This document shows, piece by piece, positions 1 through 64,000 of a stretch of 64,000 nucleotides of DNA. The translations under genes were made by a program, and so were the position numbers. Source of the stretch: Porogramme epimiltina (lineage: Eukaryota; Basidiomycota; Agaricomycetes; Polyporales; Polyporaceae); assembly GCA_900155495.1 (NCBI GenBank), contig FTLJ01000077.1, forward strand, positions 1 to 64,000, in the 5' to 3' direction. Each line of letters begins with the position of its first letter. Position 1 is the first letter of the stretch. Under the pieces are notes generated by a model. That model saw only the letters and a program-made list of their open reading frames with translations. It had not been told where the DNA came from and did not search any database.

Positions 1-1000
1 CGAGTCAATCGTCCCTGCCGGAAACGGCCCACTCTACTCAAGTTGGTGTGTGCCTAGGATGGGAAGATGAGAGGGTGGTGTGGTGAGGCAGATGCTGTTA
101 GGGTGGGATGAATGAGGGTGCGGCGTATCGAGCACGTACAGATGGCCATATGCTCAAGTGGTCTCCGTAACACAGCATGCGGTGGAGTGCGATGTGGATA
201 CGCGCTGGAGAGACGGGCGGAGGACGGGACTGAGGCCGGTCATCTGCATCCCGAGATCGAAACCCGTTGGGACGGTCGTTTGAGATAAGGGTGTTGCTAC
301 TGCAAGGATGGGGCGGATACGATTGGCCGAGCAAGACGAGCAGAGTAGTTGCACAGAGAGCAGAGGAGCATGAGGCGGAGACAGGTGGGACGGACTCCTC
401 GGCGGCCTCGGCACCGGGCAGACGCCGCAACGAGGCGCCTATGCCTCAAGAGAGCGTCACACAGTAGAGCACGCTTCGATTCCGGCGATAGGCCATCCAC
501 CGTCATTCGGCCGGCAGTAGGCCCATTCAGAAGTGGACCAATCGCCGGAGTGGGTCTCTTGCTCGCTCTCTGACCTGCCAGATCTCCCGTACCTCCTGCG
601 CAGTGCGGACTCGAGCAATGATCTTCGGACTTCTGTGGCCCGAGTCGGTCTCCTGCGCTGTACACGCAGCCGAGAACAACACAACTATGGGCAAATTTCC
701 GCCGGATTCTGGCGGAATCCGCCGGACTCGGGCGGACGGCCCGGTCGCAAGCGCCAGTGCACACCTATGACATCCAAGCGCGAGGCTACTAGCGCTGTAA
801 GTAGCGTAGTAAGTAGCGTAATATGGACTATACAGTATGTTATACGCTGTACAATGCATAGGTTTCACCCATACTCGCATTCAGCCATAGTATGCGTGCT
901 TACAAGTAGAAATAGGGGGTTGGGATTAGAAACTAGTAAGTTTCAAGACTAGTAGCCCACCCAGGCCAGTGGCCTGCCGCCTGCGCCGTCATGGTTTTCT

Positions 1001-1740
1001 GTTCACGGATTCTGTGGTACATCCGCTGTTGTTTATCCTTCACAACTACATGTACACGTACACGTCCTTTTCATCCACGGATTCCTCGGTACACTCCCCA
1101 TTTCCCTTCACTAAAATCTGCTTTTGCTTAATAGATTCCATTGAATATTTCAACCATTTGTTCATGAAGATCTGCTTGCAATTCACGGATTAGGCCGAGG
1201 CCATGGTACGGTTTTTTCTCGGTCTTCACTGAAATTTGGTTTCAATTCACAGATTCAGTGGTACATGACCCCAGATGTTCTCGGAGTTATGCTTGTGATC
1301 CACGGATTCCGCGGTACGGCTGTTGCTGCTCTTCGTCGGAATACACTTGTTCTTCGCAGATTCTGTGGCATTTTACTGACAATGCTCTTGGCTGTAATAT
1401 GCTTTTGATTCACATATTCCGTGGTGCACGTCTTCAAATTGTCCTGAGATATACGCTTACAATTCATGGATTATGTGGTACTTTCACTATTACCCTTTGA
1501 AATCTGCTTATAGTCCACCACTATTCGTTCACCACGATATGCTTCCAGCCAACAGATTCTGTGGTACATTTCCTTCATTTGTTATGCGAGATACTATGCT
1601 TTCGATCCACGGATTTCTGGGTACATTTGCTGTTGTTCCTCGAAATCTACTCACCACCTGTAACTATCTGTTTACAGAAACATAGTTTCTGCTATCTGTC
1701 CTAAGAGATATGCTTTCTATCCATAGATTCCTGAGTACGT
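1001..1740. repeat. Degenerate minisatellite, period about 55-60 bp
   Basis: The core TCCACGGATTCYGTGGTACA recurs with drift at about 1001, 1074, 1180, 1245, 1298, 1352, 1409, 1460, 1548, 1605 and 1719. Each is followed by a T-rich stretch such as CTGTTGTTC and an ATCTGCTT or ATGCTT block. A last remnant (GTTCACGGCTCACAGGTA, ATGCTTTCGATCCACTGG) appears at about 4237-4292, on the other side of the inner insertion, so the array was split. Confidence 0.8.
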
Positions 1741-2249
1741 TCATTCATCAGTAGATCCCGGAATCACTTAGACGCACTTAAACGCGCTTAAATCCGCCTT
1801 TAAGCAGTTTAAGCAGATCTAAGCGCTAAGGACTAAGCAAGCCTCATTCCCGATTTAAGTGCATTTGGGCGAGCACACTAAGCAGCGTATAAGCAACTTA
1901 AGCAGATTAAGCTGGCTAAGCACTCCATACCGCACACGCACTACAGTTCCTATACATCACGGTTCCATGCCATATATTGCGTGTAATCACTGACTACATA
2001 CATAACGGCTAGCTACATCCTGAACGCGCTCTAGCTACAGCGCCGTGCATGCATTGGGTGGAGGCAAGAAGAGCCTGCCCACCCCACCCGCGTCCCGCGC
2101 GTCGTCCCCCGCCCTCAGCCTCAAACGGCGGCACGACTCCGACTCTGCGCATGGCCACTACAAGCGTCCGCGCACCTCCTCCATCTCCTCCGCAGCCTCC
2201 TGCCGCCACGACGGGAACGGCTAGTGCGCGTCATGCTCCTAACTCTCCT

Positions 2250-2510
2250 CACGCCACAGCTACTTCGCGTGCGCGCTGAGCCCGTGCGTGCGGAGCATTG
2301 AGCTTCCTGAGGAGGGAGGAAAAGCTAGGGTGGCGCGGGGCGTGGGCGTCGCGGAGGGGAGAATCATCGATGGACTTCTTGACCTCGAGGCCGGCGATGG
2401 TGGGTGAGCGAGCGGACCATCTCGAAGGCGAGGAGGCCGGCGATGTCCACGACGTCGTCGCCGGCCTTGACGTCGAGCACGGAGGGGAGGTCGAGAAACT
2501 CCTTGAGGCG
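2250..2510 (-). pseudogene. Captured coding fragment, possibly Spt3-like
   Basis: Minus-strand frame LKEFLDLPSVLDVKAGDDVV then DIAGLLAFEMVRSLT, followed after a frameshift by AGLEVKKSIDDSPLRD and a further 30 or so residues to a stop. The pattern (DLPS..D.K.GDDVVDI.G.LAFEMVRSLT) recalls the region after the histone folds in fungal Spt3-type SAGA subunits; this is a guess from memory. It is a fragment inside a mobile element and is frameshifted, so it cannot be functional. Confidence 0.4.
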
Positions 2511-2850
2511 GGTGCGGGGGGAGGGAGGGAGTGGAGGGCGGCACGTACCTTTACAATATGTTAACGAGGCTTGTCAACAGTTCGAGTAGTGCCGGTATCC
2601 TTCCTGTGGTATATCTTGTGTCGCATCGTCGGCCTCCTATTCCTACGGTTGCACCATGAGTTAGCGGCACTCAGGGATAAGAACGCACCTTCAACCGTTG
2701 GATAAAGATACTGTCCTCGAGTTGCTTGACCCCTGTAGACTCCCTCTAGCTTGAAAACTAAATCTAGGAGCCCTTCTTCTTCTGCGTAAGCGTTGTGTAG
2801 TGGCAGAAGGGAAAACGACGTACTGCGGCACTGCCGGACGAGTCACAGTT

Positions 2851-2926
2851 CGAGAGACAAGTCGAAAGCGCCCAAGCGTCGATGCCAGCTGGCATCGACG
2901 CTTGGGCGCTTTCGACTTGTCTCTCG
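2851..2926. repeat. 76 bp perfect palindrome without spacer
   Basis: The two 38 bp arms (2851-2888 and 2889-2926) are exact reverse complements meeting at CCAG|CTGG. The outer ends read CGAGAGACAAGTCG and CGACTTGTCTCTCG. No loop separates the arms. Confidence 0.95.
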
Positions 2927-3335
2927 CTCGTCTCTCCTTCCTTTTGTTGAATGTTCATCAGCTCCGTCTATCCGTCCCTGTCGCCTGTGTCTCCGTTAGG
3001 TATCTGCCGCCCCCTCTCTTGCTTGTTTCCCTAATATTCTCGACGTGCCTTCGACCCACCCATTCCTTCCACCGCTGCCGCTTCACTTATGAAGGACACC
3101 TGGAGGCATCTACAAGTGCGGGCGCGGCTTTGCTGAAGCGCAGCATCACGGGGGCATCCAACAGCAGGCAGACGGGTGACGAAGCGTCTCCGCTAGAAGC
3201 CGTGGAGCATAGGAAGATGAGGAGGGTTGGGGGCGACGAACGGGCGGCACGGGCGGGTGGTGAGGTTTCGGTGGGGGACGCGGTGACAGCACGGCCTCCC
3301 CTCCCCCGTGGAAATGGTTCTATCATCTCCATCTA

Positions 3336-4005
3336 GCACACGCCAGGAACTTCCTCGGACAGTGGATCTCTTCATCAGGATCGAGCAGCAGCCATACATC
3401 CACCGACCAAGATGTTGTCGCAAAACCTCCCCCTCCTTCACTTCGCCCCCATTTTCCCCCTCCTCCGTGTCCCCCTCCTCATCGTGGAGTCGCTGTTCAG
3501 ATCACCAACCTGTCTACCCTCTTTGCCGCCTATTCAAGCACGTCTTCGCTCACGCCGCCTGGACGCCAGCAGATTGAACGTTCGATGAACACACACCGAC
3601 TCTCCCTCTTTGGCAGTACTGGGCTCGCTGCTCGCCCGGGGGTAGCTTGAAATACCGTCCTCTTAGGCAGCTGCAGTTTCAATCTCCCGCCGGCAGCGGG
3701 CTGTCCCACCGGAGACCGTCCTCGATCAGCCGCCTCGTCATTCGTCCCTCCCGTGGGACCTCCCCCGGGTCCAGCGCGACGATCCGCATCGACGCTCGCC
3801 GCGGCTTCCATCCCGTGCCCCTCGTCTTGTGTGGCCTCAGCTTCGGGCACGTTCCCCTCCGCTTTTATCTACTCCAGACCCTCCTCCGCACCCAAGCTGC
3901 CGCCACCTCCGCCACTTTCACCCAAGCCCGCGCTCTCGACCTCCCACCGACTCTCCCTCTTCGGCAGCACAGTATGCAGGTATGACCTTCGCCTTCGCTA
4001 GGTTG
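3336..4005 (+). pseudogene. Captured coding fragment, Pro/Ser-rich, one internal stop
   Basis: One plus-strand frame stays open for about 220 codons except for a TGA at 3648-3650. It includes HARNFLGQWISSS, a proline-rich run (PPPPCPPPHRG), QITNLSTLFAAYSS, TPPGRQQIERSMNTHRLSLF and, near the end, STSHRLSLFGST. The repeated HRLSLFGST around the stop suggests an internal repeat or a rearranged exon. It resembles the low-complexity part of a host protein; I do not recognise which. Confidence 0.45.
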
Positions 4006-5154
4006 TGTAGGGTAGCGTCTTAGTGTAGTAGTTAATGCAGATGTGTATGTTCAATAGAAGAATATATTTTTGAGTCGAATGGCGCTGTGCGTCGAGGTGC
4101 TCGAGAGTGCTTAAACGGCTTAATGTGCTTAAATGTGCTTAACGCGCTTACTGCGCTTGTCCTCCTTAAACTTGAAAATAAGGGGTTTAAGTGCCTAAGC
4201 AAATCCGGAAAGTACTGATGACTTGTCGTTCCTTGAAATCCGTTCACGGCTCACAGGTATTTGTCCACAGATACATGCTTTCGATCCACTGGAATCAGGC
4301 CAGTCCGGCGGAATCCGGCGGAATCCGGCGGAAAGCTGCCCATAGTTCGGACCCTTACACGCAGCCGAGCTGCAGCCGCCTAACCTTCGGAGACGTCTGA
4401 ACGTCCTCAAGTGACCAGCCACACTGACCGTAGAATCCTCCTGGCTGGGATACTATCGCGCAACATGTCATTTCGAAGCCCTCCACAGTGACTTATACAA
4501 AGCAGTGGAACAGAGAGCCGTCATTCAACTGTACCCGCCCCCGGTGCGTCTTCAAGTTCGTCCGCCACAACCCACAAATCATCCCTTAACATTTCCCAGA
4601 ACACAAACCTAATGCTTCGTTGATGTTGCTAGCGCATATACGTGGTAGGGTCTACATAGGGCACAGACCGCCTAACATCACGGACGTCCTCGGTGGGGGG
4701 GTTACCACCGTCTGGCGGCACTGATTTCCACCCCGTAGTCGGAACACTCTGCTCCCACTTGACTCGTAGACACACGGTACGGATGTCATCCGCCGCAACT
4801 CCTATCATAACCACATGTAACCTCTCTTGGTCCAGATCAAGCATGGGCACCGATATGTATCAGATGTAATGGAAATGCAAGAAGCCAAAAGACACATCTC
4901 GTGCAACACACCTGGATCTTTGATTTCGATTTCATCTCGGAGCACTCAGGCTGTGATTTAAAACCAGTACTGAACGATCCGGTGCGTTCTTCGGCTGTCA
5001 CCTCGAATACGTCTCTTCTGAGCAGAACAGAAATTCGATTCTGTAGGAGCAAGACAAGCATCCAGCCGACTCGTCAGAGTCAGCGAGCCCCCCGGGCTAG
5101 ACGGTTAGCTCAAAGCCGCAATATGGGCGTGCTTGGGGTATACCACCTACCGAT

Positions 5155-5679
5155 TAGATATGCTTAACACTCTCATCGTTCTAACAGATCGCATCCTTCC
5201 GCAGCATACATGTCAAAACATGCAGTTGCGAGCCGATGTTGCACTGTACACACCACCCTATAAACAAGAACAACAGACCCGGCGCGACTTGGTCCACTCT
5301 ATTCAATGACGCATGTATAAGCTTACGGTTAGTGATTCTTGTTGAGATACAAGCTCGATACTTATGGCAGCGCCGTGTCCCATGGGAACCCATAGATGGA
5401 GAGAACATACCAACGTCTGCATCGTCGCAGCATGGAGATCCCACTCACACTACCGCAACTAGTCAACCAGCGGATCTACCATTCTCCGTCTCCATCTTGT
5501 ACATTATCCGATCCCCAAGGTCTTGAACACGAGCGGCTTCGGGCTCAGACGGCAACTCGGTCGAGGCATTAATCGACATCACTCTACTTGTCCCTATTAT
5601 CCGTAGGCCGCGGGATATATACACTACTGCCGCGGCTTAAACTCCCTTAGCACTCCATCGCACTCCCTCACTCCTCAGC
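5155..5679. promoter_or_regulatory. Divergent promoter, unit 1
   Basis: Lies between the minus-strand locus and DUF6533 copy 1. A TATATA box at 5616-5621 is about 60 bp before the plus start. A second conserved block, CCTATAAACAAGAACAACA near 5267, recurs in every unit about 420-450 bp upstream of the plus ATG and could be a core promoter element for either strand. Confidence 0.6.
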
Positions 5680-7484
5680 ATGTCCACTGACCCCGCCGCG
5701 GTCATCGACAGCACTGCCATCGTTACTCGGTTTGGCAGTTTGTAAGTAGCACGGCTGCTTCCCCGTACAATCCATTCCACTCTAACAATACACTGCCGCA
5801 GCCGTGTACTAAATTATGTCAACGTCGGAGCATCGGTCAGTGGTCAGTCTCATCTTACACAGGCAAGGCACAATGCTGACAGCCGCGTCCTCCCAGTACT
5901 CGTATTCTTCGAGCACCTCATCACCGCCGACCGCGAAATCGACCTCTTCTGGAAGCACAAGTTCTCTCTCCCAGCTGCCCTCTTCCTCACAAATGGATAC
6001 CTCATATTCGTGTCCTCTGCACTCAATCTGGTAGGCTCCTTCGATACATCCCTGAGCGCTGAAGTAAGTCAGGCTAACTCCCATACATGCGATTCCATCT
6101 GGGCTGACATCTTCGCGCCTCCTTAGGCGTGAGTTATGCTCCTCCCGGACACTTGTTGATCCAGGAGATGACAATAGGCGTTCCAGGTGCAATGGGATGG
6201 CATGGGCAACTCAGGTGGCAACTATCACCACATTCATACCACCAGCAGGTACGCGACGCTTCAACTCACGCTCTGCGAGTCATTCTACTAAAAATCGGCT
6301 ATCTAGCGTTCTCTGCAATGCGAGCAATCGCTCTCACCAGATCTAGGGCGTTCTCCGCACTCATCTTTCTCCTTTCTCTTGGTCCTGTCGCCGTAGACGT
6401 CGTGCGTATCCGCCGTTGTCTCGGAAAATTTACTCCCACCCACGATGTGATTTTCACACGCTGACAGGCTCGAGATGGACTTGAATACAGCGGATATGTC
6501 GACCCGCTGTTTGGCTGCGTAACGCTGGAGTTTTATCTTTCAGATCAGGTGTATATTGGGTGAGCTCGTCGTCCTATTAGTCGGTGTGCACGTGAACTCA
6601 TGCGTCTTCATCAATCATAGCTGTGCGTAAAACGAGCTATCTCGGTCTTCGTCACCTAACCTTACGACTATTTCAGGGGTCGTTGCATCCCGAGGATCCC
6701 TCATTGTAGCGGACGCACTCGTCATCGCCGTCACCTGGTCGAAACTATTTCGCGAAACCTCGGCGAGGAAGGCATTCCTCATGCGCCGCCACGTGCAATT
6801 GGCGGACGTGTTTTTGCGTGATGGTAAGCATCTGGATGTCTTTCGGCATCTGGGAAGCGCGTTAACTTGGACGTGGTAGGAACAATCTATTTTGTGTATG
6901 TTCATGCACATTTCATGACCATTGCATCTCGTGAAGTCGACTATATGAAACTCACGGCGAAGCCCGCAGATTGCTTCTGATAATGAATGTTTTGGACTTG
7001 ATATTCTCTTTCACCTCGGTGAGTTTTTCCTGTACTTCACCTTGAATTCGGGAACCCTCAACAACTCCTATGGAGATATTGCTTCAGGGCGGGTCGAGGG
7101 CAGGGAGCTATATCATCCGTATCACTGGGTCGTACGCCGCCATTCCTTCCTCCATCTTTTCTGCAGCACTCACTACATCATTCTACTATATCATATCGCT
7201 ATCACAGCCTCACATCAATCCTTGTCTCTCGCTTCCTCATTGACCTCCAGGAAGCGAACCTCCGGTCTGTCAAGGTCGACTCCGACGACCCGGCCTATAT
7301 CTCGTCCCACTCTGAGAACTCTCTCCCGAGCTTCGTCGCCGCCCCTGGCGCTACCAGACCTGCATTGGAATTGAGCGTAGAGCACTATACAGAATCTAGA
7401 GTGCTGGTCAACGAGGAGACGGGTGAGGCCAATAACTTGGAAGACGAGACGCTGGGAATGGAAATACCACATGTTGAGGTGTAG
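5680..7484 (+). CDS. DUF6533 seven-transmembrane protein, copy 1 (multi-exon)
   Basis: First complete paralog; stop codon TAG. The start is the first ATG after a TATA-like box and opens with MSTDPAA, matching MSSDPAA in its sisters. The family signature DREIDLFWKHKF lies in exon 3. Exon order is as described for the copy at 39426, with 2-nt exons at 6127-6128 (GC) and 6621-6622 (CT). The intron 2 donor is used four bases later than in the sisters (after GTC AGT G) and keeps frame. The first cysteine of the CSRC motif is replaced by arginine, because the codon formed across the micro-exon reads CGT. The loop after VFGC reads VTLEFYLSDQ, quite unlike the other copies, and the loop before the last membrane segment is basic and glycine-rich (GGSRAGS). 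No broken frame seen. Function unknown; a membrane receptor-like role is only inference. Confidence 0.85.
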
Positions 7485-7886
7485 GTGTATGTCATGGCTA
7501 GTCTCTTTTGTTGCGTCCTTCTGCTTTTATTCTTGTGTCATGGTGTCAGTGTTCCCGTTTGACGGATAGCGATCTTCTTGGAGTCTTTGGCGTCTTCTTG
7601 TAAATTCTGCTGTGTCGTGGAATATCTATTGAACATTTTTCTTGCACACTGGAGGGATCACTGGCACGAGGCTCATTAGAGACTAACCAGCCACAGCTAG
7701 TCACCACCTGAGACTCTGCTCAGGAGGAGCCCTGAGAGACTCAAAGTTCAACCATCAGGTGTAGGCCCAAGCTGCCTTTTCGAATTTTGTCAAGCCGCTC
7801 CTCCGAATCCATATATCTTGTCTTCGTCCACGATAATGTGCATGTCTGAAAGGAATGAGAGGGGTCTAGTGGGCCCAGGTGGTCGA
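7485..7886. other. Convergent spacer, unit 1 to 2
   Basis: No gene seen. Holds conserved downstream sequence of the DUF6533 gene (GTTCCCGTTTGACGGATAGCGATC; TTATTGAACATTTTTCTTGC in most copies) and the GGAGGATCAC block found in each unit. AATATTTATTGAA-type A/T-rich stretches may serve as 3' processing signals. Confidence 0.5.
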
Positions 7887-10800
7887 TCATGCCACCGGCT
7901 CCGGCCGCCACGAGCTTTGGCCCTTGGGGGCCCCGCATGCCAGGCCGCCTACTCAAGCGCTCCGCTCACGCGCCACGCTCAGCCAGCCGCGCCGCGCGTT
8001 CTCTTGTGGCACACCTTCAACATTGACTGCGAGCACACTTTGACCTTCGTTCAGTTTCTCCCTTCGCAATTCTCGACATCTGGGCACACAGAGAGGCGGC
8101 GTCGGGCCGCCAGAGGGGGCGAGGGAACGGCAGGGGTGGATCAAAGATGATGGGCTGACGGAGTATTTGCATCCTGCGAGCGATCGGGGCTGACGGCGTG
8201 TGACAATGGGCAGAGCTGGATATCGGGAGTGCGCTGAGGCTCTGGGAGCGGAGGATTGCTGACAGGCGCGGGGTTCTGGAGACGAGCGAATCGGCGGTGA
8301 GTGAGAACAGACCGCGGCAGCCTTGGAAGAGGGAGAAGCGTCGGGCACCGGAGGGCCTCCGCCGAGTGGTCCCGCGCAGTGCCCGTACCAGCCCCTCGTC
8401 TTCTTTTGCCGCGCTTGTCTGAGTGCGGAAAGGGGGCACTCGCTTTCGTGTGCCGGGTACTTCGCGTCATCCTCTTGGAAAGCGAGGCCTGAATCGCAGA
8501 AAACGTTCACACAATCCAGCAAATATGTCAACACATATATTCGTTCTGCCCACGCATGGCAGAGCCCCGCGAGCAGCTAACGACATGAAGCATGCAAGTA
8601 CAGCCCTGCTCTAGACCACGCTGCTGTGCGCGCGAGCGCGACACGCCGCCGTTCGTATCCTGTGAGACACAATTCAATTCAAGAGAAGTTACCGCGAGGA
8701 TCTGAGAAGAAAGCACACCTGTCGGGAATAGCATATACGGACGCGGCCGCCGGCCTGCACAAACTGAAACGCGGTTGAACTTCGGGGAAATAGGCGCAGA
8801 GGTACGGGTCCCATCATGCACATTGAAAGACCTACGTCCTGAAATAAGCTACGAAATCGCACACATTAAGAGGGATCGAGGCGAGAGAAGTGACCACACG
8901 TACAATACCATCCAGCATCTCCGTCGGAAAGGATGCGGACATGAGGCATGCAATCCAAGGACAGCGCAACATCATCAACGAATCGTTGCATAAGCTCCAT
9001 GTGCAGCACCTGTTGAACAGATTGCGGATCTTGAGTGTCGTTGCACCGTCTTCAAGTCATGGCGTCTTGCAGGGAGTACCTGCGAATGTGAGCACGGTAC
9101 CTCGATGCAAACCACAACACGTAGTACTCACCAGTAAGCACAGCGCACCACTATGTCACAGACGCGAAGCACCCGACGAACCCATTCCCTGCTTCATAGA
9201 GAAGACATCCGCGGGAAGCCACACCGGTGGGAAGGCTGGACAGCGTCCATGATGCCCAACACGCCCTCGTGAGGCGGGCACTTCTTGCTTCCTGAGACGT
9301 CTGGGTGCCGGCGGCGGACGCGGGCGATTGTACCGTCGACGTCTGCTCTACCCATGTCTCCGTTGGACCTCGAATCGACATCCGGAAGTCCGTCGTGCGA
9401 GAAGACGGAGCGCACATTTCGGCACGGGGTCGCAGCAGTGCGCTCGGTCGGGACACGGGCTTCCGCTGCCAGGTATACGGGAGATGCGAGTCGTAGGGAA
9501 GATGGGGACAAGGACCCCGATGCCGACACGCGGGGTGGAAAGGGAATGGTGTATGGGGAGACGGCGGCTGCTGGACAGCGCAGTGCGTCCTTCTGTGGAT
9601 GAAGTCGGGCACATTTGGGTTGAATGAGGGAAACATGGCGCGGCAGGCGGGTGGGGGCGAGCAATTCATTCAGCGAAGGACCTCCCAGCTACGCGATATG
9701 GACGCTGCCGGTGAGGGAAAATGCATGCACCAAACGAGAGAAAACACACAAGTATGAAGATACCCATCGTCTTCCCGCGCACTCTCCGTCCATCACAAAC
9801 AAGTGTCTCCCACTCCCCGCATCCAGCCAACCCTCCAACTCATGACATCCTCCCCAGCGCCATTCTACCTTGCACGGGACCAGATTTGGGGAGAACGTTG
9901 GATTCAAGCACTGAGGGTCCATACGCGCTGAATCGTGTTCGTAGTGCCCTGCGCGAGATGCGGGGAGATGGCAACTCTGCGCGTTCGCACCTTCGTAAGC
10001 TGGGACATGTCGCTGTTTGGGCGACGGCGGCGATGGCACGCGTCGCCGTTGTGAGATTGGTGAGACGGTCGACATTTGCGTCTATGCGCCTTGGACAGGA
10101 AATGGGGATGCCTGTGCTTGTGGAGGACTAAATTAAGAGAGCAGATGTTGGAAGGGTGGTATAAATGGGAGTGCGGCGTATCGAGCACTTACCGATGGCC
10201 ATGTGCTCATGTGGTCTGCGTAACAGAGGATGCGGTGCACTAGGACGTGGATACGCCCTGAAGGGGCCGGCGAAGAACGGGGCTGAGGCCGGACATCTAC
10301 ATCCCGAGATCGGCACGCGCTGCGGCGGCCGCTCTAGACCGAAGGCGTGTTGCTACTGCAAGGAGGGGGCGGTGGGGATTGGCTGAGGAGGACGATCAGA
10401 GAGGAGGCAGAGAGAGCAGCGAAGCGTGAGGCGGACGACAGAGAGCAGGGTGGAACGGTCCCCTCGGCGGCCTCGGCACGGGCAGACGCCGCGCTGTTGA
10501 ACAAGGCGCCCATGCCTCAACGTGCGCAGTAGAGCACGCTTCGATCCCGGCGACAGGCCATCCATCCACCGTCGTCCGAATTCAGTCAGCAGTAGGCCTG
10601 TCCAGAGGTGAACTGATCGCCGGAGTGGGTCCCTTCCTCGCTCTCCGGCCTGCTCCTTCTCCCGTACCGCCTGCGCAGTGCGGACTCGACCAATGATCGA
10701 GATCTTCCGTGACCCGAGTCGCTCGCGGCCTGAGCTGTGCACTCAGCCGAGCTGCAGCCGCCTAACATTAATTTCGGAGACGTCTGAACGTCCTCAAGTG

Positions 10801-11614
10801 ACCAGACACGTGCACACTGACTGTAGAATCTTCCTGGCTGAGACCATGTAGCCCAGTATGTCATTTTTAAGCCATCCACAATGACTGATATAGAGCTGAC
10901 GTCGTTGCCACAACAGGGTACCCGCCCCTAGTGCGTGTTCAAGTTCGTCCATCACAACCCACAAATTATCCTGCACTGTTTCACAGCACACAGACGTAAC
11001 CCTTCGTTGATGATGCCAGCGCATGTACGTGGCAGGGGCCACATTGGGCACAGGCCGCCTAGCATCACGGACGACCTCGGTGGGGGCTACAACCGTGTGG
11101 GCCGTGGCGCGAATTTTCACTGCCGCTTAGTCGGAACATTCTGCTCAAAGTTGACCTGTGGACACACGGTATGCATATCGTCCACCGCAACTCGTATCAT
11201 AGCCTCATCTAACTTCTCTTGGTCTAGATCAAGCGTGGGCCCCGATATGTGTTAGATGTAATAGAGATGTAAGAAGCCAAAAGACACATTTGTGCAACAC
11301 ACCTGGATCTTTGTGATCGATCTCATCTCGGATCACTCGAACTGAACCAGGCAGTGCGTACTTCGGCTTTCCCCTTTGATACGTCAGCTTATGAGCTGAG
11401 CACAAATTCGATTCTGTAGGAGCAACACAAGCATCCAGCTTTGCCCAGCGCAACGCTGAGAACTGCTGTCGGCCGGTGTCTGGACAGCGGTGAGCACCAC
11501 AAAAAAGGACAAGCATCCAGTGGAGTCAGAGTCTCGACTCTCCGAGTCTCCCGCGCTAGACGGTGAGATCAAGCCCGGCGATGTGGATATCGTTGCGGTA
11601 TATTACTTACCCAT
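7887..11614 (-). other. Minus-strand spliced locus, unit 2 (unknown gene)
   Basis: Reads right to left from ATG at 11612-11614, followed by G and a GTAAGT donor. The intron ends at CTCCTACAG, and the next exon continues in frame (MESNLCSAHKLTYQRGKPKY, ending IDHKDP). Further clear minus-strand introns occur downstream: GTGTGTTTTC to CCGGCAG near 9705-9755, and GTGAGT/CCTGCAG-type pairs near 9070-9140. Beyond the first two exons I could not build one frame that stays open, because several frames open and close in turn. The predicted N-terminus matches no family I recognise. The 3' end is set at the conserved stop near 7887 and is uncertain. Confidence 0.5.
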
Positions 11615-12147
11615 TATATATGCTCGATGCTCATATAGTTCTAGAAGATTGCATCATCCCGCAGTGTAGCTGCGTACTTGTCAGAACATGCAATTGCCAG
11701 ACAATCTGGTATGTGCACTACCCTATAAACAAGAACAACAGGCCGGGCCCGACTCGGCGCACCTCGCTCAATGATGTCTGTATCACCTCAGGGTTAGCAA
11801 TTCTTATTGTGATACAAGCTCGATACTCATCGCAGCGCCGTCCCATGTGTATGCATAGATGGAGCGAATATGCCAACAGAGTCCGCATCATCGCACCATG
11901 GACATCCCAGTACTCGCAGTACCGCAACTATTCAACCAGGTGATCCACCATTCAGCATCTCCATCTTGTACATTCTCAGATTACCAGGATCTCTAACGCG
12001 AACAGCCCCAAACTCAGACAGCAACTCAGTAGGCGCATTAATCGACGTCGCTCTACGTGTCCCCATTGTCTGTAGGCCACGGATATATTACCTACCGCAA
12101 CGGCATAAACTCCCTCACCACCTCATCACACTCCCTCACTCTTCACC
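11615..12147. promoter_or_regulatory. Divergent promoter, unit 2
   Basis: TATATTA at 12084-12090, about 60 bp before the plus start, and the CTATAAACAAGAACAACA block near 11721. The minus-strand locus begins at its left edge. Confidence 0.6.
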
Positions 12148-13956
12148 ATGTCTAGTGATCCCGCCGCAGCCAACGACGGCACCACCATCGTTGCTTTATT
12201 GAGCAATTTGTAAGTAGCACGGCTGCTTCCCCGTACCCCCGTACCGTCCATGCCACTCTAACAATACACTCCCGCAGCCGTGAAGGACGATATGTCACCC
12301 TCGCAGCGTCGGGTCAACAATCAATCTCATCTGTCACATCCAGGACACAATGCTGACACCCGCGCCCTCCCAGTACTCATCTTCTACGAGCACCTCATCA
12401 CCGCCGACCGCGAAATCGACCTCTTCTGGAAACACAAGTTCTCTGTCCCAGCTGCCCTCTTCCTCACAAATAGATATCTCATACTCGTGTACTCTGCACT
12501 CAATCTGATAGGCGACTTCGATAAGTCCTTGAGTGCTGAAGTAAGTCAGGCTGACTCCCATGCTGGTGATTCCATCTGGGCTGACATCTTCCTATCTCCC
12601 TAGGTGTGAGTTATGCTCCTCCCAGCGACTTGTTGACCCGGGAGATGACAATAGATGTTCCAGGTGCAATGGGATACAATGGGCAACTCAGGTGGTGAAT
12701 CTCACCGCAATGGTACCACCAGCAGGTAGGCGACGCTTGAACTCATGCCCTGCGAGTCATTCTGCTGAAAATCGGCTATCTAGTGTTCTCTGCAATGCGA
12801 GCAAACGCGCTCACCAGATCTAGGGCGTTCTGCACACTCATCTTTCTCCTTTCCCTCGGTCCTCTCGCCGTAAACGTCGTGCGTGTCCGTCGTGCTCTCG
12901 GGGAATTTAATCGTACTCACGATGTGATTTTCACACTGACAGGCTCGAAGTGGACTTGAATACAACGGATTTGTCGACCCTGTGCTTGGCTGTGGAGCGC
13001 TGGAGTTTGATCCGTCAGAGCAGGTGTATATTGGGTGAGCTCGTCATCCTATCAGACGTTGCAGGCGTGAACTCACGCTTCTTCATCAATCACAGCTGTG
13101 CGTAAAACGAGCTATCTCGGTCTTCGACACCCAAATTTACGACTAGTTCAGGGGTTGTTGTATCTCGAGGATCTCTCATAGTGGCGGATGCGCTCGTTAT
13201 CGCCGTCACCTGGTGGAAACTATTTCGCGAAACCTCCCCGAGAAAGGCATTCCTCATGCACCGTCACGTGAAACTGGCGGACGTGTTCTTGCGTGATGGT
13301 GAGAATCTGATGTGTTTCGGCAACCGGGAAACGATCTGACTCGGATGTGGTAGGAACGATCTATTTCGTGTACGTTCATTCACAATTCACGATATGCACC
13401 TCGTGAAGCTAATTATGTGAAACTCGCGCATCTCGCAGATTGCTGCTTATACTGAGTGTTTTGGACCTGATATTCATTTTCACCTCTGTGAGTTTTTCCT
13501 GTCCTTCACCCTCAATTCTGGAACCTTCAGCAACTCCTTTGCAGATATTTGTTCAGGACGGGTCGAGTGAGAATGCGAGCTATATCATCGGTTTCACCAC
13601 GCCGTACGCCGCAGTTCCTTCCTCCATCTATTCCGCAGCACCCACTACATCTTTCTACTATATTATATCACAATCACAGCCTCACAGCAATCCTTGTCTC
13701 CCGCTTCCTCATCAACCTCCAAGAAGCCAACCTCCGGTCCATCAAGGTCGACTCCAACGACCCGGCCTACATTTCGTCCCACTCTGAGAACTCCCTCCCG
13801 AGCTTCATCGCTGCCCCTGGCACTACCAGGCCTGCCTTAGAATCGAGGGTAGAGCACTACACAGAACCTGGAGTGCTGGACAATGGGGAGATGGGTGAGG
13901 CCAATGAGGTGGAAGATGAGACGCTGGGAATAGAAATGCCACACGTTGAGGTGTAG
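12148..13956 (+). CDS. DUF6533 seven-transmembrane protein, copy 2 (multi-exon)
   Basis: Starts MSSDPAAANDGTT and ends in a conserved VEV before TAG. All splice sites follow the 13-exon pattern, including the 2-nt exons at 12604-12605 (GT) and 13096-13097 (CT). This copy helped fix the last donor. The sisters' apparent GT near the end of that exon is CT here, so the conserved GTACGCC upstream must be used, which joins TTP to LTAILVSRF exactly as in the wider family. Distinct features are FREGRYVTLAAS in the first membrane segment region, IGDFDKS before the first micro-exon, and a putative N-glycosylation site (NAS) in the last extramembrane loop. Shares a promoter with the minus-strand locus to its left. 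Intact; function unknown. Confidence 0.86.
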
Positions 13957-14352
13957 GCGTATGTCATGGCTAGTCCCTTTCGTTGTATCTGTCTGCTTGT
14001 ATTCTTGTGTCATGGCGTCAGTGTGCCCGTTTGACGGACAGTGATCTTATTCCAAGGCCTCTTGTTGTAAATTCCGCTGTGTCGTTGAATATTTATTGAA
14101 CATTTTTCTTGCACACTGGAGGGATCACTGGGACGAGGCTCCTTTGAGACTAACCAATCACAGCTAGTCACCACCTCAGACTTTGCTCAGGAGGAGCCCT
14201 GAGAGACTCAAAGTTCAACTGGCATCCGGTGTAGACCCAAGCTGCCTTCTGTCCAGCCACTTCTACATATATCTTGTGATACAATCCTTTCGCCGAAAAT
14301 AATGTGAATGTATCAAAGAAATGAGAAAAGTCTAGTCAGCCCAGGTGGTCGA
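13957..14352. other. Convergent spacer, unit 2 to 3
   Basis: Same content as the first spacer, with the AATATTTATTGAACATTTTTC A/T-rich block near 14090. No gene. Confidence 0.5.
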
Positions 14353-17300
14353 TCATGCCACGAGCTCCTGCCGCCACGAGCTCTGGAGAGCCCACATTCC
14401 AGCCGTACTCAAGCCCTCACGCGCCACGCTCAGCCAGTCGCGCCGTGCGTCCTTTTGTGCCACACCTTTGACATTGACTGCGAGCACACTTGACTTTCGT
14501 TCAGTCCCCCCCTTCGGAATTCTCGACATCTGGACACACCGAGAGGCGGCGCCGGGCCGCCAGAGGGGGCGAGGGAACGGCAGGGGCTGATCGAAGACGA
14601 TAGGCTGACGGATTATTTGCATCCTGCGAGCGAACGGGGCTGACGGCCTGTGACAATGGGCAGAGCTGGATATCGGGAGTGCGCTGCGGCTCTGGGAGGG
14701 GCGGATTGCTGAAACGCGCGGAGTTCTGGAGAGGAGCGAATCGGCGGTGAGTGAGAGCAGAGCGCGGCAGCCTTGGAAGAGGGAGCAGCGCTGGGCACCA
14801 GAGGGCAGGTGGTCCCGCGCAGGGCCCTTACTAGCCCCTCGTCTTCTTTTCCTGTGCTTGTCTGAGTGCGGAAAGGGGGCCCTCGCTTTTGTGTGCCGGG
14901 TAATTCGTGTTCTCCTCTTGCGAAGCAAGACCGAAACCGCAGTGGACACTCACACAGCCCAGCAAATAGGTAAACGCATATATAAGCTCTGATCGCGCTT
15001 GAACTGAGGCCCGTGAGCAGCAAATGTCATAAAACATGTAGCTATAGCCCCGCCCCAGGCCGCGCCACTATGCACCCATACACGACACACCGCCGTCCGC
15101 ATCCTAAGAAACACAGTTTAGTCGAAGAGAAGCTACCGCAAGAACCTGAGAAGGAAACGCACCCGTCGGGAATAGCATACATACGGCCTCACGGATCCTG
15201 CCCCTACTGAAACGCGGTCAGACTTTGGGATAAATCTTGGTGCAGAGGGGCGAGTCCTATGAGGACAGCCTGCGTCTTCAAGTTCACTGAATAACCTGCA
15301 AAATCGCACACATTAGGGCGAAGCGGGGAGAGAGAAGCGACCGCACGTACCAAACCACCCAGCATCTCCGTTGACGGAGATGCGTACATGCCGGAGTGCG
15401 CGACATCCTCGACGAATCCGGTGCGAGGCTAAGCTCCATGCGTAGTACTTGCATATACGGGCTGAGCCGATTGCGGATGTTGAACTCCATTGCACCTTCT
15501 TCAAGTCATACCACGTTCTGCAGGGGGCACACGCGAATGTGAGCATGGCTCCTCCATAGAAACTACAACACGAAGTGGTACTCACCGGTACGCACAGCGT
15601 ACCACTATGGCACAGACGCGAAGCAGCCGACGAACCCATTCCCTGCTTCACAGCGAAGAGATCCACGGGAGGCGACAACGTTAGATAAGTTTAACGACAC
15701 CCTCCATGCCCAGCGCGCCCGCCCTCGTGACGCGGGCACTTCGTGCTTCCCGAGACGTCTGGGTGTTGGCCGCGGGCGCGGGCGATTGTACCGTGTCTCT
15801 CTGCTCTACCTTGGCCTCCGTCGGTCCTCAGATCGACATCCGGATGCGCGTCGCGCGATAAGACGAAGCGCGCATTTCGGCGCGGGATCGCAGTGCGCTC
15901 GGTCGGGACACGGGCTTCCGCCGGTATACGGGAGGTGCGAGTGGTAGGGCAAGACGGGGACAAGGGCACCGATGCCGACGCTCAGAGAGGGAAGGGAATG
16001 GTGTAGGGGGAGACGGCGGCTGCAGGAGAGCGCGAAGTGGGGCATGTTTGGGTTGAAGGAGAGAAACATTGTGCGGTGGGGGGCGGGTAGGGGCGGACTA
16101 TTCTTTCAGCGAAGGACCTTCCGGCTACGCGATCTGGAGGTCGCATGTGAGTGAAAGAGCGTGCACCAAGCTAGGGAAACATACCTGGACCAGGATACCC
16201 ATTGTCTTCCCACCGCACGTTCTCCATCCCTTCACGAGCAAGTGTCCCACAGACCCCGCATCCAGCCAGCCCCCCAACTTGTTACATCCTCGCCAACTCG
16301 CTTCTGCCTTCCGTAAAACCAGATTTCGGGAGAATGTTAGTTGGATTGGAGTACTGAAGGTCGCTCCGTGTCGGTGCGCATCTCTCTTCTGCGAACGAGG
16401 TCGTGCCCGTAGTGCCCCATGCCCCATGCGGGGGGATCGCAACTCTGCGCGTTCTCGCCAACATAGGCAGAGGCATGTTGCTCTTGAGGCGACCGAGGTG
16501 AGGGCCCGCGTCATCGTCGTGAGATTGGTGGGAGGGTGGACGTTTGCGATCATGTGGAGCCTCGGTTCGTGTGCGCCTAGGATAGTAGGGAGATGAGAGG
16601 GTGGCGGGGTGAGGCAGATGCTGTTAGGGCGGCACGAGTGAGAGTGCGGCGTATCGAGCACGCACCAATAGCCATATGCTCATGCGGTCTCCGTAACACA
16701 GGATGCGGTGGAGTACGACGTGGATATAGGCTGGAGAGGCGGGCGGAGGACGAGACTGAGGCCGGAGGTCTGCATCCCGGGATCGAAACCCGTTGGGGCG
16801 GTCGTTTGAGATAGGGGTGTTGGTACCGCAAGGATAGGGCGGATAAGATTGGCCGAGCAAGAGGAGCAGAGTAGCTGCACAGAGAGCAGAGGAGTGTGCG
16901 GTGAACTACGGACCGCAGGGAGGGATGGTCTCCTCGGCGGCCTCGGCACCGGGCAGACGCCGCGCTGTTCAACAAGGCGCCCATGCCTCAAGAGAGGTGC
17001 AGCTTAGAGCGCGCGTCGATTCCGGCGGCGATAGCCTGCCATCCACCGTCATTCGGCTGGCAGTAGGCCCATTCAGAAGTGGACCGATCGCCGGAGTGGG
17101 GCCCTTGCGCGCTCTCTGACCTGCCCCATCTCCCGTACCGCCTCCACAGTGCGGACTCGACGAATGATCTTCCGTGGCCTGAGTCGGTGGCTCGAGCTGT
17201 GGTGCACGCAGCCGAGCTGCAGCCGCCTAATCTTCGGAGACGTCTGCCAAACGTCCTCAACTGACCAGCCACACCTACTGCAGAATCTTCCTGGCTGAGA

Positions 17301-17983
17301 TTCCGTAGCCCAACATGTCATTTCGAAGCCCTCCACAACGACTGGTACAAACTTGTGGAACAGAGCCGACGTCGTTCAACAGTGTACCCGCCTCCGGTGC
17401 GTGCTCAAGTTCGTCCGTCACAACCCACACATCATCCCCCATTGTTTACCGGCACACAAATGCAACCCTTCGATGATGATCCCAGTGCATATACTTGGCA
17501 GGGTCCACAATAGACACAGGCCGTCTAACATCAGGGACGACCTCGGCGGGGGTTACAACCACGGCGCGAATTTCCACCCCGTAGTGGGAACATTCTGCTC
17601 AAAGTTGACCAGTGGGCACACGGTACGTATGTCGTCCACCGCAACTCGTATCATGGCGCCATGTAACTTCTCTTGGTCCATGTCAAGCGTGGGCGCCGAT
17701 ATGTATCAGATGTAATGGAAATGCAAAAAGCCACAAGACACATTTGCGCAACACACCTGGATCTTTGTGATCGATTTCATTTCGGAACACTCGAACTGAA
17801 CTAGGCAGTGCGTACTTCGGCTGTCCCCTGAAATACGTCAGCTTCTGAGCCGAACAGAAATTCGATTCTGTAGGAGCAAGACAAGCATCCAGTGCCAGCC
17901 GAGTCAGAGTCTCCAAGCCTCCCGGGCCAGACGGTGAGATCAAGCCGCGATGTGGACATCGTTGCGGTATGTTACTTACCCAT
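14353..17983 (-). other. Minus-strand spliced locus, unit 3 (unknown gene)
   Basis: Exon 1 is only ATGG (17980-17983), then an intron to CTCCTACAG and exon 2 at 17757-17867, in frame: MESNFCSAQKLTYFRGQPKY and then DHKDP. Exon 2 ends at CCAG before GTGTGTTG. Downstream introns with good ends: GTATGTTTCC to the acceptor before 16146; GTGAGTACC near 15585 to CCCTGCAG near 15525; and GTACGTGCGG near 15350 to TTTTGCAG near 15298. The last coding-like stretch (NVKGVAQKDARRDWLSVARE) ends with TGA at 14353. Coding continuity in the middle is not established. Convergent with DUF6533 copy 2, divergent from copy 3. Confidence 0.5.
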
Positions 17984-18504
17984 TGTATGTGCTCAACGCT
18001 CACATTATTTTAGAAGATCGCATCCCCCCGTAGCGTACTTGTCAGAACATGCAATTGCGAGACAACCTTACATGCACACCACCCTATAAACAGGAACAAG
18101 AGACCGGGCGCGACTCGGGGCACTTTATTCAATGATGTCTGTATCAGCTCAGGGTGAGCATCTCCTATTGAGATACAAACTCGATACTTTTCGCGGCGCC
18201 GTGTCTCATATGTATGCATAGATAGAGCGAACATGCCAACATCTGCATCATCGCAACTTGGAGATCCCACTCGCACTAACGCAGCTGGTCAACCACGGGA
18301 TGCACCGTTCAGCATCTCCATCTTGTACATTCGATGATTCCCAAGATCTCGAACACGAACAGCCCCGGGCTCAGACAGCAACGGAGTAGGCGCATTAATC
18401 GACAACACTCTACATCTCCCTATTGTTCGTAGGCCGCGGATATATAAACTCCAGCCTTGGCATAAACTCCCTCACGACCCCGTCACACTCACTCACTGCT
18501 CACC
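17984..18504. promoter_or_regulatory. Divergent promoter, unit 3
   Basis: TATATAAA at 18441-18448 for the plus gene, and the CTATAAACAGGAACAA block near 18082. The CCGCGGATATATAAACTCC context around the TATA box is the best conserved stretch between units. Confidence 0.6.
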
Positions 18505-20302
18505 ATGTCTAGTGACCCTGCCGCGGCCATCGACGGCACCACCATCGTTGCTTTATTCGACAGTGCGTAAGTAGCACAGCTGCTTCCCCGTACCATTCAT
18601 TCCACTCTAACCATACACTTTCGCAGCCTTGTAGATTATTATGTCACCACCGCAGCGTCAGGTCAATGATCAGTCTCATCTCTCACGTCGAGAGCACAAT
18701 GCTGACAACCGCGCCGCCGCAGTACTCATCTTCTTCGAGCACCTCATCACCGTCGACCGCGAAATCGACCTCTTCTGGAAGCACAAGTTCTCTGTCCCAG
18801 CTGCCTTCTTCCTCACAAATAGATACCTCATACTCGTGAACTCTGCACTCAGTCTGGTAGGCCCCTTCGATAGGTCCTTGAGTGCTGGGGTAAGTCAGGC
18901 TGACTCCCATGCCGGCGATTCCATCTAGGCTGACATCTTCGCACCGACTTAGGTGTGAGTTATGTTTCTCCCGGCGACTTGTTGATCCAGGAGATGACAA
19001 TAGATGTTCCAGGTGCAATGGGATACAATACGCAACTCAGGCGGTGAATCTCACCGCATTCATACCACCAGCAGGTACGCGACGCTTGAACTCACGCTCT
19101 GCGAGTCATTCTGCTGAAAATTGGCTATCTAGTGTTCTCTGCAATGCGAGCAAAGGCTCTCACCAGATCTAGATCGTTCTGCGCACTCATCTTTCTCCTT
19201 TCTCTCGGTCCTCTCATCGTCGACGTCGTGCGTGTCCATCGTTGTCTTGGGGAATTTACTCGCACTCACGATGTCGTTTTCACACCCTGACAGGCTAGAG
19301 ATGGACTTGGATTCAGCGGATATGTCGACCCGGTGTTTGGCTGCGGGGAGCTGGTGTTCATTCCTTCAGAGCAGGTGTATATTGGGTGAGCTCGTTGTCC
19401 TATCAGTCGTTGCAGGTGCGAACTCATGCGTCTTCATCAATCATAGCTGTGCGTAAAACACGCTATCTCGGTCTCCGTCACCCAGATTTACGACTAATTC
19501 AGGGCTCGTTTCATCCCGAGGATCCCTCATTGTAGCGGATGCACTCGTCATCGCCGTCACCTGGTGGAAACTATTTCGCGAAACCTCTCCGAGGAAAGCA
19601 TTCCTCATGCGCCGCCATGTGAAACTGGCGGACGTGTTCTTGCGTGATGGTGAGCATCTGATATCTCTCGGTGAATGGGAAACGATCTGACTCGGACGTG
19701 GTAGGAACGATCTATTTCGTGTACGTTCATTCACAATTCATGATATGCATCCCGTGAAACCAACTATGTGAAACTTGCACATCCCGCAGATTGCTTCTCA
19801 TACTGAATGTTTTGGACCTGATATTCTGTTTCACCTCGGTGAGTTTTTCTTGTGCTTCACCCTAAATTCAACAATCCTCAATAACTCCTATGTAGATATT
19901 GCTTCAGGGCGGGGGAAGTGGCCTTGGGAGCTATATCGTCGGTGTCACTACGCCGTACGCCGCCGTTCACTCCTCCATGCGTGCCGCAAGCACTCACTAC
20001 GTCTTTCTACTATATCTTATCTCTATTACAGCATCACAGCAATCCTCGTCTCTCGCTTCCTCGTCGACCTCCAGGAAGCCAACCTCCGGTCCGTCAAGGT
20101 CGACTCCGTCGACCCGGCCTACATCTCGTCTCACTCTGAGAACTCTCTCCCGAGCTTCGTCGCCGCTCCGGGCGCTATCAGACCTGCTTTGGAATTCAGC
20201 GTAGAGCACTATACAGAACCTGGAGTTCTGGACAACCAGGAGACGGGTGAAGCCAATAACTTGGAAGACGAGACGCTGGGAATGGAAATACCGGCATGTT
20301 GA
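18505..20302 (+). CDS. DUF6533 seven-transmembrane protein, copy 3, C-terminus altered
   Basis: Exons follow the common pattern, with 2-nt exons at 18953-18954 (GT) and 19447-19448 (CT). The membrane segments and the DREIDLFWKHKF motif are kept. In the loop after VFGC it reads GELVFIPSEQ. One extra base near 20293 shifts the very end, so the protein stops at a TGA after EIPAC instead of ending HVEV; only the last few residues differ. The intron 3 body contains an in-frame stop (TAG) in this copy, which supports its being spliced out. A TATATAAA box lies about 60 bp upstream of the start. Confidence 0.85.
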
Positions 20303-20946
20303 GGTGTAGGTGTAGGTCAAGGCTAGTGCCTTTCGTTGTATCCTTTTGTTTGTATTCTTGTGCCATGGCGTCAGTGTTCCCGTTTGACGGATAGCGATCT
20401 TCTTGGATTCCGAGGCCTCTTGTAAATTCTACTGTGTGACTGAATAGTATTTAACCTTTTTTCCTGCACACTCAGGGAGGGATCGCTAGCAAGAGGCTCC
20501 TTTGAGATTAACCAGTCACAGCTAGTAGTCACAACATCAGACTTTGGTCAGGAGGAGTCTTGAGAGACTCAAAGTTAAACCATCAAGCTTGGGGCCCAGG
20601 GAGGCCGGATTCCAGGTGTGCTCAAGCGCTGAAGCGCTGACGTGCTGCACACAGCCAGCCGCGCCGCGCGTTCCCTTGGAGTACATCTTCTTTAACATTA
20701 AGACTGAGCTGAGGGCACACTTGACTTTCCTCCAGTTTCTCCCTTTGGAATACTCACTATCTGGCCGCGCCGAGAGCGACACCTATGTCGAGTTGTGCAG
20801 GAACCTATATGATGGTGCGCAGTCGCTGTTGTGGATTCCCCAGCGTCCGGGATAAAACTCCTTACGTGTCTTTACTAGCCATGGTGTAGTACTAGTCGTA
20901 AGGCCAAGGACTGTATGATTGTACCAACAAACTTCAACACTGCCCT
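20303..20946. other. Convergent spacer, unit 3 to 4, with variant right half
   Basis: The left half matches the other spacers. From about 20587 it carries AAGCTTGGGGCCCAGG, shared only with the spacer near 60518, then repeat-like sequence to about 20780, and then unit-4-specific DNA. No gene seen apart from the minus-strand end beginning at 21005. Confidence 0.5.
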
Positions 20947-21600
20947 CTAGGTACGCTGCTTCACGTCATAGCCGCAATCCTGTAAAGTTTCCAGCATCCA
21001 CCCCTCAAATTGATTCCGTAGCCTCTGGATTCGAGAGCTGAAAAGGTTGGACCTCATCCGTGCACGGCGCAGGTGAAATCTAGAACAACACCGTACGACC
21101 CAGTTAACCCTCACATTGCGTATAACGGTCGATACAAACACCCTTACCTCGACACGGAGCGCGGCACGCCCAAGCGTGATACAGTTCCCATCCACGCTGG
21201 ATCCTGTCATCGGGTTCTTGTAGACTGTCCAAAACTGTGCTGGGTCTCCATTGCACTCCTCGACAATCAACATCTGTGACCCGGTGCTGGGCGCTACTCT
21301 CCTCACGGGCACGCAGAGGTCCGTCCACGCGATTGTGGTCGGGATTCCGGTGCCCAGGCTCGGGAAGAGCACGGTGGTCCCGACATCGCGAGCTATGGCA
21401 ATCGTAGGTGAGAACATGTAAAAAAGGGAGGGCACAACGTCGCAACCCCCAAGTGCGAACATGTGCACCCCGAGGTGTGAGGAGGGGCGCGTGTATGGAA
21501 TGAGACGAAGAGCACATACCAGCCACAAGCAAGTTTGGATATTGAGGAGAGGCGCAGGCTTCGAGCGCTTGTAGCTCCGCTACGCCGAATCCTGTACCCG
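20785..21600. other. Segment present only in unit 4
   Basis: Repeat sequence stops after CCGCGCCGAGAG (about 20780) and resumes at AGAGGGCGAGGGAACG (about 21600); in the other units these two points are about 20-30 bp apart. The extra 0.8 kb carries the three-exon coding end on the minus strand and no inverted ends that I can see. It may be an insertion in this unit, or the original sequence lost from the rest. Confidence 0.7.
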
Positions 21601-24600
21601 GAGAGAGGGCGAGGGAACGACAGGTGCTGGTCGAAAATGATGGGGTGACGGTCTATGGTCCTGTGAACGATTGGGGCTGACGGCTTGTGACAATGGACCG
21701 AGCTGGACATTGAAAACGCGCTGCTCTGGTAGGGGTGGATAGCTGAAATCCGTGGAGGTCCGGAGACGAGCCAGGCGGTGGTGATTGGGAGCAGGGCGCA
21801 GGCGAAGAGCGCGGCAGCCTTGGAACAGCGAGAAGCACTGGACGTCAGACGGTCCCAGGGAGGGTCCGTACCGGTCCCTCGTCGTCTTTTTCCGTGCTTG
21901 TCTAAGCGCGGAAAGGGGGCCCTCGCTTTCGTGTGCCGGGTGATTCGTGTTCTACTCTTGAGAAGCAAGGTCGAAACCGCATCGGACACTCACATAGTCC
22001 AACAAATAAGTATGTCGACGCGTATATTGGTCCTAACCGCGCGCATGGGCTAAGCACCGCGAGCAGCTAATGAAATGGAACATGCGAGTGCAGCCCCGCC
22101 CCAGACGCCGCCGCCATACACGCGAACATCATACGCCGCCGTCCGTATCCTGAGAAACATAGCCTGTTCGATTCAAAAGAAGCTACCGCGAGAGTCTGAG
22201 AATGAGACACACCTGTCGGGAATAGCATATACGGATCCCGCGGTAACTAAAACGCAGTCGAACTTCGGGGAGAATATGGGCGTAGAAGTGGGCGTCCCAT
22301 GGGAATGACCTCCGTCATCCTGAAATAAGCTACGAAATCGCACACATTAGCAGGAGGCAAGGCAAGAGAAGCGATCATACGTACCAAACCATCCAGCATC
22401 TTCGTAGGAACAGATGTGGACAGGACGCATGCGATTCAAGGAGAGCGTGGCATCCTCAGCGAGTCCGGTGCGTGAGCTCCGTGTGTAGCACCTGTATGTC
22501 CGGGCTGAACCGATTGCGGATGTTGAACTTCACACCGCCGTCTTCAGGTCGTGCCACGTCCTGCAGGGGGCACCCGGGAATGTGAGCATAGCGCCTCGAT
22601 GGTAACCACAACACGAAGTGGTACTTACCAATAGGCACGGCGTATCACTACGATACTAACGCCAAGCACCGCTTCACAAAGCGATCCATAGGAGGCGATA
22701 ACTGCGGGAAGGTTTGACGACGCCCTCGTGGCACGCCCAGCGCGCCGTCGTGACGCGAAAATATCGTGTTTCCCGAGACGTTTGGGTGTCGGCGGCGGGG
22801 GCGGGAGATTGTACGGTCGTAGTCTGCTCTACCCAGGCCTCCGTTGGTCCTCGACTCGACGCCCGGATGCGCGTCGCGCGGGGCGAAGCGCACAATTCGG
22901 CACGGGATCGCAGTGCGCTCGGTCTGGACACGGGCTTCCGCTGGTATACGGGATATGCAAGTAGTAGGGCAAGACGAGGACAAGGGAGTCGATGCCGATG
23001 CGTGGAGAGAAAAGAAGATGGCGTGGTGGATGGGGAGATAGCGGCTGTTGGAGAGCGTGGTGCATCCTCCCGTTGATGAAGTAGGGCGCATTTGGGTTGA
23101 AGGGGAGAAACACTGCGCAGCGGTAGGCGGGTGGAGAGCGGGCTGGTCATTCAGCGAAGGACCTCGCAGCTATGCAACCTGGACGCTGTAGGTGAGGAAA
23201 AAAAGGCTGTATCAAACGAGAGAAAACACACCTGCACTAGGACACCCATTGTCTTTCCACTGCGCGTTCTCCGTCCACCACGAATGGGTGTCCTGCACTC
23301 CCTGCGTCCAGCCAACCCTCCAAGCTCTAAGTCGTGACATCATTCCCAACGTCGTCCTGCGTCCCGTAAGACCGGATTTCGGGGGAGCGTTGGAAAGACT
23401 GGAGCACTGAGGGACCCTACGTGTCGGCGCACATCTCTCTTCGGCGGACCGGATCGTGTTCGTAGTGCCCTGCGCCAGATGCGAGCAGACCTCAACTCCG
23501 CGCATTTGCGCAGAGACTCGCAGGGTTCACGCTTGGTGCTATGTGGGGCCTCGGTCGGTGTGCGCCTAGGACAGGAAACGGGAACGCCTATGCTTGTGGA
23601 AGACTAAAATGACAGGGCAGACGTTGGTCTGGTGGTATGAATGGGAATGCCGCGTATCGAGCACGTACAGATGACCATGCGCTCATGAGCTGGTCTCCGG
23701 AACACAGTATACGGTGGCGTACGACGTGGATACGCCCTGGAGAGGCCGACCGAGGACGCGATTGAGGTCGGACATCTGCATGCCGAGATCGAAACCCGTT
23801 GGGGCGCCGGACCTTCAAGATCGAAGGTGTGTTGCTTCTGCAAGGAGAGGGCGGTTGGGATTGGCTGAGCAGGACGATCAGAGAGGAGGCAGAGAGAGCA
23901 GTGAAGGGCGAGGCGGACGACAGACTCAGAGCCGGGGTCACCTCGGCAACCTCGGCAGCCTCGGCACCGGGCAGACGCCGCGCTGTTGAACGAGGCGCCC
24001 TTGCCTCAAGAGAGCCCGGCGTCACGCAGTAGAGCGCGCTTCTATTCCATGGATCCAGCGATAGGCCATCCACCGTCATTCGGCTGGCAGGAGGCCCATT
24101 CACTGGATGTGGACCAATCGCCGGAGTGAGTCCCTTGCTCGCTTTCTGACATCCCAGATCTCCGTACCGCCTGCTCAGTGCCGACTCGACCAACGATCTT
24201 CCGTGGCTCAAGTCGGTCGCCTGATGTAGCCGAGTTGCAGCCGCCTAACATTCGAAGACGTCTGAACGTCCTCAAGTGACCGGCCACACTGACTGTAGAG
24301 TCTTCCTGGCTGAGATACCGTAGCTCAACATGTCATTTCGAAGCCCTCCACAACGACTGCTACAAATCGGAACAGAGCCGACGTCATTCAACAGTGTACC
24401 CGCCTCAGGTGCGTGTTCACGTTCAACGTCCGTCACAACTCACAAATCATCCCCCATTGCTTCCCGGCACACAAATGTAACCCTTTATTGATGATGCCAG
24501 TGCATATACGTGGCAGGGTCCACATTGAGCACAGGCCGCCTAACATCACGGATGACCTCGGTGGGGGTTACAACCGTGGCGCGAATTTCCACCCCGTAGT

Positions 24601-24999
24601 CGGAACATTCTGCTCAAAGCTGACCAGTGGGCACACGGTTCGGATGTCGTCCGCCGCAACTCGCATCATGCCCTCATGTAACTTCTCCCGGTCCAGATCA
24701 AGCGTGGGCGCCGATATGTATCAGATGTAACAGGAATGCAAGAAGCCAAAGGACACACCTTGCGCAACACACCGGGATCTTTGTGATCGATTTCATCTCG
24801 GACTACTCGAACTGAACTGGGCAGTGCGTACTTCGGCTGTCCCCTGTAATACGTCAGCTCCTGAGCTGAACACAAATTCGACTCTGTAGGAGCAAGACAA
24901 GCATCCAGTGCCAGCCGAGTCAGAGTCTCCGAGCCTCCCGGGCCAGACGGTGAGACCAAGCCGCGATGCGGACATCGTTGCGGTATATTACTTACCCAT
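20947..24999 (-). other. Minus-strand spliced locus, unit 4, with a unique 3' end
   Basis: Start ATGG at 24996-24999 with a GTAAGT donor; exon 2 is open (MESNLCSAQELTYYRGQPKY). The next conserved acceptor (AAG before AGAAGTTACATGA in the sisters) is changed to GGG here. The middle part carries introns at about 22550-22620 and 23185-23235 with good GT..AG ends. Unlike every other unit, the 3' end runs into about 0.8 kb of unit-specific sequence with a coherent coding end, listed separately. This may be the copy closest to a working gene, or a fusion with foreign sequence. Confidence 0.5.
21005..21591 (-). CDS. Unit-4-specific coding end, three exons in frame, unknown protein (partial)
   Basis: On the minus strand, exons 21520-21591, 21148-21392 and 21005-21037 join in frame. 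The first gives GFGVAELQALEACASPQYPN and LLVA; the second begins ARDVGTTVLFPSLGTG, continues with TDLCVPVRR and VDGNCITLGRAALRVE; the third ends LSNPEATESI before a TGA. Introns of 127 nt (GTATGT..CATAG) and 110 nt (GTAAGG..TTCAG) have good ends. An acceptor-like CTCCGGGTACAG stands just before the first exon, so at least one upstream exon is expected. The composition, with few biased runs, looks more like real coding sequence than the GC-rich shadow frames around it. I do not recognise the family. A 3' stop and missing 5' end make it a partial gene. Confidence 0.55.
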
Positions 25000-25524
25000 T
25001 ATATATGCTCAACTCTCACGTCGTTCTAGAAGGTCGCATCCTCCCGCAACACTTGTCAGAACATGCAATTGTGTGACAATCGTGCATGTACACCATCCTA
25101 TAAACAGGACCAACACACCGGGCGCGACCAGTGGGCCCGCTTCATTCGATGATGTCTGGATCAGCTCAGGGTTAGCAATTCCTATTGAGATACAGGCTCG
25201 ATGCCTGTCGCGGCACCGCATCCTATATGTATGCGTAGATGGAGTGAACATGCCAACAGAGTCTGCATCATCGCATCATGGAGATCGCACTCGTACTACC
25301 GCAACTAGTCAACCAGGGGATCCACCATTCAGCACTCCATATTGTACATTCGACGATCCCCAAGATCTCGAACACGAACAGCTCCGGGCTCAGACAGCAA
25401 CTCGGTAGGCGCGTTAATCAAGGTCACTCTACATATCCCAATTAACCGTCAGCCGCGGGATATATAAACTACTGCAACGGATTAAACTCCCTCACCACCC
25501 CGTCACACTCACTCACTCCTCACC
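25000..25524. promoter_or_regulatory. Divergent promoter, unit 4
   Basis: TATATAAA at 25461-25468 and the CTATAAACAGGACCAACA block near 25098. Confidence 0.6.
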
Positions 25525-27341
25525 ATGTCTAGTGACCCCGCTGCAGCCGACGACGGCACCACCATCGTTGCTTTATTCGATAATTTGTAAGTAGCACAGC
25601 TGATTCCGCGTACCGTCCCTGCCCCTCTAACAATACTCTCTCGTAGCCTTGTAGCAAACTATGTCATCCTCGCAACGTCGGGTCAATGATCAGTTTCATC
25701 TCTCACATACAAGGCACAGTGCTGATAGCCGCACCCTCCCAGTACTCATCTTCTTCGACCACCTCATCACCGCCGACCGCGAAATCGACCTCTTCTGGAA
25801 GCACAAGTTCTCAATCCCAGCTTCCCTCTTCCTCACAAATAGATACCTCATGCTCGTGTTCTCTGCACTCGTTCTGGTAGGCCCCTTAGATAGGTCCTTG
25901 AGTGCTGAGGTAAGTCAGGGTGACTCCCATGCCGGTGATTCCGACATCTGGGCTGACATCTTCGCACCTCGCTAGGTGTGAGTTATGTCCCTCCCGGATA
26001 CTTGTTGATCCAGGAGATGACAATACATGCTCCAGGTGCAATGGGATACAATGGGCATATCAGGTGGCGAATCACGCCACATTCATACCACCAGCAGGTA
26101 GGCGACGCTTGAACTCACGCTCTGCGAGTCATTCTACTGAAAACCAGCTATCTAGTGTTCTCTGCAATGCGAGCAAATGCTGTGACCAGATCTAAGGCGT
26201 TCTCCGCACTCATCTTTCTCCTTTCTCTCGGTCCTGTCGCCGTAAACGTCGTGCGTGTCCGTCGTTGTCTTGGGGAATTTACTCCCACTCACGATGTGGT
26301 TTTCACACGCTGACAGGCTCGAGATGGACTTGGATGGAGCGGATATGTCGACCCGGTGTTTGGCTGCGGGGCGCTGGTGTTCACACCTTCAGAGCAGGTG
26401 TATATTGTGTGAGCTCGTCGTCCTATCAGTCGTTGCAGGTGTGAACTCATGCGTCTTCATCAATCATAGCTGTGCGTAAAACGAGCTTTCTCGGTCTTTG
26501 TTACCTAAATTAACGACTAGTTTAGGGCTCGTTGCATCCCGAGGATCCCTGATTGTAGCGGATGCACTCGTCATCGCCGTCACCTGGTGGAAACTATTTC
26601 GCGACACCTCTCCGAGGAATGCATTCCTCATGCGTCGCCACGTGAAATTGGCGGACGTGTTCTTGCGTGATGGTGAGCATCTGATAGCTTTTCGCGACTG
26701 TGAAACGAACTGACTCGGACGTGATAGGAACGATCTATTTTGTGTATGTTCATTCACATTTCATGAGCGTTGCATCTTGTGAAGTCGATTATGTGAAACT
26801 CACGCATATCGCAGATTGCTTCTGATACTGAATGTTTTGGACCTGATATTTTCCTTCACCTCAGTGAGCTTTTCTTGTAGTTCACACCACATTCGGGAGC
26901 CGTCGACAAATTCTCCTATGCAGGTATTCATTCAGGGCGGGACGAGTGGCAGTAGTAGCAGCTATATCCTCAATTTCACTGCACCGTACGCCGCCGTTCC
27001 CTCCTCCATGGGTTCTGCAGTGCTGACCACATCTTTCTACTATATTCGCATATTGCTATCACAGACTCACAGCAATCCTTGTCTCCCGCTTCCTCATCAA
27101 CCTCCAGGAAGCAAACCTCCGGTCCGTCAAGGTCGACTCCGACGACCCAGCATACATCTCGTCTCACTCTGAGAACTCCCTCCCGAGCTTCGTCGCCGCC
27201 CCTGGCGCTACCGGGCCTGTTTTGGAATCGAGAGTAGAACATCATACACAAGCTGGAGTGGTGGACAACGGGGAGATAGGTGGGGCCAATGAGGTGGAAG
27301 ACGAGACGCTGGGAATGGAAATACCACATGTTGAGGTGTAG
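25525..27341 (+). CDS. DUF6533 seven-transmembrane protein, copy 4, one acceptor lost
   Basis: Full set of exons with 2-nt exons at 25976-25977 (GT) and 26470-26471 (CT). The intron after the first micro-exon normally ends in AATAG; here it reads AATAC, so that acceptor is dead. The next AG (end of CTCCAG, 9 nt downstream) gives an in-frame product lacking three residues, so a CSRC-like motif is reduced to one cysteine (VCNG). The last-loop exon begins with V instead of I (VFIQGGTSGSSSS), and the loop is the most serine-rich of the set. The tail ends HVEV at TAG. Probably functional, but splicing needs RNA data. Confidence 0.82.
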
Positions 27342-27739
27342 GTGTAGGTCACGCCTAGTCCGTTTTCTTGTTTCCTTCTGCTTGTATTCTTGTGTCATGG
27401 CGTCAGCGTTCCTGTTTGACGGATAGCGCTCTTCTTGGAGTCCGAGGCCTCTTCTTGTAAATTCTGCTGTGTCGTTGAATATTTATTGAACATTTTTCTT
27501 GCACACTGGAGGGATCGCTGGCACGAGGCTCCTTTGAGACTAACCAGTCGCAGCTAGTCACCACCTCAGACTCTGCTCAGGAGAAGCCCCGAGAAACTCA
27601 AAGTTTAATCATGAGGTGTAGGCCCAAGGTGCCACCTGTCAAGCCGCGCCTCCATATATCTTGTGATATAATTCTTTCACCCACGATAATCTGCATGTCT
27701 GGAAGGAATGGGAGAGGTCTAGTCGGCCCAGGTGGTGGA
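27342..27739. other. Convergent spacer, unit 4 to 5
   Basis: Standard spacer with the A/T-rich TATTTATTGAAC block; no gene seen. Confidence 0.5.
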
Positions 27740-30700
27740 TCATGCCACCGGTTCCGGCCGCCGCGAGCTTTGTGGGGCCCGCATTCCAGGCATACTTAAG
27801 CGCTCATGCCGCACGCTCAGCCAGCCGCGGCGTGCGTTCTCTTGTAGCATACCTTCAACATTAACTGCAAGCACACTAGACTTTCGTTCAGTTTCTCCCT
27901 TCGGAGTTCTCGACATCTGGGCACGCCAAGAGGCGGCGTTGGGCCGCCAGAGGGGGCGAGGGAACGGCAGGGGCTGATCCGAGAAGATGATGGGCTGACG
28001 GAGTACTTGCATCCTGCGAGCGATCGGGGCTGACAGCCTGTGACAATGGGCATAGATGCATATCGGGAGTGCGCTGCTGCCCTGGGAGGGGCGGATTGCT
28101 GAAAAGCGCGGGGTTCTGGAGACGAGCGAATCGGCGGTGAGTGAGAGCAGAGGGCGGCAGCCTTGTTAGACGGAGAAGCGTCGGGCACCGGAGGGCCTCC
28201 GCCGAGTAGTCCCGCGCAGGGCCCGTACTAGCCCCTAGTCTTCTTTTCCCGTGCTTGTCCGAGTGCGGAAAGGGGACACTCGCTTTCGTGTGCCGGGTAG
28301 TCCACGTTCTCCTCTTGAAAAGCAAGGCCGAAATCGCAGCGAACATTCACACGGTCCAGCAGATACGTCATAAATTGGCTCTGACCGTGCATAGATTGAG
28401 CCCCGCGGGCAGCTAATGAAATGAAACGTGCAAGTACAGTCCTGCCCCAGACCGCGCAACTGTGCACCCGAGCACGACACGCCGCTGCCCGTATCCTGAG
28501 AAACACAGTTCAGTCCAAGAGAAGCTACCGCAAGAATCTGAGAAGGAAACACACCTGTCGGGAATAACATACACACGGCTCAACGGATCCTGCGCCTACT
28601 GTAACCCGGTTGGACTCTGGGAAAAATATTGGCGCAGACGTGCGCCGAGTCCTATGGGGACCGCCTACGTCTTCAAGTTCACTAAATAACCTGCAAAATA
28701 GCACACATTAAGGCGAAGCGGGGAGAGAGAAGCGACCGCACGTACCTAACCACCCAGCATCTCCGTTGACGGAGATGTGTACATAACAGAGAGCGCGACA
28801 TCCTCGACGAATCCGGTGCGAGGCTAAGCTCCATGCGTAGCACTTGCATATACGGGTTGAGCCGATTGGCGATGTTGAACTCCATTGCACCGTCTTCAAG
28901 TCATACTACGTCTTGCAGGAGGCACCCGCGAATATGAGCATGGCGCCTCGATAGAAAACATAACACGAAGGAGTACTCACCAGCACGCACGGCGCATCAT
29001 TGTGGCACAAACGCGAAGCACCCAACGAACGGATTCTCTGCTTCACAGAGAAGAGATCCATGTGTGGCGATATCGTTGGGAATGTTTGACAACGCCCTCC
29101 ATGCCCAGCGCGCCCTCGTAACGCGGGCACTTCGTGCCTCCCGAGACGTCTGGATGCCGGCGGCGGGCGCGGGCGATTGTACCGTGTCCCTCTGCTCTAC
29201 CTTGGCCTCCGTCGGTGCTCAGATCGATATCCGGATGCGCGTCGCGCGATAAGACGAAGCGCGCATTTCGGAGCGGGATCGCAGTGCGCTGGGTCGGGAC
29301 ACGGGCTTCCGCCGGTATACGGGAGGTGCGAGTGGGAGGGCAAGACGGGGACAAGGGCACCGATGCCGACGCTTGGAGAGGGAAGGGAATGGTGTATGGT
29401 GGAACGGCGGCTGCTGGAGAGCGCAGTGCGCCCTCCCGTTGACGAAGTCGGGCGCGTTTGGGTCGAAGGAGAGATAGATTATGCGGCGATGGGCGGGCGG
29501 GGGGCCGGGCTGTTCTTCCAGCGAAGGACTTCCCAGCTGCGCGACCTGGACGCTGCTGTTGAGGGGAAATGCGTGCACCAAGCAAGAGAATACACACCTG
29601 TACCAGGATAGGGCCACTGTATTCCCACCGCGCGCTCTCCATCTATCACGAACAAGTGTCCTGCACTTCCCACATCCAGTCAACCCTCTCACTCGTGACA
29701 TCCCCGCCAAAGCCGTTCTGCCTTCCATAAAACCAGATTTTGGGAGAGCGTTGGGAAGATTGTAGCATTGAGGGACCCTTCAGGTCCGCGTCGGTGCGCA
29801 TCTCTCTTCTGCGGACCGGATCGTGTTCGTAGTGCCCCATGCCACATGCGGGGAGATCACAACTGTGCGCGTTCGGGCCTACGTAGGCAGAGAATTCTTG
29901 CAGTTGAGGCGACCGCGGGAACGAGACGCATCACCGTTGTGGGATTGGTGAGAGGGTGGACGTTTGCGGTAATGTAGTGCCTCGGTTGGTGTGCGCCTAC
30001 GACAAGGAGATGAGATGGTGGTGAGGTGAGGCAGGTGCTGTTAGGGTGGTATGAATAAGAGTGCGGCGTATCGAGCACGCACCTATGGCCATATGCTCAT
30101 GTGGTCTGCGTAACACAGGATGCGGTGGACTACGACGTGGATACGCCCCTGAGAGGCTGGTGGAGGACGGGGCTGAGGCCGGACATGTGCATCCCGAGAT
30201 CGAAAGCCGTTGGGGTGGTCGCTTGGGACAGGGGTGTTGCTACTGCAAGAATAGGGCGGATAAGATTGGCCGAGCAAGACGAGCAGAGTGGATGCACAGA
30301 GAGCAGAGGAGCATGAGGCACGGACTCCTCGGCGGCCTCGGCACACGCCGCAACAAGGCGCACATGCCTAAAGAGAGCTCGGCGTCACGCAGCAGAGCGC
30401 GCGTCGATTCCGGCGATAGCCCATCTAGTACCGTCATTCGGCGGGCAGTAGGCCCATTCAGAAGTGGACCGATCGCCGGAGTGGGGCCCTTGCGCGCTCT
30501 CTGACCTGCCCCATCTCCCGTACCGCCTCCACAGTGCGGACCCGACGAATGATCTTCCGTGGCCTGAGTCGGTCGCCTGAGGTGCACGCAGCCGAGCTGC
30601 AGCCGCCTAATCTTCGGAGACGTCTGAACGTCCTCAACTGACCAGCCACACCGACTGTAGAATCATCCTGGCTGAGATACCGTAGCCCAACATGTCATTT

Positions 30701-31272
30701 CGAAGCCCTCCGCAACGACTGACACAAAGTGGAACAAAGCCGACATCGTTCAACAGTGTACCCGCCTCCGGTGCGTGCTCAAGTTCGTCCGTCACAACCC
30801 GCACATCATTCCCCATTGTTTCCCGGCACACAAATGCAACCCTTCGCTGATGATTCTAGTGCATATACTTGGCAGGGTCCACATTGGACATAGGCAGTCT
30901 AACATCACGGACGACCTCGGCGGGCCCGTTACAGCCGCGGCGCGAATAGCCTCATATAACTTCTCTTGGTCCAGGTCAAGCGTGGGTGCCGATATGTATC
31001 AGATGTAATGGAAATGCAAGAAACCACAAGACACATTCCCGCAACACACCTGGATCTTTGTGATCGATTTCCATCTCGGACCACTCGAACTGAACCGGGT
31101 AGTGCGCTACGTCGGCTGTCCCCTTTAATACGTCAAATTCTGAGCTGAACAGAAATTCGTTTCTGCAGGAGCAAGACAAGCATCCAGCCCAGTCAGAATC
31201 TCCGAGCCTCCCGGGCCAGATGGTGAGATCAAGCCGCGATGCGGACATCGTTGCGGTATATTCCTTACCCAT
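27740..31272 (-). pseudogene. Minus-strand spliced locus, unit 5 (probably dead)
   Basis: ATGG with a GTAAGG donor is present at the right end (ATG 31270-31272), but exon 2 meets a stop (TAA) after NLTY. A different frame (GTADVAHYPVQFEW to DHKDP) opens because of single-base indels. About 115 bp present in the sisters between the ACATCACGG block and the GCCTCATATAAC block is missing near 30930. The 3' portion retains the conserved NVEG and QENARRGWLS stretch. Confidence 0.5.
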
Positions 31273-31752
31273 TATATATGCTCAACTCTCACATCGTTCT
31301 AGAAGGTCGCATCCTCCCGCCACACTTGTCAGAACATGCAATTGTGAGACACTCTTGCATGCACACCACTCCGATATAAACAGGACCAACACACCGGGCG
31401 CGACTCGGCCCGCTTCATTCGATGATGTCTGTCTGTCGCGGCGCCGTATCCTATATGTATGTGTAGATGGAGTGGACATGCCAACAGAGTTTGCATCATC
31501 CCATCATGGAGATCCCGCTCGCACTACCACAACTAGTCAGCCAGGGGATCCACCATTCAGCATCTCCATCTTGTACATTCGCAAATTCACAGGATCTCGA
31601 ACGCGAACAGCTCCGGGCTCAGACAGCAACTCAGTAGGCGCATTAATCGACATCAGTCTACATGTCCCTATTGTCCGTAGGTCGCGGATATATAAACTCC
31701 CGCCATAGCATAAACTCCCTCACGACCCCGTCACACTCACTCACTGCTCACC
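31273..31752. promoter_or_regulatory. Divergent promoter, unit 5 (shorter)
   Basis: TATATAAA at 31689-31696. The stretch carrying CAGCTCAGGGTTAGCAATTCC in other units is missing here (after about 31430), making this promoter roughly 45-50 bp shorter. Confidence 0.6.
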
Positions 31753-33526
31753 ATGTCTAGTGACCCCGCCGCAACCATCGACGGCACCGCCATCGCTGCT
31801 TTATTCGACAATTTGTAAGTAGCACGGCTGCTTCTCCGTACCATCCATTCCACTCTAACGATACGCTGTCCCAGCCTTGTAGATGATTATGCCACCATCG
31901 CAGCGTCAGGTCAATGATCAGTCTCATCCCTCATATCGCCGGCACGATGCTGACACCCGCGTCCTCCCAGTACTCATCTTCTACGAGCACCTCATCACCG
32001 CCGACCGCGAAATCGACCTCTTCTGGAAGCACAAGTTCTCTCTCCCAGCTGCCCTCTTCCTCACAGATAGATACCTCATATTCGTGTTCTCTGCACTCAA
32101 TCTGGTGGGTAACTTCGATAGATCCGTGAGTGCTGGAGTAAGTCAGGCTGACTCCCATGCCGGCGATTCCATCTGGGCTGACATCTTCCCACCTCCTTAG
32201 GTGTGGGTTACTCTCCTCCCAGCCACTTGTTGATCCAAGAGATGACAATAGATGTTCCAGGTGCAATGGGATAGTATGGACAAATCAGATTGTGAATATC
32301 ACCGCATTCATACCACCAGCAGGTAAGCGACGCCCGAACTCACCCTCAGAGAGTCTATCTACTGGATCGGCTATCTAGTGTTCTCTGCAATGCGAGCAAT
32401 CGCTCTCACCAGATCTAGAGCATTCTCCGCACTCATCTTTCTCCTCTCTCTCGGTCCTCTCGCCGCAAACGTCGTGCGTGTCCGTCGTTATCTTGGGGAG
32501 TTTACTCGCACTCACGATGTGATTTCCATACGCTGACAGGCTCCGCTTGGACTTGGGTTCAGCGGATATGTCGACCTGGTATTTGGCTGCCTGGCACTGC
32601 AGTTCACTCCTTCAGAGCAGGTGTATATTGGGTGAGCTCGTCGTCCTATCAGTCGCTGCATGCGTGAACTGATGCGTCTTCATCAATCATAGCTGTACGT
32701 AAAACGAGCTATCTCGGTCTCCGTCACCCAGATTTACGACTAGTTCAGGGACCGTTGCAGCACGAGGATCCCTGATTGTAGCGGATGCACTCGTCATCGC
32801 CGTCACCTGGTCGAAACTATTTCGTGAAACCTCTCCGAGAAAGGCATTTCTCATGCGCCGTCATGTGACACTGGCGGACGTGGTCTTGCGTGATGGTGAG
32901 CATCTGATAGGTTACGGCAAATGGGAAACTGTCTAACTCGGACGTGGTAGGAACGATCTATTTCGTGTATGTTCATTCACATTGCATCTCGTGAAGTCGA
33001 CCGTGTGACGCTCACACATCCCGCAGATTGCTGCTCATACTGAATGTTTTGGACCTGATATTCTGTTTCACCTCAGTGCGTTTTTCCTGTCCTTCACCCT
33101 CAATTCTGGAACCTTCGGCAACTCCTGTGCAGATATTGGTTCAGGACGGGTCGGGTGACAATGCGAGCTATATCACCCGTTTCACTGCACCGTACGCCGC
33201 TGGCATTCTTTCCTTCAGGGGTTCCGCAGCACTCACTGCATTATTCTACTATATTATACTGCTATCACAGCCTCACAGCAATCCTTGTATCTCGCTTCCT
33301 CATCGACCTCCAAGAAGCCAACCTCCGGTCCGTCAAGGTCGACTCCGACGACCCGGCATACATCTCGTCACACTCTGAGAACTCTCTCCCGAGCTTTGTC
33401 GCCGCCCCTGGCGCTACCAGACCTGCTTTGGAATCGAGCCTAGAGCACTCTATAGAAGCTGGAGTGCTGGACAACGGGGAGACGGGGAGACGGGTGAGGC
33501 CGATGGGGTGGAAGATGAGACGCTAG
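31753..33526 (+). CDS. DUF6533 seven-transmembrane protein, copy 5, tail frameshifted
   Basis: Exons are intact through the last membrane segment; 2-nt exons at 32201-32202 (GT) and 32693-32694 (CT, followed by a GTACGT donor). The intron after the first micro-exon begins GTGGGTT rather than GTGAGTT. A 7-bp repeat (GAGACGG, near 33478-33493) shifts the last 20 or so codons, so the acidic tail seen in the other copies is replaced by a basic end (GRRVRPMGWKMRR) stopping at 33526. The loop after VFGC reads LALQFTPSEQ. The core membrane protein should be unaffected, but a C-terminal sorting or signalling role could be changed. Confidence 0.83.
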
Positions 33527-34063
33527 GAGTGGGAATACCATCTGTTGGGGCACAGGTGTAGGCCATGACTAGTCCCTTTAGTCGCATTGTTCTGCTTGTG
33601 TTCTTGAGTCATGGCATCAGCATTCCCGTTTGGCGTCGTATAGTGATATGTATTCTTTTTTTCGCCATAACTAGTCCATTTCGTCGTATCATTCTGCTTG
33701 TGTTCTTGTGTCATGGCATCAGCGTTCCCGTTTGACGTCCGATAGTGATATCCTTCCGAAACCTCATGTTCTAAATTTTGTTGTGTCATTGGATATTGAT
33801 CGAACATTTTCTTGCACACTGGAGGGATCTCTCGCACGAGGTGCCTTTGAGAATAACCAGTCATAGCTAGTCACCACTTGAGACCCTGCTAAGGAGGAGT
33901 CCGATCAGAGACTCAATGTTCAACGTTCAACCATCAGGCGTAGTCCCAAGGTGGCACCTCTGTCAAGCCGCTCCTCCGTACATCTTGTGATATAATGCTT
34001 CCCCCCACCATAATGTGCATGTATGAATGAAATGAGAGAGGTCTAGTCGGCCCAGGTGGTGGA
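33527..34063. repeat. Convergent spacer, unit 5 to 6, with tandem duplication of about 105 bp
   Basis: Two copies of a downstream segment lie side by side (about 33560-33655 and 33663-33755), each holding CATGGCATCAGC and a CCCGTTTG block; the first copy is followed by a T run. Only this unit has the doubling. No gene. Confidence 0.7.
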
Positions 34064-36600
34064 TTATGCCACCGGCTCCGGCCGCCACGAGCTTTGGGGG
34101 GCTCGCATTCCAGGCGTACTCAGGCGCTCACGCGCCAGCCGCGCCGCGCGTTCTCTTGTGGCACGCCTTCGACATTGACCGCGAGCACACTTGACTTTCC
34201 TTCGGTTTCTCCCTTCGGAATTCTCGACATCTGGACACACCGACAGGCAGCGTCAGCCGCCAAAGGGGGGCGAGGGAACGGCAGGGGCTGATCGAAGATG
34301 ATGGGCTGACGGAGTATTTGCATCCTGCGAGTGATCGGGGCTGAAGCGCTGAGGGCTTGTGACAATGGGCAGAGCTGGCAATTAGGAGTGCGCTGCGGCT
34401 CTGGTATTGTTGAAATGCGCGGGGTTCTGGAGACGAGCGAATCGGCGGTGAGTGAGCGCAGAGCGCGGCAGCCTTGGAAGAGGGAGCAGCGCTGGGCACC
34501 AGAGGGCCTCCGCCGGGTGGTCCCGCGCCGGGCCCTTACTAGCCCCTCGTCTTCTTTTCCCGTGCTTGTCTAAGTGCGGAAAGCGGGCCCTCGCTTTCGT
34601 GTACCAGGTAATTCGTGTTCTCCTCTTGCGAAGCAAGGCCGAAACCGCAGTGGGCACTCACACAGCCCAGCAAATAGGTAAACGCATATATAAGCTCTGA
34701 CCGCGCTTGAACTGAGGCCCGTGAGCAGCAAATGTCATGAAACATGTAGGTATAGCCCCGCCCCAGGCCGCGCCACTATGCACCCATACACGACACGCCG
34801 CCGTCCGCATCCTAAGAAACACAGTTTAGTCGAAGAGAAGCTACCGCAAGAACCTGAGAAGGAAACGCACCTGTCGGGAATAGCATACATATGGCCTCAC
34901 GGATCCTGCGCCTACTGAAACGCGGTCGGAATTTGGGATAAATCTTGGTGCAGGGGGGCGAGTCCCATGGGGACCGCTTACGCCTTCAAGTTCACTAAAT
35001 AACCTGCAAAATCGCACACATTAGCGCGACGCGGGGAGAGAAAAGCGACCGCACGTACCAAACCACCCAGCATCTCCGTTGATGGAGATGTGTACATAAC
35101 GGAGAGCGCGACATCCTCGACGAATCCGGTGCGAGGCTAAGCTCCATGCGTAGTACTTGCATATACGGGCTGAGCCGATTGCGGATGTGGAACTTCATTG
35201 CACCGTCTTCAAGTCATACTACGTCGTGCAGGAGGCACCCGTGAATGTAAGCATAGCGCCTCGATGGAAACCACAACACGAAGTGGTACTCACCAGTACA
35301 CACAGCGCACCACTATGGCACAAACGTGAAGCACCCGACGAGCCCATTCCCTGCTTCACAGTTCCAGGCGCACTCAAGCGCTCACGCGCCGCGCGTTCTC
35401 TTGTGACACACCTTCGACATTGACTGCGAGCACACTTGACTTTCGTTCAGTTTCTCCCTTCGGATTTCTCGACATCTGGACACACCGAGAGGCGGCGTAG
35501 GGCCACCAGAGGGGGCGAGGGAACGGCATGGGCTGATCGAAGATGATGGGCTGACGGAGTATTTGCATCCTGCGAGCGATCGGGGCTGACGGCCTGTGAC
35601 AATGGGCAGCGCTGGATATCGGGAGTGCGCTGCGGCTCTAGGAGGTGCGGATTGCTGAAAGGCGGGGGGTTCTGGAGACGAGCGCGGTGAGTGAGAACAG
35701 AGCGCGGCAGCCTTGGAGCAGGAAGAAGCGCTGGGCACCGTAGGGCCTCCGCCGAGTGGTCGCGCAGGGTCCGTACCAGCACCTCATCTTCTTTTCCCGA
35801 TCTTGTCCGAGTGTGGAAAGGGGGCACTCGCTTTCATATGCCGGGTAATTCGCATTCTCCTCTTGAGAAGCAAGGCAGAAACCGCAGCGGGCACTCACAC
35901 CACGCAGCGAATATGTCAACACATATATTGGTTCTAACCGGTCATGGACCGAGCCCCGCGAGCAGCTCATAACATGAAGCATACAAGTACGGCCCTGCCC
36001 CAGACCGCACCACTATGCACCCGAGCATGACCCTCCTCCGCCCGGATTCTGAGAAACACAGTTCAATCAAAGAGAAGCTACCGCGAGAATCGGAAAAGGA
36101 GACACACCTGCCGGGAATAGAATCGCATGCGTACGGCTTAACGGATCCTGCGCCTACTGGAACGCGGTTGGATTTCGGGAGACATCTTGGCGCAGATGGG
36201 CGAGTCCCATGGGAATCACCCACGTCGTCCTGAACTAAGCCACCAAATTGCACACGTTAGAAGGACGCGAGGCGGGAGACAGAAGCGACCAAACGTACAA
36301 AACCACCCAGCAACTCCGTGGACGGAGACGTGGGCAATTCAAGGACGGTGCGAAATCCTCAATGAACCCGGTGCGTAAGCTGCATATGTAACACATGTGT
36401 ATCCGAGCCGAACAGATTGCGGATGCTGAGCGTCATCGCACGGTCTTCAAGTCATGACGTCTTGCTGGGGGCACCCGCGAATATGAGTATAGCGCGTCGA
36501 TGAAAACCACGACACGAAGCGATACGTACCAGAGCACACAGCGTATATGGCGCAATGCCGCCGTTTTCGGCTCCACAGAGGATAGATCCACGGGAGGCGA
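34064..36600. repeat. Internal duplication of the 3' half of the minus locus in unit 6
   Basis: The segment beginning CAGGCGTACTCAGGCGCTCA (about 34110) to about 35360 is followed directly by a second version beginning CAGGCGCACTCAAGCGCTCA (about 35367). The join at about 35360 jumps from CCTGCTTCACAG back to the earlier position. The two copies differ: the first is close to unit 3 (14.4-15.6 kb), the second to unit 9 (54.4-55.6 kb). Confidence 0.85.
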
Positions 36601-38908
36601 CAACTGCAAGAAGGTTTGACGACGCCCTCGTGGTATGCCCAGCACGCCGTCGTGACGCGAAAAAATCGTGTTTCCCGAGACGTTTATGTGTCGGCGGCGG
36701 GGGCAACCGGCTGCACCGTCGCGTTCCGCTCTATCCAGACCTCCGTTGGTCCTCGGCTTGACACCCGGATGCGCGTCGCGCGAGAAGACGAAACGCACAT
36801 TTCGGCACGGGATCGCAGAATGCTCGGTCGGCCCCCAGGCTTCCACTGGCATACGGGAGGTGCGAGTTGTAGGGCGAGACGGGGACAAGGATGTCGATGC
36901 CGAGACACGTAGAGAGGGAGGAGAATGGTGTATGGGGAGACGGCGGCTGGTGGAGAGAGCGGTGCGTCCTTCTGTTGATGAAGTAGGGCGCATTTGGGTT
37001 GAAGGGGAAAAACTGAGCAGCGGTAGGCGGGTGGGGGGCGGGCTGTTCATTTAGCAAAGGACCTCGCAGATATGTAACCTGGACGCTGTAGGTGAGGGAA
37101 AAGGCCTGTACCAGATGAGAGAAAACACACCTGCACTAGGATGCCCATTGTCCTTCCACCGCGCGTTCTCCGTCCAACACGAATGAGTGTCCCGCACTCC
37201 CTGCATCCAGCTAACTCTCCAACTCGTAACATCCTTCCCAACGTCGTTCTGCGTCACATAAGACCGGATTTCGGGAGAGCGTCGGGAAGACTCGAGCGCT
37301 GAGGGACCCTGCGTGTCGGTGCACATCTCTCTTCGGCGGACCTGATCGTGTTCGCAGTGCCCTGCGCTAGATGCGAGTAGACCTCAACTCCGCGCACTTG
37401 CGCAGGGACTTGCAGGGTCCACGCTTAGTGCTATGTGGGGCCTCGGTCGGTGTGCGCCTAGGACCGGAAGCAGGAACGCCGATGCTTGTGGAGGACTAAA
37501 ATGATAGGGCAGACGTTGGTCTGGTGATATGAATGAGAATGCTGTGTATCGAGCACGTACCGATGACCATGCGCTCATGAGCTGGCCTCCGGAACAGTCT
37601 ACGGTGGAGTACGACGTGGACATGCCCTGGAAAGGCTGACGGAGGACGCGACTGAGGCCGGACATCTGCATCCCAAGATCGAAACCCGTTGGGGCGGTCC
37701 TTCAAGCTCAAGATAGAAGGTGTGTTGCTACTGCAAGGGAACGGAGGCTGGGATTGGCTGAACAGGACGATCAGAGAGGAGACAGAGAGAGCAGTGAAGG
37801 ATGAGGCGGACGACAGACTGCGAGGCCCGAGCCGGGGTCACCTCGGTCCTCGGCAACCTCGGCACCGAGCAGACGCCGCGCTGTTGGACAAGACGCCCAT
37901 GCCTCAAGGGCGTCACGCATGCTAGAGCGCGCTTCTATTCCAGTGATAGGCCATCCACCGTCATTCGGCTGGCAGTAGGTCCATTCACTGGATGTGGACC
38001 AATCGCCGGAGTAGGCCCCTTGCTCGCTCTCGGACATTCCAGATTTCCCGTCCCGCCTGCGCAGTGCGGACTCGACCAACGATCTTCTGTGGCTCAAATC
38101 GGTCGCCTGACTCGGAGCTGTGATGCAGCCGAGCTGCAGCCGCCTCATCTCCGGAGACGTCTGAACGTCCTCAACTGACCAGCCACACCTACTGACTGTA
38201 GAACCTTCCTGGCTGAGTTACCGTAGCCCAACATGCCATTTAGAAGCCCTCCACAACGACCGATACAAATCGGAACAGAGCCGACGTCATTCAACAGTGT
38301 ACCCGCCTCCGGTGCGTGTTCACGTGCGTCCGTCACAACTCACAAATCATCCCCCATTGCTTCCCGGCACACAAATGTAACCCTTCGTTGATTATGCCAG
38401 TGCATGTACGTGGCAGGGTCCACATTGGGCACAGGCCGCCTAACATCACGGACGACCTAGGCTCGGTGGGGGCCACAACCGTGGCGCGAATTTCAACCCC
38501 GTAGTCGGATTATTCTGCTCAAAGTTGACCTACGGACACACGGTACGGATGTCGTCCACCGCAACTCGTATCATGGCCTTGTGTAACTTCTCTTCGTCCA
38601 GATCGAGCATGGGCGCCGATACGTATCAGATATAATGGAAATGCACGAAGCCATAACACACATTGACGCAACACACCTTGCGCAATACATCTGGATCTTT
38701 GTGATCGATTTCGTCTCGGACCACTCGAAATGAACCGGGCAGTGCGTACTTCAGCTGTCCCCTTGAATACGTCAACGTCTGGGCTGAACAGAATTTCAAT
38801 TCTGGAGCAAGACAAGCATCCAGCCCAGTCAGAGTGTCCGAGCCTCCCGGGCCAGACGGTGAGATCGGGCCGCGATGTGGACATTGTTGCAGTATATTAC
38901 TTGCCCAT
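34064..38908 (-). pseudogene. Minus-strand spliced locus, unit 6, with internal duplication
   Basis: ATGG at 38905-38908 is followed by a GCAAGT donor (GC..AG type); exon 2 is open (MELKFCSAQTLTYSRGQLKY). The next donor is changed to ATGT, with a possible GTATTG two bases later. About 1.2 kb of the 3' half is present twice (see the duplication entry), which would leave two 3' ends in series, so a normal product is unlikely. Confidence 0.5.
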
Positions 38909-39425
38909 TATATGTGCTCAACGCTCACATTATAGAAGATCGCACCCCCCGTAGCGTACTTGTCAGAACATGCAATTGTGAGACAATCTTACATGCACAC
39001 CACCCTATAAACAGGAACAACAGACCGGGCTCGACTCGGCGCACTTCATTCAATGATGTCTGTATCAGCTCAGGGTTAGCAATCCCCATTGAGATACAAG
39101 CTCGATGCCTGTCGCGGCCCCGTACCCCATATGTATGCATAGATGGAGCGAACATGCCAACATCTACATCATCGCATCATGGAGATCGCACTCGTACTAC
39201 CGCAACTAGTCAACCAGGGGATCCACCATTCAGCATCTCCATCTTGTACATTTGCAGATTCACAGGATCTCGAACGCGAACGGCTCCGTGCTCAGACAGC
39301 AACTCAGTAGGCGCATTAATCGACATCAGTCTACATGTCCCTATTGTCCGTAGGCCGCGGATATATAACCTCCAGCCATAGCATAAACCCCCCCACGACC
39401 CCGTCACACTCACTCACTGCTCACC
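38909..39425. promoter_or_regulatory. Divergent promoter, unit 6
   Basis: TATATAA at 39362-39368 and the CTATAAACAGGAACAACA block near 39004. Confidence 0.6.
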
Positions 39426-41232
39426 ATGTCTAGTGACCCCGCCGCAACCATCGACGGCACCACCATCGCTGCTTTATTCGACAATTTGTAAGTAGCACGG
39501 CTGCTTCTCTGTACCATCCATTCCACTCTAACGAGACACTGTCCCAGCCTTGTAGATAATTATGCCACCATCGCAGCGTCAGGTCATTGATCAGTCTCAT
39601 CCCTCATATCGCGGGCACGATGCTGACACGCGCGCCCTCCCAGTACTCATCTTCTACGAGCACCTCATCACCGTCGACCGCGAAATCGACCTCTTCTGGA
39701 AGCACAAGTTCTCTGTCCCAGCTGCCCTCTTCCTCACAAATAGATACCTCATACTTGTGGTCTCTGCACTCAATCTGGTAGGCCCCTTCGATAGGTCCTT
39801 GAGTGCTGGGGTAAGTCAGGCTGACTCCCATGCCGGTGATTCCATCTGGGCTGACATCTTCTCACCTCCTTAGGCGTGAGTTATGTTCCTCCCGGATACT
39901 TGTTGATCCAGGAGATAACAATAGATGTTCCAGGTGCAATGGGATACAATGGGCAGCTCAGGTGACAGATATCACCACATTGATACCACCAGCAGGTAGG
40001 CGATGCTTGAACTGACGCTCTACGAGTCATTCTACTGAAAATCGGCTATCTAGTGTTCTCTACAATGCGAGCAAACGCTCTCACCAGATCTAGGACGTTC
40101 TCTGCACTCATCTTTCTCCTTTCTCTAGGTCCTCTCGCCGTAGACGTCGTGCGTGTCCGTCGTTGTCTTTGGGAATTTACTCGCACCCACATGTGATTTT
40201 CACACGCTGACAGGCTCGAGATGGACTTGGATACAGCGGATATGTCGACCCGGTGTTTGGCTGCCTGATTCAGGTGTTCGGTCCTTCAGAGCAGGTGTAT
40301 ATTGGGTGAGCTCGTCGTCCTATCAGTCGTTGCAGGCGTGAACTCATGCCTCTTCATCAATCACAGCTGTGCGTAAAACGAGCTATCTCGGTCTCCCTCA
40401 CCCAAATTTACGACTAGCTCAGGGCTCGTTGCATCCCGAGGATCCCTGATTGTGGCGGATGTACTCGTCATCGCTGTCACCTGGTGGAAACTATTTCGCG
40501 AAACCTCTCCGAGGAAGGCATTCCTCATGCGTCGCCACGTGAAATTGGCGGACGTGTTCTTGCGTGATGGTGAGCATCTGATATGTCTCGGCAACCGGGA
40601 AACCATCTGACTCAGATGTGGTAGGAACAATCTATTTTGTGTACGTTCATTCACATTCCATGACCGTTACATCTTGTGAAGTCGACTATGTGAAACTCAT
40701 GCATTCCGCAGATTGCTTCTCATACTGAATGTTTTGGACCTGATATTATCTTTCACCTCGGTGAGTTTTTCCTGTACTTCCCCTCAAATTCAGGAACCCT
40801 CAACAACTCCTATGCAGATATTGGTTCAGGATGGGACTAATGGCAGTAATAGTAGCTATATCATCATTTTCACTACGCCGTACGCCGCAAAGCCTTCTTC
40901 TATGTGTTCCGCAGCACTCACTACATCTTTCTACTATATCATATCGCTACCACAGCCTCACAGCAATCCTTGTCTCTCGCTTCCTCATCAACCTCCAGGA
41001 AGCCAACCTCCGGTCCGTCAAGGTCGACTCCGACGACCCGGCCTACATCTCGTCCCTCTCTGAGAACTCTCTCCCGAGCTTCGTCGCTGCCACGGGCGCT
41101 ACCAGACCTGCTTTGGAATCGAGCGTAGAGCACTATACAGAACCTGGGGTGCTGGACAACGAGGAGACGGGTGAGGCCAATGACTTGGAAGACGAGATGC
41201 AGGTAATGGAAATCCCACATGTTGAGGTGTAG
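39426..41232 (+). CDS. DUF6533 seven-transmembrane protein, copy 6 (reference model, 358 aa)
   Basis: Exons: 39426-39487, 39548-39582, 39644-39810, 39874-39875, 39925-39995, 40054-40148, 40214-40305, 40367-40368, 40423-40569, 40625-40640, 40712-40760, 40818-40879, 40956-41232; total 1077 nt, frame open throughout. DUF6533 region about residues 20-85 with DREIDLFWKHKF at 44-55. Hydrophobic segments lie near 28-41, 57-79, 96-115, 122-138, 172-194, about 224-246 and about 266-285, giving a seven-pass pattern, followed by an acidic, serine-rich tail (SENSLPSF, then many E and D). CSRC just before segment 3 and VFGC in the loop after segment 4 sit where class A receptors place a disulphide. DUF6533 proteins are abundant in Agaricomycetes and have no proven function; receptor-like action is inference. 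Confidence 0.9.
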
Positions 41233-41622
41233 GTGTATCTCATGGCTAGCCCCTTTCGTTGTATCCTTCTGCTCGTATTCTCGTGTCATGGCACCAGTGT
41301 TCCCGTTTGACGGGTATTGATCTTCTTGGAGTCCGAGGCCTCTTCTTGTAAATTCTGCTTTGTCGTTGAACATTTTTCTTGCACACTGAAGGGATCACTA
41401 GAACGAGGCTCCTTTGAGACTAACCAGTCACAGTTAGTCACCACCTCAGACTTTGCTCAGGAGGATCCCTGAGAGACTCAAAGTTCAACTGGCATCCGGT
41501 GTAGACCCAAGCTGTCTTCTGTCAAGCCACTTCTCCATATATCTTGTGATATAATCCTTTCGCCCACGATAATGTGCATGCCTGAAAGAGATGAGAGAGG
41601 TCTAGTCGGCCCAGGTGGTGGA
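41233..41622. other. Convergent spacer, unit 6 to 7
   Basis: Standard spacer; the TATTTATTGAA block is partly deleted here (TCGTTGAACATTTTTC only). No gene. Confidence 0.5.
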
Positions 41623-44600
41623 TCATGCCACTAGCTCTGGCCGCCACGAGCTTTGGGAGGGCCGCATTCCAGGCGTACTCCAGCGCTCAGCGCTCACGCA
41701 CCACGCTCAGCCAGCCGCGCCGCACGTTCTCTTGTGACACACCTTCGACATTGACTGCGAACACACTGTACTTTCGTTCAATCTCTCCCTTCGGAATCAA
41801 TCTCTCCCTTCGGAATTCTCGACATCCGGACACGCCGAGAGGCCGCGTCGGGGCTCCCGAGGGGGCGAGGGAACGGCGGGGCTGATCGAAGATGATGGGC
41901 TGAGGGAGTATTTGCATCTTGCGAGCGATCGGGGCTGACGGCCTGTGACAATGGGCAGAGCTGGATATCGGGAGTGTGCTGCGGCTCTGGGAGGGGCGGA
42001 TTGCGGAAACGCGCGGGGCTCTGGAGACGAGCGAATTGGCGGTGAGTGAGAGCAGAGCGCGGCGGCCTTGGAACAGGGAGAAGCGCTGGACACCGGAGGG
42101 CCTCCGCCGAGTGGTCCCGCGCGCGGTCCGTATTAGCCCCCCGTCATCTTCTTCCGGTCTCGTCCGAGTGCAAAAAGGGGGCGCTCGCTTTCATGTGCCG
42201 AGTGGTTCGCATTCTCCTATTGAGAAGCAAGGCCGAAATCGCACCGGACACCCACAGTTCAGCAGATAGGTAAACACATATATTCGCTCTGCCCACGCAT
42301 GAACCGAGCCCCGCACGCAGCTAATGATATGAAACTCGCAAGGTACAGCCCTGCCCCAGACCGCACCACTACGCACGCGAGCACGACCCGCCGCAGTCCA
42401 TATCCTGAGAAACATGGTTCAGTCCAAGAGAACCTACCGCGAGAATCTGAGAAGGAAACGCAACTGTCGGGAATAGCATACACATGGTTTAACGGTGTCT
42501 CCGCATACTGAAACGTGGTTGGACTTTGGGAGAAATCTTGGCGCAGAGGGGCAAGTCCCATGGGAACCATCTACGTCTTCAAGTTCCCGAAATAACATAC
42601 GAAATCGCATACATTAGGACGGAGCGGGGAGAGAGAAGCGACTACGCGTACAAAACCACCCAGCATCTCCGTTGACGGAGATGTGGACATGACGGAGAGC
42701 GCGACATCCTCGACTAATCCGGTGCGCTTGCTCCATGCGTAGTACTTGCATATACGGGCTGAGCCGATGGCGGATGTTGGACTTCATTGCACCGTCTCCA
42801 AGTAATACTACGTCTTGCAGGAGACACACCCGAATGTGAGCATGGTGCCTCGATAGAAACCACAACACGAAGTAGTACTCACCAGTACGCACAGCGCACC
42901 ACTGTGGCACAAACGCGAAGCACCCAACGAACCCATTCCCTGCTTCACGCCGAAGGGATCCACGGGAGGCGACAACGTTGGGAAAGTTTGACGACGCCCT
43001 CGATGCCCAGCGCGCCCTCGTGACGAGGGTACTTCGTGCTTCCCGAGACGTCTGGGTGCTGGCGGCGAGCGTGGGCGATTGTACCGTGTCCCTCTGCTCT
43101 ACCTTGGCCTCCGTCGGTCCTCAGATCGACATCCGGATGCGCGTCGCGCGATAAGACGAAGTGCGCATTTCGGCGCGGGATCGCAGTGCGCTCGGTCGGG
43201 ACACGAGCTTCCACTGGTATACAGGAGGTGCGAGTGGTAGGGCAAGATGGGGACAAGGACACCGATGCCGACGCTCAGAGAGGGAAGGGAATGGTGTACG
43301 GGGAGACGGCGGCTGCTGGAGAGCGCGAAGTGGGGCATATTTGGGTTGAAGGAGAGAAACATTGTGCGGTGGGGGGCGGGTGGCGGCGGGCTGTTCTTTC
43401 AGAGAAGGACCTTCCAGCTACGCGATCTGGGCGTCGCAAGTGAGCGAAAGGGCGTGCACCAAGCGAGGGAAACATACCTGGACCAGGACACCCACCGTCG
43501 TCCCGCCGCGCGTTCTCCGTCCATCACGAGCAAGTGTCCCACACACCCCGCATCCAGCCAGCCCCCCAAACCTGTTACATCCTCGCCAACTCGCTTCTGC
43601 ATTCCATATAACCAGATTGTCAGTGAGATTGGAGCACTGAGGGTCGCTCCGCGTCGGTGCGCATCTATCTTTGCAGACCAGATCGTGTTCGTAGTGCCCC
43701 GTGCCCCATGCGGGGGGATCGCAACTCTGCGCGTTCTCACCGACATAGGCAGAGGCATGTTGCTCTTGAGGCGACCGAGGTGAGCGCCCGCGTCATCGTC
43801 GTGAGATTTGTGGGAGGGTGGACGTTTGTGATCATGTGGAGCCTCGGTTCGTGTGCGGCTAGGATAGTAGGAAGATGAGAGGGTGGTGGGGTGAGGCAGA
43901 TGCTGTTAGGGCGGCACGAGTGAGAGTGCGGTGTATCGAGCACGCACCAATAGTCATATGTTCATGTGGTCTCCGCAACACAGGATGTGGTGGAGTACGA
44001 CGTGGACATAGGCTGGAGAGGCGGGCGGAGGACGGGACTGAGGCCGGAGGTATGCATCCCGGGATCGAAACCCGTTGGGTCTGTCGTTTGAGATAAGGGT
44101 GTCACTACTGCAAGGATAGAGAGGATAAGATTGGCCGAGCAAGAGGAGCAGAGGAGATGCACAGGGAGCAGAGGAGTGTGTGGTGAACGACGGACCGCAG
44201 GAAGGGACGGCCTCCCCGGCGGCCTCGGCACCGGGCAGACGCCGCGCTGTTCAATAAGGCGCCCATGCCTCAACAGAGCCTGGCGTCACGCAGCAGAGCG
44301 CGCGTCGATTCCGGCGATAGGCCATCCACCGTCATTCGGCTGGCAGTAGGCCCGTTCAGAAGTGGACCGATCGCCGGAGTGGGTCCCTTGCTCGCTCTCG
44401 GACATTCCAGATGTCCCGTACCGCCTGCGCAGTGCGGACTTGACCCATGATCTTCTGTGGCCCGAGTCGGTGGCTCGAGCTGTGGTGCACGCAGCCGAGC
44501 TGCAGCCGCCTAATCAATTCGGAGACGTCTGAACGTCCTCAACTGACCAGCCACACCGACTGTAGCATCTTCCTGGCTGAGATATCGTAGCCCAACATGT

Positions 44601-45262
44601 CATTTCGAAGCCCTCCACAACGACTGGTACAAACTTGTGGAACAGATCCGACGTCGTCCAACAGTGTACCCGCCTCTGGTGCGTGCTCCTGTTCGTCCGT
44701 CACAATCCACACATCATCCCCCATTGTTTCCCGGCACACAAATGCAACCCTTCGTTGATGATGCCAGTGCATATACTTAGCAGGGTCAACATTGGACACA
44801 GGCCGTCTAACATCACGGACGACCTCGGCGGGGGTTACAACCGCGGCGCGAATTTCCACCCCGTAGTGGGTACATTCTGCTCAAAGTCGACCAGTGGACA
44901 CACGGTACGGATGTCGTCCACCGCAACTCGTATCATAGCCTCATATAACTTCTCTTGGTCCATGTCAAGCGTGGGCGCCGATATGTATCAGATGTAATGG
45001 AAACGCAAGAAGCCACTTGAAGACACATTTGCGCACACACCTGGATCTTTGCGATCGATTTCCATCTCGGACGACTCGAACTGAACCGGGTAGTGCGTAC
45101 GTAGGCTGTCCCCTTTAATGCGTCAAATTCTGAGCTGAACAGAAATTCGATTCTGTAGGAGCAAGCCAAGCATCCAGCCGAGTCAGAGTCACTGAGCCTC
45201 CCGGGCCAAACGGTGAGATCAAGCCGCGATGCGGACATCGTTGCGGTATATTACTTACCCAT
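41623..45262 (-). pseudogene. Minus-strand spliced locus, unit 7 (probably dead)
   Basis: ATGG with GTAAGT is kept (ATG 45260-45262) but exon 2 stops (TAA) after NLTH. Downstream, a long frame (44539-44859) reads VTPAEVVRDVRRPVSNVDP and GGLRNDMLGYDISARK; this stretch is well conserved in units 8 and 9. A 20 bp tandem duplication lies in the 3' part. Confidence 0.48.
41780..41820. repeat. 20 bp exact tandem duplication
   Basis: TCAATCTCTCCCTTCGGAAT occurs twice in a row; the other units have the stretch once. Confidence 0.85.
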
Positions 45263-45787
45263 CATATATGCTCAACTCTCACATCGTTCTAGAAGGTCGC
45301 ATCCTCCCGCACAATACTTGTCAGAACATGCAATTGCGAGCCGATCTTGCATGTACACCACCCACCCTATAAACAGGACCAACACACTGGGCGCGACTCG
45401 GCCCGCTTCATTCGATGATGTCTGTATCAGCTCAGGGTAGCAATTCCTATTGAGATACAAGCTCGATGCCTGTCGCGGCGCTGTATCCTATATGTATGCG
45501 TAGACGGAGTGAACATGCCAACAGAGCTTGCATCATCCCATCATGGAGATCGCACTCGTACTACCGCAACTAGTCAACCAGGGGTCCACCATTCAGCACT
45601 CCATCTTGTATATTCGCAGATTCCCCAAATCTCGAATGCGAACCGCTCCGGGCTCAGACAGCAACTCGGTAGGCGCGTCAATCGACATCACTCTGCATGT
45701 CCCTATTGTCCGTAGGCCGCGAATATATAAACTCCAGCCATGGCATAAACTCCCTCACGACCCCGTCACACTCACTCACTGCTCACC
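45263..45787. promoter_or_regulatory. Divergent promoter, unit 7
   Basis: TATATAAA at 45724-45731 and the CTATAAACAGGACCAACA block near 45367. Confidence 0.6.
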
Positions 45788-47604
45788 ATGTCTAGTGACC
45801 CTGCCGCAGCCATCGACGGCACCACCATCGTTGCTTTATTCGACAATATGTATGTAGCACGGCTGCTTCGCCGTACCATCCACTTTCCATTCTAACGATA
45901 CACTCTCGCAGCCTTGTAAATTATTATGTCGTCATCGCAGCGTCAGGTCAATGATCAGTCTCATCTCTCACATCGAGGACACAATGCTGACACCCGCGCC
46001 CTCCCAGCACTCATCTTCTTCGAGCACCTCATCACCGCCGACCGCGAAATCGACCTCTTCTGGAAGCACAAGTTCTCAATCCCAGCTTCCCTCTTCCTCA
46101 CAAATAGATACCTCATGCTCGTATTCTCTGCACTCGTTCTGGTGGGCCCCTTCGATAGGTCCTTGAGTGCTGGGGTAAGTCAGGCTGACTCCCATGCCGG
46201 TGATTCCGACATCTGGGCTGACATCTTCGCACCTCGCTAGGTGTGAGTTATGTTCCTCCCGGCTACTTGTTGATCCAGAAATGATGACAATAGACGTTCC
46301 AGGTGCGATGGGACGGTATGGGCGACTCAGGTGGCGACTATCTCCGCGTTCGTACCAGCAGCAGGTAAGCGACGCTTGAACTCACGCTCTGCGAGTCATT
46401 CTGCTGGAAATGGGCTATCTAGTGTTCTCTGCAATGCGAGCAATCGCTCTCACCAGATCGAGAACGTTCTGCGCACTCGTCTTTCTCCTTTCTCTCGGTC
46501 CTCTCACCGTCGACGTCGTTCGTGTCCGTCGTTGTCTTGGAGAATTTACTCACACTCACGATGTGATTTTCACACCCTGACAGGCTCGAGTTGGACTTGA
46601 ATTCACCGGATATGTCGACCCCGTCTTTGGCTGTGGGGCACTGCTGTTCGAACCTTCAGAGGATGTGTATATTGGGTGAGCTCGTCGTCTTATATGCCGT
46701 TGCAGGCGTGAACTCATGCGTCTTCATCAATCATAGCTGTGCGTGAAATGAGTTATCTCGGTCTTTTTCACGTAAATTTACGACTTCCTCAGGGGTCGTT
46801 GCATCACGAGGATCCCTGATTGTAGCGGATGCACTCGTCATCGCTGTCACCTGGTCGAAACTATTTCGCGAAACCTCTCCGAGGAAGGCATTCCTCATGC
46901 GCCGCCACGTGAAATTGGCAGACGTGTTCTTGCGTGATGGTGAGCATCTGATATGTTTCGGCAACCGGGAAACGATCTTACTCAGCTGGTAGGAACGATC
47001 TATTTCGTGTACGTTCATTCACAGTTCATGGTATGCATCTCGTGGGGCCAACCATGTGAAACTTGCACATCCTGCAGGTTGCTTCTGACACTGAATGTTT
47101 TGGACCTGATCTTCACTTTCACCTCCGTGAGTTCTTCCTGTGCTTCACACCACATTCTGGAGCCATCGACAACTTCTCCTATGTAGATATTCACACAGGG
47201 CGGGACTCCGAATGACAATAGTAGCGATATCATCATTCTCACTACGCCGTACGCCGCAAAGCCTTCTTCTATGTGTTCTGCAGCACTCACGACATCTTTC
47301 TACTATATCATATTGCTATCACAGCCTCACAGCAATCCTCATCTCTCGCTTCCTCATCAACCTACAGGAAGCCAACCTCCGGTCCGTCAAGGTCGACTCC
47401 GACGACCCGGCCTACATCTCGTCCCACTCTGAGAACTCTCTCCCGAGCTTCGTTGCCGCTCCTGGCACTACCAGACCTGCTTTGGGGTCGAGAATAGAGC
47501 ACTACATAGAAGGTGGAATGCTGGACAACGGGGAGACAGGTGGGGCCGATGACGGGGAAGAGGCGGCTGCAGTGGGAATGCTACCTATCGACGTGGAGGT
47601 GTAA
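45788..47604 (+). CDS. DUF6533 seven-transmembrane protein, copy 7 (multi-exon)
   Basis: Exon 1 ends at GTATGT instead of the usual GTAAGT. 2-nt exons at 46241-46242 (GT) and 46737-46738 (CT). The intron after the first micro-exon is 2 nt longer than in the sisters, an indel that would break the frame if it were coding, which supports its removal. The exon after it carries CGT for the first cysteine codon of CSRC. Loop sequences are distinctive: GALLFEPSED after VFGC, and FTQGGTPNDNSD before the last membrane segment. The tail is shorter in acidic repeats, with EEAAA, and ends DVEV at TAA. Intact as far as can be seen. Confidence 0.85.
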
Positions 47605-48009
47605 GTTGTGACGTCTGTCTTTCGTCTCCTTCTCCCTGTATTCTTGTGTCATGGCGTCAGTGATCCCGTTTGACGGATAGCGGATAGCGATCTTCTCGGG
47701 GTCCAAGGCGTCTTCTTGTAAATTCTGCTGTGTCGTCAAATATTTATTGAACATTCTTCTTGCACACCGGACTCGGAGGGACCACTGGTACGAGGCTCCT
47801 TTGAGACTAACCAGTCGCAGCTAGTCACCACCTCAGACTCTGCTCAGGAGAAGCCCCGAGAGACTCAAAGTTCAATCATCAGGTGTAGGCCTAAGGTGGC
47901 ACCTTCTGTCAAGCCGCGCCTCCATATATCTTGTGATATAATTCTTTCGCCCACGATAATCTGCATGTCTGGAAGGAATGAAAGAGGGCTAGTCGGCCCA
48001 GGTGGTGGA
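47605..48009. other. Convergent spacer, unit 7 to 8
   Basis: Standard spacer with a short duplication of GGATAGC near 47678-47690. No gene. Confidence 0.5.
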
Positions 48010-51000
48010 TCATGCCACCGGGTCCGGCCGCCACGAGCTTTGAGGGCCCGCATTCCAGCTGTACTCATGCACTCACGTGCCATGCTCAGCCAGCCGCGCC
48101 GCGCATTCTCTTGTGACAGTGGCGCCTTCGACATTGAGTGCGAGCACACTTGACTTTCGTTCAGTTTCTCCCTTTGCAGTTCTCGACATCTGGACACACC
48201 GAGAGGCGGCGCCCGGCCGCCAGAGGGGGCGAGGGAACGGCAGTGGCTGATCGAAGATGATGGGCTGACAGAGTGTTTGTATCCTGTGAGCGATCGGGGC
48301 TGAGGGCCTGTGACAATGGGCAGAGCTGGATATCGGGAGTGCGCAGCGGCTCTGGTAGGGGCGGATTGCTGAAAGGTGCGGAGTTCTGGAGAACGATTCG
48401 GCGGTGAGTGAGAGCAGAGCGCGGCAGCCTTGGAAGAGGGAGCAGCGCTGGGTACCGGAGGACCTCCGCCGAGTGGTCCCGCGCAGGGCCCGTACTAGCC
48501 CCTTTTCTTCATCTTCCGTGCTTGTCTGAGTGCGGAAAGCGAGCCCTTGATTTTGTTTGCCAGGTAATTCGTGTTCTCCTCGTGAGAAGCAAGGCCGGAA
48601 TCGCGGAAAACAATCACACAGTCCGGCAAATATGTCAAAACATATATTGGCTCTGCCTACGCATGAACTGGGCCCCACGAGCAGCTAATGATATGAAACA
48701 TGCAAGTACGGTCCTGCTCCAGATCGCGCCACTATGCACGCGAGCACGACACGCCGCCGTCCGTATCCTGAGAAACACACTTCAATCTAAGAGAAGCTAC
48801 CGCGAGAATCCGAGAAGGAAACGCACCTGTAGGGAATGGCATACATACGGCTTAACGGATCCTCCGCCCACTGCCAGTGAAACGCGGTTGGACTTCGGGA
48901 GAAGTCTTGGCGCAGAAGTGCGAGTCTCGTAGGAATGGCCTGAGACAAGCTACGGAATCGCACGCGTTAGGAGGACGCTAGGAGAGAGACAGAGAGAAGC
49001 GACCGCCGACCGCACGTACCATACCATCCAGCATCTCCGTCGACTGAGATGTGTACATAATGGAGAGTGTGACATCCTCAACGAATCCGGTGCGTAAGCT
49101 CAGTGTATAGCCAGGTTGAACCGATTGTGGATGTACAACTTCATTGCACCGTCTTCAAGTCATACTACGTCTTGCAGGGGGCACCCGCGAATGTGAGCAT
49201 AGCGCCTGGCCAGAAACCATAAGACGAAGTAGTACTCACTAGTGCGCACAGTGCACCACTATGGCACAAACGCGAAGCACCCGACGAACCCATTCCATGC
49301 TTCACGGCGAAAAGATCCACGGGAGGCGACAGCGTCGGGAAGATTCAACGAAGCCATGCCCAGCCCACCCTCGTGACGAGGACACTTCGTGCTTCCCGAG
49401 ACGTCTGGGTGCCGCCGGCGGGCGCGGGCGATTGTGCCGTGTGCCTCTGCTCTACCTTGGCCTCCGTCGGTCCTCAGATCGACATCCGGATTCGTGTCGC
49501 GCGATAAGACGAAGCGCGCATTTCGGGGCGGGATCGCAGTGCGGTCGGTCGGGACACGGGCTTCCACTGGTACACGGGAGGTGCGAATGGTAGGGCAAGA
49601 TGGGGACAAGGACACCGATGCCGACGTTTGGAGAGGGAAGGTGATGGTGTATGGGGAGACAGCGGCTGCTGGAGAGCGCGAAGTGGGGCATATTTGGGTT
49701 GAAGGAGAGAAAGATTGTGCGGTGGGGGGCGGGTGGGGGCGAGCTGTTCTTTCAGTGAAGGACCTTCCAGCTACGCGATCTGGACGTCGCATGTGAGTGA
49801 AAGGGCGTGCACCAATCGAGGGAAACATACCTGGACCAGGATACACATTGTCTTCCCACCGCACGTTCTCCATCCATCACGAACAAGTGTCCCACACACC
49901 CCGCATCCAGCCAGCCCCCCAACTGGTTACATCCTCGCCAACTCGCTCCTGCCTTCCATAAAGCCAGATTTCGGGAGAATGTTAGTTGGATTGGAGTACT
50001 GAGGGTCGCTCCGCGTCGGTGCGCATATCTCTTCTGCGAACGGGGCCGGGCCCGTAGTGCCCCATGCCCCATGCGGGGGGATCGCAACTCTGCGCGTTCT
50101 CGCCAACATAGGCAGAGGCGTGTTTCTCTTGAGGCGATCGAGGTGAGGGCCCGCGTCATCGTCGTGAGATTGGTGGGAGGGTGGACGTTTGCGATCATGT
50201 GGAGCCTCGGTTCGTGTGCGGCTAGGATAGTAGGAAGATGAGAGGGTGGTGGGGTGAGGCAGATGCTGTTAGGGCGGCACGAGTGAGAGTGCGGCGTATC
50301 GAGCACGCACCAATATCCATATGCTCATGTGGTCTCCGTAGCACAGGATGCGGTGGAGTACGACGTGGATATAGGCTGGAGAGGCGAGCGGAGGACGGGA
50401 TTGAGGCCGGACATCTGCATCCTGAGATCGAAACCCGTTGGGGCGGTCATTTGAGATAGGGGTGTTGGTACTGCAAGGATAGGGTGGATAAGATTGGCCG
50501 AGCAAGCCGAGCAGAGCAGCCGCACAGAGAGCAGAGGAGCGTGTGGTGAACCACGGACCGCAGGGGGGGATGGTCTCCTCGGCGGCCTCGGGCAGACGCC
50601 GCGCTGTTCAACAAGGCGCCCATGCCTCAAGAGAGCCCGGCGTCACACAGGAGAGCGCGCGTCGATTCCGGCGATAGGCCATCCACCGTCATTCGACTGG
50701 CAGTAGGCCCATCTAGGCCCATTCGGAAGCGGACCGATCGCCGGAGTGGGTCCCTTGCTCGTTCTCTGACCTGCCCCATCTCCCCTACCGCCTGCACAGT
50801 GTGGACCCGACGAATGATCTTCTGTGGCCTGAGTCGGTGGCTCGAGCTGTAGTGCACGCAGCCGAGCTGCACCCGCCTAATCTTCGGAGACGTCTGAACG
50901 TCCTCAATTGACCAGCCACACCGACTGTAGAATCTTCCTGGCTGAGATACCGTAGCCCAACATGTCATTTCGAAGCCCTCCACAACGACTGCTACAAACT

Positions 51001-51645
51001 TGTGAAACAGAGCCGACGTCGTTCAACAGTGTACCCGCCTCCGGTGCGTGCGTAAGTACGTCTGTCACAACCCACACATCATCCCCCATTGCTTCCCGGC
51101 ACACAAATGCAACCCTTCGTTGATGATGCCAGTGCATATACTTGGCAGGGTCCACATTGGACACAGGCTGCCTAACATCACGGACGACCTCGGCGGGGGT
51201 TACAACCGTGGCGCGAATTTCCACCCCGTAGTCGGAACATTCCGCTCAAAGCTGACCAGTGGACACACGGTACGGATGTTGTCCACCGCATCTCGTATCA
51301 TAGCCTCATGTAACTTCTCTTAGTCCAGATCACGCGTGGGCGCCGATACGTATCAGATGTAATGGAAACTTTGCAAGAAGCCACAAGACACATTTGTGCA
51401 ACGCACCTTGCGCTACACCGTACCTGGATCTTTGTGATCGATTTCATCTCGAACCACTCGAACTGAACCAGGCGGTGCGTACTTTAGCTGTCCCCTTGGA
51501 TACGTCAGCGTCTGGGCTGAAGAGAAATTCGTTTCTGTAGGAACAAGACAAGCATCCAGCCGAGTTAGAGTCTGCGAGCCTCCCGGGCGAGACAGTGAGA
51601 TGAAGCCGCGATGTGGACATCGTTGCGGTATGTTACTTGCCAATT
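48010..51645 (-). pseudogene. Minus-strand spliced locus, unit 8, start codon lost
   Basis: The start position reads ATTGG with a GCAAGT donor, so no initiator remains, although exon 2 is open (SSAQTLTYPRGQLKY). The conserved frame VEIRATVVTPAEVVRDVRQP continues for about 106 codons at 50904-51224. The other splice sites are kept. Confidence 0.48.
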
Positions 51646-52162
51646 ATACATGCTCAAACCTCACATCGTTCTCGAAGATCGCATCCTCCCGCGCAATACT
51701 TGTCAGATCATGCAATTGCGAGACGATCTTGCACGCACACGACCCTATAAACAGGAACAACAGACCAGGCGCGACTAGTGGCGCACTTCATTCGATGATG
51801 TCTGTATCGGCTCACGGTTACGAATTCTTACTGAGATACAAGCTCGATACTTATCGCAGCGCCGGGTCCCGTGTGTATGCATAGATGGAGCGAACATGCC
51901 AACATCTGCATCATCGCAGCATGGAGGTCCCTCTCGCACTACCGCAACTAGTCATCCACCATTGAGCATCTCCATCCTGTACATTCTCAGATTCCCAAGA
52001 TCCCGAACGCGAACAGCTCGGGGCTCAGACAGCAACTCGGTAGGCGTGTTAATCGACATCACTCGCCATGCCCCTACTATTATCTGTAGGTCGCGGGATA
52101 TATTACCTACCGCAACGGCATAAACTCCCTCAGCACCCCATTGTACTCCCTCACTCCTCAAC
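51646..52162. promoter_or_regulatory. Divergent promoter, unit 8
   Basis: TATATTA at 52099-52105 and the CTATAAACAGGAACAACA block near 51744. The minus-strand locus at its left edge has lost its ATG. Confidence 0.58.
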
Positions 52163-53968
52163 ATGTCTAGTGACCCCGCCGCAGCCATAGACGGCACCAC
52201 CATCGTTGCTTTATTCGACAGTTTGTAAGTAGCACGGCTGCTTCCCCGTACCATCCATTCCACTCTAACGATACGCTGTCCCAGCGTTGTAGATCGTTAT
52301 GTCACCATCGCAGCGTCAGGTCAATGATCAGTCTCGTCTCTCACATCCAGGGCATAATGCTGACACCCGCGTCCTCCCAGTACTCATCATCTTCGAGCAC
52401 CTCATCACCGCCGACCGTGAAATCGACCTCTTCTGGAAACACAAGTTCTCTGTCCCAGCTGCCCTCTTCCTCACAAATAGATACCTCATACTCGTGTACT
52501 CGGCACTCTGTCTGGTGGCTAACTTCGATACATCCGTGAGTGCTGGAGTAAGTCAGGCTGACTCCCATGCCGGCGATTCCATCTAGGCTGACATCTTCGC
52601 ACCGACTTAGGTGTGAGTTATGTTTCTCCCGGCGACTTGTTGATGCAGGAGATGACAATCGATGTTCCAGGTGCGATGGGATAGTATGGGCGAGTCAGGT
52701 GGAGACTCTCACCACATTGATACCACCAGCAGGTAGGCGACGCTTGAACTCACGCTCTGCGAGTCATTCTGCTGAAAATAAGCTATCTAGTGTTCTCTGC
52801 AATGCGAGCAATCGCTCTCGCCAGATCTAGAACGTTCTGCGCACTCATCTTTCTCCTTTCTCTCGGTCCTCTCATCGTCGACGTCGTGCGTGTCCGTCGT
52901 TGTCTTGGGGAATTTACTCGCACTCACGATGTGATTTTCACACGCTGACAGGCTCGAGATGGACTTGGATTCAGCGGATTTGTCGACCCAGTCTTTGGCT
53001 GCGGGGTTCTGAATGTCTCACCTTCAGAAGATGTGTATATTGGGTGAGCTCGTCGTCCTATCGGTCGTTGTAGATGTGGACTCATGCGTCTTGATTAATT
53101 ACAGCTGTGCGTAAAACGAGCTATCTCGCTCTGCGTCACCCAGATTTACGACTATTTCAGGGCTCGTTGCATCCAGAGGATCCCTCATTGTAGCGGATGC
53201 ACTCGTCATCGCTGTCACCTGGTGGAAACTATTTCGCGAAACCTCTCCGAGGGAGGCATTCCTCATGCGCCGCCCCGTGAAATTGGCGGACGTCTTCTTG
53301 CGTGATGGTGAGCACCTGAGAAGTTTCTGCAAGTGGGAAACGACCTGACTCGGATGTGGTAGGAACGATCTATTTCGTGTATGTTCATTCACATTTCATA
53401 ACCTGCATCTCGTGAAGCCAACTATGTGAAACTCGTACGTCCCGCAGGTTGCTTCTGACACTGAATGTTTTAGACCTGATATTCTCCTTCACCTCAGTGA
53501 GCTTTTCTTGTAGTTCACACCACATTCGGGAACCATCGACAACTTCTCCGATGTAGATACTCATTCAGGGCGGGGCGAGTGGCACTAGTAGCTATATCCT
53601 CAATTTCACTGCACCGTACGCCGCTGTTCCCTCCTCCATGTGTCCCGCCGCACTGACCACATCTTGCTACTATGTCATATCGCTATCACAGCTTCACAGC
53701 GATCCTTATCTCCCGCTTCCTCATCAACCTCCAGGAAGCCAACCTCCGGTCCGTCAAGGTCGACTCCGACGACCCGGCCTACATCTCGTCCCACTCTGAG
53801 AACTCTCTCCCGAGCTTCGTCGCCGCCCCTGGCACTACCAGACCTGCTTTGGAATCGAGCGTAGAGCGCTACGTCGACGCTGGAGTGGTAAACAACGGGG
53901 AGACGGGTGAGGCCGATGATGTGGAAGACGAGACGCCTGGAGTGGAAATACTATCCCTCGAGGTGTAG
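52163..53968 (+). CDS. DUF6533 seven-transmembrane protein, copy 8, one acceptor lost
   Basis: 2-nt exons at 52611-52612 (GT) and 53105-53106 (CT). As in the copy at 25525, the acceptor after the first micro-exon is lost (AATCG instead of AATAG); the AG 9 nt downstream restores frame and removes three residues. Intron 3 holds an in-frame stop in this copy. The loop after VFGC reads GVLNVSPSED, and RPVKLAD replaces RHVKLAD before segment 6, a change shared with the copy at 58488. The tail ends SLEV at TAG. The TATA-like box is TATATTA rather than TATATAAA. Confidence 0.82.
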
Positions 53969-54336
53969 ATGTAGGTCGTGACTAGCCCCTTTCGTAGTAT
54001 CCTTCTTGTATTCTTGTGCCATGGCGTCAGTGTTCCCGTTTGACGGACAACGATCTTGGAGTCCAAGGCCTCTTCTTGTAAATTCTGCTGTGCTGTTGAC
54101 TATTTATTGAACATTTTCCTTGCACGCTGGAAGGATCACTGGTAAGAGGCTCCTTTGAGACTCACAAGTCACAGCTAGTCACCACCTGAGACTCTGCTCA
54201 GGAGGACTCAGCGGGCCTCAGAGACTCAAAGTTCAACCATCAGGTGTAGGCCTAAGCTGCATTCTGTCAAGCCGCTCCTCCATATATCATGGTTTACCGC
54301 ACGATAATCGGCATGTCTGAAAGGAATGAGAGAGGT
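53969..54336. other. Convergent spacer, unit 8 to 9
   Basis: Standard spacer; no gene seen. Confidence 0.5.
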
Positions 54337-57300
54337 CTAGCCGGCCCAGGTGGTGGATGATGACATCGGCTCCGGCCGCCACGAGCTTTGGGGGGCCCGC
54401 ATTCCAGCCGTACTAAAGCACTTACGCGCCACCCTCAGCCAGCCGCGCCGCGCGTTCTCTTGTATCACACCCTCGACATTGACTGCGAGTACACTTGACT
54501 TTCGTTCAGTTTGTCCCTTCGGAATTCTCGACATCTGGACACACCGAGAGGCGGCGCCCGGCCGCCAGAGGGGGCGAGGGAACGGCGGGGGCTGATCGAA
54601 GATGATGGGCTGACGGAGTATTTGCATCCTGCGAACGATCGGGGCTGACGGCCTGTGACAATGGGCAGAGCTGGAAATTGAGAGTGCACTGCTGCTCTCA
54701 GAGGAGCGGATTGTTGAAATGTGCGGGGTTCTGGAGGCGAGCGAATCGGCGGTGAGTGAGAGCAGAGCGCGGCAGCCTTGGAAGAGGGAGAAGCGCTGGG
54801 CACCGTAGGGCCTCCGCCGAGTGGTCGCGCAGGGTCCGTACCAGCACCTCATCTCCTTTTCCTGATCTTGTCCGAGTGTGGAAAGGGGGTATTCGCTTTC
54901 ATATGCCGGGTAATTCGCATTCTCCTCTCGAGAAGCAAGGCAGAAACCACAGCGGACACTCACACCACGCAGCGAATATGTCACCACATATATTGGTTCT
55001 AACCGGTCATGGACCGAGCCCCACGAGCAGCTCATAACATGAAGCATACAAGTACGGTCCTGCCCCAGACCGCACCACTGTGCACCCGAGCACGACCTGC
55101 CGCTGCCCGGATTCTGAGAAACACAGTTCAATCCAAGAGAAGCTACCGCGAGAATCGGAAAAGGAAACACACCTGTCGGGAATAGAATATCATACGTACG
55201 GCTTGACGGATCCTGCGCCTACTGGAACGCGATTGGACTTCGGGAGAAATCTTGGCGCAGAGGGGCGAGTCCCATGGGAATGACCCACGTCGTCCTGAAC
55301 TAAGCCACCAAATTGCACACGTTAGAAGGACGCGAGGCGGGAGACAGAAGCGACCAAACGTACAAAACCACCCAGAATCTCCGTGGACGGAGACGTGGGC
55401 AATTCAAGGACAGTGCGAAATCCTCAATGAAACCGGTGTGTGTAAGCTGCATATGTAACACATGTGTATCCGAGCTGAACAGATTGCGGATGTTGAGCGT
55501 CATCGCAGTGTCTTCAAGTCATGACGTCTTGCTGGGGGCACCCGCGAATATGAGTATAGCGTCTCAACGAAAACCACGACACGAAGAGATACATACCAGA
55601 GCACACAGCGTATATGGCACAATCCCGCCGTTTTCGGCTTCACAGAGGATAGATCCACGGGAGGCCACAACTGCGAGAAGGTTTAACGATGCCCTCTACG
55701 CCCAGCGCGCCGTCGTGACGCGAAAAGATCGTGTTTCCCGAGACGTTTGGGTGTCGGCGGCGGGGGCGGGAGATTGTACGGTCGTAGTCTGCTCTACCCA
55801 GGCCTCCGCCGGTCCTCGGCTCGACGCCCACATGCGCGTCGCGCGAGAAGACGAAGCGCACATCTTGGTACGGATCGCAGTGCCGCTCGGTCGGGACACG
55901 GGCTTCCACCGGTATACGGGATATGCAAGTTGCATGGCAAGACGGGGACAAGGACGTCGATGCCGACGCGAGGAGAGGAAAGAGGATGACGTGGTGGATG
56001 GGGAGACGGCGGCTGTTGGAGAGCGCGGTGCATCCTCCCGTTGACGAAGTAGGGCGCACTGGGTCGAATGGGAAAGACACTGCGCAGCGGTAGGCGAGTG
56101 GGGGGCGGGTTGTTCATTCAGCGACGGATCGCGCAGCTATGCAACCCGGACGCTGTAGGTGAGGGAAAAGACCTGTATCAAACGAGAGAAAACACACCTG
56201 CTCTAGGAAACCCATTGTCTTTCCGCCGCGCGTTCTCCGTCCACCATGAACGAGTGTCCCGCACTCCCTGCATCAAGTCGGCCCTCCAACTCGTGACATC
56301 CTTCCCAACATCGTTCTGCGACCCATAAGACTAGATCACGGGAGCGCGTTGGGAAGACTGGAGCACTGAGGGTCCCTACGTGTCGGTGCACATCTTTCTT
56401 CGGCGGACCTGATCGTGTTCGTAGTGCCATGCGCTGGATGCGAGTAGACGTCAACTCCGCGCACTTGCGCAGGGACTTGCAGGGTCCACGCTTGGGGCTA
56501 TGTGGGGCCTTGGCCGGTGTGCGCCTAGGACCGGAAACGGGAACGCCGATGCTTGTGGAGGACTAAAATGACAGGGCAGACGTTGGTCTGGTGGTATGAA
56601 TGAGAGTGCCGCGTATCGAGCACGTACCGATGACCATGCGCTCATGAGCTGATCTCCGGAACACGGTCTACGGTGGAGTACGACGTAGATACGCCCTGGA
56701 GATGCTGACGGAGGACACGGCTGAGGCCGGACATCTGCATGCCGAGATCGAAACCCGTTGGGGCGGTCCTTCAAGATAGAAGGTGTGTTGCTACTGCAAG
56801 GAAACGGAGGCTGGGATTGGCTGAACAGGACGCTCAGAGAGGAGGCAGAGGGAGCAGTGAGGGGTGAGGCAGACGACCGACTGCGAGCCGGGGTCACCTC
56901 GGCGGCCTCGGCTGCCGGCACCGGGCAAACGCCGCGCTGTTGAACAAGGCGCCCATGCCTCAAAAGAGCCCGGCGTCACGCAGGTGAGCGCGCGTCGATT
57001 CCGGCGATAGGCAATCCACTGTCATTTGACTGACAGTAGGCCCATTCAGAAGTGGACCGATCGCCGGAGTGGGTCCCTTGCTCGCTCTCTGACCTGCCGC
57101 ATCTGCCCTACCGCCTCCACAGTGCGACGAATGATCTTCCGTGCCCTGAGTCGGTGGCCTGAGCTGCAGTGCACGCAGCCGAGCTGCAGCCGCCTAATCT
57201 TCGGAGACGTCTGAACGTCCTCAACTGACCAGCCACACCGATTGTAGAATCTTCCTGGCTGAGATACCGTACCCCAAAATGTCATTTCGAAGCCCTCCAC

Positions 57301-57956
57301 AACGACTGGTACAAACTTGTGGAACAGAGCCTACGTCATTCAACAGTGTACCCGCCTCCGGTGCGTGCTCAAGTTCGTCCGTCACAACCCACACATCATC
57401 CCCCATTGTTTCCCGGCACACAAATGTAACCCTTCGTTGATGATGCCAGTGCATATACTTGGCAGGGTCCACATTGGACACAGGCCGTCTAACATCATGG
57501 ACGACCTCGGCGGAGGTTACAACCGCGGCGCGAATTTCCACCCCGTAGTGGGTACATTCTCACTGCTCAGGCTCAAAGTTGACCAGTGGACACACGGTAC
57601 GGATGCCGTCCACCGCAACTCGTATCATAGCCTCATATAACTTCTCTTGGTCCATGTCAAGCGTGGGCGCCGATATGTATCAGATGTAATGGAAATGCAA
57701 GAAGCCGCAAGACACATTTGCGCATGTGACACACTTGGATCTTTGTGATCGATTTCCATCTCGGACCACTCGAACTGAACCGGGTAGTGCGTACTTCGGC
57801 TGTCCCCTTTAATACGTCAAATTCTGAGCTGAACACAAATTCGTTTCTGTAGGAGCAAGTCAAGCATCCAGCCGAGTCAGAGTCTCCGAGCCTCCCGGGC
57901 CAGATGGTGAGTTCACGCCGCGATGCGGACATCGTTGCGGTATATTACTTGCCCAT
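54337..57956 (-). pseudogene. Minus-strand spliced locus, unit 9 (probably dead)
   Basis: ATGG with a GCAAGT donor at the right end (ATG 57954-57956); exon 2 stops (TAA) after NLTY. The 3' end holds the longest uninterrupted frame of the window (54337-55170, 277 codons), but it crosses positions that are introns in the splice pattern of this locus, so I do not call it as a gene. The segment at 54.4-55.6 kb closely matches the second half of the duplication in unit 6. Confidence 0.48.
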
Positions 57957-58487
57957 CATACATGCTCAACTCTCACATCGTTCTAGAAGGTCGCATCCTC
58001 CCGCCACACTTGTCAGAACATGCAATTGCGAGCCGATCTTGCATGCACACCACCCACCCTATAAACAGGACTAACATACTGGGCGCGACTCGGCCCGCTT
58101 CATTCGATGATGTCTGTATCAGCTCAGGGTTAGCAATTCCTATTGAGATACAAGCTCGATGCCTGTCGCAGCCCCGTATCCTATATGTATGCGTAGATGG
58201 AGTGGATATGCCAACAGAGTCTGCATCATCTCATCATGGAGATCCCACTCGTACTACCGCAACTAGTCAACCAGGTGATCCACCATTCTGATCAGCACTC
58301 CATATTGTACATTCAACGATTCTTAAGATCTCGAACACGAACAGCTCTGGGCTCAGATGGCAACTCGGTAGGCGCATTAATCGACATCACTCGACATGTC
58401 CCTATTATCCGTCGGCCGCGGGATATATAAACCACTGCAACGGCTTAAACTCCCTCGCCACCCTATCATACTCCCTCACTCCTCACC
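57957..58487. promoter_or_regulatory. Divergent promoter, unit 9
   Basis: TATATAAA at 58424-58431 and the CTATAAACAGGACTAACA block near 58068. Confidence 0.6.
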
Positions 58488-60291
58488 ATGTCTAGTGAAC
58501 CCGCCGCAGCCGCCGACGGCACCACCATCGTTGCTTTATTCGACAGTTTGTAAGTAGCACAGCTGCTTCCCCGTACCATCCATTCCACTCTAACCATACA
58601 CTGTCGCAGCCTTGTAGATGATTCTGTCATCATCGCAGCGTCAGGTCAATAATCAGTCTCATCTCTCACGTCGAGGGCACAATGCTGACAGCCGCACCCT
58701 CCCAGTACTCGTCTTCTTCGAGCACCTCATCACCGCTGACCGCGAAATCGACCTCTTCTGGAAGCACAAGCTCTCTCTCCCAGCTGCCCTCTTCCTCACA
58801 AATAGATATCTCATACTCGTGAACTCTGCACTCATTCTGGTAGGCCCCTTCCATAGGTCCTTGAGTGCTGGGGTAAGTCAGGCTGACTCCCATGCCGGTG
58901 ATTCCATCTGGGCTGACATCTTCGCCCCTCCTTAGGTGTGAGTTATGCTCCTCCCGGCCACTTGTTGACCCAGGAGATGACAATAGATGTTTTAGGTGCA
59001 ACGGGATAGAATGGGCGTATGAGGTGGTGAATCTCACCACATTGATACCACCAGCAGGTAGGCGACGCTTGAACTTACCCTCTGCGAGTCATTCTACTGA
59101 AAACCAGCTATCTAGTGTTCTCTGCAATGCGAGCAATCGCTCTCACCAGATCTAGGGCATTCTCCGCGCTCATCTTTCTCCTCTCTCTCGGTCCTCTCGC
59201 CGTAGACGTCGTGTGTATTCCCCATTGTCTTGGCGAATTTACTCTCACTCACGATGTGGTTTTCACACGCTGACAGGCTCGAGATGGACTTGGATTCGGC
59301 GGAATTGTCGACCCGGTGTTTGGCTGTGGGGCGCTGGAGTTCGGTCCTTCAGAGCAGGTGTATATTGTGTGAGCTCGTCGTCCTATCAGTCGTTACAGGC
59401 GTGAACTCATGCGTCTTCATCAATCATAGCTGTGCGTAAAACGAGCTATCTCGGTCTCCCTCACTTAGATTTACGACTAATTCAGGGCTCGTTGCATCCC
59501 GAGGATCTTTGATTGTAGCGGATGCACTCGTCGTCGCCGTCACCTGGTCGAAAATATTTCGCGAAACCTCTCCCAGGAAGGCATTCCTCATGCGCCGCCC
59601 CGTGAAATTGGCGGATGTCTTCTTGCGCGATGGTGAGCATCCGAGAAGTTTCTGCAAGTGGGAAACGACCTGACTCGGATGTGGTAGGAACGATCTATTT
59701 CGTGTATGTTCATTCACATTTCATAACCTGCATCTCGTGAAGCCAACTATGTGAAAATCGTACATCCCGCAGGTTGCTTCTGACACTGAATGTTTTAGAC
59801 CTGATATTCAGTTTCACCTCGGTGAGTTTTTCCTGTGCTTCACTCTAAATTCGGCAATCCTCAACGACTCCTATGTAGGTGTTGCTTGAGGGAGCTGCAA
59901 AAGGTGCTGGGAGCTACATCACCCTTTTCACTACGCCGTACGCGGCCGTTCCTTCTTCCATGTGTTCCGCCGCACTGATCACATCTTTTTTACTATACCA
60001 TCTCGCTATCATAGCCTCACAGTAATCCTTATCTCCCGTTTCCTCATCAACCTCCAAGAAGCCAACCTCCGGTCCGTTAAGGTCGACTCCGACGACCCGG
60101 CCCACATCTCGTCTCACTCTGAGAACTCTCTCCCGAGCTTCGTCGCTGCGCCTGGCGCTACCAGACCCGCTTTGGAATCGAGCGTAGCGCATCGTATAGA
60201 AGCCGGAGTGCTGGACAACGAGGAGACGGGTGAGGCCAATAACTTGGAAGACGAGATGCTGGGAATGGAGATACTACACGTTGAGGTGTAG
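58488..60291 (+). CDS. DUF6533 seven-transmembrane protein, copy 9 (multi-exon)
   Basis: 2-nt exons at 58936-58937 (GT) and 59430-59431 (CT). The residue after the first cysteine of CSRC is phenylalanine (CFRC). The last-loop exon begins VLLEGAAKGAGS, lacking the QGG/QDG motif of the others, and is followed by the conserved TTP-LTVILISRF join. The stretch from intron 8 to exon 11 is nearly the same as in the copy at 52163, including RPVKLAD, while the upstream half is closer to other copies; this looks like a gene-conversion tract. Ends HVEV at TAG. Intact. Confidence 0.85.
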
Positions 60292-60702
60292 GTGTAGGTC
60301 ACGCCTAGTCCGTTTTCTTGTATCCTTCTGCTTGTATTCTTGTGTCATGGGCCGCCGTCATTGCTCCCGTTTGATGGATAGCGATTTTCTTGGAGTCCGA
60401 GGCCTCTTCTTGTAAATTCTGCTGTGTTGTTGAATATTTATTGAACATTTTCTTGCACACTGAAGGGATTACTCGCACAAGGTGCCTTTCAGACTAACCG
60501 TTCATACATGCATCAAGCTTGGGGCCCAGGGGCCCGCATTCCAGGCGAACTCAAGCGCTCAAGGCTCGGAGTCACGTGCCACACTCAGCCAGCCGCGCGG
60601 CGCGTTCTCTTGTGGCACATCTTCTTTATGAGGCGGGTTTTCTATGACGGTAATTATCGGACTAAAATCATGCATGCTTGCATCACTCATGATCACGCAT
60701 GG
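60292..60702. other. Convergent spacer, unit 9 to 10, variant
   Basis: The left part is standard. From about 60515 it carries the same AAGCTTGGGGCCCAGG block as 20587, then a short non-repeat stretch (about 60630-60715, with GCATGCTTGCATCACTCATG), and rejoins the repeat at GCGGCAGCC. No gene. Confidence 0.5.
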
Positions 60703-63700
60703 TCACTTGCGCAGGCGAAGAGCGCGGCAGCCGTGGAACAGCGAGAAGCACTGGACGCCAGATGGTCCCAGGCCGGCCCCTCGTCTTCTTTTTCCGTGCT
60801 TGTCTAAGCGGGCCCTCGCTTTCGTGTGCCGAGTAATTCGTGTTCTACTCCTGCGAAAAAAAGGCAAAACCGCATCGGACACTCGCACAGTCCAGCAAAT
60901 ATGCCGACGTATATATTGGTCCTAACCGCGCATGGACTAAGCCCCGCGAGCAGCTAATGAATTGGAACATGCGAGTGCAGCCCCGCCTCAGACCCCGCCG
61001 CCATACACGCGAACATCACACGCCGCCGTCCGTATCCTGAGAAACACAGCCTGTTCGATTCAAAAGAAGCTACCGCGAGAGTCTGAGAACGAAACACACC
61101 TGTCGGGAATAGCATATACGGATCCCGCGGCAACTAAAACGCAGTCGAACTTCGGGGAGAATATGGGCGTAGAAGTGGGCGTCCCATGGGAATGACCTCC
61201 GTCATCCTGAAATAAGCTACGAAATCGCACACATTAGGAGGAGGCGAGGCAAGAGAAGCGATCATACGTACAAAACCATTCAGCATCTTCGTTGGAACAG
61301 ATGTGGACAGGACGCATGCGGTTCAGGGAGAATGTGACATCCTCAGCGAGTCCGGTGCATGAGCTCCGTGTGTAGCACCGGTATGTCCGGGCTGCACCGA
61401 TTGCAGATGCTCAACTTCATTGCGCCATCTTTAGGTCGTGCGACGTCCTGCAGGGGGCACCCGGACATGTGAGCATAGCGCCTCGATGGAAACCACCACA
61501 CGAAGTGGTACTTACCAGGACGCACGGCGTATCACCACGGTACAAATGCTAAGCACCCAATGACACCATTTCCCGCTTCACAAAGAGACCCATGGGAGGC
61601 GACAACTGCGGGAAGGTTTGACGACGCCCTGGCGGCATGCCCAGCGCGGTATCGTGACGCGAAAAAATCGTGTTTCTCGAGACGTTTGGGTGTCGGCCGC
61701 GGGGGCAAGCGATTGCACCGTCGCCGTCTGCTCTACTCAGGCCTCCTTTGGTCCTCGGCTCGACGCCTGGGTGCGCGTCGCGCGAGAAGACGAGGCGCAC
61801 ATTTCGGCACGGGATCGCAGTGCGCTCGGTCGGGACACGGGCTTCCCCGGGTATACGGGATATGCAAATTGTAGGGCAAGACGAGGACAAGGGAGTCGAT
61901 GCCGACGCGTGGAGAGAAAAGAAGATGGTGTGGTGGATGGGGAGACGGCAGCTGTTGGAGACCGCGGTGCATCCTCCCGTTGATGAAGTAGGGCGCATTT
62001 GGGTTGAAGGGGAGAAACACTGTGCAGTGGTAGGCGGGTGGAGAGCGGGCTGGTCATTCAGCGAAGGACCTCGCAGATATGCAACCTGGACGCTGTAGGT
62101 GAGGGAAAAAAGGCTGCATCAAACGAGAGAAAACACACCTGCACTAGGATACCCATTGTCATTCCACCGCGCGTTCTCCGTCCAACACGAACGAGTTTCC
62201 CGCACTCCCTGCATCCATGCAACCGTCCAACTCGTGACATCCTTCCCAACGTCGTTCCGCGTTCTATGAGACTAGATTTCGAGAGGGCGTTGGGGAGACT
62301 GGAACACTGACGGTCCCTACGTGTCGGTGCACATCTCTCTTCGGCGGACCGGATCGTGTTCGTAGTGCCCTGCGCTAGATGCGAGCAGACCTCAACTCCG
62401 CGCACTTGCGCAGGGACTTGCAGGGTTCACGCTTGGTGCTATGTGGAGCCTTGGCCGGTGTGCGCCTAGGACCGGAAACGGGAACGCCGATACTTGTGGA
62501 GGACTAAAATGAGAGGGCAGACGTTGGTATGGTGGTATGAATGAGAATTTCGCGTATCGAGCACGTACCGATGACCATGCGCTCATGAGCTGATCTTCGG
62601 AACACGGTCTACGGTGGAGTACGACGTAGATACGCCCTGGAGATGCTGACGGAGGACACGGCTGAGGTCGGACATCTGCATCCGAGATCGAAACCCGTTG
62701 GGGCGGTCCATCAGGATAGAAGGTGTGTTGCTACTGCAAGGGAACGGAGGCTGGTATTGACCGAGCAGGACGATCAGAGAGGAGGCAGAGGGAGCAGTGA
62801 AGGATGAGGCGGACGACAGACTGCGAGGCCCGAGCCGGGGTCACCTCGGTCCTCGGTAACCTCGGCACCGGGCAGACGCCGCGCTGTTGAACGAGGCGCC
62901 CTTGCCTCAAGAGAGCCCGGCGTCACGCATGCTAGAGCACGCTTCTATTCCAGCGATAGGCCATCCACCGTCATTCGGCTGGCAGTAGGCCCATTCACTG
63001 GATGTGGACCAATCGCCGGAGTGAGTCCCTTGCTCGCTCTCTGACATCCCAGATCTCCCGTACCGCCTGCGCAGTGCCGACTCGACCGACGATCTTCCGT
63101 GGCTCAAGTCGGTCGCCTGAGCTGTGATGCAGCCGAGCTGCGGCCGCCTAATCTCCGGAGACGTCTGAACATCCTCATGTAACCAACCACAAGTACTGAC
63201 TATAGAACCTTCCTGGCTGAGATACCGTAGCCCACCATGTCATTTCGAAGCCCTCCACAACGACTGATACAAAGCGGAACAGAGCCGTCGGACGTCGTTC
63301 AACAGTGTACCCGCCTCCGGTGCGTCTTCAAGTTCGTCCGTCACAACTCACAAATCATCCCCCATTGTTTCCCTGCACACAAACGTAATCCTTCGTGAAT
63401 GGTGCCAGTGCATATACCCGGCAGGGTCCACATCGGGCACAGGCCGCCTAGCATCACGGACGTCCTCGGTGGGGGTTGCAACCGTGGCGCGAATTTCCAC
63501 CCCGTAGTCGGAACATTCTGCTCAAAGTTGACCAGTGGACACACGGTACGGATGTCGTCCCCCGCAACTCGTATCATGCCCTCATGTGACTTCTCTCGGT
63601 CTAGATCAAGCGTGGGCGCCGATATGTACCAGATGTAATAGAAATGCAAGAAGCCAAAAGACACACCTTGCGCAACATATCTGGATCTTTGTGATTGATT

Positions 63701-63901
63701 TCATCTTGGATCACTCGAACTGAACCAGGTAGTGCGTACTTCGGCTGTCCCCCCTAATACGTCAACTTCTGAGCTGAACAGAAATTCGATTCGGTAGGAG
63801 CAAGCCAAGCATCCAGCCGAGTCAGAGTCTGCGAGCCTCCCGGGCCAGAGGGTGAGATCAAGCCGCGATGCGGACATTGTTGCGGTATATTACTTACCCA
63901 T
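60703..63901 (-). pseudogene. Minus-strand spliced locus, unit 10, 3' end deleted
   Basis: ATGG with GTAAGT (ATG 63899-63901), but the first acceptor reads CTACCG instead of CTACAG, and the following frame stops (TAG) after LTY. Conserved introns further on include GTGTGTTTTC to CTCACCTACAG near 62095-62145, GTAAGTACC to CCCTGCAG near 61450-61520, and GTACGTATG to TCGTAG near 61220-61275. About 0.7-0.8 kb of the usual 3' end (NVEG region) is absent, replaced by a short unrelated stretch at about 60630-60715. Confidence 0.5.
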
Positions 63902-64000
63902 TATATATGCTCAACGCTAACATCATTTTAGAAGATCGCATCCTCCCGCAGCATACTTGTCAGAACATGCAATTGCGAGCCGATCTTGCATGCCCACCAC

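Follow-up and report, generated by a model that had tools for sequence, protein, structure and literature searches.

Evidence for paired two-nucleotide coding exons across the DUF6533 gene family of Porogramme epimiltina

Can a gene depend on coding exons of only two nucleotides, and on two of them at once? The question is raised by a DUF6533 gene in the window, by which we mean the whole 64,000-nucleotide (64-kb) stretch of Porogramme epimiltina DNA analysed here. A sequence-only reading had proposed that this gene keeps its reading frame only if two 2-nt exons are spliced in, that both exons are present in all nine copies of the gene in the window, and that annotation would miss them. Our answer, to which we assign a probability of about 93% on the strength of the DNA sequence, is that DUF6533 genes encode GPCR-like seven-helix proteins and would carry two constitutive 2-nt coding exons, included through consecutive removal of their flanking introns, in an arrangement ancestral to the sampled family.

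The model of the target gene (copy w39642) was obtained by spliced alignment with manual edits. We placed both the start codon and the beginning of exon 12 by hand, the program's own output having a start at 39405 and exon 12 at 40830. The features of the gene are as follows.

39426..41232, plus strand: DUF6533 gene, 13 exons, 355 aa
39426-39487, 39548-39582, 39644-39810, 39874-39875, 39934-39995, 40054-40148, 40214-40305, plus strand: exons 1-7 of the DUF6533 gene
40367-40368, 40423-40569, 40625-40640, 40712-40760, 40818-40879, 40956-41232, plus strand: exons 8-13 of the DUF6533 gene
39811..39873, plus strand: intron a1, 63 nt, GTAAGT..CCTTAG
39874..39875, plus strand: microexon 1 (GC), exon 4 of 13, intron phase 0 before and phase 2 after
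39876..39933, plus strand: intron b1, 58 nt, GTGAGT..TTCCAG
40306..40366, plus strand: intron a2, 61 nt, GTGAGC..TCACAG
40367..40368, plus strand: microexon 2 (CT), exon 8 of 13, intron phase 2 before and phase 1 after
40369..40422, plus strand: intron b2, 54 nt, GTGCGT..GCTCAG

The introns of this gene are 54-76 nt long and have GT-AG borders. Its product matches Pfam DUF6533 (PF20151) at 47.8 bits against a gathering score of 24.1 (E = 1.6e-12), and the seven-helix fold of a GPCR is predicted for it. The two microexons lie where they were first proposed and have the proposed splice signals, their contexts being TTAG/GC/GTGAGTT and CACAG/CT/GTGCGTAA (slashes mark exon borders). Both are ultra-small exons, shorter than 3 nt, with canonical AG and GT borders and ordinary introns on either side. 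Microexon 1 falls at the top of predicted helix 3, where its bases, the first two of their codon, complete the codon preceding a family-conserved Cys. Microexon 2 falls near the start of predicted helix 5, and its two bases belong to different codons, closing one and opening the next.

Some details of the original model had to be changed. Of the proposed intron sizes, 63 and 54 nt were recovered exactly and the intron of about 60 nt measures 61 nt, whereas the intron after microexon 1 is now 58 nt rather than 49 nt. The acceptor first chosen for that intron (AATAG/ATG, intron end 39924) is absent in two of the nine copies, w25741 and w52379. The revised acceptor 9 nt downstream (TTCCAG/GTGC in w39642) has its AG in all nine copies and defines an intron of 58 nt (60 nt in w46006); it stays in frame and makes exon 5 62 nt long, matching the rest of the family. 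The length of the protein changed from 358 aa to 355 aa. Two further features of the model are recorded here. Intron 2 (39583-39643) has an odd donor in all nine copies, GTCATT in w39642 and GTCAAT, GTCAAC or GTCAGT in the others, and 40625-40640 is a conserved 16-nt exon, with 78 internal 16-nt exons found across the 79 gene models described below.

The window contains nine DUF6533 copies, all on the plus strand and spaced 6.2-7.7 kb apart. The microexons of the other eight copies are located as follows.

Microexon 1 (GC) 6127..6128 and microexon 2 (CT) 6621..6622, plus strand: w5895, a frame-broken copy
Microexon 1 (GT) 12604..12605 and microexon 2 (CT) 13096..13097, plus strand: w12372
Microexon 1 (GT) 18953..18954 and microexon 2 (CT) 19447..19448, plus strand: w18718
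Microexon 1 (GT) 25976..25977 and microexon 2 (CT) 26470..26471, plus strand: w25741
Microexon 1 (GT) 32201..32202 and microexon 2 (CT) 32693..32694, plus strand: w31969
Microexon 1 (GT) 46241..46242 and microexon 2 (CT) 46737..46738, plus strand: w46006
Microexon 1 (GT) 52611..52612 and microexon 2 (CT) 53105..53106, plus strand: w52379
Microexon 1 (GT) 58936..58937 and microexon 2 (CT) 59430..59431, plus strand: w58704

As had been claimed, both sites are present in every copy. Microexon 1 reads AG followed by GT or GC and then GTGAGT, and microexon 2 reads AG/CT/GTGCGT, the donor variants GTGGGT and GTACGT occurring at the respective sites of w31969. We did not retain this agreement as stand-alone evidence, since at the DNA level the nine copies share 83.5-88.9% identity, introns included, and their agreement alone is therefore weak evidence; the test is supplied by 70 other loci. 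As a separate observation, self-comparison indicates that 4358-64000 is largely a tandem array with units of 6.2-7.7 kb, each consisting of a DUF6533 gene and other repeats. For ten of the longer window ORFs that are not part of a DUF6533 gene, no Pfam match exceeded the cut-off; one weak match fell below it.

To evaluate the frame of each copy, the w39642 gene model was used as a reference and projected onto all nine. The expectation that all nine would fit was realised in five, in which the projected frame is open to the position of the reference stop and free of inner stops. Three others fit in part: the projected stretch of w46006 is open and lacks a terminal stop, and w18718 and w31969 each have a frameshift confined to the last exon. 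In w5895 the frame is lost: one nucleotide is deleted from exon 2, and the acceptor preceding exon 12 is GAG. This copy (5710-7325) looks decayed, having 11 stops in the projected frame, yet both of its microexon sites are intact.

The broken frame of w5895, the C-terminal shifts of two copies and the tandem-array arrangement would all be in keeping with the nine copies being decayed repeats, in which the microexons are fossils with no expressed product. We consider this very unlikely, because five copies are fully open to a common stop without inner stops, the pattern is common to diverged paralogs, and the aligned stretches of 79 genes contain 0 inner stops, a count to be read with the fact that the alignment program penalises stops.

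We next turn from the window to the family and to paired 2-nt exons as its proposed common structure. The 41.9-Mb assembly (926 contigs) yielded 150 scored Pfam DUF6533 matches, all over the cut-off, from 279 candidates. Our sample comprised 79 distinct genes, namely 70 loci elsewhere in the genome and the nine window copies, among which no double counting was found; 75 of them (the 70 loci and five window copies) are included in the 150 matches, and the other four window copies are outside that list. Each gene was modelled with a spliced alignment program that was written for this analysis and that allows exons of any length. The profile was built from 87 public DUF6533 proteins, 83 from named other species, which we take to belong to Polyporales, and four 'lgn' entries, with at most 63% identity to any sampled gene. 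It takes in some damaged public proteins, and the splice-site scores were set by hand rather than trained on P. epimiltina. The sampled genes form 46 clusters at 50% protein identity and 58 at 60%; with 46 clusters at the lower threshold, the family pattern is not a product of recent copying.

The program placed 140 exons of exactly 2 nt in the 79 genes. Seventy are at microexon 1 (profile column ~91), 69 are at microexon 2 (column ~175), and the only one elsewhere is in w12372. Inspection added to these numbers. At microexon 1, the program chose a 4-nt exon in L052, in which the 2-nt pattern is nevertheless present, and it followed a different path in L022, L027, L054 and L065, in which we found by hand a 2-nt microexon 1, an intron of 54-56 nt, an AG acceptor and a 62-nt exon 5. 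Microexon 1 is thus 2 nt long in 75 of the 79 genes. The remaining four (L032, L043, L049 and L070) lack intron b1. Their exon 5 is 64 nt long, versus 62 nt in 67 of the 70 program cases, indicating that the two bases have been fused to exon 5. These four genes form a single clade (support 0.863).

Likewise, microexon 2 is 2 nt long in 71 of the 79 genes, 69 by program and two (L026 and L049) by hand. It is 8 nt long, which is also 2 mod 3, in L024, L025 and L031, which fall in one clade with L063 (support 0.943). In L040 it is fused upstream, producing an exon of 94 nt versus the commonest length of 92 nt. These classes cover 75 of the 79 genes, L006, L021, L022 and L063 having been left out after inspection by hand.

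We also searched for the microexons without reference to reading frame, using the pattern YAG-N(L)-GTRNGY, in which L is the spacing between acceptor and donor. For microexon 1, the sequence downstream of the domain was scanned in the 79 genes. The L=2 pattern was observed in 52 of them (43 of 70 outside the window), whereas shuffled sequences averaged 1.9 and never exceeded 5; the runners-up among the spacings were L=16 with 12 and L=5 with 9. For microexon 2, intervals exist for 76 of the 79 genes and were cut with the help of the model; 46 of the 76 (37 of 67 outside the window) have the L=2 pattern, the shuffle mean being 0.6 and the maximum 5, and no other spacing from 0 to 20 exceeds 3. 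Over whole gene spans, the L=2 pattern was found 106 times on the plus strand, 18 times on the minus strand, and 12 times on the plus strand when both microexon sites were cut out. The plus strand of the whole-gene scan likewise has elevated counts at L=3 (52) and L=0 (37), and these persist with the microexon sites removed.

The program was then challenged with altered genes. With intron b deleted as a decoy, it invented 2-nt exons in 0 of 70 genes at microexon 1 and 0 of 69 at microexon 2, and the fused exon itself was found again in all 70 genes at the first site and in 68 of 69 at the second. Deletion of the two bases lowered the score by a median of 11.4 bits at microexon 1 and 9.4 bits at microexon 2, with no loss in the worst case. 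Masking the acceptor or donor of microexon 1 cost a median of 12.6 bits (minimum 1.4), and masking those of microexon 2 cost a median of ~11 bits (minimum 0.5, in w46006). The claim that the frame breaks without either exon is therefore true of the family pattern and too strong for every single copy, some of which have a near-equal alternative, such as w46006 at microexon 2 with its difference of 0.5 bits. As judged from these alignments, single genes can be ambiguous, whereas the family as a whole is not. Taken together, the spliced profile alignment, the intron-loss paralogs, the frame-blind spacing tests and the decoys support the proposal that the frame needs both 2-nt exons.

Such cheap alternatives in single copies are one reason to consider a single long intron (~115-150 nt) at each place, with the frame kept through another acceptor or donor, for example CTCAG/GTG in exon 5 or ACTAG/CTCAGG before exon 9. 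The AG at the first of these places is present in all nine window copies, but splicing to CTCAG/GTG would cost the protein 13 aa, among them the conserved Cys, together with the beginning of helix 3. ACTAG is present in four of the nine copies (w12372, w25741, w31969 and w39642) and missing from five, and no one alternative was seen family-wide. The frame-blind scans are also unfavourable to this idea, since a spacing of two nucleotides dominates at microexon 1 and is, at microexon 2, the sole short spacing with a clear enrichment; the paralogs that lack intron b1 keep the two bases. Moreover, the combined spans lie outside the usual intron lengths. Their medians are 122.5 nt at microexon 1 and 117 nt at microexon 2, the shortest being 101 and 94 nt, and only 0.75% of the 666 other introns in the models reach 101 nt. 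We regard a long intron at these places as very unlikely.

A spliceosomal twin intron (stwintron) consists of an internal intron that splits a splice element of an external intron, with nothing retained between them. A stwintron, or a zero-nucleotide recursive site, would account for adjacent introns with a very short spacer, the two bases being removed within a nested intron, and stwintrons are documented in fungi in the available portions of the literature. However, loss of the two bases throws the flanking exons out of frame, the bases are coding in our model and are held as coding, fused to an exon, in the paralogs without intron b1, and a residue occupies this position in public proteins whose junction is intact. 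For a zero-nucleotide recursive (ratchet) site, at which nothing is kept between the introns, a spacing of L=0 would be relevant; it was observed in 5 of 79 genes at microexon 1 and 1 of 76 at microexon 2, versus 52 of 79 and 46 of 76 for L=2. An explanation of this kind appears extremely unlikely.

The positions, splice signals, reading frame, conservation and intron-loss clade, all of them read from the DNA, suggest that the 2-nt exons are actually used in splicing. The introns that flank them are ordinary, with medians of 58-60 nt compared with a median of 59 nt for the other 666 introns, and the microexon splice sites score about the same as those elsewhere (donors 6.59 versus 6.71 bits, acceptors 6.87 versus 6.90 bits). 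Since two bases are too small to accommodate two splice complexes simultaneously, we infer that the short flanking introns would be recognised through intron definition and excised in succession. Skipping, with the first donor joined directly to the last acceptor, would amount to removing an intron of ~120 nt, which is beyond the usual length and would shift the frame; the length limit may thus disfavour skipping. The paired arrangement is probably ancestral to the sampled family, with intron b1 having presumably been lost later in one clade and microexon 2 having presumably been lengthened to 8 nt in another.

Public proteins of other species provided a view of how these junctions have been annotated. 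At the microexon 1 junction, some read as predicted (SDKSC, SDESC) and others contain translated intron sequence or lack an exon. Two relatives from Cubamyces and Trametes (P0118 and P0134) represent both forms of the junction in what is apparently the same gene. We scored as damage any indel of at least 4 aa within 6 columns of a junction. In a first set of 112 proteins (95 of 132 aligned rows counted, each spanning at least 200 columns), damage was observed in 49 of 94 at microexon 1 and 49 of 95 at microexon 2, compared with 26 of 93 at J11, 17 of 95 at each of J9 and J10, and 0-9 at the other junctions. In a second set of 104 proteins outside the profile (102 of 111 rows counted), the numbers were 40 of 100 at microexon 1 and 31 of 102 at microexon 2. 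J9 and J10, which flank the 16-nt exon, were damaged in 14 of 102, and the other junctions were damaged in 1 (J1), 1 (J2), 6 (J5), 2 (J6), 3 (J11) and 5 (J12). This concentration of damage at both junctions agrees with the expectation that annotation misses 2-nt exons, and the 2-nt exons are our proposed explanation for the frequent damage of public DUF6533 models at both places. The indel counts are tempered by the fact that loops vary in length by nature. Our own 79 models, despite being fitted to the profile, have indels of at least 4 aa in 10 of 79 at microexon 1, 6 of 79 at microexon 2 and 18 of 79 at J11.

Four of the public entries, labelled 'lgn', are uninterrupted ORFs on contigs of 1195-2104 nt and are probably transcripts. 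In all four, which are themselves in the profile, a residue immediately precedes the Cys at the microexon 1 junction. Three (P0017, P0090 and P0111) have no larger indel there, and P0080 has a loop that is 7 aa longer. A protein search for a transcript of this fungus returned no 'lgn' entry in the best 120 of 310 matches. The nearest public proteins among the matches listed are 57-62% identical to the sampled models, and at that identity none of the matches listed looks derived from P. epimiltina.

How do these exons compare with known systems? The comparisons that follow draw on the available portions of the cited papers. One-nucleotide exons verified by RNA are known in plant APC11 and VPS55 (PMC4674806, PMC8831610). 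Like the DUF6533 microexons as we model them, the plant exons are constitutive, essential for the frame, conserved, flanked by two introns and missed by annotation. Most monocots have the APC11 base incorporated in a larger exon, just as the two nucleotides of DUF6533 are fused in one clade (PMC4674806, PMC8831610). Intron definition with two consecutive removals has been proposed for a 1-nt plant exon as well (PMC4674806). In contrast, the plant cases involve few gene copies, 1 nt and one such exon per gene, whereas those of DUF6533 are 2 nt long, occur two per gene in dozens of fungal paralogs, and are known here from DNA.

Among fungi, the closest counterpart is the RNA-confirmed 1-nt exon of Fusarium CYP621A, which is found in one ortholog group across many species (20 orthologs according to the abstract, 24 genes according to the discussion) and whose presence was also first deduced by combining a phase mismatch with orthologs and a relative that has no introns (PMC12940212). 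In DUF6533, by contrast, the exons measure 2 nt and come in pairs, and a single genome contains them in the majority of the family members sampled. With stwintrons, DUF6533 genes have in common adjacent fungal introns that need consecutive splicing (PMC9024468, PMC12403724, PMC6616335); the difference is that a stwintron has a splice element of one intron split by the other, whereas the DUF6533 spacer would be retained as codon bases. The P450 genes of Phanerochaete resemble the present genes in coming from a white-rot basidiomycete and in having short introns and small exons, the shortest reported microexon being 6 bp (PMC1184071).

Another DUF6533 protein is Snowball (SNB1) of Coprinopsis, which is required for fruiting-body patterning and which, according to its authors, does not conform to GPCR classes (PMC10949477). 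The proteins studied here share with SNB1 a Pfam domain and seven predicted helices. In the available portions of the SNB1 paper we found no report of the gene structure at the microexon junctions (PMC10949477).

Our literature search found, among the matches listed, no report of 2-nt exons in DUF6533 genes or in basidiomycetes. A family-wide, constitutive pair of 2-nt exons thus looks new, 1-nt exons being already known. The literature consulted describes exons of 1-2 nt in few genes, compared with ~140 here, at two fixed places in 79 diverged genes. Together with the natural intron-loss and length variants, this number would make it directly testable how the spliceosome copes with an exon too small to be recognised as one, in what order the introns are removed and how skipping is prevented.

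With the odds evenly balanced, the pair may be ancestral to DUF6533 across mushroom-forming fungi, in which case the genome would hold ~280 two-nucleotide exons, a number obtained by scaling the sampled frequencies (75 of 79 and 71 of 79 genes) up to at least 150 matches. On that reading, no other genome would probably be known to hold as many exons of 1-2 nt, and much of the public sequence record of the family would have to be rebuilt. Finally, DUF6533 is a very large GPCR-like family in this genome, and many of its matches are clustered on the same contigs.
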